A DNA stretch of 64,000 nt from Halothiobacillus diazotrophicus. GTDB taxonomy: Bacteria; Pseudomonadota; Gammaproteobacteria; Halothiobacillales; Halothiobacillaceae. The position numbers were made by a program, and so were the translations under genes. A model generated the notes under the pieces. The model made no database searches and was not told the DNA's origin. It saw only the letters and a program-made list of their open reading frames with translations. The stretch is from positions 1,054,001-1,118,000 of the forward strand of contig NZ_CP016027.1 of the NCBI RefSeq assembly GCF_001663815.1, in the 5' to 3' direction. Below, one piece after another: positions 1-64,000 of the stretch (position 1 is its first letter; each line of letters starts with the position of its first letter).

Positions 1-216
1 CGCACCCGAGACCTGTTGCAGGCCTCGGCCCTGCTCGGCAAGCCCTGGCTCGGCGGCATGCGGTACCGCCTAGCCATTGCCCGGATCGAACAGATTCTGC
101 GCGCCATCCAGGTCGACCCCGCCGTTGCCTATCGGGGAGGCATGTCTCATCAATGGAAGGATCGCCTGATGGCCGGCGTGCGGATTCTCTGGCGCACACT
201 GACCGGCCGTCGCTGA
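1..216 (+). CDS. C-terminal end of a squalene/phytoene synthase-like protein (partial)
   Basis: The frame is open from the first base and ends at TGA 214-216, so only the last 71 residues are present. The tail has the pattern seen at the C-terminus of HpnC-type squalene synthases: a GMRYRLAIARIEQIL helix, then a short DPAVAYRGG stretch and a final basic helix. In that family the enzyme condenses two farnesyl diphosphates during hopanoid or squalene synthesis. The catalytic Asp-rich motifs would lie upstream of the window, so the assignment rests on a weak end-of-protein resemblance. A TTG at 16 is an internal codon and not a start. Confidence 0.4.
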   Translation, partial: RTRDLLQASALLGKPWLGGMRYRLAIARIEQILRAIQVDPAVAYRGGMSHQWKDRLMAGVRILWRTLTGRR

Positions 217-220
217 CGAC

Positions 221-901
221 TTAGACCGCCGTCGAGGTGGTCAGCGTCTTCAGTCGCGCATACCAGGCCGCAAACGTCGGGTTGTGCGCACAAGCCATGT
301 TCACGGCCGCCAGCCCATCCGTGGAGCGGAACACGCCAAAGACGCTCAGATCGGCCAGATCCGGCCGCTCGCCGCCGTGAAAATCCCGACCGGACAGACC
401 TTCGCTTACCCACCGATCCACGGCGGCCTTCAGACCGGCCGGTGCATCGTCGATCCCCCGCTCGCGCGCCTTCTTCTGTGCCACGCGCGACATGGCCATG
501 GCCCCGGCAAAACGGACGAGAATCCGCTTGAAGCCCCCGTAACCGGAGGGCTTCAGCACCTGACCGAAGGTCTGCCAGGACGTGCCGAAGTCCTTGTGCA
601 CGATAGGCGGGAGAAAATGCACCAGAGTATCGTCCACCCAGGTGCGCCACGTGGACACCGACTCATCTCCGGCCGGCAGATGTGCATAGTGCTCGTTGAC
701 ATAATCAACGATCACCGAAGACTCGGTCACGACCTTGTCGTCATCCGTGAGCACCGGCACCATTTTCAGATTCAGATGCGCCAGTTCCTGCTGGTTCATG
801 GGATTGACCTCGATGGCCGTGTACGGAATCTTCGCATAATGCAGCAAGGCCTTGACCTTCCAGCAAAACGGACAGGATTCGAACTGATACAGGCTCAACA
901 T
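221..901 (-). CDS. Glutathione S-transferase/glutaredoxin-fold protein
   Basis: This 226-residue protein has a thioredoxin-fold N-terminus with a CPFC redox motif (about residues 10-13), followed by the cis-proline and ESSVIVDY stretch typical of GST N-terminal domains. The C-terminal half is helical, as in GSTs and the bacterial relatives of membrane prostaglandin E synthase 2. A glutathione-dependent thiol-transfer or detoxification role is likely, in the cytoplasm. ATG at 901 is preferred over GTG at 910 because AGGGAG sits 8 nt before it. It converges on the partial gene at the window start. The exact substrate cannot be read from the sequence. Confidence 0.75.
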   Translation of the reverse strand: MLSLYQFESCPFCWKVKALLHYAKIPYTAIEVNPMNQQELAHLNLKMVPVLTDDDKVVTESSVIVDYVNEHYAHLPAGDESVSTWRTWVDDTLVHFLPPIVHKDFGTSWQTFGQVLKPSGYGGFKRILVRFAGAMAMSRVAQKKARERGIDDAPAGLKAAVDRWVSEGLSGRDFHGGERPDLADLSVFGVFRSTDGLAAVNMACAHNPTFAAWYARLKTLTTSTAV

Positions 902-1089
902 GGCACACACTCCCTCTAAATCTGAAATTGTTGGTGGCTAGGATTCACGGATGGAATCTTGAGGCCGATTCGCCGGAAAAAGTTCCACCCGTCCGTTCAA
1001 TCGATCCGGACGGGCGACATTCGACCTCCGCGCGGACACGGCTTCTGATGTAAACTATGGCGCAATTTCCTTCTGAATGCTGTGCCATC

Positions 1090-2145
1090 ATGACTCAACG
1101 CCCCGCCGATTCCGACAAATCCCCCCTGACCTACCGCGATGCCGGCGTCGACATCGACGCGGGCGACGCCCTGGTCGAACGCATCAAGCCCGCCGTCAAG
1201 CGCACCCAGCGCCCCGAAGTCATCGGCGGCCTCGGCGGTTTCGGTGGGCTGTTCGCGCTGGGCAACAAGTACCGCGACCCGATCCTCGTATCCGGCACCG
1301 ACGGCGTCGGCACCAAGCTTCGGCTGGCGATCGACCTCGACCGTCATGACCACATCGGAATCGACCTCGTGGCCATGTGCGTCAACGACATCGTCGTCAC
1401 CGGTGCCGAGCCCCTGTTCTTCCTCGACTACTACGCAACCGGCAAGCTGGACGTGGACGTCGCGGCGCGCGTCGTCACCGGCATTGCCGAGGGTTGCCGG
1501 CTCGCCGGATGTGCCCTGATCGGCGGTGAAACCGCCGAAATGCCGAGCATGTACCATGCGGGCGATTACGATCTGGCCGGCTTTGCCGTCGGTGTGGTCG
1601 AGCGGGACGACATGATCGACGGTAGCAAGGTCCAGGTCGGCGACGTCCTGATCGGCCTGGCCTCATCCGGGCCGCACTCCAACGGCTATTCGCTGATCCG
1701 CAAGATCATCGAGCGCGCCCAACCGGATCTGAATGCGCCCCTGGCCGATGGTCGTGCTATCGCCGAGCACGTGCTGGCACCAACCCGCATCTACACGGCC
1801 GCCGTCCTGGCGCTGGCCAAGACCGTCGATATTCATGCCCTGAGCCATATCACCGGCGGCGGGCTGACAGACAACCTCCCCCGTGTCTATGGCGACACGC
1901 TCGCGGCCGCCATCGATCGGGACAGCTGGCAGCGTCCGGAAATTTTCGACTGGCTGGCCGAGCACGGCAACGTCGTCGAATCCGAGATGATGCGCACCTT
2001 CAACAACGGCGTCGGCATGGTCGTCGTCGTCAATCCGGCAGATGCCTCCAAGGCCATGGCAGCGCTGAAGGCAGCGGGCGAGACGCCCTGGATGCTTGGG
2101 GAGATGATTCCGCGTGGCGACGGCGACGCCGTCGTCTACCGCTGA
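1090..2145 (+). CDS. purM: Phosphoribosylformylglycinamidine cyclo-ligase
   Basis: PurM makes aminoimidazole ribonucleotide from FGAM with ATP in de novo purine synthesis. The 351-residue product starts with the family's [21 protein letters not shown] block. It contains [10 protein letters not shown], the GGETAEMP loop, [13 protein letters not shown] and [13 protein letters not shown], all standard for the PurM/PurL ATP-binding fold, and E. coli PurM is about the same length. The frame extends to an ATG at 1057, but the 11 extra residues are not family-like, so 1090 is taken as the start; neither site has a clear ribosome binding site. purN follows 97 bases downstream in the same direction, the usual purMN arrangement. 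Confidence 0.96.
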
Positions 2146-2242
2146 GCGGATCAGCCCCGCTCTGAACGGGTGACGCGGGCGCAGTCTGTCGGATTCACGC
2201 CGACGTTCCCTGCCTCACGCGCTCCGCACCGAACGAACCGAC

Positions 2243-2926
2243 ATGATCGATACAGACCGACAACTGTCCACCGAACCCCGCGCCCGCGTCTCCGTCCTCG
2301 TCTCCGGGAACGGTTCGAATCTTCAGGCGCTGATCAATGCGTGCCGCAATGGCACGACCCCGGCGGAAATCGTTCAGGTGATCAGCAACCGAGCCGATGC
2401 CTTCGGCCTGACCCGTGCCCGAGAAGCAGGCATCCCGACCGCGTTCATCGATCATCGGCTGTTTGACGACCGCGCGGCATTCGATGCCGCCCTGGCGGAA
2501 AAGCTGGGCGAAGTGGCTGCGGATTTCGTCGTCCTGGCCGGCTTCATGCGTATTCTGACGCCGGGTTTCGTCAACCGCTTCCTGGGCAAGCTGATCAACA
2601 TCCATCCCTCGCTGCTGCCCAAGTATCCGGGCCTGGATACACACGCCCGGGCGCTGGCATCCGGGGACAAAACACACGGCGCCACGGTGCACTTCGTCAC
2701 ACCGACAGTCGATGCGGGCCCGGCCATCGTTCAGGGTGTTCTGGATATTCAACCCGACGAAACCCTGGACCACCTGAAAGCACGGGTGCATGCCCTGGAG
2801 CATCGCATCTATCCCCAGGCACTCACCTGGCTTGCCCGGGGGGCCTTACGCTATGTCGATGGTGCGGTCGTCTGGCAGATCGCCAACCCGCCGGAACGCA
2901 ACCGCCCCAGGATCGTTCGCGAGTAA
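2243..2926 (+). CDS. purN: Phosphoribosylglycinamide formyltransferase
   Basis: PurN transfers a formyl group from 10-formyl-THF to GAR in purine synthesis. The protein has 227 residues, with a slightly long N-terminus before VSVLVSGNGSNLQAL, the phosphate-binding loop. The catalytic segment INIHPSLLPKYPG supplies the Asn and His equivalent to E. coli N106 and H108. THGATVHFVTPTVDAG supplies the Asp equivalent to D144. It lies directly behind purM and is probably cotranscribed. The 3' end converges on cysM with a 33-base gap and no clear terminator. Confidence 0.96.
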   Translation: MIDTDRQLSTEPRARVSVLVSGNGSNLQALINACRNGTTPAEIVQVISNRADAFGLTRAREAGIPTAFIDHRLFDDRAAFDAALAEKLGEVAADFVVLAGFMRILTPGFVNRFLGKLINIHPSLLPKYPGLDTHARALASGDKTHGATVHFVTPTVDAGPAIVQGVLDIQPDETLDHLKARVHALEHRIYPQALTWLARGALRYVDGAVVWQIANPPERNRPRIVRE

Positions 2927-2959
2927 ACGTAGAGCTCCCATGAGGATGGGCACGAACAA

Positions 2960-3862
2960 TCAGGCGGCAGGGAATACCCCGGTCGACAGATAGCGATCGC
3001 CCCGATCGCAGATAATGGTGACAATCACGGCATTCTCGACGGTTTGAGCCAATTGCAGCGCCGCAGCCATGGCGCCGCCGGAGGATATTCCGGCCAGAAT
3101 CCCCTCCTCCCGCGCCAGGCGACGCGTCGTTTCCTCGGCAGTGAACTGATCGATTTCCAGGGTGCGATCGACCAGTGTGGCGTCGAAGATCTTCGGCAGA
3201 TATTCCGCCGGCCAGCGACGAATCCCCGGGATCTGCGCCCCCTCGGCCGGTTGCACGCCAACGATTTCAACCCCCGGATTCTGCTGCTTGAGGTACCGGG
3301 CCGTCCCCATGATCGTGCCGGTCGTCCCCATGGCAGAGACGAAGTGCGTCACCCGACCATCCGTATCGCGCCAGATTTCCGGACCGGTCGTCGCGAAGTG
3401 CGCCGCCGGGTTATCGGCATTGCTGAACTGATCCAGCACCACCCCCTCGCCCCGGGCCGCCATGGACTGAGCCAGATCGCGGGCGCCTTCCATGCCCTCG
3501 GCCCTCGGCACAAGAATCAGTTCGGCGCCGTAGGCCGCCATGGACTGCCGTCGCTCCAGAGACATGTTGTCCGGCATGATCAGGGTCATTTTCAGCCCCA
3601 GCGTCGCCGCCACCATGGCCAGCGCAATACCCGTGTTGCCGGAAGTCGCCTCGATCAGGCGATCACCGGGCGCCACATCGCCACGAGCGATGGCTTCACG
3701 GATCATCCACAACGCGGGCCGATCCTTGACCGAGCCAGCGGGATTATTCCCTTCCAGCTTGCCCAGAATGAGGTTGCCGCGCGCTGTCTGATCGGCCAAC
3801 AGACGCTGTATCCGAACCAATGGCGTATTGCCGATCAACTGATCCAAACTGAAAATTTTCAT
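2960..3862 (-). CDS. cysM: Cysteine synthase B
   Basis: CysM makes cysteine, or S-sulfocysteine from thiosulfate, from O-acetylserine with PLP. The 300-residue protein begins MKIFSLDQLIGNTPLV. The PLP lysine is in GNNPAGSVKDRPA, TSGNTGIALA binds substrate, and a glycine-rich phosphate loop (GTTGTIMGT) follows. NNPAGSVKDR and the roughly 300-residue length favour CysM over CysK. An 84-codon upstream extension of the frame is not family-like. ATG 3862 is used, with GAGGA about 12 nt before it. It is divergent from the sensor-like gene at 4017 with 154 bases between them. The sulfur-transporter genes elsewhere in the window fit thiosulfate use, but that link is inference. Confidence 0.93.
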   Translation of the reverse strand: MKIFSLDQLIGNTPLVRIQRLLADQTARGNLILGKLEGNNPAGSVKDRPALWMIREAIARGDVAPGDRLIEATSGNTGIALAMVAATLGLKMTLIMPDNMSLERRQSMAAYGAELILVPRAEGMEGARDLAQSMAARGEGVVLDQFSNADNPAAHFATTGPEIWRDTDGRVTHFVSAMGTTGTIMGTARYLKQQNPGVEIVGVQPAEGAQIPGIRRWPAEYLPKIFDATLVDRTLEIDQFTAEETTRRLAREEGILAGISSGGAMAAALQLAQTVENAVIVTIICDRGDRYLSTGVFPAA

Positions 3863-4016
3863 CGAACACCCAGGTCCTCTATTCATGCCACGGACACGCC
3901 GGACGACAGGCGTCACGGGCGCAGGCGCCGACCGAACACATACCTCAGCCGATCGCCCCGCGAATTGTCGCATAATCTCTAGCCAGCTTCGTGTCGCCCG
4001 AGTAATCTTGTCGATC

Positions 4017-6257
4017 ATGAACACCGAACCGTCCACCGCGCCCCAAGCGGCAAATCCCCCCATGTGGCGATCCTGGCCCTGGGTGGTGGGCACCCTGCTC
4101 GCGCCGGCACTCATCCTGACCCTCCAGCATCCGGACCTCCTGATCCGGCATGCGAACCTGCTGCCCGTAGGGCTTCAGCCACTGTTCGCCACCCCGGCGT
4201 CTCTGGCCGCGACCCTGAGCATCGTCTGGGTCGCCTTCTGGACACTCCTGTACGTTCTGGCCAACCTGCCCGCCGTCCGCCATGCCCTGTTCGGGAAAAG
4301 ACAGACGGCACCGGGCAAAACCGCCGACGTCGAGAAAATCTCGGCGCAGCAAATCGCCCAGATCAATCAACACTGGATCACGCCCCTCGGTCATATTCGC
4401 GCAGCCACCGATGCGATCGCCGCCGCCAACGAAAGCGCCTTGCTGAACGAACGGCTCACGCCGGACCTGTCCGTCATCCGCAGTGCGAACGCCCAACTGA
4501 GACTGGCCATCGAAAACCTGCTGGACTATTACGAAATCTCCAACCATCGGCTAAAAGCCACGCCACGCAAGACGGATATCCGCCTGCAGATGGAAGATGC
4601 CGTCGCCGAATGGCAGGTTTCCGCCCAGCATAACGCCGGTATCATCCAGTACATCTGCTATCAGGACATTCCCAGTCTCGTCGCTGTCGACATCCGCCTC
4701 CTGCGCCGTCTGCTCGACAACCTGCTGGCCGTGCTGCTCGAGCAGACCCAGTTGCTGGACTGCTGCGTCACCCTGCTGGATGCCGATCAGGAGGAGACCG
4801 ATCTGCGGATCGATACGGCGGAACAGGTCGAACCGCCGATGAACCAGTTCGAACTGGTGGTGGACGCGCAGACGCCGGAGCCCCTGGACCAACTTGCCGA
4901 AAATCTCCACGATCGACGCCAGCGGGTCGAGGCCCAGACCGTGGAGCCGCTGTTCAGCGGCGGCGAAATTTCCGCCTGGTTGATCGAGGCACTGGCAGAA
5001 CAACTGAACGCCACGCTCCATATCGGCATTACCCGTCCGGGGCGTTACGGATTCCGGTTGCGTTTCAGCGCCCCCATTCTGGCGGAGCACCAGGCCTGGC
5101 AACCGCTGATGGAGGGCAAGCGCTGCGCCGTCCTCACCGAATCACCGACGCACGCCCAGGCCTGGCGTGGCCATCTTTCCGCTTATGGCGCCGATATCGT
5201 TCTGGACCCGGCGCACGATCGGAAACCCGTCGACTGCCTGTTCGTCGACCGCGCCACATGGCAGAAACTGAACGAGAAAGGGCCGGCATGGTTCACGACT
5301 CTCCCTGAAAGCACCTTGGTCATCGCACTCTGCAACCGCATCTCCCTGCGGGGTCGGCCCATGTCCCTGTTCGACTGGGCGCACATCAGCCTGCCGATCT
5401 TCGTCCGGCAACGCGTCCTGCAGACCCTGCTGCCCAGGATCCTGACAACGCAGAACCAGCCTGCACGGCCAGCCGTCGCACGCCCCTCGGTCGCCCCCAT
5501 GCTGGACGTCGAACCGCCGGCGCAGAACAATCCGTCGTTCAAGGGACGTACGGCGCTGGTCATCGACGACGATCGAATCTATCAGACCCATCTCAAAAAC
5601 CTGCTCACCCAACTCGGCATGAATACGCTGACCGCCGCCGACGGGAAGTCCGGCCTGTACAGCGCCGAACAATCCGACCTCGACCTGATCCTGACGGACA
5701 TGCACCTGCCCGATATTCTCGGCACGGGCATCGTCCGCATGATGCGCAAGCAAAGCCGGCATGAACACACGCCGATCATCGCGATTACGGCGAACGTACA
5801 GACCGAGGTACATCAGGCATTGCTGGCCGCCGGTGCGGACATGGTGCTCACCAAACCCATTGCCCTGGGTGAGCTGATCAACGCAATCAGCCAGTTCATC
5901 CAGCCCGCCCACACGACGCCACCTCGAACGCCCAACGAAGCACGAGTGTCGGCGGACCCCGTGCTCAACAGTCTGCTCTGCGACGAGCTGCCGATCTACC
6001 GGCAAACCCTGGCGGAAAATCAGTACGATCTTCAATCCCTGCGCCACATCGCACACAAGCTTCGCGGCGCGGCTGCCTGCTGCCAGGCCAAGCAGCTTCA
6101 GACGCATGCCGGACGCCTTGAAGACAGTATCGTCGCAGCGGCTGGCTGGTCCCAGGTGGAGCAGCTCAAGCGGAACCTCGTGGCGGTCATCGACCAAACC
6201 ATCGACGAACGGCACTGCCAGACGATCACCGCCAATACATCGGCACCCAGCCACTGA
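4017..6257 (+). CDS. BarA/GacS-like sensor protein with degenerate kinase core, receiver and Hpt domains
   Basis: This 746-residue inner-membrane protein has two N-terminal membrane segments (about residues 18-36 and 60-82). The next region resembles a HisKA/HATPase core, but the H-box reads NQHWITPLGHI: aligned on TPL, the phospho-accepting His is replaced by Gln118, with a His one position later. The N-box and G-boxes are not recognisable. A receiver-like segment without the Asp set follows (about 360-480). Then comes a canonical receiver (DDD, D561 in LTDMHLPD, Lys in TKPI) and an Hpt domain with HKLRGAA, His680. The layout matches BarA/GacS phosphorelay sensors. The front half is probably catalytically dead, so the receiver and Hpt may be charged by another kinase. 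ATG 4017 is chosen; the upstream extension is not conserved-looking. Confidence 0.7.
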   Translation: MNTEPSTAPQAANPPMWRSWPWVVGTLLAPALILTLQHPDLLIRHANLLPVGLQPLFATPASLAATLSIVWVAFWTLLYVLANLPAVRHALFGKRQTAPGKTADVEKISAQQIAQINQHWITPLGHIRAATDAIAAANESALLNERLTPDLSVIRSANAQLRLAIENLLDYYEISNHRLKATPRKTDIRLQMEDAVAEWQVSAQHNAGIIQYICYQDIPSLVAVDIRLLRRLLDNLLAVLLEQTQLLDCCVTLLDADQEETDLRIDTAEQVEPPMNQFELVVDAQTPEPLDQLAENLHDRRQRVEAQTVEPLFSGGEISAWLIEALAEQLNATLHIGITRPGRYGFRLRFSAPILAEHQAWQPLMEGKRCAVLTESPTHAQAWRGHLSAYGADIVLDPAHDRKPVDCLFVDRATWQKLNEKGPAWFTTLPESTLVIALCNRISLRGRPMSLFDWAHISLPIFVRQRVLQTLLPRILTTQNQPARPAVARPSVAPMLDVEPPAQNNPSFKGRTALVIDDDRIYQTHLKNLLTQLGMNTLTAADGKSGLYSAEQSDLDLILTDMHLPDILGTGIVRMMRKQSRHEHTPIIAITANVQTEVHQALLAAGADMVLTKPIALGELINAISQFIQPAHTTPPRTPNEARVSADPVLNSLLCDELPIYRQTLAENQYDLQSLRHIAHKLRGAAACCQAKQLQTHAGRLEDSIVAAAGWSQVEQLKRNLVAVIDQTIDERHCQTITANTSAPSH

Positions 6258-6352
6258 ATCCGACAATGCGGATAAAGGCTCGATATTCATGGAGTTTTCT
6301 TGTTATGCTGGCGTCACGTTCGGGAACTGAACCTGTGGGATAGCTGCCTGTG

Positions 6353-7990
6353 ATGGATACCACGGAGATTTTGTCAGCACTCTTGCACCCGGTAATCGTG
6401 ACGGATGGCGACCTGATCATCCGCTTCGTGAACGAACGTGCACGCCAGATTCTCGGCATATCGACCGAGGATGCTCCCTCGCTGTCCAGCCTGTTCGCCA
6501 AGCTGTGCGAACGTAATGGCCGCCCACTCGCCATCGATCGCATCCCGCAGGGCCGCGCAACCGCCATTCATCTGAACTGCAACGAATTCCTGAAAGTCGA
6601 TGCCATGCTCCATCGCCATGCCCTTGCCGACGGCGGGCACTGCTTCGAGATTCATCTCGACCAGAACGGCAGCCAGTCGACCCTGGACCCGCTCACCGGG
6701 CTCATGGAACGCAGCCAGATGTTTCACCTCATCAGTCGTCATCGCGAACTCGGAACGGGCGCCCTGATTCTGATCGATATCGACCGCCTCAAGATCATCA
6801 ACGATTTTCTCGGCTATGCGACCGGGGATGAGGTCATCCATGCGCTCGGCCAAAGCTTCCGGGGGCATACCCCCGCTGAGGTATTGATTGCCCGGTGGAG
6901 CGGACACGAATTCATGGCGCTGGTCCCCCCCACCCACCTCGGCCGCACCCGAGAGCTCGCAGAACTGTTCAACCAGCTGGCCCACAAACTGCCGCTGGAG
7001 CACCTGCCGAAACTCCCCGGCGGCCGCCTCAGCCTCAGTATCGGCTTCACCCGGTTCGATGCACGCGACCGGACCCAGGATCCGCTCTCGCAGGTCAACA
7101 GCGCCGTATACGAAGCCAAACGGACGGGTCGGAACCGGGCCATCGACGCCCAGACCCTGACCCGCCCATCCATCTACCTGACCGGTGGTTCACTGGAGTC
7201 AGCGCTGGCGGAGAATCGCATCGTGGCGGCCGTGCAGCCAATTTTCGACCTGGCGACGGGCGAGATCGTGGCGGACGAGTCTCTGGCGCGCATGATCACC
7301 CCGGAAGGCAAGGTCATCGTCGCCGGGGAGTTCATCGAAGCGGCCTCCTCCCTGCAACTGGCCCATCAGATCGACCAGACCATCATCCGGCAGACCATCA
7401 ACTACTGCGTGACCAGTCATTTCCGCGCCCCACGCGCCCATTTCGTCAACATTTCGGGGGATTTTCTGCGCCATCCCGAACTCATCGCGGAAACCATCGC
7501 GACCGCGATGGACGCCTGTGCCTGCACCCACCCGGATCAGATGGACGCGCGCCAGACCAAACCGCTCGTCATCGAGATCACGGAACGCGAGCTCGTCGAC
7601 GACACCTCGGACGCGCTTCATGCCCTGCAACCCCTGCTCGATTTCGGGCTGCGACTCGCGCTGGATGATTTCGGCAGCGGGTACTCTTCCTACCGCTACC
7701 TGCTCGACCTCCCCTTCAGTTTCCTGAAAATCGAGGGCGAGCTGGTCCGACATATCGCCACCAACAGCAAAGCCCGGCGCATCGTGCAGCACCTGCAGGA
7801 CATGGCCGAGGATCTTGGCCTGATCACCGTAGCCGAATACATTTCCGACCAGGCAATCGCCGACACCCTCGTCGAGATCGGCGTGAACTGGGGTCAGGGT
7901 TTTCATCTTGCCCGCCCCGAGCTGATGCATCCCGACCCGTTCAGCCGCATCAAACTCGGCACACCCATGAAGCACCCGCTTCAACACTGA
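6353..7990 (+). CDS. PAS-degenerate GGDEF-EAL cyclic-di-GMP phosphodiesterase-like protein
   Basis: The protein has 545 residues. A PAS-like sensor comes first (residues 5-60, LLHPVIVTDGDLIIRFVNERA). A GGDEF domain follows whose signature is SGHEF (residues 183-187), so cyclase activity is unlikely, though GTP binding may persist. The C-terminal EAL domain keeps most metal and catalytic positions: ESL (309-311) in place of EAL, an Asn in VNISGDF, EITER, DDFGSGYSS, a Lys in LKIEGE, the Glu of VAEY and the Gln of WGQGF. This suggests a working phosphodiesterase with an inactive GGDEF regulatory domain. GTG 6350 directly precedes ATG 6353, which is preferred. It follows the sensor gene at 4017 by 95 bases and may be cotranscribed. 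Confidence 0.85.
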   Translation: MDTTEILSALLHPVIVTDGDLIIRFVNERARQILGISTEDAPSLSSLFAKLCERNGRPLAIDRIPQGRATAIHLNCNEFLKVDAMLHRHALADGGHCFEIHLDQNGSQSTLDPLTGLMERSQMFHLISRHRELGTGALILIDIDRLKIINDFLGYATGDEVIHALGQSFRGHTPAEVLIARWSGHEFMALVPPTHLGRTRELAELFNQLAHKLPLEHLPKLPGGRLSLSIGFTRFDARDRTQDPLSQVNSAVYEAKRTGRNRAIDAQTLTRPSIYLTGGSLESALAENRIVAAVQPIFDLATGEIVADESLARMITPEGKVIVAGEFIEAASSLQLAHQIDQTIIRQTINYCVTSHFRAPRAHFVNISGDFLRHPELIAETIATAMDACACTHPDQMDARQTKPLVIEITERELVDDTSDALHALQPLLDFGLRLALDDFGSGYSSYRYLLDLPFSFLKIEGELVRHIATNSKARRIVQHLQDMAEDLGLITVAEYISDQAIADTLVEIGVNWGQGFHLARPELMHPDPFSRIKLGTPMKHPLQH

Positions 7991-8003
7991 TCCTCAGCCC
8001 CGA

Positions 8004-8654
8004 TCAACGCCCCCTCAGCAAATCCCCGGCATCGCGAGAACGGCGTCGCCACGGGCGAATCGCCAGGTGGGCCAATCCCGCGGAAGTCAGCCCGATCAGG
8101 GCGCCGCCCAGCACATCCACCGGGAAGTGTGCGCCCACGGCCATCCGCGACCAGATCACCCAGAACGCCAGAAACACCAATCCCCAGCGCAGAGGCCGCC
8201 CGGCCCCGGGCGCGAGACTGCCGAGCAACAGGAAGACGAACGCGGCATGGCCGGAGGGGAAACTGTGGGCGAATTCCGGCCGCCCCGCCACGTGGACCAG
8301 TGGCTCGCCCAACACCGCCAGCGGGCGCGGAAAATCGAAGAAGGGCTTGAGCGTCGCGATGACCGCCCAACTGATCAGATAGCCCCAGACCAACACCAGC
8401 ACACGTTCCGGTGCCAGCCACTGCGGGCGGGCATAGGCCAGGGTCAGCGCCACGGCGATGTACACGGGATACCACTGATGCGCCCCGACGAACGTACCCG
8501 CCTGCGCCAGGGCATCCCGCCCCGGAAACGACAGATGATTGATCCAGAGGAACAAGGCCTGGTTCAACCCGCCCCAGTCGTACCAGAAGCCATGCCCCAG
8601 GCTTTGTCCAAGGGCATGAGCCGTCGGCTGAACCGTGGCAGACGCCACCGTCAT
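8004..8654 (-). CDS. PAP2-family membrane phosphatase
   Basis: This 216-residue multi-pass membrane protein has the three PAP2 phosphatase motifs in order: KPFFDFPRP, SFPSGHAAF and SRMAVGAHFPVD. These supply the phosphate-binding Lys/Arg and the catalytic His/Asp. Such enzymes cleave lipid phosphates such as undecaprenyl diphosphate or phosphatidic acid at the outer face of the inner membrane. The start ATG at 8654 overlaps the TGA of the upstream DUF4337 gene as ATGA, so the two are probably translationally coupled. The substrate is not determined. It converges on the EAL gene with a 13-base gap. Confidence 0.88.
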   Translation of the reverse strand: MTVASATVQPTAHALGQSLGHGFWYDWGGLNQALFLWINHLSFPGRDALAQAGTFVGAHQWYPVYIAVALTLAYARPQWLAPERVLVLVWGYLISWAVIATLKPFFDFPRPLAVLGEPLVHVAGRPEFAHSFPSGHAAFVFLLLGSLAPGAGRPLRWGLVFLAFWVIWSRMAVGAHFPVDVLGGALIGLTSAGLAHLAIRPWRRRSRDAGDLLRGR

Positions 8655-9253
8655 GCCATCATCACCAGGGCGACGCCCCACAAACCGATGCCGATCGCCG
8701 CACTCACGAGACCCGCAACAAACAGCCAGCGGCGGCGTGTCAATGCCGTGATGGAAGCCAGCGAAATCGCGATCTGGAAGAAAATCATGGCGATTTCCAA
8801 ATCATGGTGCGGCTTGTTGAGCAGCCGGGATTCCTCGTTCGCCTTTTCCGACTCCTTCTCAAGAAGATCAGCGCGCTGCTTGATCTCGACCTTCTGCGCC
8901 TTGTACTTGGCAATCTCGTCCTTGAAACCGGTCACCCGGTCCGTCGGCGCCAGCTCTACCGCCAGTTCCATCAGATGCATCTTGGTACTCACGGCCTGGT
9001 AGTAGTTCCACTCGTCGGTCGCCTTGGTCTTCTTGAGCACCGCCTCGTTCTTGTACAACAGCACCTCGTTCATCAGGTTGCTGCCCTGGTAACTCACCAT
9101 GGCGCCGAGGGCCGCTATCAGGGCCGTAAAAATCGCGACCCACTGGTTCAGGCCGCGGGTCGGCTCATGCGCGCCGCCCTGGGCCGCCTCATGATGGGCC
9201 GCTTCATGGACCGCCTCATCATGCGGCGCATGGGTGTGTAAACCGTGACTCAT
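8651..9253 (-). CDS. DUF4337 domain membrane protein
   Basis: The protein has 200 residues. A His-rich hydrophilic N-terminus (residues 1-30) leads to one membrane segment (WVAIFTALIAALGAMVSY). A long charged, probably coiled-coil region (about 70-145, rich in Lys/Glu) follows, then two C-terminal membrane segments. This is the layout of DUF4337 proteins, whose function is unknown. ATG 9253 has AGGAG 10 nt upstream; the frame extends 20 codons further without family resemblance. The ATGA overlap with the PAP2 phosphatase gene suggests a shared role at the membrane. Confidence 0.75.
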   Translation of the reverse strand: MSHGLHTHAPHDEAVHEAAHHEAAQGGAHEPTRGLNQWVAIFTALIAALGAMVSYQGSNLMNEVLLYKNEAVLKKTKATDEWNYYQAVSTKMHLMELAVELAPTDRVTGFKDEIAKYKAQKVEIKQRADLLEKESEKANEESRLLNKPHHDLEIAMIFFQIAISLASITALTRRRWLFVAGLVSAAIGIGLWGVALVMMA

Positions 9254-9561
9254 CTGCAAAAACTCCTGAAACCAAGATTGAACAATCGAGAAAGCACAAA
9301 CAGGAAGAACCACTTACAAAGCGATCACGACACACGCTCCTGAGAAACGATTCACAGTCAACCAAACCACCGGCAACCCTACCGAACGCAATCGACTGGC
9401 TTGGAAAATTCGGGAAAAAGCGCGCTATCGTCGAGCACACCCGAACTCCGGTCAAGGCGAAAATCTCAGGATTGCTGCAAGAAAACCACTTTCATCTTCG
9501 CCAGGATTCGGCTAAGATTCGCGCCTCGTTTTGGTTGGCAATCCCCCGCCAACAAGAACTT
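9254..9561. other. Intergenic region upstream of tRNA-Pro and the DUF4337 gene
   Basis: This 308-base stretch holds no convincing coding frame. It contains the divergent start regions of the DUF4337 gene (left) and tRNA-Pro (right, promoter at 9489-9518). Nothing else is recognised in it. Confidence 0.6.
9489..9518 (+). promoter_or_regulatory. Predicted promoter of tRNA-Pro
   Basis: The -10 box TAAGAT (9513-9518) is followed by a GC-rich discriminator TCGCGCC. A weak -35 box, CTTTCA, lies 18 bp upstream. The -10 and discriminator nearly match those of the tRNA-Ser gene at 17828 (GCTAAKATYCGCGCCTCG). GC-rich discriminators are typical of stringently controlled stable-RNA promoters. The predicted start is about 9525, some 37 nt before the mature tRNA. 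Confidence 0.5.
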
Positions 9562-9638
9562 CGGGATGTAGCGCAGCCTGGTAGCGCACCTGCATGGGGT
9601 GTAGGTGGTCGGAGGTTCAAATCCTCTCATCCCGACCA
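9562..9638 (+). tRNA. tRNA-Pro (GGG anticodon)
   Basis: A 77-base cloverleaf with encoded CCA. The acceptor stem pairs CGGGATG with CATCCCG. The D arm is GCGC-AGCCTGGTA-GCGC. The anticodon arm CCTGC-ATGGGGT-GTAGG places GGG in the anticodon, and the T arm carries GGTTCAAATCC. It is followed at once by a terminator, so it is a single-gene transcript. Confidence 0.95.
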
Positions 9639-9657
9639 ACAGAATCAAAAATGCAAG

Positions 9658-9679
9658 AACCGCCGAGAGGCGGTTTTTT
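9658..9679 (+). terminator. Rho-independent terminator of tRNA-Pro
   Basis: A 7-bp stem AACCGCC/GGCGGTT with a GAGA tetraloop runs straight into a T run (9674-9679). It sits 20 bases after the tRNA CCA end. Confidence 0.9.
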
Positions 9680-9705
9680 GCTGCCCATCTTGAACGGATG
9701 TCGGC

Positions 9706-10995
9706 TCAGGGCACCATCGGAAACAGCGCTGTCCCCCGCGCGGCCAGCAGAGCCGAGCCATAGGCCGCTTCCTGCATAGTGGCGTTCATGGTGGGCATAC
9801 CCAGTCTCTGCGCGCGGATTCGGGTGTAGGTATCGTTGATCGCCCCGCCCCCGGATGAGAGCACCTGCCGCACAGGCGACGCGCCCAGTTCCTCCAGCTT
9901 TGCATAACCCCGCGCTTCGATATGGGCCAACCCGTCGAGCAAGCCGTGCAGAAAGGTCACGCGATCCTCGGGAACGGGTTCCAGTCGCGGCGGCAGATTC
10001 GGATCGTTGATCGGGAAACGCTCGCCCGGTCGCGGCAAGGGGTAGTAATCCAGCCCACTGGGTTGCTCGGGCTCAATGCGCGCCGACAATTCCGTCAGTT
10101 CCGTCGACGAGAAATACTGGCGCAGCACGCCGCCGCCCGCGTTGGACGCACCGCCAGCCAGCCAGTAGCGACCGTACCAATGGCTGTACACGCCGAAACG
10201 GGCATCGTCGACGCGCTGTTCGGAAATGAGCTTCAATGCCAACGTGGTGCCAAGGGAGGTGACGGCATCGCCCGGCTGACGGGCGCCGGCGGCGAGAAAG
10301 GCGGCGATACTGTCCGTCGTACCCGTACGAACGAGGCATTCCGTCGACAGGCTCAAGGCCCGGGCCTGCGCGCGCAAGATCGGCCCGATGGTCGCGCCGG
10401 GCAACAATACCGTAGGCAAGGTCGCACGTGGGATCACATCGGCCATCCACTGGGGCCACGCCAATGTGGCCGGATCAAACCCCATCTTCAGGGCATTGTG
10501 CACATCGGATACGCCCGACCCGCCCGTGAGCAGGCCCGCCAGCCAATCCGCCTGATGAAGCAATTTCAGATCGGGTTGTGCAGTGAGCCGCGAATGGAGC
10601 CAAATCGCCTTGGCGAGGCCCGAGGTGGCCGTCGCCACGGGATGGGTCTCACCCGCGATTTCGGCCAGCCGGGCCGACTCTTCCGTAGCCCGGGCATCGT
10701 TGTACAGCAACGGCGGGTGCAGCGGATTCAGTGCCCCATCGCAGGCCAGCACCGTGCCCGAGGTGCCGCTGATGGCAATGGCGGCCAGCCGTTTGCGCAA
10801 CCCCAGCGGCAAATCGGCGATCAGATCGAACAAGACCTGCCGCCAACCGCCCGCAAGCTCGGATTCGGCCAATTCGCCAAACTCCAGACGGGCGAATTCC
10901 TCGATTTCCGTTCGTTCATCACCGAGATCCGCAATGACGCAGGCCCGTGCGCCGGAGGTACCGAAGTCCAGGCCCAGATAAAGGGGGGTGCTCAT
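9706..10995 (-). CDS. FGGY-family sugar kinase, D-ribulokinase-like
   Basis: This 429-residue kinase starts YLGLDFGTSGARACVI, the phosphate-1 loop of FGGY kinases. Two further motifs (AISGTSGTVL, PLLYNDAR) match the cyanobacterial and plant D-ribulokinase-like group rather than classical xylulokinases. VTSLGTTLALK and SSGGGAINDTYTRIRAQ follow the kinase-fold order. It probably phosphorylates a ketopentose such as D-ribulose in the cytoplasm. ATG 10995 has AAGGA 7 nt upstream. The frame also reads through a 12-bp tandem repeat that would add four-residue KDIS units if an upstream start were used. No pentose pathway genes lie next to it. Confidence 0.8.
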   Translation of the reverse strand: MSTPLYLGLDFGTSGARACVIADLGDERTEIEEFARLEFGELAESELAGGWRQVLFDLIADLPLGLRKRLAAIAISGTSGTVLACDGALNPLHPPLLYNDARATEESARLAEIAGETHPVATATSGLAKAIWLHSRLTAQPDLKLLHQADWLAGLLTGGSGVSDVHNALKMGFDPATLAWPQWMADVIPRATLPTVLLPGATIGPILRAQARALSLSTECLVRTGTTDSIAAFLAAGARQPGDAVTSLGTTLALKLISEQRVDDARFGVYSHWYGRYWLAGGASNAGGGVLRQYFSSTELTELSARIEPEQPSGLDYYPLPRPGERFPINDPNLPPRLEPVPEDRVTFLHGLLDGLAHIEARGYAKLEELGASPVRQVLSSGGGAINDTYTRIRAQRLGMPTMNATMQEAAYGSALLAARGTALFPMVP

Positions 10996-11000
10996 GCGGC

Positions 11001-11044
11001 TGTCCTTGCTGATGTCCTTGCTGATGTCCTTGCTGATGTCCTTG
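11001..11044 (-). repeat. 12-bp tandem repeat carrying repeated Shine-Dalgarno sequences
   Basis: Three perfect copies of TGTCCTTGCTGA plus eight bases of a fourth lie directly before the D-ribulokinase-like gene. On the minus strand each unit contains AAGGACA. The last one is the natural ribosome binding site of ATG 10995 and the others are spare copies at 12-base steps. The frame is open through the repeat. Confidence 0.9.
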
Positions 11045-11137
11045 GGCTGCGACACCCAGTCGACCCGGGGCTGCTATCCGGTAAAACCATCGGCATCTTG
11101 CTCGGAACGACCGACCCAGGGATCACGCAGACCCGCT

Positions 11138-11761
11138 TCAGGCGCTGCCCAGACGCTTCAGAAACTCCGCACGCGACCCGGCATTGATCCAGCCGGTGAC
11201 GATCGTCTTGCTGTGTTCGCTGTTCACCCGACCGCGGTGGATGTGGGAGGGTGCGGCCGGGAAAATCACCAGCTTGCCCCGCTCGGCCGCTTCATGATGC
11301 TGCTGCCAGTGGAACTCCGTACCGGCTTCCGCCACGGAATCGCAGTAGAGAATCCAAGCGAGCACGCGGTGCGATGGCTCCGTGGCATCGTCGTGGGTCG
11401 TCCAGTCGCAGTGCCATTGTCGGAAGCCTTCACCGGGCGCGTAATGCTGAATGTTGAAGATGGGCATCACGAACAGCTCCTGTTCCTGGCAGACCTGGCG
11501 GAACAGGGGCCGCTCCTGCAGGTAGCGCTCCAGACCTGCCGAAACGCCCCGCACGATCAGGTCGGCCAGAGCGGAGGCTTCAGGGTCGGAGCGGCCGAGC
11601 GCCACGAGGCTGATGTCCGTCGAGGTCTTGGCGGGCTCGGCTCCGCCGGAACCGAAGGCCACCCCCGGTCGTTGCAGATCCTGACGCCGCGCGAAGAAGT
11701 CCATGACGCCGTCGGCAACGGCCTCGAAACCGGCATTGTGGTAACGACCGATCAGATGCAT
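11138..11761 (-). CDS. 2-oxoglutarate/Fe(II)-dependent oxygenase
   Basis: The 207-residue protein has the iron-binding HxD pair (WHCDW) and a distal His in the PSHIHRGRV segment. A basic position sits near KTIVTGWI, the usual site for binding 2-oxoglutarate. This is the jelly-roll layout of prolyl-4-hydroxylase-like dioxygenases. The family hydroxylates protein side chains or small molecules using O2; the substrate here is unknown. ATG 11761 has AAGGAG 8 nt upstream. It lies 142 bases upstream of the D-ribulokinase-like gene in the same direction. Confidence 0.8.
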   Translation of the reverse strand: MHLIGRYHNAGFEAVADGVMDFFARRQDLQRPGVAFGSGGAEPAKTSTDISLVALGRSDPEASALADLIVRGVSAGLERYLQERPLFRQVCQEQELFVMPIFNIQHYAPGEGFRQWHCDWTTHDDATEPSHRVLAWILYCDSVAEAGTEFHWQQHHEAAERGKLVIFPAAPSHIHRGRVNSEHSKTIVTGWINAGSRAEFLKRLGSA

Positions 11762-11834
11762 GCCGGAGACTCCTTACAGTGAATTCAGAAGGGGCGATCT
11801 TAATACATTTCCCCGGTTCAGATGGGCGCGCGGT

Positions 11835-13208
11835 CTATTCGGTAGCCCGTGATTTCTCCCGATAGAACAGATTCCAGGTATCGAAGGGATAAATCTTGCC
11901 GTCCGGTTCCACGAAGTGGGTGCAGGAGCGTTTCACGGAACCGAGGTCGAAATCGTATTTGTCCATGAACGCCATGATCACGATGCGGAACACGTTGTCG
12001 TAGGTCAGCCCCGCGCTTTCAATGCGAGGCAGGCAGCACAGCATGGTCTGCAAATTGTCGGTGGTCCGTTCGCTGCAGGCATCCAGCGAGAAGAGCTTGA
12101 GGAAGGCATCCTTCAGGCCCGCGCTCTTTTCGAAGGTGATGGTGTTGTCCACGCCCTGGAGCAGTTCCTCGCGCGGCAGCAGTCCGGTAACGGGCACGAC
12201 CTCATCGCCCAGCTTGATGCCGTAGCCGATGGAAATGTTTTCGGGATGGCAGGGCAACGGGATCATGTCCGCGTCGCCGAACGGGTTGTCGGCCTCGATG
12301 ATCCGCGTACGGATCTCGCTCAGGGTAATCCGATGGGCTGGCGTATCACCCGCGTTGCGGCCTGCGTCCTGCACGGGTTGGAAGGTCACGCCCCGTACGC
12401 AGCGCCATTGTCGGGCGAAGCGGATGATCTCGCCGATCTCGTCGTCGTTCACACCCTTGCGGATCACGCAGACCAGCGTAGTGGAAATATTGTGCGCCTC
12501 CAGGTGTTCCAGCGCTTGCTGACGAATGCGGCGCATGTCCTGCCCGCGGATGTTCTGCAGGGCCTCGGCCTTCAGCGAGTCGAATTGCAGATAGACCTCG
12601 AACCCCGGTTTGAGGGTCGCCAGTTCCGCGACGAACGCGGAGTCGCGAGCGATGCGGATACCGTTGGTGTTGAGCATCAGGTGGCGGATCGGGCTGGCCT
12701 TGAGCCGACGCAGGATGTCCATCACCTGCGGGTGCAGGGTCGGCTCTCCGCCGGACACCTGGACGAGGTCGGGCTGCTGCTCGCTCTGCAGCAGGGTGTC
12801 CAGCATCTTCTCGATGTCGGCCATGCTGCGCGGGTTGCCCTTGCCCGGCGCGGAATTGGCGAAACAGACGGGGCAATGCATGTTGCACTCGTCGATGATC
12901 TCGAACAGCGCCAGGCAGGAATGCTGCTCGTGATCGGGACACAAGCCGCAATCGTGCGGACAGCCGCGATTGATCTCCGTCTGGAATCGGGATGGCATGT
13001 CGCCGGGCTTCAGGTAATCCTTGCATCGCTTGAAATACGGGATGTCCGTGGATACCAGGGTTTTCTGCACGCCGTGTTCGGCGCAGCGTTTCTGGTAGTA
13101 CACGTTGTCGTTCTGGAACAGGATCTTGGCCGGCACGACCGCGAGGCATTCGTCGCACAGGGACTGGGTCTGGCCATAGAAGATATAGGGGCGCGCTTTA
13201 TTCGACAC
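11835..13208 (-). CDS. Radical SAM protein related to tetraether-lipid synthase (COG1964)
   Basis: The 457-residue protein has the radical SAM cluster motif CNMHCPVC (Cys108, 112, 115) followed by SGGEPTLHP. Before it lies a Cys-rich region: CDEC (18, 21) with Cys42, a metal-site pattern, then CPHDCGLC (83, 87, 90) and Cys98, suited to an auxiliary iron-sulfur cluster. The C-terminus has CCLP and CTHFVEPDGKIYPFDTWN. This order is the one seen in the Tes family (MJ0619), which couples lipid alkyl chains in archaea. A lipid-modifying role is supported by the overlapping Lgt-like gene but is inference. The start is GTG 13208, with GGAG 9 nt before it, overlapping the Lgt-like gene by 11 bases. 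Confidence 0.82.
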   Translation of the reverse strand: MSNKARPYIFYGQTQSLCDECLAVVPAKILFQNDNVYYQKRCAEHGVQKTLVSTDIPYFKRCKDYLKPGDMPSRFQTEINRGCPHDCGLCPDHEQHSCLALFEIIDECNMHCPVCFANSAPGKGNPRSMADIEKMLDTLLQSEQQPDLVQVSGGEPTLHPQVMDILRRLKASPIRHLMLNTNGIRIARDSAFVAELATLKPGFEVYLQFDSLKAEALQNIRGQDMRRIRQQALEHLEAHNISTTLVCVIRKGVNDDEIGEIIRFARQWRCVRGVTFQPVQDAGRNAGDTPAHRITLSEIRTRIIEADNPFGDADMIPLPCHPENISIGYGIKLGDEVVPVTGLLPREELLQGVDNTITFEKSAGLKDAFLKLFSLDACSERTTDNLQTMLCCLPRIESAGLTYDNVFRIVIMAFMDKYDFDLGSVKRSCTHFVEPDGKIYPFDTWNLFYREKSRATE

Positions 13209-13905
13209 GGGGCAGACTCCGTTTGAGCATGAAGACGGCGTACAGCAGCAAGGCGAGGCAGAGCCAGTGGAACAGGTTCAAGCCGACCAGCACGGGGGGA
13301 TAGGGTTTGAGAAACTCCCAAAGAAAACGCTGCCCGGCATATACCATCACGAACACGTAAAACCCCTGCCGCTGCCAGAACGCGGCGCGGCGCGGATAGC
13401 TCAGCAGCAGCACGATCAGGAACGCCAGCATGGTGAGGCTCTCGTACAGTTGTACCGGATGCCGATGGATGCCATCGCCGAAATCCACACCCCAGGGCAG
13501 CGTGGTGGGCGTGCCGTAGGTAAAGTCCGGCAGACCGGCAAGAAAGCAGCCGATGCGCCCGACCACGATCAGCATGATCAGCCCCGGCACGAAATACAGC
13601 CCGGTGGATTGCCGGATGCCCGCGAACACCTTGAACGCTTCCGCCGCGACAATCGCCCCGAACACCCCGCCCAGCATGCTCTTGGCGATGCCGGGCCGCC
13701 CGGCCAGATGCAGATTGAGCGTGCCAAACAGCAGCCCACCCACCACCAGCCCCAGCAGCAGGGCAATCAGATAGGCGTGATATAGGGCAACGGGGCGATT
13801 GGCAAAACCCGTGGGGCGTCCGTCCGGATAGCGGCGCCGGAACCACCGACTGACCAGCACCGCACTGATCAGGGCAAGGACATCGAAGACGTTGTGGATG
13901 AGCAT
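13198..13905 (-). CDS. Lgt-like (prolipoprotein diacylglyceryl transferase family) membrane protein
   Basis: The 235-residue polytopic membrane protein contains the Lgt signature region: VGRIGCFLAG, then TTLPWGVDF and HRHPVQLYES. Lgt transfers diacylglycerol from phosphatidylglycerol to lipoprotein cysteines. Here the Asn common in the GRxGNF motif is Cys, and the protein is shorter than E. coli Lgt (291 residues). It may therefore be a specialised relative rather than the essential Lgt. The stop overlaps the radical SAM start, and the small membrane protein gene lies 13 bases upstream, so the three look like one operon. Confidence 0.8.
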   Translation of the reverse strand: MLIHNVFDVLALISAVLVSRWFRRRYPDGRPTGFANRPVALYHAYLIALLLGLVVGGLLFGTLNLHLAGRPGIAKSMLGGVFGAIVAAEAFKVFAGIRQSTGLYFVPGLIMLIVVGRIGCFLAGLPDFTYGTPTTLPWGVDFGDGIHRHPVQLYESLTMLAFLIVLLLSYPRRAAFWQRQGFYVFVMVYAGQRFLWEFLKPYPPVLVGLNLFHWLCLALLLYAVFMLKRSLPRVE

Positions 13906-13918
13906 CCGACGACAAAGG

Positions 13919-14245
13919 TCACTGCGCGCTCATGACGCAGCCGCCAAACCCGATCAGCGGGATTACCAGTACCGTTACGAGCACCCACCCGAGCAGCTCG
14001 GTGGCCGATTTTGCCCCCCGAACAAACCACAGGGCACAGAGAAACAGACCGATCCCTTCGGCCATACTGATCAGCAAATTCCAAGGCCCCAGCAGCGAAG
14101 CTCTCCAGGCCTGTCCGCCATCCAGAATCATCACGGCAAAAGTCAGATACACCAGGCCTATCCCGGCGCCGAGCAGCCACAACAACCAGAACAACACACT
14201 GAAGGCGACCGAATAGCGATGCGTGTCTTGATCCGTCTCGGACAT
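13919..14245 (-). CDS. Small three-span membrane protein of unknown function
   Basis: This 108-residue protein starts MSETDQDTHR and has three hydrophobic segments, at about 13-38, 48-73 and 83-103. I recognise no family. ATG 14245 has GGAGGG 7 nt upstream, a strong site; the longer frame to 14353 has no support. It is the first gene of a likely operon with the Lgt-like and radical SAM genes, only 13 bases before the former. This suggests a membrane partner for them. Confidence 0.7.
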   Translation of the reverse strand: MSETDQDTHRYSVAFSVLFWLLWLLGAGIGLVYLTFAVMILDGGQAWRASLLGPWNLLISMAEGIGLFLCALWFVRGAKSATELLGWVLVTVLVIPLIGFGGCVMSAQ

Positions 14246-14591
14246 CTCATTTCCCTCCTGGCCAGATCCCTTCCGGGCAGACATACCGCAGCAACGAACT
14301 CGGCAAAACGATGTTGTTGACCCAATCGGATGACCCGACGCCAACGGTCTCATCCGCCTCCGAGCTTTTCATGAGTCTTTCCATGAGTCTTTCGCCAGCC
14401 CTTTCCCTGTTTCTCCGCAGGATCATAACCTGGAACCGCCTCCACCAGCCGGCCGAAGTGCACCGTGAGGGGCACTCATGCATCCACCGAACGGATCGAC
14501 TACCCTTGGCAGCATGCCCCCTCGCCCGGCACAGCCCGGGCGCACGGGGAAAACACTGATTCACCCTGATACCAATCCGGAGCAGAACCGC
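14246..14591. other. Divergent intergenic region with a 12-bp direct repeat
   Basis: These 346 bases separate the membrane-protein operon from the flavin-reductase-like gene. A perfect 12-bp tandem duplication, CATGAGTCTTTC, lies at 14370-14393. Open frames crossing the stretch have no recognisable protein features. No clear promoter is seen. Confidence 0.5.
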
Positions 14592-15212
14592 ATGCACATT
14601 GATCCCGCCCAACACACGAAAATGGACAACTACAAGCTGCTGACCAACCTCGTGATTCCCCGCCCCATCGCCTGGATCAGCACCCAGAATGCCGAGGGTG
14701 TCGTGAATCTTGCCCCCTACAGTTTCTTCAACGCGGTCGGCAGCGATCCGCTATATGTCGTGTTCAGCGCGGGCCTCAACGAAGCGGGACAGCCGAAGGA
14801 CACCCTCCGGAATCTTCGCGCCAACGGTGAATTCGTGGTGAACCTCGTTACGCCCGAACTGTTCGATGCCATGAACGTTTCCGCGGCAGATTTCCCGGCG
14901 GATCTCAGCGAGGTGACGGCAACCGATCTGCACACCGCACCCTCCGTCCAGGTAAAGACGCCCCGCGTGGCCGAAGCCAAGGCCAGCCTGGAGTGCCGGG
15001 TGTTCAGCGAACAGCAGCTCGGCGCGAACACCCTCGTCATCGGAGAAGTGGTCGGGTTCTATGTGGACGATGCCCTGATCGGCGACCGGATGCATATCCA
15101 CGATTTTGCCCCCATCGGCCGACTCGGCTCCCCCTCCGTATACTGCAACACGACGGATCGCTTCGACATCGCCCGCGTTTCCTACGCCGAGTGGCAGAAA
15201 CAGCAGGTGTGA
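14592..15212 (+). CDS. Flavin reductase-like (FMN-binding split-barrel) protein
   Basis: The 206-residue protein begins MHIDPAQHTKMDNYKLL and contains PRPIAWISTQNAEGVVNLAPYSFFNAVGS, the FMN-binding start of the flavin reductase-like split-barrel family. DTLRNLRANGEFVVNLV and FAPIGRLGSPSVYC follow, both typical of the group. Members bind FMN and act as reductases or as partners of oxygenases; the partner here is unknown. ATG 14592 has GGAG about 10 nt upstream. The frame could extend to 14478 without support. Confidence 0.85.
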   Translation: MHIDPAQHTKMDNYKLLTNLVIPRPIAWISTQNAEGVVNLAPYSFFNAVGSDPLYVVFSAGLNEAGQPKDTLRNLRANGEFVVNLVTPELFDAMNVSAADFPADLSEVTATDLHTAPSVQVKTPRVAEAKASLECRVFSEQQLGANTLVIGEVVGFYVDDALIGDRMHIHDFAPIGRLGSPSVYCNTTDRFDIARVSYAEWQKQQV

Positions 15213-15282
15213 TCACCCTGCGCAGGCCCGGTGCAGAGCGGGCGATCCCGACGGTCCGGGGCAGCCCATTGGGCCAATCGGA

Positions 15283-16293
15283 CTAGGGGTTCGGATAGCG
15301 CTGACCGCGTTCGTCACGATCGGGACGTTGATCACGACTTTGATCACGACGTTGATCACTATGGCCCCGTTGCGATTCTCGGTCCTTGTCCCGCGGCGTA
15401 CCGCGTTGGCCGGAATCCCGTTGTGGGGGACGATCGGCTGTGCCCTGGCCGGGCTGCTGATACTGCGGTCGGGGTTGTTACCCCCGAGGCGGCTCAGGAC
15501 GACGATCCTCCGGGCGACGATCCTCCGGGCGCTGATATGGGTTCGGCGACTAAGCCACGGGGCGCGGCCGATCGTCGCGCCGATATGGATCGCCCCGATC
15601 CTGAGGCATTCGCGGCGGCGCCGGCACGAATCCCCGTTGTTCCGGACGATCACTCGGCTGCGGCATGCGGTATTGATTCGGATATCCGGGCTGATCTCGC
15701 TCCATAGGCGCCCGTTGCGGCGCCGGAATCACGCTTCGTGGCTGCGGTCGTTCCTCCGGCCTCGCCCGATTCGGATTCTGATAGAGCTGTCGCCCGACCG
15801 GGTCATGGGGCTGATAGCCATACAGTTCCCGACGGAGCTCCTGCTGCTGTTCGAACCGGGGATAGCGCGGCCCGGAATACTGCCGCTGATAAAGCGACAA
15901 CGGCGCCGGACGCGGCGCGGCCGCGGGGTTCCAGCGATCCCATCCTTCCCGGTGTCGCTCCCACTGCGGCCCCCAATGCCCCCCCCAATGCGGCGGGGCA
16001 TCCGGTCGCCAGCCCCGGAAATATAGGGGCGGATAGCGGTAGTAGCGTACCGGCACACGCAGGATGAACAGGGGCACCGACACTGGCGCAACGTAAACCC
16101 AGGGACCGTTGTACCAGGAAGCCGCATACCAATTGTCGTTCCAGAACACCCAATAAAAGCCGTCGTAGAAGAAGTAGTTGGCGCTCACGCCCGGTGCGTA
16201 GTAGACCGGATATCCCGGAATCGGATTGAAAAAACCACACTCAATATGGGGGGGGTGATTTGCGGCGGTACAAGTCTGGCAGTCGGCAAATCG
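15283..16293 (-). pseudogene. Decayed aromatic/Q-R-P-rich secreted protein gene with two in-frame stops
   Basis: The best frame runs from GTG 16188 to TAG 15550-15552 (212 residues). It starts with an aromatic-rich block (YDGFYWVFWNDNWYA, VPVRYYRYPPLYFRGW) and becomes R/Q/P/D-rich. The same frame keeps the same composition past the TAG, through a TAA at 15478-15480, to a final TAG at 15283-15285, including RDQ-type repeats at about 15320-15360. Upstream of 16188 it is open to a stop at 16294 and encodes a segment (FADCQTCTAANH) that looks like the start of a mature secreted protein, but no signal peptide or ATG precedes it. I read this as a gene that lost its N-terminus and gained stops. A shorter functional protein remains possible. 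Confidence 0.55.
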
Positions 16294-16469
16294 TCAGATG
16301 CCTGACAATTGAGACCGCCTTCAGGCAAAGCTAGCAGCCACCGTCGATTTGCGCGGTCTGTGGCTGTCATCCGGGTTAGTGATGGCCGTTTTCCGCCACC
16401 CCGTCCCTGTGGTTCAATACCGCCCCATCCGATCATTTTCACATTACCTCTTGCGGAGCCGTTGCCACC

Positions 16470-17798
16470 GTGCGATTCCCGAAACTGCCCAAAGGCGAAT
16501 ACCCTGCCGAAATCGAATCCCTCACGCTCGAAGGCCGGGGCGTCAGCCATATCAACGGCAAGGCCACCTTCATCAGCCGCGCCCTGCCCGGCGAAACCGT
16601 GCGTTTCGTCTATACCAATCGCAAGAAACACTTCGACGAGGGCGATGCCGTCGCTGTCGATATTCCCTCGCCGGATCGGATCACGCCAGCCTGTCCGCAC
16701 ATCGACCAATGCGGCGGCTGTTCGATGCAGCATCTCACGGGCGACAAGCAACTCGCCGCGAAAGAGCAGGCGCTGCTCGACAACCTGGCGCGCATCGGCA
16801 AGGTCACCCCGGAAACGATCCTACCCGCGCTCTCCGGCGCCCTCTGGGGCTATCGACGCAAGGCCCGGCTCGGCGTCAAATACGTCGCCAAGAAGGAACG
16901 CGTGCTCGTGGGGTTCCGCGAACGGCACACCCATTTTCTCGCCAACCTGGACAGCTGTGTCGTTCTCGATCCGCGGGTGGGCGAACGACTGACCGACATC
17001 GGTCAGTTCATCCACACCCTGGATGCCCGCGACCGGATCGCACAGATCGAAGTCGCCTGCGGGGACGACCATGTCGCTCTGGTGTTCCGCCACCTCGATC
17101 CCCTGAGTCCCGGCGACAAGGAAAAACTCCGGACCTTCGGCGAAACGGAAGACTTCGACATCTACCTGCAACCCGGCGGTACCGACAGCGTGCACCCGCT
17201 CGACAAGGACCGGGTTCGGCCGCTGATCTATCGTCATCCGGCTTTCGACGTCGCCATCGAATTCCATCCGCTGGACTTCATCCAGGTCAACGGAGAAATC
17301 AATCGCGCCATGATCATCCAGGCCCTGCAATGGCTGGACGTGCAGCCCGAGGACCGAGTGCTCGACCTCTTCGCCGGGCTCGGCAACTTCACCCTGCCCC
17401 TCGCCCGTCAGGCCGCCCATGTCACCGCCGTGGAACTCGACGAACCCATGGCGCGACGCGGCGCGCAATCCGCTGCGAACAACGGCATCACCAACACGGA
17501 ACACGTCGTCGGCAACCTGTTCGAACCGGACAGAAGCGATCCCTGGATGCAGCAAACCTACGACCGCGTCCTGCTCGATCCGCCCCGAGCCGGCGCCGAA
17601 GCGATGATGCCGGAAATCGCGCGGTTTGCGCCCAAACGGATCGTCTACGTTTCCTGCCATCCCGGCACCCTCGCCCGCGACGCCCATATCCTGGTTCACC
17701 AGCACGGCTACCGGTTGCGCGCCGTCGGCGTGATGGACATGTTCCCGCATACCGGTCACATCGAATCCATGGCGGTTTTCGAACATCCGAAGGCATAA
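16470..17798 (+). CDS. rlmD: 23S rRNA (uracil-1939-C5)-methyltransferase
   Basis: RlmD methylates U1939 of 23S rRNA with SAM. The 442-residue protein has an N-terminal TRAM-like region. The iron-sulfur cysteines are in CPHIDQCGGCSMQHL. The SAM site is LDLFAGLGNFTLPLA, the substrate motif is DPPRAGAE, and the catalytic Cys is in VYVSCHPGTLARD. The length is close to E. coli RlmD (433). The start is GTG 16470. It stands alone, ahead of tRNA-Ser, and 176 bases separate it from the decayed divergent gene. Confidence 0.95.
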   Translation: MRFPKLPKGEYPAEIESLTLEGRGVSHINGKATFISRALPGETVRFVYTNRKKHFDEGDAVAVDIPSPDRITPACPHIDQCGGCSMQHLTGDKQLAAKEQALLDNLARIGKVTPETILPALSGALWGYRRKARLGVKYVAKKERVLVGFRERHTHFLANLDSCVVLDPRVGERLTDIGQFIHTLDARDRIAQIEVACGDDHVALVFRHLDPLSPGDKEKLRTFGETEDFDIYLQPGGTDSVHPLDKDRVRPLIYRHPAFDVAIEFHPLDFIQVNGEINRAMIIQALQWLDVQPEDRVLDLFAGLGNFTLPLARQAAHVTAVELDEPMARRGAQSAANNGITNTEHVVGNLFEPDRSDPWMQQTYDRVLLDPPRAGAEAMMPEIARFAPKRIVYVSCHPGTLARDAHILVHQHGYRLRAVGVMDMFPHTGHIESMAVFEHPKA

Positions 17799-17803
17799 GT
17801 TTG

Positions 17804-17833
17804 TTTGCCAAACGCGCCCCGGATTGCTAATAT
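17804..17833 (+). promoter_or_regulatory. Predicted promoter of tRNA-Ser
   Basis: The -35 box TTTGCC (17804-17809) and the -10 box TAATAT (17828-17833) are 18 bp apart. A CCGCGCC discriminator follows, nearly the same as at the tRNA-Pro promoter. The predicted start is about 17840, leaving a leader of some 50 nt before the tRNA. Confidence 0.55.
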
Positions 17834-17889
17834 CCGCGCCTCGTTGAGACGTGGCCCCGGGTAACGCCGAAGTCCGCGACCTCAAAACT

Positions 17890-17980
17890 GGAACGGTGTC
17901 CGAGTGGTTGAAGGAGCACGCCTGGAAAGTGTGTATACGGTAACCCCGTATCGAGGGTTCGAATCCCTCTCGTTCCGCCA
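17890..17980 (+). tRNA. tRNA-Ser (GGA anticodon)
   Basis: A 91-base class II tRNA with encoded CCA. The acceptor stem pairs GGAACGG with TCGTTCC (one G-T). The anticodon arm CACGC-CTGGAAA-GTGTG gives anticodon GGA. The long variable arm is built around TATACGGTAACCCCGTATCGA, and the T arm has GGTTCGAATCC. Confidence 0.95.
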
Positions 17981-17988
17981 GATATCGT

Positions 17989-18018
17989 AAAAAAGCCCCT
18001 GTTTCCAGGGGCTTTTTT
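17989..18018 (+). terminator. Rho-independent terminator after tRNA-Ser
   Basis: The stem GCCCCTG/CAGGGGC has a TTTC loop, flanked by six A on the left and six T on the right. It can act in both directions and so also ends the convergent sigma-54 activator gene, whose stop is at 18071. Confidence 0.92.
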
Positions 18019-18070
18019 ATTGGCGACGACATGCCTGCCGCGCCATGTTCGAATCAACTGAGCAGACGGA

Positions 18071-19744
18071 TCACGCCACGCTCTGAAACTCCTCGTTCAG
18101 GCCGAGTTTCGCCAGACGATAGCGGAACTGGCGCGCGGTCATCCCCAGCAGGCGCGCGGCCTGTGCCTGGTTGCCCGATGTGCGGATGAGGGCCGCACGG
18201 ATCTGTTCGCTATCGTGATCGCAAATTCGCATGTAGCTGCGCTTGGCGCTTTCTTCGCGGCCAGGGTCCTGCTCGGGATCCGCAAAGCCCGAATGACGGG
18301 CCTGGTAGAGATCAGATTCCCGAGCAGAAAGCACAGGCCGGGCATCATCACGCAGCGGGCTCTGCGACTGGCTGGCCTGATGCATGCTCCGCTCGATCTG
18401 CAGGATGCTGCCAATCTGCTCGGCACCGATCAGCTGGCCGCTCGCCTTCAGGACGGCACGCTCGATCACATTCTGCAACTGGCGGATATTGCCCGGCCAC
18501 GCGTAGGTGCGCAGCTCCTCGTAGACGCCCTGGGTGAAACTCACGTTGCGGTCGTAGAGTTGTGCGTAATGATCGAGGAAATGCTGGGCCAGCAAGCCGA
18601 TGTCTTCCGGTCGCTTGCGCAAGGCCGGCAGGTGGATCGGGATCACGTTGATCCGATAGTACAGATCAAGACGGAAACGTCCGTCGCGGATCGCTTCGGC
18701 CAGATTGACATGGGTGGCGGTGATCAGCCGGAAATTGACGTGCTGCGGCCGATCGCTGCCGATCGCCTGGATTTCCTTGTCCTGGAGCACCCGCAGAAGC
18801 TTGGCCTGGAGATCCAGCGGCATGTCGCCGATTTCGTCCAGAAACAGCGTGCCCTCGTGCGCCTGCTCGATCTTGCCCTTCTGCCGGCGATACGCGCCCG
18901 TGAAACTGCCCTTCTCGTGGCCGAACAGTTCGGACTCCAGGAGCGCTTCGGGAATCGAGGCGCAATTGATGCAGATGAAAGGCTTGTCCCGCCGCTGACT
19001 TTCCCGATGCGCCATGCGCGCGAACATTTCCTTGCCCGTGCCCGACTCCCCGAGCAGCATGATCGGCGCCTCGCTATCCTTGACCTGATCGATTTCCTTC
19101 ACGGCAGACAAAAGACTGGGACTTGAACCGATGATGCTGTTGGATTCGCTCATGCGGACGAAACGATCCCCGTCGTGATCGAGCTGCGCGGGCAGGTAGC
19201 TGACGGGCTGCGCCTTGTGACGCATGTTCATCAGCACGGGGCCGATCATGCTGGCGATGATGCGCAGCAAATCGACATCTTCCGAGTAGGATCGGCGCGG
19301 GTTCGCCCGACGCTGGATCGACAGCACGCCGCATACCCGCCCGTCGATGTTGACCGGAATGCAGATGAAACCGATCTTGGCCATGCTGCCCTCGATCGGT
19401 TCGGCGATACGCTGGATGAAAATAGGCTCGTCCAGCACGTCCGTGATCAGCGCCACCTGCCCGGTACGCCAGGCAAATCCGGTCAGCCCCTGGTCGAACG
19501 GTACGGTGTATTTTCCGGCAGCGATCCGATCGGTCGGCAACCCGTAGCTATAGGCGACTTCCAGCGCCCGCTGACCGTAATTGGGCAACATGATCCGCCC
19601 GTAGTGCAGATTCGCCCATCGCGACAGAAGGCTCAGCACGCCCCTGATCTTGTGGCCAGACGACGCCTCCGACTTGCTCATGAGGCGCGACACCTCGAGC
19701 AGCAGCGCCGAATTCACTTCCCGCGTCCCCGTCAAATGTTTCAT
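18071..19744 (-). CDS. NifA-like sigma-54-dependent activator (GAF-AAA+-Fis)
   Basis: The 557-residue regulator has an N-terminal GAF sensor domain (about 15-175). The sigma-54 AAA+ domain (about 203-435) carries Walker A GESGTGKE (232-239), the sigma-54 contact loop as GSFTGA (279-284) and Walker B with DEIGD (303-307). The C-terminal Fis-type helix-turn-helix is at about 515-550 (NQAQAARLLGMTARQFRYRLAKLGL). Such proteins bind enhancers and use ATP to open sigma-54 promoters. The architecture matches NifA/VnfA-type activators, but no nitrogenase genes are present. The sigma-54 sites at 37355, 37753 and 62755 make nearby amide and amine genes plausible targets (inference). Its gene follows the NCS1 permease at 19938 in the same direction, 193 bases apart. 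Confidence 0.9.
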   Translation of the reverse strand: MKHLTGTREVNSALLLEVSRLMSKSEASSGHKIRGVLSLLSRWANLHYGRIMLPNYGQRALEVAYSYGLPTDRIAAGKYTVPFDQGLTGFAWRTGQVALITDVLDEPIFIQRIAEPIEGSMAKIGFICIPVNIDGRVCGVLSIQRRANPRRSYSEDVDLLRIIASMIGPVLMNMRHKAQPVSYLPAQLDHDGDRFVRMSESNSIIGSSPSLLSAVKEIDQVKDSEAPIMLLGESGTGKEMFARMAHRESQRRDKPFICINCASIPEALLESELFGHEKGSFTGAYRRQKGKIEQAHEGTLFLDEIGDMPLDLQAKLLRVLQDKEIQAIGSDRPQHVNFRLITATHVNLAEAIRDGRFRLDLYYRINVIPIHLPALRKRPEDIGLLAQHFLDHYAQLYDRNVSFTQGVYEELRTYAWPGNIRQLQNVIERAVLKASGQLIGAEQIGSILQIERSMHQASQSQSPLRDDARPVLSARESDLYQARHSGFADPEQDPGREESAKRSYMRICDHDSEQIRAALIRTSGNQAQAARLLGMTARQFRYRLAKLGLNEEFQSVA

Positions 19745-19937
19745 AGCGCCCCCGATAGATCCATTGAATTCGTATTCATCTTTCTTTTCTCACTCCTGAC
19801 CCAATCAAAAAATCGGTCCGGAAACGAAGCGCCACCCACAGACGGGTTCAGGATGGAACACGGATACCCCTTCGTTTTCGGAAGTGCCGCGGCACGGGTT
19901 TCTGCACCCGTACCGCAGGCAGTTCATAACTACCGGA

Positions 19938-21611
19938 TCAACCGCAACGCTCCGGCAACGCATTCAACGGCACGCCATTGGCCGCCACGGACTCCGTCTT
20001 GCAGACATCGTGGCAGGCCGAATCCAGCGAGCAGCACAAGGAGCAGATCGGCCCCTCATGGAACGGGCAGCAGGCCATGTCGGCCGGCTCGTACTCGAAA
20101 CCGCAGACCGAGCAGTTCACGGCATCGTGATGCGTCCCGGCGTGGTAGTGCGGATCGCGGCTGATGTAGTACTTGCCCTGCGTCGCCAGCGCGATGATCG
20201 GCGACAGCACGAAGGCGACCCCCAGGGCGATGAACGCAGAGAACGCCTGGGCATAGGCGCCGAAGAAGCCGAAGAACGCCATGATCGAGATCGCGGAGGC
20301 GATCACCATGGCCCCGAAACCCACCGGGTTGAAGTTGTAGAGGTGTGCCCGCTTGAACTCGAGATAGGACGGACTCAGCTTCAGCAGCGGCTTGTTAATC
20401 ACGAGATCCGCAACCACGGCACCGATCCAGGCCACGGCGACGTTGGAGTAGAAGCCCAGGATCTTGCCCAGCACCGAGAACATGTTCGCTTCCATCAGCG
20501 TGAGCGAGATGCCGACGTTGAAGAAGATCCAGACCACGCGACCGGGATGACTGTGCAGGGTCCGCGAGAAGAAGTTGGACCAGGACAGCGACCCGGAATA
20601 GGCGTTGGTGACGTTGATCTTGATCTGCGAGAGGATCACGAAAAAGGTCGCCACGGTCAGTGCGACGCCGGCATGGCCGAAGATGTAGTGGAAGCCGGAG
20701 ATGTACATCTGGATCGGCTCGTTGGCCTTGTCCAGCGTGGTGCCGTTGGCGACGGCCACCGAGGCGAACAGGGAGCCCATCAACTGCTTGCTGGCGCCGA
20801 GGATGACCCAGCCCGGTCCAGCCAGCATCACGGCCAGCCACCACTTCCAGCTATGCCCCTTGCGCTGGGCCGGCATGAACCGCAGGTAGTCGGCCTGTTC
20901 GCCGATCTGCGCGATCAGGGAGAGCGCCACGCCGGCGGCGGCCCCGAACAGCAGCGGGTTGAAACTGGCACCGCTGGTGGACTTGCCGGCAAAGGACGTC
21001 CAGTCGGCCAGTGCCTGATGATCACCGATCAGCACCGCGATCAGCGGCGCGAACAGCAGGGTCAGCCAGATCGGCTGGGTCCAGACCTGCAGCTTGGAGA
21101 GCAGCGTCATGCCGAACACCACCAGGGGAATGATGATCAGCGATGCCAGGGCGTAGCCCACCGGCAAGGGTATGCCGAAATAGATCTCGAACGCCTGCGC
21201 CATGATCGACCCTTCCAGGGCGAAGAATATGAACGTGAACGAGGCGTAGATGATCGAGGTGATCGTCGACCCCAGATAGCCGAAACCGGCGCCTCGAGTG
21301 AGCAGATCGACGTCGACGTTGTACTTCGCCGAGTAGTAGGCGATGGGGATGCCGGTCAGAAAGATGATCAGCGCCGCCGCGAGAATCCCCCAGAAGGCAT
21401 TGGCGAAACCGAACTGGACGGCCAGGGAGCCGCCGATGGCCTGGTCGGCCAGATAGGCGATCCCGCCCAGGGCTGTGGAGGCCACGGCGAATTCCGACCA
21501 GGTACGAAACGAGGATGGCGCATAACGAAGGGAGTAATCCTCAAGCACCGGATTACTGACGAGTTTGTTGAATTGACGCCCCTTGGGCAGTGCGGATGCG
21601 GGTGTACTCAT
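19938..21611 (-). CDS. NCS1-family permease with cysteine-rich C-terminal tail
   Basis: The 557-residue inner-membrane transporter has about 12 membrane segments and NCS1 (purine/cytosine/allantoin) features, including SLRYAPSSFRTWSEF at the start and LSQIKINVTNAYSGSLSWSNFF in mid-protein. After the last span a hydrophilic tail (about 499-557) holds CSVCGFEYE, ACCPFHEGPICSLCC and CHDVCK, which looks like a metal-binding module. The same module sits between permease and kinase in the fusion protein at 22161, and the two permease domains are clearly paralogous. The ligand is unknown; a nucleobase, hydantoin or similar N-compound is likely. ATG 21611 has GAGGT 9 nt upstream. Confidence 0.85.
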   Translation of the reverse strand: MSTPASALPKGRQFNKLVSNPVLEDYSLRYAPSSFRTWSEFAVASTALGGIAYLADQAIGGSLAVQFGFANAFWGILAAALIIFLTGIPIAYYSAKYNVDVDLLTRGAGFGYLGSTITSIIYASFTFIFFALEGSIMAQAFEIYFGIPLPVGYALASLIIIPLVVFGMTLLSKLQVWTQPIWLTLLFAPLIAVLIGDHQALADWTSFAGKSTSGASFNPLLFGAAAGVALSLIAQIGEQADYLRFMPAQRKGHSWKWWLAVMLAGPGWVILGASKQLMGSLFASVAVANGTTLDKANEPIQMYISGFHYIFGHAGVALTVATFFVILSQIKINVTNAYSGSLSWSNFFSRTLHSHPGRVVWIFFNVGISLTLMEANMFSVLGKILGFYSNVAVAWIGAVVADLVINKPLLKLSPSYLEFKRAHLYNFNPVGFGAMVIASAISIMAFFGFFGAYAQAFSAFIALGVAFVLSPIIALATQGKYYISRDPHYHAGTHHDAVNCSVCGFEYEPADMACCPFHEGPICSLCCSLDSACHDVCKTESVAANGVPLNALPERCG

Positions 21612-22160
21612 GGATCAATGACCTCGATGAAGAAGTTTGACGAACGTGCTACACCTGGAAACCGATGCGCCCGAAACAGAACAGATCCGATGGGCAAGAT
21701 CGCACCTGCGTCACGCGTCGAAATCCAGCCTTTCTCCGGCTCCCGAAAAGTCCCTGGTTCGCGTACGATCGGGGCGTCCGGCCCTGTCTACCCGCGTTGT
21801 CGTAATCCGCTGGACACGCTCCGATCCAACGTTGGAACACAGCTTACAAAGCCACCTTCCAGACAGACATACGTCATCTGACGAATAGGGATCGCATCAA
21901 GCGGGAATGGAAGAAAATCGGGTTATGGCTATGCGGCTTATGCACTTCACGCGACTACGTCAAATTACGTATAGTGGGATCGCGAGGTCCGTCGCATCAT
22001 CGAGTTCGACTGAGTGCAGCCAGCGTGTTTCCTGCAAGCAAGGAGGCGTATCAGCAACAGGAATGACCGGGCAACGTCGATCGGCACACACCTGGCCGGA
22101 ATGCCGCCGAATCTGCCTGAAGACATTCCTGCATGTACGTCGGCCCCTAGCGAGAACACC

Positions 22161-25100
22161 ATGAAGAAACTGCGCCGACTTCCCCGCCTCGACACGAACC
22201 CGCCGCGGCAGGTCAAGAAGATCCGCCGCGACTACAAATCCTGGGTCGCCAATGAAACCCTGGAAGACTACGCCCTGCGCTACGCGGCACAGGACTTCAG
22301 GAAGTGGTCCGTCTTTCGCGTGGCAAATACCGCTTTCGGTGCCGTCTCTTTCCTGGCCCTTGAGGCGATCGGCGCCGCGCTCACCGTGCAGTACGGCTTC
22401 ATCAACACGTTCTGGGCCTGCCTCGCCGCCTCGATTCTGGTGTTTCTGACCGGCCTGCCCATCGCGCACTATGGCGCCAAGTACAATCTCGACATGGATC
22501 TCCTCACCCGAGGCGCCGGTTTCGGTTATATCGGATCCACCATCACTTCCCTGATCTACGCCTCGTTCACCTTCATCTTCTTCGCCATCGAGGCGGCAAT
22601 CATGGCGCAGGCGCTGAACCTGTATCTGGGGGTGCCGATGACGCCGTCCTATCTGTTCAGCGCCTTGATCGTCCTGCCGCTCGTCGGCTATGGCATCACG
22701 GTAATCAGCCGCCTGCAGATGTGGACCCAGCCGCTCTGGCTGCTGTTTCTGGTCCTCCCCTATCTCTGCATTCTCTGGAAGGATCCCGAGGCGTTTCACC
22801 GGCTCATGTCCTTCGGTGGCAATCTCGGCGTGTCCGAGTTCAACCTGCTCGCCTTCGGCGCGTCGACCAGCGTGGTGCTGGCCCTGATCGCCCAGATCGG
22901 CGAACAGGCCGACTATCTGCGTTTCATGCCCCAGAAAACCGAAGCGAACAAGCGGGCCTGGCATCTGGGCATCCTGATTTCCGGTCCAGGCTGGATCACG
23001 GTGGGCATGGTCAAGCTGCTCGCCGGCGGGCTCCTGGCCTACCTGGCCCTGAGTTCTGGGATCAGCTCCGCCCAGGCCGTCCAGCCGGCAGTGCTCTACG
23101 AACTGGGCTTCGGTTATGTCTTCGACTCCCCGGTGGCCGTGATACTGGCGGCCACGTTATTCGTGGTGATCTCGCAGATCAAGATCAACGTCACCAACGC
23201 CTATGCCGGCTCGCTCGCCTGGTCCAACTTCTTTGCCCGCCTGACGCACAGCCATCCCGGTCGCGTGATCTGGCTGATCTTCAACGTCCTGATTGCCCTG
23301 ATGCTGATGGAGGTCGGCGTGTTCGAGGCGCTGGGCGACGTGCTCGGCATCTACTCGAACATCGCGATCGGCTGGGTCGGTGCGATCGTGGCGGATCTCA
23401 TCATCAACAAACCGCTCGGACTGAGCCCCCCGGGCATCGAATTCAAGCGCGCCCATCTGTACGACATCAACCCGGTGGGCATCGGTGCCCTGTTGATCGC
23501 CTCGACGCTGTCCATCATCGCCTACACCGGCGTGTTCGGCCCTCTGGCGCAGGCCTTTTCGGCTTTCATCGCGCTCGGTACCGCCTTTGTCGTCGCCCCG
23601 CTGATCGCCTGGCTGACCAAGGGTCGCTACTACATCGCCCGAGAACCGGAACCCACGGGCAAGAAGCAGACGCAGCGCTGCGTGGTCTGCGAAAAGGATT
23701 ATGAAACCAACGACATGGCGCTCTGCCCGGCCTACCGCGGCGCCATCTGCTCCCTGTGCTGCACGCTGGACGCCCGCTGCCACGACATGTGCCGCCCCGG
23801 CGCAGGCCTGCAGGAACAGTTCATCGCCCTGCTGAACTACCTGCTACCCCGCAATCTGGCAGCCCGCATCAATACCCGATTGGGGTACTACCTGCTCCTG
23901 ATGCTGGTGGTCGCCGGCGTCCTGAGCACCGTGCTCTCCCTGATCTACTGGCAGCAGACCCATCATCTCTCGGCAACCGACGCCCTCTTGTTCGAGGGGC
24001 TGCTGGTCAAGCTGTTCGTGGCCCTCATGGTGCTGGCCGCCGTCGGGGGATGGTGGCTCGTGCTCACGGTGGAGAGTCGCTATGTGGCACAGGACGAGTC
24101 GAATCGCCAGACGCACCTGCTGATGAACGAAATCGAGGCCCACCGCAAGACCGACGCCCAGCTGCAGAAGGCGATCGAGGAAGCCGAACGGGCCAACCAG
24201 GCCAAGAGCCGCTATCTTGCCGGCATCAGCCACGAACTGCGCACCCCGCTCAACAGCATTCTCGGCTACGCGCAGATCGTCGAACACGATCCGGCCGTGC
24301 CGCGCCAGCGACGGGACGAAATGAAGGTCATCCGCCGCAGTGGCGAACACCTGGTGTCATTGATCAACGGTCTGCTGGACATCGCCAAGATCGAGGCAGG
24401 CAAGCTCACCATCGAACCGGAGGAAGTGGACTTTCCGCAGTTCGTGACCCAGTTGGCCGACATGTTCCGCCTGCAGGCCAGCGAAAAGCACATACGCTTC
24501 AATTTCGAAATCATGGACGAATTGCCGACGGTGGTCCGCGTCGACAAGAAGCGCCTGGGACAGGTGCTCATCAATATCCTCGGCAACGCCATCAAGTTCA
24601 CGAACGAAGGCCATGTGACCTTCCGGATTTCCTACCGGAGCGAAACCGTGCGCTTCGAAATCGAGGACACGGGCATCGGAATCTCCGAAGCGGATCGAAA
24701 GCGGATTTTTCTGCCCTTCGAACGCGGCAGCAATGCGACGGGACAGGCCGCCAGCGCCGGCCTGGGCCTGACCATCGCGAGCATGCTGGCCACCCTGATG
24801 GGCGGGGAACTCACGGTGCATGCCCGTCCCGGCGGCGGCAGCCGATTCCAGTTGCGCCTGCTGCTCACGGCCGTGCGCAACCCGCGGCCCCTGCCGGCGG
24901 AAGCCCCTTCCGACATTCTCGGCTACCGGGAGCCCAAGCGCCGCATCCTGATCGTGGACGATCAGCAGATCGACCGCGAATTCCTGCACAGCGTGCTCGC
25001 GGCCATCGGCTTCGAGGTCCTGCAGGCCGATTCCGGGATCACGGCCTTGCGCATGGCCGCCGAACATCAGCCGGACATGATCATCCTCGACATCAACATG

Positions 25101-25688
25101 ACTGGCATCGATGGCTGGGAAACCGCCCGACTGCTGCGCACCAACGGCATTTCCGAGGCGCCGATCCTGATCGTCTCCGCCGATGTGCTCGATCGCGGCA
25201 AGCCGAACACGGCGGGGATCGCCGCCGAGGACTTCATCGACAAACCGGTGGATATCGGGGTGCTCCTGCAGCGCATTCGCGACAAGCTGCAACTTGAATG
25301 GATCACGAACGGCCAGGAATCGGCCGATCCCGCCTCGCCCGCGACCGTGACGCAAACCGTGAATCAGAACATAGCGCCTGACGAGTCCCTCGCTCCGATC
25401 CAGACGATACGCCCCCCGTCGACCGACGAGTCGGACGCAATCCCGACGGCCGACGAAGAGTCTCTGGAGGACCTGCCGAGCGTACAGGTGATCCGCGCCC
25501 TGCATGAACTGGGCGCACTGGGGTACATTCGCGGCATTCTTGACAAACTCGACGAACTGGAACATGCCCGCCCCGATCTCGCGACGCTGGTACGCGATCT
25601 GCGCGTACCCGTCCAGCAGTTCCAGCTTGGCGAGTACCTGAGACAACTCAAGGAATTGGAAGCCAGACATGAACGCACCCAAACCTGA
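22161..25688 (+). CDS. NCS1 permease-cysteine-rich-hybrid histidine kinase fusion (transporter-like sensor)
   Basis: This 1175-residue protein joins a full NCS1 permease domain (about 20-490) to a Cys-rich module (about 505-550, CVVC...CSLCC...CHDMC). Two more membrane spans follow (about 573-595 and 614-637), then a HisKA domain with SHELRTPLNSI (His691). The HATPase has GNAIKFT, DTGIGIS and GLGLTIA. The receiver domain (about 929-1045) has phospho-Asp977 and Lys1028, and the final tail is helical. It resembles CbrA-type kinases, in which a solute/sodium symporter domain is the input, but here the input is NCS1. It probably senses, and may transport, a nucleobase-like or amide-like nitrogen compound. 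ATG 22161 is chosen because alignment with the neighbouring permease begins soon after; a longer frame reaches 22014. Its last 20 bases overlap the response-regulator gene. Confidence 0.88.
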   Translation: MKKLRRLPRLDTNPPRQVKKIRRDYKSWVANETLEDYALRYAAQDFRKWSVFRVANTAFGAVSFLALEAIGAALTVQYGFINTFWACLAASILVFLTGLPIAHYGAKYNLDMDLLTRGAGFGYIGSTITSLIYASFTFIFFAIEAAIMAQALNLYLGVPMTPSYLFSALIVLPLVGYGITVISRLQMWTQPLWLLFLVLPYLCILWKDPEAFHRLMSFGGNLGVSEFNLLAFGASTSVVLALIAQIGEQADYLRFMPQKTEANKRAWHLGILISGPGWITVGMVKLLAGGLLAYLALSSGISSAQAVQPAVLYELGFGYVFDSPVAVILAATLFVVISQIKINVTNAYAGSLAWSNFFARLTHSHPGRVIWLIFNVLIALMLMEVGVFEALGDVLGIYSNIAIGWVGAIVADLIINKPLGLSPPGIEFKRAHLYDINPVGIGALLIASTLSIIAYTGVFGPLAQAFSAFIALGTAFVVAPLIAWLTKGRYYIAREPEPTGKKQTQRCVVCEKDYETNDMALCPAYRGAICSLCCTLDARCHDMCRPGAGLQEQFIALLNYLLPRNLAARINTRLGYYLLLMLVVAGVLSTVLSLIYWQQTHHLSATDALLFEGLLVKLFVALMVLAAVGGWWLVLTVESRYVAQDESNRQTHLLMNEIEAHRKTDAQLQKAIEEAERANQAKSRYLAGISHELRTPLNSILGYAQIVEHDPAVPRQRRDEMKVIRRSGEHLVSLINGLLDIAKIEAGKLTIEPEEVDFPQFVTQLADMFRLQASEKHIRFNFEIMDELPTVVRVDKKRLGQVLINILGNAIKFTNEGHVTFRISYRSETVRFEIEDTGIGISEADRKRIFLPFERGSNATGQAASAGLGLTIASMLATLMGGELTVHARPGGGSRFQLRLLLTAVRNPRPLPAEAPSDILGYREPKRRILIVDDQQIDREFLHSVLAAIGFEVLQADSGITALRMAAEHQPDMIILDINMTGIDGWETARLLRTNGISEAPILIVSADVLDRGKPNTAGIAAEDFIDKPVDIGVLLQRIRDKLQLEWITNGQESADPASPATVTQTVNQNIAPDESLAPIQTIRPPSTDESDAIPTADEESLEDLPSVQVIRALHELGALGYIRGILDKLDELEHARPDLATLVRDLRVPVQQFQLGEYLRQLKELEARHERTQT

Positions 25689-26547
25689 GCGCGGCATCGT
25701 CCTACTGGTTGACGATGCCCCGGACAACCTGCGCATGCTGCATGAAGCCCTGCAGAGCCAGGGGTACATGGTGCTGGTCGCCACGGATGGCCAAAGTGCG
25801 CTCGACAGCGTGCAACGGCTCCCGCCGGACGTGATCGTGCTGGACGCGCGCATGCCCGGCATGGATGGTTTCGAAACCTGCCGTCGGCTGAAGGAAGGCC
25901 TGACCACCCGGGACATTCCGGTCATCTTCATGACGGGCCTGAGCGATACGGAGTACATCATCCAGGGCTTTCAGGCGGGCGGCGTCGATTACGTCACCAA
26001 GCCCATCGTCATCGACGAACTCTTGGCCCGGATCACCACCCACATGCACCGGGCACGTCTGGTCACGCATACGCGCTCGGCCATCGACTCGGCCGGTCGA
26101 GCCATTCTGGCCTTCGATCCCGACTTCGCCATCACCTGGGCCACGCCGCTCGCCCAACGCCTGGTTCAACCGCTGGTCGACATCCCCGACCATCTGCCCT
26201 CGGCGATTCGTCAATGGCTCAAGGAGCGCGATGGGGAAAGCGCCTACCCGCTCTGGCACAACGGCGAGCGTCTGCTCTTCACCCTGCTCGAACCTCAGCT
26301 GCTCTGCATCCAGCGTCACGCCGCGCAGGCAGAACCGGACATGCTCGCCCGGATGTTCCAGCTCACCGCGCGCGAGGCCGAGGCGCTGTACTGGGTGACG
26401 CTCGGCAAGACCAATCGGGAAATCGGCGAAATCATGCAGATCAGTCCGCGCACGGTGAACAAGCATCTGGAACATGTCTTCGAGAAACTGGGCGTGGAAA
26501 CGCGCACGGCGGCCGCCGCCCTGGTGCTCAGCCGGACGAGTGCCTGA
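25669..26547 (+). CDS. LuxR-family response regulator, partner of the NCS1-kinase fusion
   Basis: The 292-residue protein has a receiver domain (about 8-125) with DD, phospho-Asp59 in VLDARMPG and Lys111 in YVTKP. A middle segment of about 90 residues resembles a reduced PAS-like domain. A LuxR/NarL helix-turn-helix follows (about 225-285, LTAREAEALYWVTLGKTNREIGEIM and SPRTVNKHLEHVFEKLGV). The start overlaps the end of the kinase gene by 20 bases, so the pair is almost certainly a cognate two-component system. The stop codon lies inside a CCTGAR hexanucleotide repeat. Its targets cannot be read directly. Confidence 0.9.
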   Translation: MNAPKPERGIVLLVDDAPDNLRMLHEALQSQGYMVLVATDGQSALDSVQRLPPDVIVLDARMPGMDGFETCRRLKEGLTTRDIPVIFMTGLSDTEYIIQGFQAGGVDYVTKPIVIDELLARITTHMHRARLVTHTRSAIDSAGRAILAFDPDFAITWATPLAQRLVQPLVDIPDHLPSAIRQWLKERDGESAYPLWHNGERLLFTLLEPQLLCIQRHAAQAEPDMLARMFQLTAREAEALYWVTLGKTNREIGEIMQISPRTVNKHLEHVFEKLGVETRTAAAALVLSRTSA

Positions 26548-26590
26548 GCCTGAGCCTGAACCTGAACCTGAACCTGAACCTGAGCCTGAA
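26543..26590 (+). repeat. Hexanucleotide CCTGAR repeat, eight units
   Basis: Eight perfect 6-base units (CCTGAG or CCTGAA) begin within the last codons of the response-regulator gene and fill the space before the convergent CbbO/NorD-like gene. The TGA stop at 26545-26547 is part of the first unit. Because the unit is a multiple of three, gain or loss of units would not move the stop. Confidence 0.95.
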
Positions 26591-26616
26591 CCGCACCCAC
26601 CCTGCCCGCCCGGCGA

Positions 26617-28440
26617 TCAGTTGCGCACGGACGCCAGACGCAGGAACAGCCGCGACAACCGCTCGGGCAGATGACGGAGGTTGTCCAGCACGAGGAAATG
26701 CCGTGGTCCGAAGATGCGCGCGACATAACGATCCGCACCCGGATCGAGACTGACGCAAAAGACGTGAATCCCGCGACGCTGTGCCTGGAGCACCGCATAT
26801 CGGGCGTCCAGCAAGAGATGCTCGGGATCGAACACATCGATGTCCGAAGGTTCACCATCGGTGATCACGAGCAGGATGCGTTGCGGTGTGCGTTGGGCAC
26901 CCAGGGATTCGGTGGCATGACGGATCGCGGCCCCCATGCGCGTGGAATATCGGCCTGACAACCCGCCAAGACGGCTCCTCGCCGCCGCATCGAAGGGCTC
27001 GTCAAATCCCTTGACCCGTTGGAAGTCCACCTCATGACGCCCGTGGGAATTGAAACCGGCCAGTGACAGTGCGCTCCCCAGATCCGTCGCGGTTTCCGCC
27101 AGCAGCAGGACCGCCTCGCGGGCCAGGGCCAGGATCGATCGACCGCCGGCTTCCGTCGACACATTCACCGACTCGGAAAGATCCAGCAGCAGGGAAAATG
27201 CCGGTGCTTCGCCCTCTTCGGGATGCATCCGCGTGAACACGCGCGGATCCGGCTCGATGCCATTGCGGAAATCCGCAAGAGACCGCAGGGCGGCGTCCAG
27301 ATCCAGTTCGTCCCCCTGCTCCAGTTTGCGCTGTCGCACAAGTTGCCGACTGTGCAGCGCCCCGACGACGCGACGCAGATTCGCGAGTAAGGGCCGATGC
27401 CGCGCCAGCACCGACTCCGCCCATCCGACATCGCCTGATGGCGCCAGCCGTTCCTGTACCGTGCACCAGTCGTTTCGCTCGAGCCCCAGACGGGCAAACC
27501 ACTCGGGATAACGGACAGAGGAAACGGCATCCTCCGCCTGGTTCGGGTGGTAGACCAGCGATGCCTCCAGCGACTCAGTCGCCTCGACCCGGAATCCCGA
27601 ATCGAATTCGGCACCGCCGCCCGATTGCCCCGATTCGATAAATGCGAGCTGTCGACCTTCACCGGCCTCTTCCATCCGGGCGCCTGCCTGAACGGCCTCG
27701 GTGAGGTCGTCGGCCGGCTCTTCCGACAGGGACATCGGTTGTGACTCGACCCAGAGATGGCGATTGTCGTCGCGATAACACGGCAAGGGCGGCACCTGCC
27801 CCTCGTCCATGGACAGGCGCATCTGCCCGACATCATGGGCGATGCGCAGCCCCACTTCCCGTGACACAAGGGGATCATCCAGGCGATCGCGGCGCTCCAG
27901 AAACAGCGCGATGGCCTTCCGGACCAGAAAATCGTCATCGACGGAGGCTTCCATCAGCAGCAAACCACGACTGATGCGCCACATCAGGGCCGGAAACGGC
28001 GCCGGATCCGGCGGTTCGACCGGATGCAGCGCGAGCCACCAGCGCCTGAGACCCGGAAACTGTCGGGCGGCCAGATATTCGACCCGCGCATCCTCCAGAA
28101 GCTCGACCATAAACCGCTGTCGCGCGTTCAATTCTTTGGTATCGAACGTTCCGGGGAACTGCAGATGGGCCGCCGCATGGGCGGCCGTGGCGACGTAGAC
28201 CGTATGTGCCGCGAGCGTCGGTGCGTCGGGCATGCTGGGCGGGAACTGGATTTCTCGGCGCGACAAGCTGGGTTTCACTGGGGCATCCGTCGCATCCGGC
28301 GCTGGCTTGACCGTCATGGAGAAGGTTTGCCCCCAGAGTGCGGTCAGATACAGCTGCAGCCGCTGCTGCATGTCGCCAAACGCCAGACGCGGCGGCGTAG
28401 CGATCTCGGCCGAACTGTCGTGTTCTAACGTTTCAGACAT
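26617..28440 (-). CDS. CbbO/NorD-like von Willebrand factor A domain protein
   Basis: The 607-residue protein has an alpha-helical front part and a C-terminal VWA domain with a complete metal-ion site: DLSES, then the Thr in STRMGAAIRH, then ITDGEPSD. In the CbbO/NorD family these proteins work with a MoxR-type AAA+ ATPase (CbbQ/NorQ) to activate or insert metals in enzymes such as RuBisCO or NO reductase. No such ATPase, RuBisCO or Nor gene is in the window, so the partner is elsewhere. ATG 28440 is chosen; about 79 upstream codons have no family character. It follows the MetX-like gene after 208 bases and may be the distal gene of the amide block. Confidence 0.75.
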   Translation of the reverse strand: MSETLEHDSSAEIATPPRLAFGDMQQRLQLYLTALWGQTFSMTVKPAPDATDAPVKPSLSRREIQFPPSMPDAPTLAAHTVYVATAAHAAAHLQFPGTFDTKELNARQRFMVELLEDARVEYLAARQFPGLRRWWLALHPVEPPDPAPFPALMWRISRGLLLMEASVDDDFLVRKAIALFLERRDRLDDPLVSREVGLRIAHDVGQMRLSMDEGQVPPLPCYRDDNRHLWVESQPMSLSEEPADDLTEAVQAGARMEEAGEGRQLAFIESGQSGGGAEFDSGFRVEATESLEASLVYHPNQAEDAVSSVRYPEWFARLGLERNDWCTVQERLAPSGDVGWAESVLARHRPLLANLRRVVGALHSRQLVRQRKLEQGDELDLDAALRSLADFRNGIEPDPRVFTRMHPEEGEAPAFSLLLDLSESVNVSTEAGGRSILALAREAVLLLAETATDLGSALSLAGFNSHGRHEVDFQRVKGFDEPFDAAARSRLGGLSGRYSTRMGAAIRHATESLGAQRTPQRILLVITDGEPSDIDVFDPEHLLLDARYAVLQAQRRGIHVFCVSLDPGADRYVARIFGPRHFLVLDNLRHLPERLSRLFLRLASVRN

Positions 28441-28648
28441 GACACCCAACCATTCTGGTCGTAGCGCGTTACCGGGCATTTCCCCGGAAATCGTCTGGCC
28501 GATTCGGCCGAAATGGAGATGGAAAACATCCCAGGAAATCGTTCGCAAACAGGACATCCTGGGATGCCGCCCACGAGGCGGCGCGGCGCCAAACGACCGG
28601 CATGCCGACGGACGGCGTTCCGATCGATCGACGCATCTGCCTGCTGGC

Positions 28649-29662
28649 TCAACTGGCCAGCAGTTCCTTGAGCGCATCGTCGATGAACTTCACGTCCACC
28701 TTATTCATGCCCGGCCCGCCCGCGAAGTGGCCCCAGATCGACGGAATCGGACGGTATTCGGCGTTCGGCATCTTGCTGGCCTCGTACTCGTTGTCTTCCG
28801 GCGGGAAGTACAGGTCGGTCTGGCCCGGCATGACGATGGCCTTGGCCTTGATCGCGCCCAATGCCTTCTCGAAATCGCCGTTGTAGATCGGGTTGTTGCT
28901 GATGTCGCCCTGCTGCCAGGTCCACAGCATCGCGAGCAGGTTGTTGGCATCCTTCACCAGGAAGAAGCCTTCCCAGAACGCCACCAGGAAGTCCTCGAGC
29001 GAGGAATAGCCGTACTGGAGGTACAGCTTCTCGCGGTAGAAGGCCTGGGAAAAACCCCAACCGGCATAGACGCGCGCCATGGCCCGCAAACCTTTCTTCG
29101 GCGGCGTGTCGTACCAGCCGTTGTTCCAGGCCGCGTCGGCGGTCAGGGCTGCCTTGACGCTCTCGAGGAACACGAAGTTGTGCACGGAGGTCTTGGCCGA
29201 GCCGCAGAACGGCATGATGCGCTCGACCATGTCCGGGAACGAGGCACCCCACTGGAACGTCTGCTGCGCGCCCATCGACCAGCCGGTGACCAGCTTGATC
29301 TTCTCGATGCCGAACAGCTCGGTCACCAGGCGATGCTGGAGGTTGACGTTGTCGAAGGACGTGACACCTGGGAAGCGCGCCTGGTTGTAGGGCTCCGGCG
29401 TGTTGCTGGGCGAGGAGGACAGGCCATTGCCGAGCATGTTCGGGATGATGATGAAGTACTTGTCCGGATCCAGCGCCATGCCCGGGCCGATCAGCCACTC
29501 GTTGTCGTAGTGCTGACCGGAGTACCAGGTGGGATAGACGATGACGTTGTCCTTGGCCGCATTCAGCGTACCGAAGGTCTTGTACGCCAACTTGGCGTCG
29601 CGAAGCGTGGCGCCGGATTGCAGCACCACGTCACCCAGTTCGAAAATCTTGTAATCCTGCAT
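28649..29662 (-). CDS. Alpha/beta hydrolase of the homoserine O-acetyltransferase (MetX)-like family
   Basis: The 337-residue protein has the MetX-type fold: YPTWYSGQHYDNEWLIGPG near the start, a nucleophile elbow GWSMGAQQ (Ser129), an acid in PGQTDLYFPPED and a His in IWGHFAGGPG. True MetX uses homoserine and acetyl-CoA. This relative sits in an amide-utilisation block 21 bases after an NCS1 permease gene, so a hydrolytic role on an amide, ester or imported N-compound is more likely (inference). ATG 29662 is used; GTG 29674 lies directly against the GGGAG site and is too close to it. Confidence 0.8.
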   Translation of the reverse strand: MQDYKIFELGDVVLQSGATLRDAKLAYKTFGTLNAAKDNVIVYPTWYSGQHYDNEWLIGPGMALDPDKYFIIIPNMLGNGLSSSPSNTPEPYNQARFPGVTSFDNVNLQHRLVTELFGIEKIKLVTGWSMGAQQTFQWGASFPDMVERIMPFCGSAKTSVHNFVFLESVKAALTADAAWNNGWYDTPPKKGLRAMARVYAGWGFSQAFYREKLYLQYGYSSLEDFLVAFWEGFFLVKDANNLLAMLWTWQQGDISNNPIYNGDFEKALGAIKAKAIVMPGQTDLYFPPEDNEYEASKMPNAEYRPIPSIWGHFAGGPGMNKVDVKFIDDALKELLAS

Positions 29663-29683
29663 GATATCAATCACTCCCGATAA

Positions 29684-31054
29684 TCAGCGTATGGCGGCTT
29701 TGCGTGCATAGACGGTCATCAACACCCAATAGGTGATGCCCCCGACCAGCGCGGAAGAAATGGCGGTGGACATGCCCGGCATCCCCTTCTCGACGATGAA
29801 GGCGACCACCGAGCCGGCTGCCCAGGCGATGAAGGCCAGCGGACGCCAGTCGGCATCGATGTCGGACCCCGGTCGCTTGAGATACTGGTCGACGATGATG
29901 ATGGCGCCGATGGGCGGCACGATGATCCCCAGCAGGCTCAACCACTGGATGAAAAAGGCCCAGACGTTGGTCGCGGCGACGATGATGCCGATCACACCAA
30001 GGGCGATGGCCATCAGACGCATTTCGCTCCGCAGAATGCGTGACCAGCCGGTGGAGGCGTTATACAGGCAGTGCGAACAGACGGAACCCAGGTTCGCCAG
30101 CAGGAACACGAAGGCGATGACCACGAGGAAGCCGGAACCGGAAGACATCATGTAACCGAACATGTTGTCCTTGCCGAAGGGGTTGGCATCCGGCACGGCC
30201 AATGCCGCCGTCATGACGCCACCGAGGATCAGGGCAATCATGTTCGCGAACGGGAAGGCGCTGAAGGTCGCTACCAGCGAGCTTTTCTTGTCCTTCGCCC
30301 AGCGGTTGAAGTCCGGCGTCACGGTGCCCGCATCGATGAACAGCGCGATGACCATGGTCAGTCCGACGCCGAACGGCAGCAGCTTGTCCGGATGGTTGCC
30401 CGGGTAGGCCATGACGGCATCGAAGGTGGTCTTGCTGGAGGCGTCGATGGCTACCCACAATGCAAGCACGACGAACAGCGGCGCGGAAATGATGCCGATC
30501 CAGTGCAGACCGCGGACACCGATGAAGGTGATCCCGATGAACAGCGCTCCGGCAATGATCGTCATCACGACGTAGTTGATGTCGTAGGAACTGCTCAACA
30601 AGGCACCGGCAATACCCGTCTGTACGGCGTACCAGCCGAGCAGCAACGTCGACAGCAGACCGGACGCGAGCGCATAGCCCTTGCGGCCGAACACGATGCT
30701 GGCAAGCAGCGCGAAGTTGAAGCCCTTCTTGGTGCCGAGCAGCCCCAGCAGCCCCACATAACCGAACATGATCAGGTTTCCGATCAATATCGCCCACATG
30801 GCATCCTTGAAGCCCATGCCGAGAACCAGCAGCGAGCCCGTCATGGCACCGGTGATGATCATCGGAAAGCCCATCCACACCATGCTCACGGAGAACATGC
30901 TGCGGCGCGCCGACATGGGCACAGCGGTATGCTCGTACTCCTTGCCAAGGGCGTGTTCTACTTCTTCCTCGATGTGATGAATTTCGTCGACAAGGTGCTC
31001 ACCATAGTGGTGGCCCTCCCCTTTTACAGCAGCGGCTTTGTTGTCTTGGGTCAT
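29684..31054 (-). CDS. NCS1-family permease (CodB-like)
   Basis: The 456-residue transporter has a hydrophilic, His/Glu-rich N-terminus (1-45) and about 12 membrane spans. NCS1 features include GFPMIITGAMTGSLLVLG, WYAVQTGIAGALL and DFNRWAKDKKSS, the last close to CodB-type cytosine permeases. It differs clearly from the Cys-tailed NCS1 proteins at 19938 and 22161, so the window has three NCS1 domains of two types. It lies between amiE (100 bases upstream) and the MetX-like hydrolase, suggesting uptake of an amide-related or nucleobase-like substrate. ATG 31054 is preferred over the extended frame. Confidence 0.85.
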   Translation of the reverse strand: MTQDNKAAAVKGEGHHYGEHLVDEIHHIEEEVEHALGKEYEHTAVPMSARRSMFSVSMVWMGFPMIITGAMTGSLLVLGMGFKDAMWAILIGNLIMFGYVGLLGLLGTKKGFNFALLASIVFGRKGYALASGLLSTLLLGWYAVQTGIAGALLSSSYDINYVVMTIIAGALFIGITFIGVRGLHWIGIISAPLFVVLALWVAIDASSKTTFDAVMAYPGNHPDKLLPFGVGLTMVIALFIDAGTVTPDFNRWAKDKKSSLVATFSAFPFANMIALILGGVMTAALAVPDANPFGKDNMFGYMMSSGSGFLVVIAFVFLLANLGSVCSHCLYNASTGWSRILRSEMRLMAIALGVIGIIVAATNVWAFFIQWLSLLGIIVPPIGAIIIVDQYLKRPGSDIDADWRPLAFIAWAAGSVVAFIVEKGMPGMSTAISSALVGGITYWVLMTVYARKAAIR

Positions 31055-31154
31055 GATTCCGTTTATCCGTAAATTGTTTAATTGATTTGGGCGTGTTGCG
31101 TCTGGCAGCACGCCACTGGCTCATGTCAGAGAAAACGGTGTCGAGGATCCGGGG

Positions 31155-32195
31155 TTACTTGTGCCCGCCGGTTTCCTCGTTCGGGATACCTGCGATCGGG
31201 CATTCGGCCGTCCCGGGAGTGGAACGGGTAATCTTCTCGACCTGCTCGCGCGCCTTGGCCGGATCGTTGACCCAAGTGGAATAGAACTCGTACGGGCATT
31301 CCTTGACGCCGTTGACGTCGTCGCCGGAATTGGTGAGGCCGGTGTAACCACGGTGCAGGAGCTTGTAGAGGTGGTTCTGGCTCTGCCAGTTCTTGCGCGC
31401 GTCGCGGATCTGGGAGACCGAAAGCTCGGCGTACTGGATGCCATATTCTTCTTCGGCACACTCGCCCAGCGTGCGGCCATCGAAACCGACGATCGCGGAG
31501 TGACCGAAGTAGGAATAGACGCCGTCGAAACCGGTGGCGTTAGCGACGGCCACGTAGGAGTTGTTCATCCAGGCCATGGCCTTGGCCACGATGACCTGCT
31601 GCTCCTTGGACGGATACATGTAGCCCTGGCAGCGGACGATCAGCTCGGCGCCCTTCATGGCGCAGTCACGCCAGATTTCCGGGTAGTTGCCGTCGTCGCA
31701 GATGATCAGGCTGACCATCAGGCCCTTCGGGCCTTCGGTGACGTAGGTCTTGCCGCCCGGGTACCAGCCTTCGATCGGACACCACGGCATGATCTTGCGG
31801 TATTTCTGGACGATCTCGCCCTGATCGTTGATCAGCACAAGCGTGTTGTACGGGGCCTTGTTCGGGTGCTCCTCGTGACGCTCGCCGGTCAGCGAGAACA
31901 CGCCCCAGGTCTTCGCCTTGCGGCAGGCCTCGGAAAAGATGTCGGTCTCTTCGCCCGGGATGGTCGAAGCGGTTTCGTACATTTCCTTCGGGTCGTACAT
32001 GATCCCGTGGGTGCTGTACTCGGGGAAGATCACCAGGTCCATGCCCGGCAGACCCTGTTTCATGCCGACGACCATGTCGGCAATCTTGCGTGCGTTGTCC
32101 AGGACCTCGGCCTTGGTATGCAGGCGCGGCATCTTGTAGTTGACGACCGCGACGCCAACGCTGTCGCTACTGGAAGAAATGTCACCATGTCTCAT
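31155..32195 (-). CDS. amiE: Aliphatic amidase
   Basis: AmiE hydrolyses short aliphatic amides such as acetamide and propionamide to the acid and ammonia. The 346-residue protein is very close to Pseudomonas aeruginosa AmiE, starting [21 protein letters not shown]. It keeps the nitrilase-superfamily catalytic set: Glu59 in FPEYS, Lys134 in KYRKIMPW, Glu142 in CPIEGW and Cys166 in [10 protein letters not shown]. The enzyme is cytoplasmic and usually a hexamer. It lies 168 bases after the ABC importer genes with no visible terminator or sigma-54 site between, so it probably shares their transcript. Confidence 0.96.
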
Positions 32196-32363
32196 TTGCT
32201 GTTACCTCTGACATTGTGGGTTTCATGCGGGTGCAAGGGCCCAGTGGCCCGGTTCGTTCCGGTCCCTTGGTCGTCACTTGCTTGTTCCTTCGTGGCCGGC
32301 AAGATGCGCCCTTGCCTTCCCTGACAGGCGAACGAGGAACCCCGTCCACCCATCTGTTTCGAA

Positions 32364-33056
32364 TTACACCGACAGGTATTTGCTGACCTGTTCGGTGTCG
32401 ACGTTCTCGCGCAGGTCGTCGTGGATGAAATTGCCCTTGTCGATCACGATGATTCGGTCAGCCACCGCCATCGTGAAGCTGAGCACCTGCTCGGACACGA
32501 TGATGGTGATCTCGCGCATCTTGCGGATCTCGTTGAGGACATTGGCGATGTCCTTGATGATCGATGGCTGGATACCCTCGGTCGGCTCGTCCAGGAGCAG
32601 CACCTTGGGGTTGCTGACCAACGCACGGGCAATCGCCAACTGCTGCTGCTGACCGCCGGAGAGGTTGCCGCCCTTGCGGTGACGCATCTCCAACAGCACT
32701 GGGAACAGCGAGAAGATCTCGTCGGGAATCTTCTTGCTCTTGGCGGTTTCCAGCCCGGTCTCGATGTTTTCCATCACGGTCATGTGGGAAAAGATCATCC
32801 GGCCCTGCGGCACATAGGCGATACCGTTTGCCACCCGTTGGTGCGAGGCCATCTTGGTCACGTCGACCCCGTCGACCTTGATCGAGGAGCCGCCACCAGC
32901 CGGGAGCGCACCGATCAACGACTTGAACAGCGTGGTCTTGCCCATGCCGTTGCGACCCATGACCGCAATGGTCTCGTTGGTGTTCGCATTCAGGTCGATG
33001 CCGTGGATCACTTCACTCTCGCCGTAGCTCACGGAGAGTCCTGATACTTCAAGCAT
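32364..33056 (-). CDS. Amide/urea-type ABC importer ATPase (UrtE-like)
   Basis: The 230-residue ATPase has Walker A GRNGMGKTT, signature LSGGQQQQLAIARAL and Walker B VLLLDEPTEGIQ, the LivF/UrtE pattern. It is the second of two ATPases in a five-gene importer of the branched-chain amino acid/urea class. Because no urease gene is present while amidase and formamidase genes flank the set, short amides are the likely cargo, as for Methylophilus FmdDEF. It lies 15 bases after the UrtD-like gene. Confidence 0.92.
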   Translation of the reverse strand: MLEVSGLSVSYGESEVIHGIDLNANTNETIAVMGRNGMGKTTLFKSLIGALPAGGGSSIKVDGVDVTKMASHQRVANGIAYVPQGRMIFSHMTVMENIETGLETAKSKKIPDEIFSLFPVLLEMRHRKGGNLSGGQQQQLAIARALVSNPKVLLLDEPTEGIQPSIIKDIANVLNEIRKMREITIIVSEQVLSFTMAVADRIIVIDKGNFIHDDLRENVDTEQVSKYLSV

Positions 33057-33071
33057 TTCCAGTTCCTCCGA

Positions 33072-33818
33072 TTAATGGCCGAGATAGACTTCGATCACGC
33101 GCGGGTCGTTCTGCACGTGGTCCATGGTGCCCTGCGACAGGATCTTGCCCTGGTGCAGAACGGTGACCTTGTGCGCGATGCGCTTGACGAATTCCATGTC
33201 GTGTTCGATCACGATCACCGAACGGTCCTGACAGATCCGGTTGAGCAGGTCGGCGGTCTGTTCGCGCTCGCGCACGCTCATGCCCGCTACCGGCTCGTCC
33301 AGCATCAGCAGTTCCGGGTCCTGGATCAGCAGCATGCCGATCTCAAGCCACTGCTTCTGCCCGTGGCTGAGCAGGCCCGCTTCCATGTCCAGCAGATCGG
33401 ACAGGAAGATCATGTCCGCGACCTCCTTGATGCGGGCCTCGACGTCCGGGGTACGCTTGAACATCAAGGCACCGAAGACGCTACGACCGCGCGGGAAGGA
33501 GATCTCCAGGTTTTCGAACACCGAGAGGTTTTCGTAGATCGACGGGTTCTGGAACTTCCGTCCGACGCCGGCACGAACGATCTGGTGCTCGGCCATCTTG
33601 GTCAGTTCCTGGTTCTTGAACTTGATCGACCCACTGGTGGCCTTGGTCTTGCCGCAGATCAGGTCGAGCACCGTGGTCTTGCCGGCCCCGTTGGGACCGA
33701 TCACGACCTGAAGCTCGTTCTTGTCGATGTAGAGGGTCAGTCCGTCGACGGCCTTGAAACCGTCGAAGGAAACCGTGAGGTCCTCGATCGCGAGGACGAA
33801 ATCGGTATTGCTGCTCAT
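33072..33818 (-). CDS. Amide/urea-type ABC importer ATPase (UrtD-like)
   Basis: The 248-residue ATPase has Walker A GPNGAGKTTVLD, signature LSHGQKQWLEIGM and Walker B LLMLDEPVAGM, the pattern of UrtD. Unlike most ABC signatures (LSGGQ), LSHGQ with KQWLEIG is characteristic of UrtD. Its ATG overlaps the stop of the permease gene as ATGA, implying coupled translation. Confidence 0.93.
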   Translation of the reverse strand: MSSNTDFVLAIEDLTVSFDGFKAVDGLTLYIDKNELQVVIGPNGAGKTTVLDLICGKTKATSGSIKFKNQELTKMAEHQIVRAGVGRKFQNPSIYENLSVFENLEISFPRGRSVFGALMFKRTPDVEARIKEVADMIFLSDLLDMEAGLLSHGQKQWLEIGMLLIQDPELLMLDEPVAGMSVREREQTADLLNRICQDRSVIVIEHDMEFVKRIAHKVTVLHQGKILSQGTMDHVQNDPRVIEVYLGH

Positions 33819-34987
33819 TTCGCGGCCTCCTCTTTCTCAGCCACGGCCGGTGCCGTCACTTTGGCCACAGCAGCCTTTTTCTTGCCACCGATGCCCACCT
33901 TGTCGAGGAACCCATCGACGTGCGGCTTGACGTAGGTCTGATACAGACCGGCCAGCCCGTTCGGGAAGAACATCACGACGGCGATGAACAGACCGCCCAT
34001 CAGGAACAGCCACAACTGCGGGAAGGACTCGGAGAATGCGGTCTTGCCGTAGTTGACCAGCAGCGCGCCGTAGACCGCACCGATCAGCGACATCCGACCA
34101 CCGACAGCCGCCAGGATCACCATCTCGATCGAGGGCACGATGCCAACGAAGGACGGGGACATGAAGCCGACCTGCAGGGTGAACATCGCCCCACCGATCG
34201 CCGAGATCACCGCCGCGAGGGCAAAGATGAAGATCTTGTAGTTGGCAACGTCATAGCCGGAGAAACGCACACGGTCTTCCTTGTCGCGCATCGCCAGCAG
34301 CAGGCGCCCGAACTTGGACGTCATGACGAACTTGCTCAGCAGGATCACACCGATCAGCAGCAGGCCGTTGACGTAGTACAGGATGTACTTGGCCGAATTG
34401 GTGTTGATGTCCCAGCCATGCATCGTCTTCAGGTCGGTGATGCCGTTGATGCCACCGGTGAAGCCCTGCTGACCGACGATGAGGATGGTCAGAATCGCCG
34501 CGACCGCCTGGGTGATGATCGCGAAGTACACGCCACCTACCCGACGCTTGAACATCGCTGCCCCGATGATGTAGGCGAAGATCGCCGGCACCACGAAGAT
34601 CGCGATGATCGCGAACGTGAGACTGTGGAAGGGCACCCAAAATAATGGCAGCTGCGTGACCTGGTTCCAGTCCATGAAGTCCGGAATGCCGGGCGTGGTC
34701 TGCTTGGCGGTACTGATCGGATCGGATGCCTCAAGCTTGAGAAACATCGCCATGCAGTAGCCACCGAGGCCGAAGAACACCCCTTGTCCCAGACTCAGGA
34801 TGCCGCCATGGCCCCAGAGCAGGACCAGGCTCACCGCCGCGAAGGCGTAGGTCAGGTACTTGCCGACCAGGTTCAGTCGGAAGATATCCAGGAACAGCGG
34901 CAGAATCGCAAAGATCAGCAGCGAAAGGACCAACAATCCCAGCGCACCCTGTCTGCCGCCAAGCCATCTTTCGTAAAAGGTACTCAT
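33815..34987 (-). CDS. Amide/urea-type ABC importer permease (UrtC/FmdF-like)
   Basis: The 390-residue inner-membrane permease of the LivM/UrtC class has about ten spans and the segment LWGHGGILSLGQGVFFGLGGYCMAMFL typical of the group. A charged, Ala/Lys-rich tail ends the protein. It pairs with the UrtB-like permease to form the channel. It lies 18 bases after that gene. Confidence 0.92.
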   Translation of the reverse strand: MSTFYERWLGGRQGALGLLVLSLLIFAILPLFLDIFRLNLVGKYLTYAFAAVSLVLLWGHGGILSLGQGVFFGLGGYCMAMFLKLEASDPISTAKQTTPGIPDFMDWNQVTQLPLFWVPFHSLTFAIIAIFVVPAIFAYIIGAAMFKRRVGGVYFAIITQAVAAILTILIVGQQGFTGGINGITDLKTMHGWDINTNSAKYILYYVNGLLLIGVILLSKFVMTSKFGRLLLAMRDKEDRVRFSGYDVANYKIFIFALAAVISAIGGAMFTLQVGFMSPSFVGIVPSIEMVILAAVGGRMSLIGAVYGALLVNYGKTAFSESFPQLWLFLMGGLFIAVVMFFPNGLAGLYQTYVKPHVDGFLDKVGIGGKKKAAVAKVTAPAVAEKEEAAK

Positions 34988-35005
34988 GGTTCTTTCTCCT
35001 ACCCC

Positions 35006-35932
35006 TTACTTCCGGACCTTGCTGGCGAACAGACCTTCCGGGCGCAGCATGAGGATCACGATGATGGTCAGCAGAGTGACAACCTTGCCCATCGCGTTGG
35101 TCATGAAGAACGTCAGGATCGACTGTGCCTGCGAGATGCTGAACGCAGAGGCAACGGTACCCAGCAGGCTGGCAGCGCCACCGAACACGACCACCAGGAA
35201 GGTGTCGACGATGTAGAGCGAGCCACTGGTCGGGCCAGTTGAGGCAATGGTGGTGAACGCCGCACCGGCAACACCGGCCACACCGCAACCCACGGCAAAG
35301 GTCATGCGGTCGACCTTCTGGGTATTGATACCCACGGCACCAGCCATCATGCGGTTCTGAGTGGTCGCACGGACCTTGAGCCCCCAACGGGACTTGTACA
35401 GCGAGATGATCACGGCCGCAGTCACCAGGATGGTGATGGCCATCACGAACAGCCCGTTGATCGGGATGTCGATGCTCGGCGTCGGCGACCAGGAACCCAT
35501 CAGCCAATCCGGCAGGGTCGGGCTGACTTCGCGACCACCAAAGGTTGAACGGAAGATCTGCTGCATGATGAGGCTCAGGCCCCAGGTTGCCAGCAGCGTG
35601 TCCAGAGGACGTTTGTACAGGTGTCGAATCAATATGAATTCGACGAAATACCCGACGATGAACGCAATCGCGAAGGCCGCGAAGATGGCCACCACAAAGT
35701 AGTAGGGCATGAAGGCAGGGAAGTACTGCTCCGTGACCTTCGAGATAACGTAAATCGTGTAGGCGCCGATGGTCATGAACTCGCCATGAGCCATGTTGAT
35801 TACGCCCATCTGGCCGAAGATGATCGCCAACCCCAGGGCCATCAGCAGCAGAACGCTGAAGAGGCTGAGGCCTGCGAAGCCTTGCATGACCAGGATGGAC
35901 CCCCAATCCGACCATGAATAACCAAGCAACAT
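35006..35932 (-). CDS. Amide/urea-type ABC importer permease (UrtB/FmdE-like)
   Basis: The 308-residue permease of the LivH/UrtB class contains MGVINMAHGEFMTIGAY and LDTLLATWGLSLIMQQ, standard for UrtB. ATG 35932 has AGGAG 9 nt upstream. It is 93 bases downstream of the binding-protein gene. Confidence 0.93.
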   Translation of the reverse strand: MLLGYSWSDWGSILVMQGFAGLSLFSVLLLMALGLAIIFGQMGVINMAHGEFMTIGAYTIYVISKVTEQYFPAFMPYYFVVAIFAAFAIAFIVGYFVEFILIRHLYKRPLDTLLATWGLSLIMQQIFRSTFGGREVSPTLPDWLMGSWSPTPSIDIPINGLFVMAITILVTAAVIISLYKSRWGLKVRATTQNRMMAGAVGINTQKVDRMTFAVGCGVAGVAGAAFTTIASTGPTSGSLYIVDTFLVVVFGGAASLLGTVASAFSISQAQSILTFFMTNAMGKVVTLLTIIVILMLRPEGLFASKVRK

Positions 35933-36025
35933 GGAAGATTCTCCTGTGCAAAATTGTCTACAGGGCGGGCAGTGCCCCGGTCAGGAAAATCCGACCGGAG
36001 GCGCTGCGCACACCCGACTACCTGC

Positions 36026-37270
36026 TTAGTAACCCTTGGGGAACGGATTCGGCATGATGTACGGCGAGGTGTAGACGATGTCGGCCTGACCGTCGGCACG
36101 CCACTCACCGATCCGCAGACGGGTCTTCAGGTGGTGGTTGGGCTCGAGGTAGACCATGCCTTCCGGTGCGTCGAAGGTGATCTTGCCGCTCTCTTCAGCC
36201 TTCACGACCTTGTCGGTATCGAAGCTGCCCGCCATCTCGACCGCCTTCTTCCAGAGCCACGGACCCTCGTAGGCCGCCTGGGTCACGTCGCCGATCGGCG
36301 CATTGGCGCCCCACATCTTCTTGAAGTCGGCGACGAAGGTTTTGTTCTCCGGCGTATCCAGGGACTGGAAGTACTTCATTGCGGAGTAGAAACCGAGCAG
36401 GTTCTCGCCGCCGATGCCCTGGGCTTCATCCTCGGTAACGGACAGGGTCAGAAGGGTCTGCTTCTTGCCGGTAATACCCGCAGCCTTGAGCTGCTTGAAC
36501 CAGGCAACGTTGGAACCGCCAACCACAGCGGCATAGATCACATCCGGCTTCTTCAGGCGGATCTTGTTGATGGTGGAACCGAACTGGGTGCTGCCCAGCG
36601 CAGCGTATTCCTCACCGACGATCTTCCCGTGCAGGACGGTTTCGATGTACTTGCGGGCGAGCTTCATGACCGTACGCGGCCAGATGTAGTCGGAACCGAT
36701 CAGGTAGAAGGTCTTGGCATGCTTGTTCTTGGCCACCCAGTCCAGACCGGCGAACACCTGCTGGGTCGCTTCCTGGCCGGTGTAGATCACGTTCTTGGAT
36801 TGTTCCAGGCCCTCATAGAAGGTCGGGTAGTACAGCAGACCGTTATCCCGCTCGAGAACCGGCAATACCGCCTTGCGGGAAGCGGAGGTCCAGCAACCGA
36901 AGATCGCGGCGACATGGTTGTCCTCCAGCAGCTTCTTGGCCTTCTCGGCAAAGGTCGGCCAGTCGCTCGCACCATCTTCCTGAATGATCTTGATCTTGCG
37001 ACCCAGCACACCGCCCTGGGCATTGATCTGCTCGATCGCCAGCTTCTCGGCCTGCTGGGCACCCGTTTCACTGATGGCCATGGTGCCGGTCAGCGAATGC
37101 AGGATGCCGACCGTGACCGTGTCGTCCGTGACGGCCATACCGGTGGTATTCACTTCGGCGGTGGGCGGCCCGGCATAGACCGAGGACACCAGCAATACCG
37201 AAGACAGTGTCAGGCCATAAGCGGCCACGCGCACACTGCGCCAAATTCCCGATTGATTTTTCTTAATCAT
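36026..37270 (-). CDS. Amide/urea-type ABC importer substrate-binding protein (FmdD/UrtA-like)
   Basis: The 414-residue periplasmic protein has an N-terminal signal peptide (about 1-33, hydrophobic core GLTLSSVLLVSSVYA) without a lipobox. A type I periplasmic-binding fold follows, starting VTVGILHSLTGTMAISE. FGCWTSASRKAVLPVLE and YYPTFYEGLEQSKNVIYTG are close to UrtA and to the FmdD amide-binding protein. ATG 37270 has AGGAG 9 nt before it, and the longer frame is unsupported. It is the first gene of the importer operon, read from the sigma-54 promoter at 37355-37370. Confidence 0.93.
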   Translation of the reverse strand: MIKKNQSGIWRSVRVAAYGLTLSSVLLVSSVYAGPPTAEVNTTGMAVTDDTVTVGILHSLTGTMAISETGAQQAEKLAIEQINAQGGVLGRKIKIIQEDGASDWPTFAEKAKKLLEDNHVAAIFGCWTSASRKAVLPVLERDNGLLYYPTFYEGLEQSKNVIYTGQEATQQVFAGLDWVAKNKHAKTFYLIGSDYIWPRTVMKLARKYIETVLHGKIVGEEYAALGSTQFGSTINKIRLKKPDVIYAAVVGGSNVAWFKQLKAAGITGKKQTLLTLSVTEDEAQGIGGENLLGFYSAMKYFQSLDTPENKTFVADFKKMWGANAPIGDVTQAAYEGPWLWKKAVEMAGSFDTDKVVKAEESGKITFDAPEGMVYLEPNHHLKTRLRIGEWRADGQADIVYTSPYIMPNPFPKGY

Positions 37271-37354
37271 ATTGATAGCTCCTGATTTAACACCGGCTAG
37301 GCGTTTTTCTACGAATAAGACACAAAGGGAAAAAATCCCTTCGCCAAACAACAA

Positions 37355-37370
37355 AGCAGAAACCGTGCCA
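37355..37370 (-). promoter_or_regulatory. Sigma-54 promoter of the amide importer operon
   Basis: Read on the minus strand the site is TGGCACGGTTTCTGCT. It matches the sigma-54 consensus TGGCACGRNNNTTGCW at every fixed position but one (C for T at the first base of TTGC), with the required GG-10-GC spacing. The start point should be about 37344. Confidence 0.85.
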
Positions 37371-37588
37371 CTGAAAATACGCACACCAACGGAGAGAAAA
37401 TCAAAGACGAATACCGATAGGGATTAATACCCAAAGAAAAGTCATCGAATCGGGAACAACGGGATATCTCAATCACTTACGGACGCCCAACACCCGATCA
37501 GTCAGGCCTGAATCGCGGGCATGCAGGCATGATCCGTGGCAACCCTCAACATAAATAATTCTTTATATACAACATGTTACCCGTTTTA

Positions 37589-37601
37589 AATCAACATCTT
37601 G
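37589..37601 (+). promoter_or_regulatory. Predicted IHF binding site
   Basis: AATCAACATCTTG is a perfect fit to WATCAANNNNTTR and lies in an A/T-rich stretch. It falls between the inverted repeat at 37666 and the importer promoter, where IHF-induced bending would bring an enhancer-bound activator to sigma-54 polymerase. Confidence 0.55.
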
Positions 37602-37665
37602 CGTATACAGAAACAAGCTCAACCGGTGGCGTGACGCGATTGGCGCAGATTGTCGCGTTACATTT

Positions 37666-37688
37666 CGTGACATTTTCAGAATGTCACG
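37666..37688 (+). promoter_or_regulatory. Perfect 9-bp inverted repeat, candidate sigma-54 enhancer site
   Basis: CGTGACATT and AATGTCACG flank a 5-base TTCAG spacer. The centre is about 103 bp upstream of the predicted fmdA start and 333 bp upstream of the importer start, within the range for enhancer sites. No T run follows, so a terminator is unlikely. The bound protein is unknown; the NifA-like activator at 18071 is one candidate. Confidence 0.65.
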
Positions 37689-37752
37689 TGCCATTGACAG
37701 ATCAACTTGGGAAATTCGGCGCAAATTAAGCAGCAAAGCGCTTAAAAACGAT

Positions 37753-37768
37753 TGGCACGGTACCTGCT
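37753..37768 (+). promoter_or_regulatory. Sigma-54 promoter of fmdA
   Basis: TGGCACGGTACCTGCT matches the sigma-54 consensus except for one C in the -12 element and is almost the same as the opposite-facing importer promoter. The predicted start is about 37779, giving a 130-nt leader before fmdA. Confidence 0.87.
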
Positions 37769-37910
37769 ACTTAGATCTTCGACAGCGAATTCTATTGACC
37801 AAGAATACGCAAAAAAAGCGGTCGCAAATCGTTTACTCATAATCAATGGATAAACGAAACGCCACTAAATAGAAAATCGACCACCAACCAATGCGACGGA
37901 GATTGATCCC

Positions 37911-39146
37911 ATGGCGGAAAAACTGATCAAGATTGATTTTTCACAACCCCCGGAAGCCCATGACTGCATCCACAATCGTTGGCATCCCGATATCCCGATG
38001 TATGCCTGGGTCAAGCCCGGCGACGATTTCATTCTTGAGTGCATGGACTGGACCGGTGGTCAGATCAACAACAACGACTCGGCCGATGACGTCCGGGATG
38101 TGGATCTGACCAAGGTCCACTACCTCAGCGGCCCGATCGGCGTCGAAGGCGTCGAACCGGGCGACCTGCTGGTCGTGGACATTCTCGACGTCGGAACCCT
38201 CGAGCAGTTCCAGTGGGGCTTCAACGGACTGTTTGCCAAGGAGAACGGGGGCGGTTTCCTGACCGAGCACTACCCGGACGCGCGGAAATCGATCTGGGAT
38301 TTCAATGGCATCTACACCTCTTCACGGCATATTCCGGGCGTGAATTTCGCGGGCATCATGCACCCGGGCCTGATCGGTTGCCTGCCGTCGAAGGAATTGC
38401 TGGCCGAGTGGAACAAGCGCGAAGCCGCCCTGATCGCCACGGATCCCGAGCGGGTTCCGCCGCTTGCCGCCCCCCCCTGCGCCGAGACCGCCCATTTGGG
38501 CCAACTCAAGGGCGATGCCGCCAAGGTCGCGGCGCTGGAAGGTGCCCGGACCGTTCCGCCGCGCGAACATGGCGGCAACTGCGACATCAAGGATCTGACC
38601 AAGGGTTCCCGGGTCTTTTTCCCGGTCTACGTCAAGGGCGGTGGTCTATCCATGGGCGACCTGCACTTCTCGCAAGGTGATGGTGAGATCTCCTTCTGCG
38701 GCGCCATCGAAATGGCCGGCTGGATCCATATCCGCGTAGACGTGATCAAGGACGGCGTTGCCAAGTACGCCATCAAGAACCCGATCTTCAAACCGAGTCC
38801 GCTGCAACCGAACTATCAGAACCATCTGATTTTCGAGGGTATTTCCGTCGACGAATCCGGAAAGCAGCATTATCTGGACGCGCACGTCTCCTACCGCCAG
38901 GCCTGCCTCAACGCCATCGAGTACATGAAGAAATTCGGTTACACCGGCGCCCAGGCCTATTCGATTCTCGGCACCGCGCCAGTTCAGGGCCACATCAGCG
39001 GCATCGTCGACATCCCCAACGTCTGCGCCACCTTGTTCCTGCCGACGGACATCTTCGATTTCAACATCGATCCCTGCGCCGAAGGACCGACGAAGTCCGT
39101 CAAGGACAACAAGGACATCCCGGTTTCTTACTGGGCGGACAAATAG
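37911..39146 (+). CDS. fmdA: Formamidase
   Basis: FmdA hydrolyses formamide to formate and ammonia in the cytoplasm. The 411-residue protein belongs to the acetamidase/formamidase family. It has DFILECMDWTGGQINNNDSADDVRDVDLT near the start, GVNFAGIMHPGLIGCLPS in the centre, REHGGNCDIKDLTKGS, and GDLHFSQGDGEISFCGAIEMAG, the metal-site region of the family. Length and order match Methylophilus FmdA. ATG 37911 has GGAG about 9 nt before it. The fmdB-like and porin genes follow in the same direction. Confidence 0.95.
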   Translation: MAEKLIKIDFSQPPEAHDCIHNRWHPDIPMYAWVKPGDDFILECMDWTGGQINNNDSADDVRDVDLTKVHYLSGPIGVEGVEPGDLLVVDILDVGTLEQFQWGFNGLFAKENGGGFLTEHYPDARKSIWDFNGIYTSSRHIPGVNFAGIMHPGLIGCLPSKELLAEWNKREAALIATDPERVPPLAAPPCAETAHLGQLKGDAAKVAALEGARTVPPREHGGNCDIKDLTKGSRVFFPVYVKGGGLSMGDLHFSQGDGEISFCGAIEMAGWIHIRVDVIKDGVAKYAIKNPIFKPSPLQPNYQNHLIFEGISVDESGKQHYLDAHVSYRQACLNAIEYMKKFGYTGAQAYSILGTAPVQGHISGIVDIPNVCATLFLPTDIFDFNIDPCAEGPTKSVKDNKDIPVSYWADK

Positions 39147-39222
39147 CGGTCGGCAGCGTCTGGCGGCGCCCTTCTCAGCGCCGGCAGACCAGTGACCCAT
39201 CGAATACCGAACGGAGGCATCC

Positions 39223-39567
39223 ATGCCCATCTACGAATACCAGTGCAAAAACTGCGAACGCCAGTTCGAGCAAATGCGCGCCATGGCGGAATACCGCGAT
39301 CCCTGCGAATGCCCGTGGTGCGGCCATGAAGCCGGTCGAATCCTGCTGACGGCCCCGAGACTGAACGACATGAAGGCCAGCGTCCGCAAGGCGCACCAGA
39401 TCAACGAACGCAGCGCACATGAACCCCGATCAACGGCCCGGCATCAATGCGGCCCGGGCTGCAACCACAACCACAAAGCCAGCGCCGCCAAGGCCGCGAC
39501 AACAGAGCAAGGAGGTCCACACCTGAAGATGCAACCCGGCAAGCGCCCCTGGATGATCGGGCATTGA
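39223..39567 (+). CDS. fmdB: FmdB-family zinc-ribbon protein
   Basis: The 114-residue protein starts MPIYEYQCKNCERQFEQ and has two CxxC pairs (CKNC and CPWC), the FmdB zinc-ribbon. The C-terminal half is longer than usual and has a second His/Cys cluster (HQCGPGCNHNH) that could bind metal. The founding member lies in the Methylophilus fmd cluster, where it was proposed to be regulatory; the family's role is otherwise poorly defined. It lies 76 bases after fmdA and 93 before the porin gene. ATG has GGAGG just upstream. Confidence 0.9.
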   Translation: MPIYEYQCKNCERQFEQMRAMAEYRDPCECPWCGHEAGRILLTAPRLNDMKASVRKAHQINERSAHEPRSTARHQCGPGCNHNHKASAAKAATTEQGGPHLKMQPGKRPWMIGH

Positions 39568-39660
39568 GGCAGCCCCGCGACACCCAACGCCAACCGCCGA
39601 CTGTTTCCCAAAAATTTTGCAACCCTGAAACCTAAACGCCCCATGAGGAGCATTTGAACT

Positions 39661-40386
39661 ATGAAAAAGAAAATCCTTTCCCTGCTTGTTGCGTCGGCCG
39701 TTGCGGCGCCCCTGATGAGCACCCTGGCACAGGCGGACTCGTTTACCGGCAACATCGGCGTCGCGTCGAAGTACATTCTGCGCGGCATCACCAACTCGCC
39801 GGAAAACGAGAATGCCGCGCTGCAAGGCGGTTTCGATTACGGATTCGACAGCGGCTTTTCCCTCGGTTACTGGGGTTCCTCGCTCGGTTACTCGGATCCG
39901 GGCAAGTCGAAGGGCTTCGAAAACGACTTCTATGGTGGGTACAACAACAGTATCGGCGATTTCAATTACGGCATCGGCGTCGTTCACTATGCCTACATCA
40001 ACATTTCCCACTCGGACGGAACCGAGGTTTATGGATCATTGGGTTACGGCCCGCTGACCTTCGGCGCCAAGACGCTCGTGAAGGATGTGGCCTGGGGCAA
40101 CAAGGGCGATACGTACTGGACGCTCGACTTCAACCACGCCCTGCCGAAGGGCTTCACCTTCGACACCATGCTGGGCTACTACACCTACAAGAATAGTGGC
40201 AAGTACATCGCCTCTACCCCCAAATCCAGTGCCTTCCGCTACGCCGATATCGGCCTGTCCCATCCGATCGGCAACACCGGTGCGGTCATGGGTGCGCACT
40301 ACATCATCGGCGGCCAGGACCGCAATGGCGTCCATCAGAAAAATGCCGTGTGGTTCAACATCAGCTACAGCTTCGATGTGAAATAA
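39661..40386 (+). CDS. Outer-membrane TorF/FmdC-like porin
   Basis: The 241-residue protein has a signal peptide (about 1-25, ending AQA). Alternating strands follow, rich in Tyr/Gly/Phe (VASKYILRGITNS, YGFDSGFSLGYWGSSLGY), and a C-terminal strand ends in an aromatic (FNISYSFDVK). These are features of the TorF family of small putative porins. Methylophilus FmdC, the amide-induced porin, lies in the equivalent gene cluster, so passage of short amides across the outer membrane is the likely role. It is the last gene before the terminator at 40458. Confidence 0.85.
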   Translation: MKKKILSLLVASAVAAPLMSTLAQADSFTGNIGVASKYILRGITNSPENENAALQGGFDYGFDSGFSLGYWGSSLGYSDPGKSKGFENDFYGGYNNSIGDFNYGIGVVHYAYINISHSDGTEVYGSLGYGPLTFGAKTLVKDVAWGNKGDTYWTLDFNHALPKGFTFDTMLGYYTYKNSGKYIASTPKSSAFRYADIGLSHPIGNTGAVMGAHYIIGGQDRNGVHQKNAVWFNISYSFDVK

Positions 40387-40457
40387 CACCAAACCATTCC
40401 TCTTGGCCTTTGGCAGATTGCAACAAGACGGTTTGTCCTTCTCACATCGATACCACA

Positions 40458-40486
40458 AGAAAGCCGCCCTGCGCGGCTTTCTTTCT
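40458..40486 (+). terminator. Rho-independent terminator of the fmdA-fmdB-porin unit
   Basis: The 10-bp stem AGAAAGCCGC/GCGGCTTTCT with a CCTGC loop is followed by a pyrimidine run (TTCT). It lies 72 bases after the porin stop. Confidence 0.85.
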
Positions 40487-40674
40487 GTCTGTCTGTCGAT
40501 CGCCCGCCACAATCCGTCATCTTTTCAATCAGAGCGGCAAGCGCGTTCGATCAATTCACGCACACCCAGGCAGTGGCGTCACGCCCCTCCCCCCGATCTT
40601 TCCCGTACACTGGACACTCATAATGGATGCGCTGAATAGGGCGATGGCGTAGCACGGGTGAACAGGGAGTTTGC

Positions 40675-41340
40675 ATGACTGCATTGATTGTCGTTTTCAT
40701 CATTCTGCTGGTACTGACGCTGCTCGTTCGTCACGGCTGGAAAACCGGACAGCGCCGGTTCATCGAGAACTATGCCTTTCCGCCATCGCTGCGTGGCAAG
40801 GTCAAGCATCGATACCCCCACCTCTCCGAACACCAGCTGGATCTCGTTTTCGACGGCCTGCGCGATTATTTCCTGCTCTGCCAGAGGGCTCCGAAACAGA
40901 TGGTGGCCATGCCCTCCCAGGTCGTGGACGTCGCCTGGCACGAGTTCATCCTGTTCACGCGGGCCTACAAGAATTTCTGTCAGCGCGCCCTGGGGCGATT
41001 CCTGCATCACACCCCTGCCGAGGCGATGAAATCCCCGACCGTGGCACAGGAAGGCATCAAGCGCGCCTGGCGCCTCGCCTGTGCGAAGGAAGGCATGAAA
41101 CCCACGGCAGCCGCGTATCTGCCGCTGCTGTTCGCCATCGACGATCTGCTGCAGATCGAGGATGGCTTCCGCTATCGCCTCGATTGCATGGATCCGACAT
41201 CCCCCCTGTACGGAACCGGCTATTGCGCCGGCCACATCGGTTGTACTTCGGGTTGCGCGGGCGGTGGGGATTCCGGCATGGGCGGGAGTGACGGGGGCAG
41301 TGGGTGTGGCGGTGGTGGCTGTGGTGGCGGGGGCGATTGA
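40675..41340 (+). CDS. Glycine-rich domain-containing protein (COG4278-like)
   Basis: The 221-residue protein has one N-terminal membrane anchor (about 3-20). A conserved domain with DVAWHEFILFTRAYKNFC (about 83-102) follows, and a C-terminal Gly/Cys tail ends in alternating GGG and Cys. The domain is shared with uncharacterised COG4278 proteins; its function is not known. The tail, with six Cys in about 30 residues, could bind metal or be cross-linked. The anchor suggests a membrane-attached protein with its bulk on one side. Confidence 0.75.
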   Translation: MTALIVVFIILLVLTLLVRHGWKTGQRRFIENYAFPPSLRGKVKHRYPHLSEHQLDLVFDGLRDYFLLCQRAPKQMVAMPSQVVDVAWHEFILFTRAYKNFCQRALGRFLHHTPAEAMKSPTVAQEGIKRAWRLACAKEGMKPTAAAYLPLLFAIDDLLQIEDGFRYRLDCMDPTSPLYGTGYCAGHIGCTSGCAGGGDSGMGGSDGGSGCGGGGCGGGGD

Positions 41341-41468
41341 GCGTTCCGAACTCGCGTTTCCGTCATGACGACGGCCATAACCCGCAGAAAAATCAGGGTC
41401 ATGCCGACACTCCGGACCCTTCGCGCTTTGTGGCTACATCTGCCAAAATCTACGAAAGGCATACCACC

Positions 41469-44400
41469 ATGAGGCCAATGATGGCAGAAACGTCAAACAG
41501 AGAGTTATTGCGCACATATTCCGGAATCGCGGCATTCCTACTGGGCGCGATTGCGATACTGGGCTGGTTGACCGGTTATGCTCCGCTGATCCATATCCAG
41601 CCAGGCTGGAAACCCATGGTACCCGCCACGGCGCTGAGCTTCATGCTCAGTGGTTTGCTGATCGGGATACGGCGATCGTCCACGACCTACGACAACCGGA
41701 GTCGCTGGCTCGAAAATCTATTGGCCAGCGTCGTATTCCTACTGATTGGCATCCGCGGTCTCGCCCTGCTTGGCGGAATGGAAACGGACGCAACCCAAAC
41801 GCCCCTCTGGACCTGGCTGTACGAGAATCAGGGGCAGATGTCCGCCCCGACTGTCTGGGGCTTCCTGATTTTCCTCGCCGGTTACCTCCTGGCCCGCCGG
41901 GCCAGATCAAAACACGCAGTACTGGCGGCGCAAATTTTGTCAGGGTTACTGATCGGCGGAGGTCTGGTTTTCGTCTTTGCCTACACCATCAATCTCCAAC
42001 AGCTCTTCGAATCCGAATTCTTCACGTTTGGTCTGGTCTGGCTGAGCATGCCCACGGCCATCGGACTCTTGCTGCTGGGTCTGGGGGTTTGGGATATTGC
42101 CCGTCAACGCACGCAGCCGAAGGTGTCGATCACGAACGTCGAGGCACAGGCCGGCCAGATCTATCGCGCCACGGTCGTGGTGATCACCCTCACGGCCCTG
42201 GCAACCGGTACGCTCGGAATCGTCTTTCTCGAGGAAACGGCGCTTAACCAGTCCAAGACGGACATGGCCCAGACGCTCCAGACAAAACAATCACATCTGT
42301 CCAGCCTTATCCAGAATCATGTGGAACGCGCCCTGCTGGCCAGCACCGACCCGACCCTGATGACCTCGGTGCAGAGCCTCCTCCAGAACATCCGTCACCG
42401 GATTCCGGTCACGGTACAGTCTCAGATCACGGATCGCCTGATCTTGCACGGGTTCACCGGCGTGGCCTTGCAGGCCGGCGATCAGACCAAGATCATCGTC
42501 GGCAAACTGTTGCCGGAATCGGTTCGGGCATTTCCGCTCAAAAGCACACCGGACGGTTACCTGCTCTGGGACCGGAATTATTATTTACGGATGCGGATTC
42601 CCGTCGCCGACGAGAACCGCAGCACGCGGGTCGGTTATCTCATCATCGAGCAAGTCATGCCGCGCGTCGGCAAGCTGATCGACGATGCCAATCACTGGGG
42701 AGATACCGGCACGCTGCCGATGTGCGGCCGCCTGAACGCACACCAACTGATTTGCTACCCCCAGCGGGAACAATCGGATATCTACATCGTTCCGGACCAT
42801 ATCAACGGCACCCCGATTCCCATGAACTACGCGCTGGCCGGCAAACACGAAGTGGCCATTCGTACGGACTATCGCGGCCGCCACGTCCTTGCCGCCTACG
42901 GCCCCGTCGACCACTCCGGGCTGGGTCTCGTGCTCAAGATGGATCTCTCTGAGGTCTATGACCCGGTCAAACGAGAGTTGCTGTTGCTCCTGCCGCTCAT
43001 CGTGATTCTCGCCCTGATCGGCCTGGGCCTCATCCAATTGCGGGCCCGCCCGCTGTTGGCAGACCTGGCCCGGAGCCATGCCGCCGAAAGCGAGGCCCGG
43101 TCACGCTTTGAAGCGGCCATGGACAGCAGCCCGGACATCTTCATCATCTACGACGCCATTCGGGATGAATCGGGTGAAGTGACCGACTTCCGCGCCTCGT
43201 TTACCAACAAGAATGCGGCAACCAACACCCGCCTCTCGGAACGGAACCTGACCGGACACTCCTGTATCGAACTTTTTCCGGAGCAGAAGGGGCTCCTCGA
43301 AAGCTACCGGACCGTTCTGAGAACGGGCAAGCCGCTCATCAACGAGTGCACCTGGACCGATGACCAGGGCCAGGCCCATTGGTATCAGCGGCAGGTCGTC
43401 GCCATGCCTTCGGGCGTCGCGGCCACCTTCCGAAACATCACCGAGGAAAAGCGCCTGTTCGAGGAGCTGGATTATGCCAACCGTCTGCGCACAGCCATCG
43501 TCGAAAGTGCCGCCTACTCCATCATCTCCACGGACGTGCACGGCACGATTCTTTCCTTCAACAAAGCCGCCGAACGGATGCTCTGGTATCGTGCCGAGGA
43601 AATGATCGGCAAATGCACGCCCGGCGTGTTTCATGATCCGGAAGAAGTCAAGGAACGGGCGGAGAGTCTCAGCCAGGAATTGGGTCATCCGATCGAGCCC
43701 GGCTTCGAAGTCTTCGTCGCCAAGCCGAAGATCCAGGCCGTCGAGGAGCGAGAGTGGACCTACGTCCGCAAGGATGGCTCCCGATTCCCGGTACAGCTAT
43801 CGGTCACGGCCCTGCGCGGGCCCAAACACGAAATCCACGGTTTTCTCGGCATCGCCTACGACATCTCCGAACAGAAGCGCGCGGACGAATACATCCGCCA
43901 CATCGCCCTGCACGATGCCCTGACCGGTCTGCCGAACCGCGTCCTGCTGGAGGATCGCGTGGCGATGGCCATCGAGCAGCAGCGCCGAAAAAACACGCCA
44001 CTGGCCCTCGCGATGATGGACATCGATCGCTTCAAGCATATCAACGACTCCATGGGCCATCATATCGGCGACAAGGTACTCAAGGAATTCGTATCCCGGG
44101 TCCAGTCGTGCCTGCGGCAAACCGACACCCTCGCACGAATGGGCGGGGACGAGTTCGTCCTACTGTTGAACGATACAGACGAAACCGGCGCTGAACAGGT
44201 TGCCGATCGCATCAAAAAAGCGCTGATCGCGCCCGTCGACGTTGGGCTGCAGGAGATCCACATCACCTCGAGCATTGGCATCAGTCGATGCCCAAACGAT
44301 GCCAGGGACATCAACGAACTGCTGCGTTGCGCCGACGTCGCGATGTACTGGGTAAAAGCCCATGGCCGTAACGGGCACAAGCTCTTCTCACGGGATATGG

Positions 44401-45218
44401 ACCTCGGCGCCAGCGAACGCCTCAATCTGGAACGAGATCTGCATCGGGCCCTGGACCAAGGCGAGTTCGAGCTTTTCTACCAGCCTAAGGTGGCATTCGA
44501 GACGCAGACCATCATCGGCGTGGAAGCGCTGCTCCGTCTGCGCAAAACCGACAATCAGTTCATTTCACCCGCCAACTTCATTCCTCTGGCCGAAGAAACC
44601 GGCCTGATCGTACCCATCGGACAATGGGCCCTGGAAGCCGCCTGTCGTGATGCGGCCCTGCTGCATCGCAAGTTGGGCGTTCCGCTGACGATGGCCGTCA
44701 ACATATCGCCCAGGCAATTCGTCAACGACAATCTCATCCTGCAGATCCAGGAAGCGCTCAAACACGCCGGGCTTTCCGCCAGACACCTGGAACTGGAAAT
44801 CACCGAAGGCGTGCTGATGAACGATCGCAACGGGGTGGAGCACACCCTGAATGCGCTCCGTAACCTCGGCGTACGGATTTCCATCGACGATTTCGGCACG
44901 GGCTATTCCAGCCTGAGCTATCTGAAACGCTTTCCGATCAGCCAGATCAAGATCGATCAATCCTTCGTTCACGACATCACCAGCGACCCCGAAGACGCGG
45001 CATTGGTCGAGGCCATCGTCGCGATGGGGCACAGTCTGAGGATTCCGGTCATCGCCGAGGGCATCGAGACGTCGGAACAATTGGATCATCTCGCCCGTCT
45101 CGAGTGCGACGAGGGCCAGGGGTACTTCATCGCCCGACCGATGCCGCTCGACGCACTCTTGGCCTGGGTCAACAAGGAGAATACCTGGCGCCTGTCAAAT
45201 GCGAGTCCTATTGGCTGA
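41469..45218 (+). CDS. Large membrane PAS-GGDEF-EAL cyclic-di-GMP protein
   Basis: The protein has 1249 residues. Six or seven N-terminal membrane spans (about 10-225) come first, then a periplasmic sensor region of about 270 residues and a further span near 510. Two PAS domains follow (about 540-660 and 675-800). The GGDEF domain has an intact GGDEF (892-896) preceded by an RQTD inhibitory site, and the EAL domain has EALLRL (1019), EITEG, DDFGTGYSSL and AEGIETSEQ. Both catalytic halves look complete, so it may make or degrade c-di-GMP depending on the signal. ATG 41469 has AAAGG 10 nt before it; the upstream frame overlaps the glycine-rich protein gene and is not used. Confidence 0.9.
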   Translation: MRPMMAETSNRELLRTYSGIAAFLLGAIAILGWLTGYAPLIHIQPGWKPMVPATALSFMLSGLLIGIRRSSTTYDNRSRWLENLLASVVFLLIGIRGLALLGGMETDATQTPLWTWLYENQGQMSAPTVWGFLIFLAGYLLARRARSKHAVLAAQILSGLLIGGGLVFVFAYTINLQQLFESEFFTFGLVWLSMPTAIGLLLLGLGVWDIARQRTQPKVSITNVEAQAGQIYRATVVVITLTALATGTLGIVFLEETALNQSKTDMAQTLQTKQSHLSSLIQNHVERALLASTDPTLMTSVQSLLQNIRHRIPVTVQSQITDRLILHGFTGVALQAGDQTKIIVGKLLPESVRAFPLKSTPDGYLLWDRNYYLRMRIPVADENRSTRVGYLIIEQVMPRVGKLIDDANHWGDTGTLPMCGRLNAHQLICYPQREQSDIYIVPDHINGTPIPMNYALAGKHEVAIRTDYRGRHVLAAYGPVDHSGLGLVLKMDLSEVYDPVKRELLLLLPLIVILALIGLGLIQLRARPLLADLARSHAAESEARSRFEAAMDSSPDIFIIYDAIRDESGEVTDFRASFTNKNAATNTRLSERNLTGHSCIELFPEQKGLLESYRTVLRTGKPLINECTWTDDQGQAHWYQRQVVAMPSGVAATFRNITEEKRLFEELDYANRLRTAIVESAAYSIISTDVHGTILSFNKAAERMLWYRAEEMIGKCTPGVFHDPEEVKERAESLSQELGHPIEPGFEVFVAKPKIQAVEEREWTYVRKDGSRFPVQLSVTALRGPKHEIHGFLGIAYDISEQKRADEYIRHIALHDALTGLPNRVLLEDRVAMAIEQQRRKNTPLALAMMDIDRFKHINDSMGHHIGDKVLKEFVSRVQSCLRQTDTLARMGGDEFVLLLNDTDETGAEQVADRIKKALIAPVDVGLQEIHITSSIGISRCPNDARDINELLRCADVAMYWVKAHGRNGHKLFSRDMDLGASERLNLERDLHRALDQGEFELFYQPKVAFETQTIIGVEALLRLRKTDNQFISPANFIPLAEETGLIVPIGQWALEAACRDAALLHRKLGVPLTMAVNISPRQFVNDNLILQIQEALKHAGLSARHLELEITEGVLMNDRNGVEHTLNALRNLGVRISIDDFGTGYSSLSYLKRFPISQIKIDQSFVHDITSDPEDAALVEAIVAMGHSLRIPVIAEGIETSEQLDHLARLECDEGQGYFIARPMPLDALLAWVNKENTWRLSNASPIG

Positions 45219-45380
45219 AAGCAAGCGTCCGAAAATTGTATGCCCCAAAAACAACGAGTCTTCGCTTGAACCCATAGATCACGCTCTAGCGAACTCTGCC
45301 CCCGGCTTCAGGGATATGCCATGCAGTTCGACTTGCTTCTAACCAATGTAATGTGCCCGGAGGCGACGACCAGACGCCCG

Positions 45381-46739
45381 TCACGCAATTCCTTCATAAA
45401 TCACGCGATTACGCCCGGCGGCCTTTGCGGCATAGAGACGCTTGTCGGCCATCGTAATCAATTCTTCCGATGAGACAGTCCGACTTCCCGAAATGGCTGA
45501 AACGCCAATACTGGCTGTTACAGTCAAGGCATGATCCCCCACATCAACCGGGCTATGACTGATCGCGAAACGAATCCGCTCTGCAACCTCCCGCGCATCC
45601 TGGAGGCTGGCTCCGGGCAAAACGACAACAAACTCCTCTCCACCGTAGCGCAGCAAAATATCCCCCTCTCGCAACATCTCCCGCGTTACATTGGTCATTC
45701 GCACCAAAACCTTGTCCCCGCTGAGATGTCCAAACGTATCGTTGATTCGTTTAAAATGATCCAGATCGAGCATCATCAATGCCAGAGGCGTTTTATTCCG
45801 AGCGGCGCGCGACAATTCCTCATCGAGGCGCTTCATTCCGAATCGACGGTTGTATACATTGGTCAAGGGATCCAAAGCGGCAACCCGCTGCAGATCGTCA
45901 TGCATCAATGCATTGTTTAAGGCGAGCCCCAAACCCTGCATCAACATGGGTAACAACCGGGGAACCCGATCTGGAAATGTGGTCGATGAAGCCAGGACCA
46001 CCCATCCCAAGACCAAACCATGATGCATTATGGGCGCCAAAATCACATCCGCGGGTACAAAATGGGTCAGAACCGCGTCAACGGTGACGCCTGGCGGCAA
46101 AACGATACGGCGCACAATAGCCTCTCCCTGACGCACCTGGAATAATTCGCTATCCGCTACGCGATCCGGTTGGGCCAAACCATGGGAAACAAGCAATTTC
46201 CATTCGCCCTGTCGATCCATCACAATTGCCCCGCCTTGGGCCGTGGCGATTTCTTGAAGAAGCGTCAACGCTTGATCACCCAGTTCGTTCAATTCCAAGC
46301 TACTCGACAAGGTCTGAGTAAAATGCCTAATCTGACTCTCAATCTGGTGTGCATCGTGCAATGCATAAAGCAAAGCATTGTAACTACCGGCTACGGCCCC
46401 CAACTCACCCTCATCCTGTTCTGTCAAAAGGCAAACCGCTGGGTCGCATCCAGACCAATCGCCCGTAAACGCAGCCTGGTCCATGACCTCGCTTACCTCC
46501 TTCATGCCTTCAGACAGCCGCCTCAACCTGGGGCGAACAATCTTGCTGGCCAAAAAATAGTTCAGGATGCCCACGGCAAATCCGGCCACCAACGTTGCCA
46601 TCATGAATAGCGTTGAGAACGCCGTCGCCTCCGCTACGCCGAACAACATCACAAACAATGGAAACACGGCCCCCATGATCACACCCATCGTGACCATGCC
46701 CCAGGCCAACGCTCTAAAAACATTCTTGGTTTTCAGCAT
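45381..46739 (-). CDS. Membrane GAF-GGDEF diguanylate cyclase
   Basis: The 452-residue protein has two N-terminal membrane spans (about 10-35 and 40-65), a HAMP-like linker and a GAF-like domain (about 150-280). The C-terminal GGDEF domain has YGGEEF, with REGD five residues before it as the product-inhibition I-site. It should make c-di-GMP from two GTP, with product inhibition. It converges on the PAS-GGDEF-EAL gene with a 162-base gap. Confidence 0.92.
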   Translation of the reverse strand: MLKTKNVFRALAWGMVTMGVIMGAVFPLFVMLFGVAEATAFSTLFMMATLVAGFAVGILNYFLASKIVRPRLRRLSEGMKEVSEVMDQAAFTGDWSGCDPAVCLLTEQDEGELGAVAGSYNALLYALHDAHQIESQIRHFTQTLSSSLELNELGDQALTLLQEIATAQGGAIVMDRQGEWKLLVSHGLAQPDRVADSELFQVRQGEAIVRRIVLPPGVTVDAVLTHFVPADVILAPIMHHGLVLGWVVLASSTTFPDRVPRLLPMLMQGLGLALNNALMHDDLQRVAALDPLTNVYNRRFGMKRLDEELSRAARNKTPLALMMLDLDHFKRINDTFGHLSGDKVLVRMTNVTREMLREGDILLRYGGEEFVVVLPGASLQDAREVAERIRFAISHSPVDVGDHALTVTASIGVSAISGSRTVSSEELITMADKRLYAAKAAGRNRVIYEGIA

Positions 46740-47120
46740 CCTCGCCTCCCCAGCGCAATCTCAATCCTTACGGCCATCTCATCTTTCAACGTATGGGCAT
46801 GCCCAAACAAACACAGTTTCGCTCCGGAAAAGCACCAAAACCGTTCGCCAAAGACCGGTTATTCCGACCCAACGCCATCGATAGCAAAGCGAACATAATG
46901 AGCCGATGCCACCCACGAGTCTAGAAAACCATGGCGCATCTAAATTTTGTAGGTTATGTGATGAGCGGCCGACCGAACCTGGTTTCCTTAGCAACGCTGA
47001 TAATGACAATAACGCAGGAGAATCGACAAAAACCAGAATCTATGCGTAGGTTCCAACCCATGTTTGTGGCAAAATCTTTACAGAAATTATTCCATGGCGC
47101 CTCAAAACAGGAGTTGATTT
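46740..47120. other. Intergenic region between the GGDEF gene and minD
   Basis: These 381 bases contain no convincing gene on either strand. The region is less GC-rich than its surroundings. minC, which usually precedes minD, is not here. Confidence 0.6.
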
Positions 47121-47936
47121 GTGGCAAAAATTCTCGTTGTAACTTCAGGCAAGGGTGGCGTGGGTAAAACCACCACCAGCGCGGCCATTTCCAGCGGTCT
47201 GGCAATGGCAGGTAAAAAGACCGTCGTCATCGATTTCGACGTCGGCTTGCGGAATCTGGATCTGATCATGGGTGTGGAGCGCCGCGTCGTCTATGACCTG
47301 ATCAATGTCATCCAGAAGGAAGCGGGCCTGAATCAGGCCATGATCAAGCACAAGGAAATCGACAACCTGTACATCCTTCCTGCCTCCCAGACGAAGGACA
47401 AGGATGCACTGACCGACGAGGGCGTCAAGCAGGTATTCGACGACCTCAAGGCCGACGGATTCGACTACATCATCTGCGACTCGCCCGCCGGCATCGAGCG
47501 GGGTGCGCAACTGGCCATGTACTACGCCGACGAGGCCATCGTGGTCTCCAACCCGGAGGTTTCCTCCGTGCGGGACTCCGACCGCATGCTCGGCATCCTC
47601 GCCAGCAAATCGCAGCGGGCGAAAAGCGGCGAATCGCCCATCCGCGAGCACCTGCTGATCACCCGCTACGCACCGAATCGCGTCGAAGCCGGGGAAATGC
47701 TGTCGATCGAGGACATGCTGGAAATTCTGGCCGTGCCGCTGCTGGGCGTCATTCCCGAGTCACCGGCCGTCCTGCAGGCATCCAACGCGGGCCGTCCCGT
47801 CATCCTGGACCAGACCGCCGATGCCGGTCAGGCCTATCAGGATGCCGTGGCGCGTCTCCTGGGCGAGGAGCGTCCGATGCGCTTCATCGAAGCGGAGAAA
47901 CGCTCCTTCCTCAGCCGCCTGTTTGGCAAGGGGTGA
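47121..47936 (+). CDS. minD: Septum-site-determining ATPase
   Basis: MinD is the membrane-bound ATPase of the Min system that keeps division at mid-cell. The 271-residue protein has the deviant Walker A SGKGGVGKTT at the N-terminus and the switch region CDSPAGIERGA. It ends in a basic amphipathic helix (FLSRLFGKG) that anchors it to the membrane. The start is GTG 47121 with AGGAG 7 nt upstream. minE follows 2 bases after the stop. Confidence 0.97.
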   Translation: MAKILVVTSGKGGVGKTTTSAAISSGLAMAGKKTVVIDFDVGLRNLDLIMGVERRVVYDLINVIQKEAGLNQAMIKHKEIDNLYILPASQTKDKDALTDEGVKQVFDDLKADGFDYIICDSPAGIERGAQLAMYYADEAIVVSNPEVSSVRDSDRMLGILASKSQRAKSGESPIREHLLITRYAPNRVEAGEMLSIEDMLEILAVPLLGVIPESPAVLQASNAGRPVILDQTADAGQAYQDAVARLLGEERPMRFIEAEKRSFLSRLFGKG

Positions 47937-47938
47937 TC

Positions 47939-48214
47939 ATGGGATTGCTTGACCTTTTTCGCGCCCGTCCGAAACCCACCGCCCATCTGGCCAAGGAACG
48001 ACTGCAGATCCTCATTGCGCACGAACGCAGCCAGGGGCAGGCACGCGATCCGGATTATCTGCCCCGCCTCAAGAACGACCTGCTAGACGTCATCCGCAAG
48101 TATGTCTCCGTCGAGGAAGACGCCGTCCAGGTTCAGATCGGTCACAACGAGGGCATGGACATTCTCGAACTGAACATTGTCCTGCCGGAGACCAAGACCG
48201 ACGACCAACCCTGA
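47939..48214 (+). CDS. minE: Cell division topological specificity factor
   Basis: The 91-residue protein starts MGLLDLFRARPKPTAHLAKERLQILIAHERS, the membrane-binding and MinD-activating segment of MinE. The dimerisation part (DVIRKYVSVEEDAVQV) follows. ATG 47939 is preferred over GTG 47933, which overlaps the minD stop. It is directly behind minD, as in typical min operons. Confidence 0.96.
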   Translation: MGLLDLFRARPKPTAHLAKERLQILIAHERSQGQARDPDYLPRLKNDLLDVIRKYVSVEEDAVQVQIGHNEGMDILELNIVLPETKTDDQP

Positions 48215-48230
48215 CTACTCGCCGTTCATT

Positions 48231-48254
48231 ATTTTATTTGATACCAAATAAAAT
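48231..48254 (+). promoter_or_regulatory. A/T-rich perfect 10-bp inverted repeat before the sulfur-transporter pair
   Basis: ATTTTATTTG and CAAATAAAAT flank an ATAC spacer. It lies 17 bases after minE and about 104 before the first transporter gene. It may be an operator, perhaps for an ArsR/BigR-type sulfide-responsive repressor, or a weak terminator of minDE. It has no strong T run. Confidence 0.5.
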
Positions 48255-48357
48255 GCATAGACGACATCAATAGGCCAATGAAAATGTTTAGCGCGCGCAA
48301 CGGCAATTGACGCGCTAATGTTAGTGTCATCCTTGTTTCCTCATGCGAGAAGACACC

Positions 48358-48915
48358 ATGACACATCCCATTCTATCCGTCTGGTCACAGCTGACGGATC
48401 TATTCACGGCCCCGCTCTGGCCGGCCTGGGTAGCCGGCGGCGCCATCGGCCTGCTGGCCTTCGCCCAACGCTGGATCACCGACCAGCCCTTGGGCTGCTC
48501 CGCCGCCTTCGGCAATGCCTGTGCCCGCATGGGCAGTCAATTGCCGCTCTTCCAGGGCCCCGCCCACGGACCCGCAACCGACTGGAAACTCTGGTTCCTG
48601 GTCGGCATATTTCTGGGCGGCCTGATCGCCGCACTCAGCAGCGGCCATTGGGCGGAACCCACGAACTTCGGCAATCTCTATCAGTCGCTGATGCCCGAAT
48701 CGACAGCCGGACGCGTCCTGTGGTGGCTATTCGGCGGCGTATTGATCGGACTGGGCGCCCGCCTGGCCGGCGGCTGCACCTCGGGCCACACCATCAACGG
48801 CGTCGCCATGGGCACACCGGCCAGCATCGTGGCATCGGCCCTGTTCTTCGCCGCCGCGGTCGGCACGGCACAACTGACCCATCTCCTTCTGAAAACCGGC
48901 ATGATCGGAGGTTGA
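48358..48915 (+). CDS. YeeE/YedE-family sulfur transporter subunit, first half
   Basis: The 185-residue membrane protein has four or five spans with the family's conserved Cys motifs PLGCSAAFGNAC and AGGCTSGHTINGVA. Larger YeeE/TsuA proteins carry thiosulfate through a Cys-lined path. Here the protein is split into two small ones, as in the PmpA/PmpB pairs of sulfur bacteria. The second half begins 2 bases after its stop. Thiosulfate or persulfide sulfur uptake is likely. Confidence 0.85.
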   Translation: MTHPILSVWSQLTDLFTAPLWPAWVAGGAIGLLAFAQRWITDQPLGCSAAFGNACARMGSQLPLFQGPAHGPATDWKLWFLVGIFLGGLIAALSSGHWAEPTNFGNLYQSLMPESTAGRVLWWLFGGVLIGLGARLAGGCTSGHTINGVAMGTPASIVASALFFAAAVGTAQLTHLLLKTGMIGG

Positions 48916-48917
48916 GC

Positions 48918-49391
48918 ATGAACAACGAAAGTCTGTTATTCCGTAACATCCTGTTTCTGTTGATCGGCCTCGTCTTCGGGTTCCTCCTGAGTCGAGCCGG
49001 CGCCACCGAACCCGCGCTGATTTCCGCACTCCTGCTGTTCCAGAACTTCCACCTCCTCTGGGTCATCGTCGCCGCGGTGGGCGTCGGGGCCGTACTGAAC
49101 CTCCTGGCCAAGTATGGTCAGTGGCGCAGCCTGGCCAGCGGAAAACCCATCAGTTTCCCGCACAAGCAATTCATCCGAACCCTGATTCCCGGCGCATTGC
49201 TCTTCGGGGCCGGTTGGGGGTTGACCGGCGTCTGCCCGGGCACCGCACCGGCCATGCTCGGCGAGGGCAAGTGGTTTGCCGGCATCATTCTGATCGGCAT
49301 TACGCTCGGCACCTGGCTGGTCGGCTGGATGGATCATCGCGCACAACAAAAGCGTGCCCATGCAGGAAACCACGCCTCGGCAACCCGCTAA
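48918..49391 (+). CDS. YeeE/YedE-family sulfur transporter subunit, second half
   Basis: The 157-residue membrane protein contains LTGVCPGTAPAMLGEG, the second conserved Cys motif of the family. It probably pairs with the protein encoded just before. ATG 48918 is only 2 bases after the upstream stop, and a longer frame to 48318 runs against the first subunit and is not real. A short basic tail (HRAQQKRAHAGNHASATR) ends the protein. Confidence 0.87.
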   Translation: MNNESLLFRNILFLLIGLVFGFLLSRAGATEPALISALLLFQNFHLLWVIVAAVGVGAVLNLLAKYGQWRSLASGKPISFPHKQFIRTLIPGALLFGAGWGLTGVCPGTAPAMLGEGKWFAGIILIGITLGTWLVGWMDHRAQQKRAHAGNHASATR

Positions 49392-49443
49392 GCCGCCGAT
49401 CGCCCGATATGCCCAGAACGACCGAGTACTGATCAAGCCAGCC

Positions 49444-49851
49444 ATGTCCAAGACGGAATCGACCCCGCTGGGGGAACAGCGTGTGGACAGCTGGCTGTGG
49501 GTAGCCCGATTCTTCAAGAGTCGCTCGCTTGCCGTGACCGCCATCGCCCAGGGCAAGATCCGGATCAACGACCAGGAATGCCGCAAGCCGGCCAAGGTCG
49601 TCCGGCCCGGCGATCGCCTGCAGGTCGAACGGGGCGGCGAGCACTGGACCATCGAGATTCTGGACCTGGCACGGCAGCGCGGCCCGGCCAGCGTGGCGCA
49701 GACGCTCTATGCGGAGACCCCGGACAGCGCGGACGCCCGACGCATCGCCGCCGAAGCGCGCCAGCAGGAACGCGCCCTCAATCCGACCCGCCACAAGCCC
49801 GATCCCCATACCCGCGCCCTGGTGCGGGCCCTACGGGGCAAGCCCGGCTGA
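49444..49851 (+). CDS. hslR: Hsp15-like S4-domain RNA-binding protein
   Basis: The 135-residue protein has an S4 RNA-binding domain from about residue 13 (RVDSWLWVARFFKSRSLAVTAI, then GKIRINDQECRKPAKVVRPGDRL) and a basic tail. It matches the heat-shock protein Hsp15, which rescues stalled 50S subunits carrying nascent chains. ATG 49444 is chosen because the S4 domain follows soon after; earlier starts (49354 or 49360) would overlap the transporter gene. Confidence 0.85.
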   Translation: MSKTESTPLGEQRVDSWLWVARFFKSRSLAVTAIAQGKIRINDQECRKPAKVVRPGDRLQVERGGEHWTIEILDLARQRGPASVAQTLYAETPDSADARRIAAEARQQERALNPTRHKPDPHTRALVRALRGKPG

Positions 49852-49872
49852 CCGCAGTTAATTTCGGCCATC

Positions 49873-49915
49873 TGTCGACATCATGTCGCCAAATGTCGCG
49901 ATTCTGTCGACAGAA
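49873..49915 (+). repeat. Helically phased TGTCG repeats ending in a 14-bp palindrome
   Basis: TGTCG occurs at 49873, 49884, 49894 and 49906, at 10- to 12-base steps. The last copy is inside the perfect palindrome TTCTGTCGACAGAA (49902-49915). It lies between the Hsp15-like gene and aroQ and may bind a regulator. Confidence 0.6.
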
Positions 49916-50026
49916 AACCCAGGCAAAACACACAAGCCCGCATGGACATTCCGCGGCGGTCACGGCACAATGCCTGCACCCAAATTTTCATTTGTGCATG
50001 ACACCCGCGACAAGGAATAGCGACGC

Positions 50027-50494
50027 ATGGCAACCATTTTGCTGTTGAACGGCCCAAACCTGAACCGTCTGGGAACGCGTGAACCCGAACGCTATGGCCG
50101 TACGACGCTGGATGACATCCTGTCCCGCCTTACCCAGCACTGTCAGAGCGTCTCGGCCACGCTGGAGCACCTGCAGACCAATGCAGAACACGAGATGATC
50201 GAACGCATCCATGCCGCCGCCGACGCCGGTGTCGCAGGGATCGTGATCAACCCCGCCGCCTGGACGCACACCAGCATCGCCCTGCGGGACGCCATGCTCG
50301 CCAGCGCGATCCCGTTCGTGGAAGTGCACATCAGCAACATTCACGCCCGCGAACCGTTCCGCCAGCATTCCTATTTCTCGGACATCGCCATCGGTTCGAT
50401 CGTCGGCGTTGGCGCGCTCGGCTACGAGCTGGGCCTGTTCGCCCTGTTTCAACACCTCGGCATCCAACGGTTGCCCACCCTACCACACGCCTGA
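50027..50494 (+). CDS. aroQ: Type II 3-dehydroquinate dehydratase
   Basis: AroQ dehydrates 3-dehydroquinate in the shikimate pathway. The 155-residue length and motifs [33 protein letters not shown] and [17 protein letters not shown] are those of the dodecameric type II enzyme. The catalytic Tyr is in ERYG and the His is in the VEVHISN segment. It lies 66 bases before accB, a common order in gammaproteobacteria. Confidence 0.96.
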
Positions 50495-50560
50495 GCACAC
50501 GGTCCGGAATCGACGAGACCCCTGTACGCCCAGGCCGACACCCAACGGAGCAGTCCATCC

Positions 50561-51007
50561 ATGGATATTCGCAAGATCAAGAAACTGATCGAACTACTTG
50601 AGGAATCCGGTATTGCCGAAATCGAGATTCGCGAAGGCGAGGAATCGGTCCGCATTGCCCGCGGCTCATCGGTCGCCCAGGGCGTTGTCCAGCCCGTGAT
50701 GAACTATGCGCAGCCTGCGGCCGCCCCCAGTGCGCCCAGTGCACCGAGCGAATCACCGGCGCCCGCCGCCAATGGCAAGACCATCCCCTCCCCCATGGTC
50801 GGCACCTTCTATCGGGCCCCTTCGCCAACCGCCAAGCCCTTCGTGGACGTCGGCAGCGTCGTCAAGACCGGCGATACCCTCTGCGTGATCGAGGCCATGA
50901 AGATGTTCAACCAGATCGAAGCGGAAACCAGCGGCACCATCACGGCGATCCTGGTTGAGAACGGCCAGCCGGTCGAATTCGATCAACCGCTGTTCATCAT
51001 CGAATAA
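50561..51007 (+). CDS. accB: Biotin carboxyl carrier protein of acetyl-CoA carboxylase
   Basis: AccB carries biotin between the carboxylase and transferase halves of acetyl-CoA carboxylase, the first step of fatty-acid synthesis. The 148-residue protein has the usual N-terminal helix, an Ala/Pro-rich linker (about 50-72) and the biotinyl domain with EAMKMFN, where Lys114 is biotinylated. accC begins 14 bases later. Confidence 0.97.
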
Positions 51008-51021
51008 CGACGGGGCCTGGC

Positions 51022-52365
51022 ATGTTGAATAAAGTATTGATCGCCAACCGGGGCGAGATTGCGCTCCGCGTCCTGCGCGCCTGCCGGGAGCTTGGCATCC
51101 AGACGGTCGCGGTCCACTCCACGGCAGACCGCGACCTCAAGCATGTCCGTCTGGCCGACGAATCCGTCTGCATCGGCGGTGCGCGCTCGACCGAAAGCTA
51201 CCTGAACGTGCCGGCCATCATTTCGGCCGCCGAAGTCACCGACGCCGTCGCCATCCACCCGGGCTACGGCTTTCTCTCCGAAAACGCGGATTTCGCCGAG
51301 CGCGTTGAACAATCCGGCTTCATCTTCATCGGCCCGACCGCGGAAAACATCCGCATGATGGGTGACAAGGTCACCGCCAAGGAAACCATGCGCGCGGCCA
51401 ACGTGCCCTGCGTCCCCGGTTCCGACGGCGCCTTGGGCGATGATCCCGACGAAAACCTGCGCCTGGCGCGCGAAGTCGGTTATCCCGTCATCATCAAGGC
51501 GGCGGGCGGCGGCGGCGGGCGCGGCATGCGCGTCGTGCACACCGAAGCGGCCCTGCTCCACGCCATCGAGATGACGCGCAGCGAGGCGGCGGCCGCCTTC
51601 AACAACCCCCAGGTGTACATGGAGAAATTCCTGGAACACCCCCGCCACATCGAAATCCAGGTGCTGGCCGATGCCCATGGCAACGCGATCTATCTGGGCG
51701 AGCGGGACTGCTCGATGCAGCGCCGCCACCAGAAGATCATCGAGGAGGCCCCGGCACCCGGCATCACCCCGGAACAGCGGGCCGAAATCGGCGCGGTCTG
51801 CGTCGAAGCCTGCAAGCGCATGGGCTATCGCGGCGCCGGCACCTTCGAATTCCTGTACGAAAACGGGCACTTCTACTTCATCGAGATGAATACCCGCCTG
51901 CAGGTCGAACACACGATCACCGAGATGATTACCGGGATCGATCTCGTGAAACAGCAACTGCTGATCGCCGCCGGCGAACCCCTGGGTATCACCCAGGATC
52001 AGGTCCACCTGAACGGCCATGCCATCGAATGCCGCATCAATGCCGAAGATCCCGCGACCTTCGCCCCCAGCCCCGGCAAGATCACCAACCTGCATTTCCC
52101 CGGCGGCCCGGGCGTACGCATCGACACGCACATCTATAACGGCTACAGCGTACCGCCGTACTACGACTCGATGATCGGCAAGGTCATCACCCATGCCGAC
52201 AATCGCGAGCAGGCGATCCGCCGCATGGCCGGTGCGCTGGACGAAATGGCCATCGATGGCATCAAGACCAATATCCCGCTGCATATCGACCTGATGAACG
52301 ATCAGGCCTTCATCGACGGCGGCGTGGATATCCACTTCCTGCACAAGCGGCTGGGCCTGAACTGA
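51022..52365 (+). CDS. accC: Biotin carboxylase subunit of acetyl-CoA carboxylase
   Basis: AccC carboxylates biotin on AccB with ATP and bicarbonate. The 447-residue protein has [24 protein letters not shown] at the start and the ATP-grasp glycine loop ([15 protein letters not shown]). [20 protein letters not shown] and [18 protein letters not shown] supply catalytic and metal residues. The last base of its TGA is the first base of the prmA ATG. Confidence 0.97.
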
Positions 52366-53279
52366 TGACGATGGACGACCCCGCGCCACGTCAATGGCAG
52401 CGCCTGAGTCTCGACGTGCCGCAAGCGGACGTCGAGTCCACCGAAGATGCTTTGCTGGCGGCCGGCGCCGTCTCCGTCTCGCTGGAAGAACTCGGCGACG
52501 AACCGATTCTCGAACCCGGCCCCGGCGAAACGCCGCTCTGGCAGAAGGTCCGGGTGGCGGGACTGTTCGAGGAAGGCGTCAGCCCCGCCGAGATCATGGC
52601 CATCCTGCACCAGCATCTGCGTCCGGCGCTGCTGGGCGACTTCGACTATCAGGTGATCGAGGACACGGACTGGGTACGCCAGACCCAGGCGGATTTCGCC
52701 GCCGCCTGCTACGGCGACGGACTCTGGGTGGTCCCCCATTGGGAAACGCCGCCGGCTGACGCCAAGGCGGTCGTGCGCATCGATCCGGGCCTGGCCTTCG
52801 GCACTGGCCAGCACGGGACCACGGCCCTCTGCCTGGGCTGGCTGGATCGGCAGGCACTACAGGGATTGAATATTCTGGACGTAGGCTGCGGTTCGGGCAT
52901 CCTGGCGCTCGGCGCGCTCGTCAAGGGTGCCGAGATGGCCTGGGGCACGGACATCGACCCCCAGGCGCTCAAGGCCAGTGCCGACAATGCGCAGCTCAAC
53001 GGGATCGGGACGGACCGGTTCAGCCTCGGCCAGCCGGAGGAATTGCCTGTCGAGGCACGCTTCGACATCCTGATCGCCAACATCCTGGCCCAGCCGCTGA
53101 TCGACCTGGCGGGTGAACTCGCTCCCCATCTCAAGCCGGGTGGGCGGTTTGCGCTCTCCGGCATTCTCAATCATCAGGCCGAAGCCGTCGCGGCGCAGTG
53201 GATGGCGCAGGGACTCGTCATCGATGCCATCGACAGCCTCGGCGACTGGTCGCTCGTTCAGGGTCATCGGCCCCACTAG
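52365..53279 (+). CDS. prmA: Ribosomal protein L11 methyltransferase
   Basis: PrmA trimethylates L11 at several positions using SAM. The 304-residue protein has an N-terminal substrate-recognition domain and a SAM-binding core: PGLAFGTGQHGTTALCLGWLD, LDVGCGSGILALGALVKGA, and the active segment LIANILAQPLIDLA. The start overlaps accC by one base, so translation is probably coupled. Confidence 0.96.
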   Translation: MTMDDPAPRQWQRLSLDVPQADVESTEDALLAAGAVSVSLEELGDEPILEPGPGETPLWQKVRVAGLFEEGVSPAEIMAILHQHLRPALLGDFDYQVIEDTDWVRQTQADFAAACYGDGLWVVPHWETPPADAKAVVRIDPGLAFGTGQHGTTALCLGWLDRQALQGLNILDVGCGSGILALGALVKGAEMAWGTDIDPQALKASADNAQLNGIGTDRFSLGQPEELPVEARFDILIANILAQPLIDLAGELAPHLKPGGRFALSGILNHQAEAVAAQWMAQGLVIDAIDSLGDWSLVQGHRPH

Positions 53280-53414
53280 CCTCATGCGCCCGGTACGGGC
53301 GGATGGGCATTGATCCATCATCCCGTGGCAATGCCTAGCCGCCCGGCCCGTGCCCGGGGTTGAATACCCGCCCAGGCCCCACACAGACCGCGCCAGAAGC
53401 AATCTCAATTCCCG

Positions 53415-55262
53415 ATGAGCCCAAGACCCATGTCGACGACCGTGACGCCCAAACAAATCTTGCAGGACGTGTTCGGCTATCCGGATTTTCGGGGCGATCA
53501 GGCGCGCGTGGTCGACCATGTCACCGGTGGCGGGGATGCGCTGGTGTTGATGCCGACCGGCGCCGGCAAATCCCTGTGCTATCAGATCCCCGCCCTGTGT
53601 CGACGCGGTGTCGGTATCGTCATTTCGCCCCTGATCGCGCTGATGCAGGATCAGGTGGCGGCGCTGCAACAGCTGGGCGTTGCCGTCGCCTTCCTGAACT
53701 CCAGCCTCGACGCCGAAGCGGCACGTGCGGTGATGCGCCAGTTGCAGCAGGGCGACCTGAAGCTCCTCTATGTCGCGCCCGAGCGGCTGATGACCGACGG
53801 CTTCCTCAATTTCCTGGATCGCCTGCAGGCCGATCAGGGGCTCGGCCTGTTCGCCATCGACGAGGCGCATTGCGTCTCGCAATGGGGCCACGACTTCCGT
53901 CCCGAATACCGGGCCCTGAAGGTACTGCACGAGCGATTCCCCGACGTGCCGCGCATGGCGCTCACGGCCACGGCGGATGCGCCGACGCGACGCGAAATCG
54001 TCGAGCAGCTGGGCCTCGAGCAGGCCCAGCAGTTCGTTTCCAGCTTCGATCGACCCAACCTCCATTTCCGTGTGACGCAAAAAACGAATGCGCGCGAACA
54101 GTTGCTGAATTTTCTCAACGCGGAACATCCGAACGACGCGGGCATCGTGTATTGCCTGTCCCGCAAGAAGGTCGAGGAGACGGCGGCCTGGCTCAAGGCA
54201 CAAGGCTGGGACGCCCTGCCTTATCACGCCGGTCTGGATGCCGCCACGCGTCATGAGAACCAGCAACGCTTTCTCCGCGAGGAAGGAATCGTCATGGTCG
54301 CCACCGTCGCGTTCGGCATGGGAATCGACAAGCCCAACGTGCGCTTTGTCGCCCACCTCGATCTGCCCAAGAGTCTCGAAGGTTATTACCAGGAGATCGG
54401 CCGTGCGGGCAGGGACGGGCTACCGGCGAATGCCTGGATGACCTACGGTCTCGGCGACGTCGTGTCGATGCGCCGGATGCTGCTGTCCGGCGATGCCCCG
54501 GAAGAACGCAAGATCGTGGAGTTGCAGAAACTCGATGCCCTGCTGGGCTACTGCGAATCGACCGTGTGCCGCCATCAGACCGTGCTGCGTTATTTCGGCG
54601 AAGCGCATCCCGGCGACTGCGGCCAGTGCGACAACTGTCTGACGCCCGTGGATACCTGGGATGCGACCCAGCCGGCGCAGATGGCGCTGTCCTGCGTCTA
54701 TCGCACGGGGCAACGCTTCGGCGTGGCCCATCTGATCGACGTGCTGCTGGGCAAGGAAACCCCCAAGGTCGCGCAACTCGGCCACACCCAACTGAGTACC
54801 TTCGGCATCGGCAAAGCCCTGGATCGGGCGCAATGGCGCAGCGTGTATCGCCAGCTTACCGCATCCGGCCTGCTGAACGTCGACATGGCGGCATTCGGCG
54901 GACTGAAATTGACCGAATTGGCGAAGCCGGTACTGCGGGGCGAACAATCGGTATGGCTGAGGCGCGACCCCGAGCCGGTCAAACGCAAGACCAGCACCGC
55001 CGAGCGGGCATCCCGCCTGCGCGAGGAATTCGCCGAGGTCAACGACGATCCCTTGTGGTTGGCGCTCAAGGCCAAGCGGCTTGAACTCGCCCGCGAACAA
55101 GGCGTGCCGCCCTACGTGATTTTCCACGACAGCACCCTGCTGGCGCTCTTCAGGCAGCGACCGGATTCCCTGGACGCGTTCAGCCAGATCAGCGGCGTCG
55201 GACAGGCAAAGCGCGACAAGTACGCGGCCCATTTCCTGGCCGTGCTGGATGCACATCGGTGA
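53415..55262 (+). CDS. recQ: ATP-dependent DNA helicase RecQ
   Basis: RecQ is a 3'-5' helicase of recombination and repair. The 615-residue protein has the motif [35 protein letters not shown] (Q-motif and Walker A), DEAH in [21 protein letters not shown], and helicase motif VI in [12 protein letters not shown]. The zinc-binding Cys set is CRHQTV...CGQCDNC. A winged-helix region follows, and a C-terminal HRDC domain (about 535-610). ATG 53415 is used; another ATG at 53430 would give a 610-residue protein. Confidence 0.96.
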
Positions 55263-55314
55263 TCACGAACGCCGGGCAATACCTGCCGGCCATGACGAGG
55301 GCAGACGGTCTGCG

Positions 55315-56007
55315 TCAGGCGGAAGCCCCACCACCTTCCGTCGTCCGTAAACACCAGAGGGGCTGACCGCTCGCCCGATACTTGCGCTCGAACAGGGTCA
55401 GCGGCGGCTCGGATTCCGGAACCGGGACGATTTCGGCCGGCCGACCATGGAATTCGAGTGCCAGCGCCAGCTCTTCCAAATAGATGCGCCAGTTGCTGCG
55501 GCTTTCGAAATGCCCGCCGAGCGCCACCAGATCGGGAAACACGGGATGCGCGTGAAACCGCCGCTTGAGGTGTTTGGGCTTCGGTTCGGGATTCGGGTAC
55601 AGCAGGTAATGCCGCTCGGGACGCCAACCGGCCGCGCGGGCCAGCCGCCAGAAATCCACGAGATCGGCCCGCAGGAGCAGGCAGTTTTCCGGGCTGCCCC
55701 CCCGCTGCCGAGAGAGTCGATCGGCCGAACGATCGATACCGATCACCGAATGCGTCGGGTGGCGCGCCGCCAGCAACCGCGTGCTGTCCCCGGTGCCGCA
55801 ACCCGAGTCGAGAATCAGCGGCTGCGGTCGACCGGCCAGCCAAGCTTCGGCCGCGGCAAAGGCCTGCCGGTTGTAGTCGGCGATGGGACGCGCCCATCGA
55901 TGACGCGCATGCTTGGCCACCTCGGCAAACAGGTCCTCGTGCGGACCGGTCTGCCGGGAAACGACCTGACGGGAATTGCCGGGCACGGCAGTATGCATGC
56001 GTTCCAT
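55315..56007 (-). CDS. trmB: tRNA (guanine-46-N7)-methyltransferase-like protein
   Basis: TrmB methylates G46 of tRNAs. The 230-residue protein has the SAM-binding motif LILDSGCGTGDSTRLLA and the family's YLLYPNPEPKPKHLKRRFHAHPVF in place of the PDPWxKxRHxKRR loop. A C-terminal SNWRIYLEELALALEF segment follows. The PNPEPK form marks a variant group within the TrmB family, so the exact target is slightly less sure. It lies 6 bases downstream of the AI-2E permease gene in the same direction. Confidence 0.82.
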   Translation of the reverse strand: MERMHTAVPGNSRQVVSRQTGPHEDLFAEVAKHARHRWARPIADYNRQAFAAAEAWLAGRPQPLILDSGCGTGDSTRLLAARHPTHSVIGIDRSADRLSRQRGGSPENCLLLRADLVDFWRLARAAGWRPERHYLLYPNPEPKPKHLKRRFHAHPVFPDLVALGGHFESRSNWRIYLEELALALEFHGRPAEIVPVPESEPPLTLFERKYRASGQPLWCLRTTEGGGASA

Positions 56008-56013
56008 GGCCGA

Positions 56014-57102
56014 TCAGGGGGAGGATGCGGGCGGCTCGGAATTCGGCAACCGGACCGCCGGTTGCCGCACCTGATCGCTGAGCAGAATGCCGGCCCAGCG
56101 CGTCTTGGGATTCGAGTCGAGCGCCAATTTGGCGATCATCGTCAGCGGCACGGCCAACAGCATCCCAACCGGGCCGAATACCCAACCCCACACCAGCAGC
56201 GAGATCAGGACAACGACGGGCGAGAGACCCAACGAGCGCCCAAGCAGACGTGGCTCCATGATGCTCCCGATGGAGACGTTCACCACGAGGTACAGTCCGA
56301 TCACCATCAGGATATGCAAAATATCCGTGCTCACGATGGCCACCAGAAGCGCCGGAATGGCGGCGATGAACGAACCGATGGTCGGGATGAAATTCAGCAG
56401 ACCGGCGACGATGCCCCACAGAATCGCGAAATCGATACCCATCAGGCTCAGTCCAATCCCCACCAGTAGGCCGGTGAGTGTGCTGGCACCGGTCTTGATC
56501 AACAGGTAGCGGTAGACCGAGCGCAGAAATCGTCGACTGCGCACCCGAGCACGCCGACGATTGGGAAACGCCGCCGTGAGCTTGTCCGATAGGGTCTGTT
56601 CCTCAAGGAGCAGGAACATGAATGCCAGCAGCACCAGCAAGGTCGTGGCGGTAAACTGCCCCAGGCCGGCGGCAATGGTCGTGGCCAGGTTGGTAACGGC
56701 ACTGGCCTCCGGCAGGGGGATGTGCTGGGGAATCAGTTCCGTCGGCACGCCCCGGGCCGTCAGCATGGTCTGGATACTCTCCCACCAGCCGCTGAGCTTG
56801 GCCTGATACTGAGGCGCCTGGACGGCAAGACTTTCTGCCGCCCCCTGCAAGGCGAGGAACAGGAGGAAGAAAGCCACGCCGACCAGGACGAACAACAGCA
56901 GGATCGAAATGACACTCGGCACCCCGCGTTTCTGCATCGCAGTCATCAGCGGCGCACTGATAATAGCCAGGAATGCAGCCAGCAGGAACGGCGTGACAAT
57001 GTGACTAACCGTCCTCAAACCGGCGAGCACAATGAAGGCCGCTGCCGTGCCGATAAGCCAATACAGCACATTCGGCTGCGGATTGCTGGGCTCGCTGTTC
57101 AC
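56014..57102 (-). CDS. AI-2E family (PerM-like) membrane protein
   Basis: The 362-residue protein has seven to eight membrane spans in the AI-2E transporter pattern: two early spans, a large extracytoplasmic loop (about 80-145) and a C-terminal set of spans with LLNFIPTIGSFIAAIPALLVA and VEPRLLG-like MEPRLLGRSLGLSPVVVL. Members export various compounds or act as Na+/H+ antiporters; the substrate here is unknown. The start is GTG 57102, as the longer frame runs back into prlC. It is 32 bases after prlC and probably cotranscribed with it. Confidence 0.87.
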   Translation of the reverse strand: MNSEPSNPQPNVLYWLIGTAAAFIVLAGLRTVSHIVTPFLLAAFLAIISAPLMTAMQKRGVPSVISILLLFVLVGVAFFLLFLALQGAAESLAVQAPQYQAKLSGWWESIQTMLTARGVPTELIPQHIPLPEASAVTNLATTIAAGLGQFTATTLLVLLAFMFLLLEEQTLSDKLTAAFPNRRRARVRSRRFLRSVYRYLLIKTGASTLTGLLVGIGLSLMGIDFAILWGIVAGLLNFIPTIGSFIAAIPALLVAIVSTDILHILMVIGLYLVVNVSIGSIMEPRLLGRSLGLSPVVVLISLLVWGWVFGPVGMLLAVPLTMIAKLALDSNPKTRWAGILLSDQVRQPAVRLPNSEPPASSP

Positions 57103-57134
57103 TGTCGTGGGTCCAATCTGGAAGGGCCTGGGCT

Positions 57135-59198
57135 TCAGCCCATTGCGCGAATGCCATGCTGGCGCAGCAATGGCTCGATGCTCGGCTCGCGGCCCCGGAA
57201 TGCCTTGAACAGCACCATCGGTTCCTCGCTGCCGCCGCGTTCGAGGATATGCACCAGGAAATCGGTGCCCGTCTGCTCGTTGAACACCCCCTCCTCCTCG
57301 AAGCGCGCATAGGCGTCGGCCGACAGCACTTCCGCCCACTTGTAGCTGTAGTAGCCGGCCGCATAGCCGCCCGCGAAGATGTGCGAGAAACCATGCTGGA
57401 AGCGGTTGTACTCGGGCGGGTGCAGCACCGCTACGCGCTGGCGTACGCGGTCGAGGGTTTCCTGGATGCGTGCCCCGGTCTCGGGATCGTAGTCCTGGTG
57501 CAGGATCAGATCGAACAGGGAGAACTCCAGCTGACGGACGATCTGCATGCCCGACTGGAACTGCCGCGCCGCCTGCATGTTCTCGAACAATGGCTCGGGC
57601 AACGGCGCCCCGGTTTCATGGTGCCGGGCGAACAGATCCAGCGCTTCGCGTTCCCAGCACCAGTTCTCCAGGAACTGGCTCGGCAGCTCGACGGCATCCC
57701 AGGCCACGCCATTGATGCCGGACACGCCGATGGTCTCGACCTTGGTCAGCATGTGATGCAGACCGTGGCCGAACTCGTGGAACAGGGTGGTGACCTCGTC
57801 GTGCGTCAACAAAGGCGGCGTGCCGCCCACCGGCGGTGTGAAGTTGCAGGTCAGGAAGGCGACCGGCGTCTGCAGGCTGCCGTCGGCACGACGACGACGC
57901 GTCACGCAATCGGCCATCCAGGCACCGCCGCGCTTGTGCTGACGGGCATAGAGATCGAGGTAGAACTGGCCGCGCAGTTCGCCGTCCCGGTCGTGGATAT
58001 CGTAGAACCGGACGTCCGGATGCCAGGTGCTGACCCCGGCATGCTCGGTCACGCGAATGCCGAACAACCGGTTCACCACCTCGAACAGCCCGGCCACCAC
58101 GCGATCCGCCGGGAAATAGGGCTTGAGCTGCTCCTGACTGATATCGAAATGCGCCTTGCGCAGCTTTTCGCCATAGAACGACAAATCCCAGGGCTTCAGT
58201 TGCCCGGCATGGCCAAATACGGGGCCGCCATGCTTGCGGGCAAAATCCGTCAGTTCGGCCAGTTCCTCCCGCGCGCGCGGCAGCGCCTGATCGGCGAGGG
58301 TGTTCAGGAAGTCCAGCACCTGAGCCGGGCTGTCGGCCATCTTGGTGGCCAGGGATCGCTCCGCGTAATTCGCAAAGCCCAGCAACTGCGCCAATTCGTG
58401 GCGGATGGCGAGGATGCGATCCATCAGCGGGCCGTTGTCCCACTGCCCGGCATGCGGCCCCACCTCGGAAGCACGGGTGACAAAGGCGTGGTAGACGGTC
58501 TCGCGCAGGTCACGGTCCTCGGCATAAGTCATCACGGCGATGAAGCTCGGGAAGTCCAGCGTGATGCGCCAGCCGGCCTCATCGGCCCGTTCGGCGCCCT
58601 GACGGAACATGGCCATGGCCGAATCGGGCACGCCGGCCAGCCGCGCTTCGTCGGTGATCGTCAGCGACCAGGCATTGGTCGCGTCGAGCACGTTGTTGGC
58701 GAATTGGGTCGTCAGTTTCGAGAGCTCGCTCTTGAGCGCCTTGTAGCGCGCCTTGTCCGCCTCCGGGAGGTCGACGCCGGACAACCGGAAGTCGCGCAGG
58801 GTGTTCTCGATCACCTTCTGCCGCTCGCCGGAGAGCGTCGCAAACTCCTCACTCTGGCGAATGGCCTCGTACGCGCGGAACAGCGCCGCGTTCTGGCCCA
58901 GCTCGGTGTGGTAGTCCGACAGCTTGGACTGGCAGGCTTCGTACACCGTGCGCAGTTCCGGCGTGTTCACCACCGCGTTGAGTTGGCTCACGGGCGACCA
59001 GGCGCGATCGAGTCGATCGGCCATCGCATCCATGGGCTCGACGAAATTGGCCCAGGTGAAGGGCGCGCCCTGTGACAGACGTTCGGCAATGGCGGCGCGG
59101 TTCTCGGCCAGAATTTTGTCGATGGCCGGCTCGATATGCCCGGGTTGGATTTGATCGAAGGCGGGAAGATCGGTGGTGTTCAGCAAGGGATTGTTCAT
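57135..59198 (-). CDS. prlC: Oligopeptidase A
   Basis: PrlC is a cytoplasmic M3-family zinc metallopeptidase that clears signal peptides and other oligopeptides. The 687-residue protein starts MNNPLLNTTDLPAFDQIQPGHIEPAID, typical of OpdA. It has the metal site HEFGHGLHH in TTLFHEFGHGLHHMLTKV, with the third ligand Glu in the next helix. ATG 59198 is preferred; the extended frame crosses a 16-bp tandem repeat. Confidence 0.95.
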   Translation of the reverse strand: MNNPLLNTTDLPAFDQIQPGHIEPAIDKILAENRAAIAERLSQGAPFTWANFVEPMDAMADRLDRAWSPVSQLNAVVNTPELRTVYEACQSKLSDYHTELGQNAALFRAYEAIRQSEEFATLSGERQKVIENTLRDFRLSGVDLPEADKARYKALKSELSKLTTQFANNVLDATNAWSLTITDEARLAGVPDSAMAMFRQGAERADEAGWRITLDFPSFIAVMTYAEDRDLRETVYHAFVTRASEVGPHAGQWDNGPLMDRILAIRHELAQLLGFANYAERSLATKMADSPAQVLDFLNTLADQALPRAREELAELTDFARKHGGPVFGHAGQLKPWDLSFYGEKLRKAHFDISQEQLKPYFPADRVVAGLFEVVNRLFGIRVTEHAGVSTWHPDVRFYDIHDRDGELRGQFYLDLYARQHKRGGAWMADCVTRRRRADGSLQTPVAFLTCNFTPPVGGTPPLLTHDEVTTLFHEFGHGLHHMLTKVETIGVSGINGVAWDAVELPSQFLENWCWEREALDLFARHHETGAPLPEPLFENMQAARQFQSGMQIVRQLEFSLFDLILHQDYDPETGARIQETLDRVRQRVAVLHPPEYNRFQHGFSHIFAGGYAAGYYSYKWAEVLSADAYARFEEEGVFNEQTGTDFLVHILERGGSEEPMVLFKAFRGREPSIEPLLRQHGIRAMG

Positions 59199-59205
59199 GG
59201 TCTGA

Positions 59206-59253
59206 ATTCTGTGTGGTCTCGATTCTGTGTGGTGTTGATTCTGAGTGGTCTCG
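59206..59253 (-). repeat. Three 16-bp tandem repeats in the prlC leader
   Basis: Three copies of ATTCTGTGTGGTCTCG (plus-strand reading) lie at 59206, 59222 and 59238. The second has GTTG in place of CTCG and the third has one base change. They sit directly upstream of the prlC start and may affect its expression. Confidence 0.85.
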
Positions 59254-59428
59254 ATCTGTTTGGTTGGTGGATCACGCGCGGGTCGAAGCATTATCCGGCT
59301 CATCCCCGGCAAGGGCGGGCCAAAAAGCCAGAAAACAGCCTGGCAAATGCGTTGAGCCTAGCATCATTTGCCCGATACGAGACCGTATTTGCCCCCTGTG
59401 TACTCGACAGCCCCCTCGGCGCCTCCCG

Positions 59429-60334
59429 TCACGCCGGGATTTCGGGGGGTGCCGCCGTCTCGAGCAACCAACGACGGAAGGCCGCGACCTTGGGCAGCGT
59501 CAGGCGATTGGCCGGCGTCACCAGATAATAAGCCGAAGGGGTTTCGATATGCTGATTCAACAGGTGCACGAGCCGACCGGATTTCAGATCGTCCTCGACC
59601 AGACTGCGCCACGCGAGCGCCACACCCAGACCCGCCACCGCCGCCTGGATGGTGAGGTTGCTCTCGCCAAAGTGCTTCACGCGCAAAGGCGTATCGAGCG
59701 CGACGCCTTGGGCCGTCAGCCAACTCCGCCAATCCGGAAAAAGATGATGCGCGGTATGCCATTCGTCGTTCAGCAGCGGCTTGCGGGCAATATCCCCGAT
59801 GGAACGGATGTCCGCCGCCACGGCCGGCGACGCCACGGGTATGAATGTTTCGGGGATCAGCAGATCCACCTGAAGCCCCGGATACTGCCCATCGCCGAAG
59901 CGGACCGCACAGTCCACATCCTCCAGATCGAAATCCACCATGCGCCGGGTGGCGGACAGACGCAACTCGATCTCGGGATGACGGTTCTGAAAATCCTCCA
60001 GGCGCGCCATCAGCCAACGGGCGGCAAACGCGGGCGGGCTCGACACCACCAACGGCCCGTTTTCCCGATCCGAGCCAAGGCGGGCGGCGGCCTGCTCCAA
60101 CCGGTCGAAGGCATCGGACAGGAGCGGCAATGCCGCCTCGGCCGACTCGGTCAGGGTGATCTGCCGACCCCGTCGAAACAGCGGCTGCCCGAACAGCTCC
60201 TCCAGCTGACGGATCTGCTGACTCACCGCCGCCGGCGTCACATGGAGCTCCTCGGCCGCCCGCGCCATGGAACGATGGCGGGCGACGGCCTCGAAGGCAC
60301 GCAGGGCGGTGAGGGGCGGAAGCTTTCTGGACAT
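59429..60334 (-). CDS. LysR-family regulator (GcvA-like)
   Basis: The 301-residue protein has an N-terminal winged helix-turn-helix: LPPLTALRAFEAVARHRSMARAAEELHVTPAAVSQQIRQLEELFGQPLFRR. The LPPLxALRAFEAxARH start is typical of the GcvA subgroup. An effector-binding domain follows. It is divergent from the EamA transporter gene at 60437, 102 bases away, so control of that gene is likely. Confidence 0.92.
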   Translation of the reverse strand: MSRKLPPLTALRAFEAVARHRSMARAAEELHVTPAAVSQQIRQLEELFGQPLFRRGRQITLTESAEAALPLLSDAFDRLEQAAARLGSDRENGPLVVSSPPAFAARWLMARLEDFQNRHPEIELRLSATRRMVDFDLEDVDCAVRFGDGQYPGLQVDLLIPETFIPVASPAVAADIRSIGDIARKPLLNDEWHTAHHLFPDWRSWLTAQGVALDTPLRVKHFGESNLTIQAAVAGLGVALAWRSLVEDDLKSGRLVHLLNQHIETPSAYYLVTPANRLTLPKVAAFRRWLLETAAPPEIPA

Positions 60335-60436
60335 TAGAAATTCTTAACCAATCCGCAACGAAGTATCGTTTGTAACAGTTTCAGGCACTGGGTAGAGTGG
60401 CTACCAATTTAGCAAAACTAAGCCCATAGGTGCACC

Positions 60437-61327
60437 ATGCCTGTCAATCTCGTCCTGCTTCTGCTCACGACCTCGGTGTTCTTCTGGGGCGTGAACTTCG
60501 CCCTCGCCGGCCCCGTACTGGCCGACCTGCCGCCGCTGTGGGCGGCGGCCCTGCGCTTCATCCTCGCGGCAGCCATCATGCTGGCGATCGCCGCCTACCG
60601 GGGCGATCAACTGCTCAAGCTGCTGCGCCAGCACGCACCGGTCCACCTGCTGCTCGGCGTCCTCGGTATCGTCGGCTTCAATTGGTTCTTCTTCCACGCC
60701 ATGCAGCAGACCTCGGGGGACAACGGTGCCTTGATCATGGCCACCAACCCTCTGCTCACCACCCTGCTGGCCGCGCTGTTGCTGCGGGAACGTGCCTCGG
60801 TGCGTCAGCTCATCGCCATTCCCATTGCCTTGCTTGGCGTATCCGTCGTGATCACGGCAGGCGATCTGAGTCGGTTGGCACAACTGGATCTGAACCGGGG
60901 GGACGTACTGATGCTGTTCGCCAACCTCAACTGGGCGCTGTTCAACGTGGCCACCAAGCGCTTCATGCCCAAGGAAGCACCCATGGGCAACACGGCCTGG
61001 ATGATGGTGATGGGGGCCCTGATCCTCACGGTCATGGCGCTGGCGAGCGGGGAGACCTTCACCCTGCCGGGCGCCCACGCCGGGTTTGCCCTGATCGTGA
61101 TGACGCTCGGCGGCACCATACTGGCCTACCTGTTCTGGGGGATGGGCGTACGCAATCTCGGTGCCGGTCGCGCCGCATTGTTCCTGAATCTCGTACCGGT
61201 CTTCGCGATGCTGGTCAGTGGTGCCATGGGCATCGCACCCACCGTGGCGCAGATCACCGGCGGATTGATCGTCCTGGCGGGCGTCACCTTCGCCATGATG
61301 CCCATGCGGACCAGAGTTGCGGCCTGA
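60437..61327 (+). CDS. EamA/DMT-family transporter
   Basis: The 296-residue inner-membrane protein has ten spans in two EamA halves. The first contains FFWGVNFALAGPVLADLPPLWAAALRFILAA and the second contains LFANLNWALFNVATKRF. Members export amino acids or metabolites; the substrate is unknown. The divergent LysR gene suggests a ligand-controlled exporter. Confidence 0.9.
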   Translation: MPVNLVLLLLTTSVFFWGVNFALAGPVLADLPPLWAAALRFILAAAIMLAIAAYRGDQLLKLLRQHAPVHLLLGVLGIVGFNWFFFHAMQQTSGDNGALIMATNPLLTTLLAALLLRERASVRQLIAIPIALLGVSVVITAGDLSRLAQLDLNRGDVLMLFANLNWALFNVATKRFMPKEAPMGNTAWMMVMGALILTVMALASGETFTLPGAHAGFALIVMTLGGTILAYLFWGMGVRNLGAGRAALFLNLVPVFAMLVSGAMGIAPTVAQITGGLIVLAGVTFAMMPMRTRVAA

Positions 61328-61521
61328 CTGCACGCCCAATGAATCGCTGAGTGTTGGGCTGCACTGCGTTTAGCCCAACCGACAAGGCGCCTCGCTCGGG
61401 AAACAGGGCCGCTTCTCGGTACTCCGTAGGTTCGGGTAAGCGCGCCCCCCAACAATCCCGACAAGACGTTTCAACAGGCGACCGAGCCTGCCCTACAGGA
61501 CAACGCGACGAACGGCACCAC

Positions 61522-62232
61522 TCACCCCGCACGCTTTCGGGCGATGGCGTCCCAATCGAGGTTGTTGCAGGCATGGCACGGCTCCTTGAGGACGCGCAGC
61601 CGCACCAGCAGGGAGTGGAGCTTGCAGCCCAGGCAGAAGCCCATCACCGCCTCCATCCAGATCATCGCGAGGCACACCCAGACCAGCGCTACGGGGATCT
61701 GGTAGGGAATGTAATTCACCGTGGTTGGCAGGATGTCGTGGGCGAACACCGTATTGATCCCTTGCGCGAACACGCTGGGGTTGAAGAACACCAGGCAGAA
61801 CGTGGCGAGAAACAGGCCCAGCCCCCAGGCAAAACGCTTCGGCCCCAGGGGCTTCCACTCCGACGGCCGGTTCCGTGCCAGAAATGCCGAGAGCTGGATC
61901 GTCGGCGAAAACCGCGACGTCCAGACGGTCATTCCGGCCAGCAGATCGAATACGGCATAGATCAGCACCCAGGTCTGTGGGGTGTACTCGATGATGCGCC
62001 GCTCCATGTGCCCCGAGTAGATGATGTGGTAATCGGCCGACAGATCGAAAGTCTGCTTCACCGTGGCCGGATCCACGATCCACGGCGAGGTATAGAACAC
62101 ATAGAACAGCGTCAGCACCATGAACAGCGGGATGAACAGCAGGAGGCCGGCGCGGATGCGCACGGCGTTCTCGTTGATGAACAGATCGGGTTCGGTGGGG
62201 TCCCGAAACCAGGTGGTCTTGAATCTATGCAC
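61522..62232 (-). CDS. DUF4395-family membrane protein
   Basis: The 236-residue protein starts VHRFKTTWFRDPTEPDLFINENAVRIRAG and has about four membrane spans. The family features are the INENAVRIRAG start, RFSPTIQLSAFLARN with PKRFAWGLGLFLA, and a C-terminal EAVMGFCLGCKLHSLL motif with paired Cys. A further CHAC follows near the end. DUF4395 proteins have no assigned function; the Cys pairs suggest redox or sulfur chemistry at the membrane. The start is GTG 62232, with GAGGT 8 nt upstream; the longer frame has no support. Confidence 0.75.
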   Translation of the reverse strand: MHRFKTTWFRDPTEPDLFINENAVRIRAGLLLFIPLFMVLTLFYVFYTSPWIVDPATVKQTFDLSADYHIIYSGHMERRIIEYTPQTWVLIYAVFDLLAGMTVWTSRFSPTIQLSAFLARNRPSEWKPLGPKRFAWGLGLFLATFCLVFFNPSVFAQGINTVFAHDILPTTVNYIPYQIPVALVWVCLAMIWMEAVMGFCLGCKLHSLLVRLRVLKEPCHACNNLDWDAIARKRAG

Positions 62233-62817
62233 GGTGAACCTCGGTCGACGTGTGCCTGACGCAAAATCGCGCGGGCGGTACGTACAGGAAGACGCCAAGG
62301 CGGCCGAAGGGTTCCGTGCGGGCGGATAACCCGCCTGATCTATAGCGCCAAAACACGACAAAGCCGGTCTGAATGCAAGGCCGGACACTCAAACCAACAG
62401 CAAATGGTCCAACTTTCCAGACAAAACGATGGACAAGCAGACACCGATTCGCCCCTTTTTTTGTTCATCACGGAAAACGGCAAAACTGACCACAAAGGCC
62501 AATTTTCCTCCATCTACATGACTTTAGCCAGATGAAATCCTGACCAAAAGGAAGAAATATACGCTCCGCCAGGGTGCGGATGCATGAACGGGTTGCGTGG
62601 ATTCGGTGCAGGAATCAGGGATGCCCGGTTAGAGGAACGAATCGATAATCCCCAAACCCATTTTTTTATTTCCCCACTATTTAGCAGACAAACCCAATTC
62701 TGACGCCATCGTCCGTATCGTATCGGCCTGAGTTGCCCAATGCTGCACCTGAAATGGCACAGTCCATGCCTGACCATCTGGACAGATTCACAACAACCGG
62801 TCAGGAAAAACAAGATC
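62233..62817. other. Divergent intergenic region with a sigma-54-like promoter
   Basis: These 585 bases separate the DUF4395 gene from the ethanolamine permease gene. The only clear signal is the sigma-54-like site at 62755-62770. T-rich runs occur at about 62450-62470 and 62660. No coding frame is convincing. Confidence 0.55.
62755..62770 (+). promoter_or_regulatory. Sigma-54-like promoter of the ethanolamine permease gene
   Basis: TGGCACAGTCCATGCC has the full TGGCAC -24 element and a TGC -12 element with the correct GG-10-GC spacing. The predicted start is about 62781, with a leader of about 37 nt before ATG 62818. Confidence 0.65.
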
Positions 62818-64000
62818 ATGAGCACTCAACTCAAAGCCTCTTTGGGCCCCCTGCATCTCTGGGGTATCGCGGTCGGTCTCGTCATCTCCGGCGAGTATTT
62901 CGGATGGAGCTACGGCTGGGGCGTCGCCGGCACGCTCGGCTTCCTGATCACCACGCTGCTGGTCGCCGTGATGTACGTCAGCTTCATCTTCAGCTTTACC
63001 GAGCTGACCACCGCCATCCCCCATGCGGGCGGCCCCTTCGCCTACAGCCGTCGCGCCTTCGGTGAAAAAGGCGGCCTGATCGCCGGCATGGCTACCCTGA
63101 TTGAATTCGTGTTCGCGCCCCCCGCCATCGCCATGGCGATTGGCGCCTACTTGAACGTCCAATTCCCGGAACTGAGCACGAATCTCGTCGCCGTCGGCGC
63201 GTACGTCATCTTCATGGGTCTGAACATTCTCGGCGTGACCCTGGCGGCCACCTTCGAACTGTTCGTCACGGTGCTGGCCGTACTCGAACTGCTGGTGTTC
63301 ATGGGCGTGGTGGCACCGGGCTTCAGCTTCAGCAATTTCGTGCTGAACGGCTGGGCGGGTTCGGGCTCCTTCGGCATGCCGGCGGTCTCCGGCATTTTCG
63401 CCGCGATTCCCTTTGCGATCTGGTTCTTCCTGGCCATCGAGGGTGCTGCCATGGCAGCCGAGGAAGCCAAGGATCCCAAGCGCACCATTCCGAAAGCCTA
63501 TGTGAGCGGAATCCTCACCCTGGTGTTCCTGGCCATGGGCGTGATGATCTTTGCCGGTGGCGCCGGCGACTGGACCAAGCTGTCCAACATCAACGACCCG
63601 CTGCCGCAGGCTATGAAGATGATCGTGGGCGCCAACTCCGGCTGGTTGCACATGCTCGTGTGGATCGGTCTGTTCGGCCTGATCGCCAGCTTCCACGGCA
63701 TCATTCTGGGCTACTCCCGCCAGTTCTTCGCCCTCTCCCGAGCCGGCTACCTGCCTGCGGGTCTGTCCAAGCTCTCCCGCTTCCAGACGCCGCACCGCGC
63801 CATCATCGCCGGCGGCCTGATCGGTATCGCCTCCATCTACAGTGACGGCATCATCAACATCCAGGGCATGAGCCTGACCGCCGCCATGATCACCATGGCC
63901 GTGTTCGGCGCCATCGTGATGTACATCATGAGCATGCTGAGCCTGTTCAAGCTGCGCAAGACCGAGCCGGCGCTGGAGCGTCCGTTCATGGCCCCGGGCT
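62818..64000 (+). CDS. eat: Ethanolamine permease (partial, runs off the window)
   Basis: The frame is open from ATG 62818 to the last base, giving 394 residues of an APC-family transporter. It starts MSTQLKASLGPLHLWGIAVGLVISGEYFGWSYGWG, continues with SFTELTTAIPHAGGPFAYSRRAFGEKGG and APPAIAMAIGAYLNVQFPEL, and has EGAAMAAEEAKDPKRTIPKA. These segments closely match bacterial ethanolamine permeases. It would import ethanolamine as a nitrogen or carbon source, which fits sigma-54 control. The C-terminal part and any ethanolamine ammonia-lyase genes lie beyond the window. Confidence 0.9.
   Translation, partial: MSTQLKASLGPLHLWGIAVGLVISGEYFGWSYGWGVAGTLGFLITTLLVAVMYVSFIFSFTELTTAIPHAGGPFAYSRRAFGEKGGLIAGMATLIEFVFAPPAIAMAIGAYLNVQFPELSTNLVAVGAYVIFMGLNILGVTLAATFELFVTVLAVLELLVFMGVVAPGFSFSNFVLNGWAGSGSFGMPAVSGIFAAIPFAIWFFLAIEGAAMAAEEAKDPKRTIPKAYVSGILTLVFLAMGVMIFAGGAGDWTKLSNINDPLPQAMKMIVGANSGWLHMLVWIGLFGLIASFHGIILGYSRQFFALSRAGYLPAGLSKLSRFQTPHRAIIAGGLIGIASIYSDGIINIQGMSLTAAMITMAVFGAIVMYIMSMLSLFKLRKTEPALERPFMAPG

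Follow-up and report, generated by a model that had tools for sequence, protein, structure and literature searches.

A permease of NCS1 fold fused to a hybrid histidine kinase, with a proposed role in sensing urea and short-chain amides

In a 64,000-nucleotide stretch of the genome of Halothiobacillus diazotrophicus (the window), a membrane permease and a hybrid histidine kinase are encoded as one protein. This raises the question which compound such a protein recognizes, whether it still transports it and which genes it controls. A preliminary description, made from the sequence, had proposed a working transporter-sensor with an NCS1-type input domain, a dedicated LuxR-type regulator and a nucleobase, a hydantoin or an amide-like compound as ligand.

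Architecture of the fusion and fold of its permease half

The gene of the fused sensor (22161-25688, + strand) is a single open frame with an ATG start and encodes 1175 aa without stop or frame break. It comprises a permease domain (22161-23630; residues ~1-490, 12 helices), a Cys-rich module (23658-23804; residues ~500-548), two further membrane spans (23868-24080; residues ~570-640) and the hybrid histidine kinase with HisKA (24201-24401; residues 681-747, His691), HATPase_c (24543-24866; residues 795-902) and receiver (Response_reg, 24945-25280; residues 929-1040, Asp977), all on the + strand. The kinase and receiver domains were assigned by Pfam, for HisKA and the receiver also by alignment, the Cys-rich module by the AlphaFold model and sequence alignment and the two extra spans by the model. 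In the AlphaFold model (pLDDT 86.7, pTM 0.87), the permease has 12 helices and is followed by a small beta/Cys module and by two long additional helices (572-600, 605-664), the second of which continues toward the kinase. The eight Cys of the module (507, 510, 522, 530, 533, 534, 540 and 544) are all invariant in the fusions, and the module is probably metal binding. Standalone members of the permease family also keep part of these Cys, so the module belongs to the permease family.

The motifs of kinase and receiver (H691, N805/N809, D836/G838/G840, G867/G869, D933, D977, S1006 and K1028) are intact, as noted earlier, and each of these residues is conserved in 136-139 of 139 aligned fusions. 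A frameshift or assembly artefact between the two parts is ruled out, because a full-length fusion with 79% identity occurs in a second genome of the same genus and hundreds of further full-length fusions were found. Apparent split-gene homologues were rejected: L074, L078 and L110 are permeases cut short by the ends of their contigs, and L179, composed of Cys module and kinase, lies on a truncated contig. The paralogous permease next to the sensor (19938-21611) is no separated half of the fusion but a predicted companion transporter.

The next gene (25669-26547, + strand) encodes a LuxR/NarL-type response regulator of 292 aa with Response_reg (11-122) and GerE (231-284) domains by Pfam, and overlaps the sensor gene by exactly 20 bases. 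The same regulator adjoins 52 of 52 fusions in 55 loci from an even Pseudomonadota draw, which bears out its description as dedicated. In Pseudomonas a shorter form is present beside the fusion.

The permease half is a divergent branch of NCS1, in agreement with the preliminary description, and four lines of evidence lead to this assignment. Among PDB structures, CodB matched best (E 2.4e-10; VIA Z 33.9) and Mhp1 reached Z 30.8; CodB and Mhp1 occupied Foldseek ranks 1-5 as well as the first four VIA rows (Z 27-34), and other LeuT-fold families followed at VIA Z 25.9 or less. One relative (L177, 43-45% identical) exceeds the PF02133 cut-off over positions 49-451. The family profile could be aligned with an NCS1 permease of the window (P0004) over 395 columns (E 4.5e-6, hhalign), and the same permease was weakly matched in a genome search with this profile. 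Pfam gave nothing useful for the permease half of the sensor even at E=10, PF02133 included, and this model matches 1 of 54 family members. In NCBIfam no match specific to the permease half was obtained, and a PDB sequence profile search gave zero matches. The sensor has no Pfam match to SSF (SLC5), and its structure is nearer to NCS1 than to SSS structures. The invariant Lys341-Ile342 align at or beside Thr278/Thr279 of the Na2 site in TM8 of CodB; this mapping is tentative, since two alignments disagree by one residue.

Gene neighbourhood and distribution

In the window, genes for amide use are found 5-14 kb downstream of the sensor. An aliphatic amidase (AmiE, PRK13286; 31155-32195) and a urea/amide ABC transporter are located on the - strand. 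The latter consists of a UrtE-type ATPase (32364-33056), a UrtD-type ATPase (33072-33818), which was used as reference for the neighbour scans, UrtC-type (33815-34987) and UrtB-type (35006-35932) permeases and a UrtA-type binding protein (36026-37384). AmiE, UrtE, UrtB and UrtA were assigned by profile matches, UrtD and UrtC by their position in the urt operon and by matches to annotated urtD and urtC elsewhere. The UrtA match starts at residue 90, and translation probably begins further inside the frame than 37384. On the + strand follow the formamidase FmdA (PF03069; 37911-39146), an FmdB-like zinc-ribbon protein (39196-39564, limits of the open frame) and a Gcw_chp outer-membrane-type protein (PF09694; 39661-40386), which from its position may be an FmdC-like amide porin. 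In the host genome, where positive controls worked, a urease gene was not found. The amide cluster also contains a MetX-like alpha/beta hydrolase (PRK07581; 28649-29674, - strand), and homologues of 71-72% lie between urtE and fmdA in L254, L264 and L267. Directly downstream of amiE, in operon direction, lies a classical CodB-like NCS1 permease (29684-31111, - strand), the sole PF02133 match of the genome.

The company of the fusion is conserved. Genes for urt transporter, amidase or urease are near 54 of the 55 loci of the phylum draw, compared with 0 of 19 loci of other hybrid kinases taken as controls, related genomes being non-independent samples in these counts. Among 70 loci ranked by similarity and 12 kb or longer, a set skewed to close relatives, 53 carry genes for urease or amidase or close homologues of urt (62 with remote urt homologues counted too); because of this bias, the 55 loci (52 fusions) were drawn from the phylum survey. 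Usually, sensor and regulator are divergent from urtABCDE-fmdA-fmdB-amiE or lie beside ureABC, and annotated plasmids of Burkholderia, Klebsiella, Chelatococcus, Methylobacterium, Roseomonas, Novosphingobium and Mitsuaria agree with this. In several Rhodocyclales loci and in Tistrella, amide or urease genes were not found within ~9-10 kb. A Cys-less NCS1-like permease with 28% identity (L261:8784-10439, + strand; genome G567) lies beside weak AmiF and UrtA homologues and may connect classical NCS1 with the sensor permease family.

The fusion is widespread. In an even draw, the family is held by 57 of 398 Pseudomonadota genomes, most of them with a fusion, and the frames mostly have 1100-1300 codons; a class-level draw gave 20 of 369 genomes. 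Scanning of the genome collection revealed at least 591 confirmed relatives, and near-full-length fusions are present on ~500 plasmid records, the majority from Klebsiella. Its presence is patchy, since only 2 of 10 genomes of the host genus hold the family. Zero relatives were found in the viral contigs searched. PGAP mostly labels the fusion "ATP-binding protein".

The input module (permease, Cys module and two membrane spans) is joined to other outputs as well. Genome G163 carries it in front of PAS-GGDEF-EAL (L174:7352-11026) and of PAS-PAS-HisKA-HATPase-receiver (L176:9023-12838), and plain kinases also occur. GGDEF-EAL outputs act in c-di-GMP turnover. Such variation is as expected for a modular receptor. 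Two frames of 894-899 codons with a family permease lie near fmdA (L258 and L259; genomes G469 and G571) and gave no match to the reference hybrid kinase at the threshold applied.

Standalone permeases, predicted operators and proposed signal path

Divergent from the sensor, a standalone permease of 557 aa (19938-21611, - strand) is encoded, which is 55% identical to the permease half. Standalone relatives also adjoin the sensor in genome G288 and on records of Acinetobacter and Methylovirgula. Others are found by urease genes (after ureG in Klebsiella, before ureE in A. ursingii) or by amide genes (next to fmdA in Moraxella and Tsukamurella, next to an amidase in Arthrobacter). For two standalones, from Streptomyces and Arthrobacter NicSoilB11, a urease, formamidase or amidase neighbour was not found. 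The location in or beside urease, formamidase and amidase genes points to urea and amides as substrates of the standalone family, and the permease at 19938-21611 is predicted to be both a urea/amide transporter and the regulatory target of the sensor. The Klebsiella pneumoniae member (L300:6941-8548, on a probably chromosome-derived record) directly follows ureG and is annotated as cytosine permease. It is probably a urea permease, and we predict that the permease ending the Klebsiella urease operon carries urea. In a tree of 106 permease domains, 100 fusions (a few contig-truncated ones included) and 6 standalones were separated with 99% SH-aLRT support under midpoint rooting, and urease-linked and amide-linked labels clustered. 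Directly downstream of the standalone permease in the window, a GAF and sigma-54 activator of NifA/NorR-like type is encoded (18071-19744, - strand); a relative of 78% lies near the fusion of G009, a genome without standalone permease.

A palindrome, TACGTCA-N2-TGACGTA, is conserved upstream of the fusions, most strongly at amide-linked loci, where 13 of 18 have 0-1 mismatch; ~510 shuffles never gave fewer than 3 mismatches. In the even draw it was found at 15 of 37 amide loci, compared with 0 for 60 scrambled palindromes. The general form TACG-N8-CGTA is present upstream at 36 of 48 amide-linked loci versus 1 of 825 control windows, and at 5 of 53 urease-linked loci, most of which are without an exact copy. 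In the 2.9-Mb host genome, the sole one-mismatch sites of the long form lie between sensor and standalone permease. These predicted operators are TACGTCATCTGACGAA (21870-21885, + strand) and TACGTCAAATTACGTA (21956-21971, + strand).

The palindrome was not found upstream of urtA, fmdA or amiE in the host genome, and direct control of the catabolic genes is therefore unsupported here. Since good sites occur nowhere but in the gap between the sensor and 19938-21611, the regulator most likely switches on this transporter. The divergent gap between urtA and fmdA holds two TGGCACGGTNNCTGCT-like elements resembling sigma-54 promoters (37355-37370, - strand; 37753-37768, + strand), which makes it likely in any case that the catabolic genes are under nitrogen control. 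These positions suggest control of the standalone permease by the sensor in this genome, and nitrogen control may act on the ABC transporter and amidase genes.

Taken together, the gene pair is likely to form a two-component system that responds to urea and short-chain amides and switches on a cognate transporter, here 19938-21611. The NCS1-family permease domain would bind the amide, and its conformational change would reach the hybrid histidine kinase by way of the eight-Cys module and the two additional membrane helices. Phosphate would then move from His691 via Asp977 to the LuxR-type regulator, which in the presence of amide would bind the TACG-N8-CGTA palindromes and turn on 19938-21611 and its own operon. 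The imported amide would feed the nearby AmiE and FmdA. Of the ligands proposed earlier, amide-like compounds fit the gene context of urea and short-chain amides, but nucleobases and hydantoins do not; as a urease gene was not found in the host, formamide or acetamide is likelier than urea.

Receptor function, alternative readings and known systems

Whether the fusion is a transporter as well as a sensor was addressed by comparing 139 fusions with 15 standalone permeases. All fusions depart from the standalones at a common set of positions in TM1, TM3 and TM8, and the earlier reading as a working transporter-sensor is not supported as it stood. Separation is complete at position 145 (Ala in fusions, Gly in standalones) and position 349 (Ala and Ser, respectively). 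At position 64, every fusion has Phe and 14 of 15 standalones have Tyr. No fusion has Asp67 in TM1, which 14 of 15 standalones keep (only L297, with an in-frame stop, does not); all fusions instead have Glu at residue 68, where the standalones have Phe or Gln. As the fusions form one clade, these residues may be inherited marks; they are kept across fusion sequences down to ~46% identity. Judged from these alignments, the differences suggest a specialization for signalling, away from transport. Our tentative reading is that the fusions are a class of dedicated urea/amide receptors from an unnamed NCS1 branch, which may have kept binding and lost coupled transport, marked by the change from Asp67 to Glu68, Ala349, Ala145 and the eight-Cys module, and also plugged, in one genome, into PAS-GGDEF-EAL. 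Since sensor and transporter versions with few fixed differences occur side by side, the step from transporter to receptor can be tested by mutation.

A true transceptor appears rather unlikely. Its permease half would still carry amide or urea across the membrane while the kinase monitors the transport cycle, a mechanism proposed for CbrA. Such a transceptor would fit the residues of TM6 and TM8 common to the standalones (Q245, E248, Q249, D251, R254, K341, N343 and N346), which are invariant in the fusions, and studies of CbrA have addressed its transport as well as its kinase activity (PMC7096432, PMC13022988). Against it stand the uniform differences at 349, 145 and Asp67/Glu68 described above, the standalone paralogue, which could carry uptake where present, and the case of Ks-Amt5, which lost transport on turning sensor (PMC5764959).

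It is improbable that the sensor reports general nitrogen status, or pH or ammonia as product, rather than the amide itself: the sigma-54-like elements between urtA and fmdA would agree with this, but a binding domain related to permeases of urease and amidase operons would be odd for a status sensor, and the sensor tracks the substrate genes in the loci read. Likewise improbable is a nucleobase, hydantoin or allantoin ligand with the amide genes downstream of purine breakdown, for although known NCS1 proteins carry ring compounds, the cluster includes the CodB-like permease and PGAP names some standalone relatives allantoin or cytosine permease, the travelling genes are those for formamidase, aliphatic amidase, urt and urease, allantoinase and cytosine deaminase were not found in the annotated neighbourhoods read, and the NCS1 protein MetT carries metformin, a non-ring ligand (PMC13390362).

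The urea/amide reading places the sensor beside known amide systems. The fmd/ami operons hold the same catabolic genes, namely formamidase, FmdB, an amide/urea ABC importer, aliphatic amidase and porin. In the AmiC/AmiR system of Pseudomonas, amides are sensed by a binding protein and an antiterminator. The fmd genes of Methylophilus (fmdCABDEF) are induced by formamide and urea (PMC10781810), and a membrane-bound sensor kinase of operons of the Methylophilus type is not mentioned in this review. In two genome papers, a kinase or a kinase/LuxR pair is listed next to urt genes, with the permease unrecognized (PMC2907700, PMC13296017). In the open literature, with subscription journals mostly uncovered, neither an NCS1-kinase fusion nor a urea/amide sensor family was found described. 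The system studied here is thus a proposed sensor of urea and small amides for many Pseudomonas, Burkholderia, rhizobia, Comamonadaceae, methylotrophs and Klebsiella plasmids; substrate induction is described in such bacteria, and a membrane sensor was not found in the accessible literature.

As the preliminary description noted for CbrA, fusions of transporters and kinases are an established kind, published for SLC5 (CbrA, CrbS, RpuS) and Amt (Ks-Amt5) (PMC13022988, PMC9100948, PMC5764959). The SLC5/STAC kinases share with the sensor a LeuT-fold transporter, a (hybrid) histidine kinase and an own regulator, and RpuS/R controls a separate neighbouring symporter gene, mctP (PMC9100948), a parallel to the control proposed here. 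They differ in the transporter half, which is SLC5 instead of NCS1, apparently in the STAC domain, which was not recognized in the sensor, where AlphaFold shows the Cys/beta module and two long helices, and in their ligands histidine, acetate and pyruvate, compared with the urea and amides proposed here. Ks-Amt5 likewise is a nutrient transporter turned receptor on a histidine kinase, and kept binding (PMC5764959). Its fold (Amt, trimeric) is unrelated, however, and its ligand is different. We know of no urea/amide context for Ks-Amt5. CodB, Mhp1 and MetT share fold and remote sequence kinship with the permease half, but are without a fused kinase. With the sensor, NCS1 joins the transporter families turned into kinase inputs.
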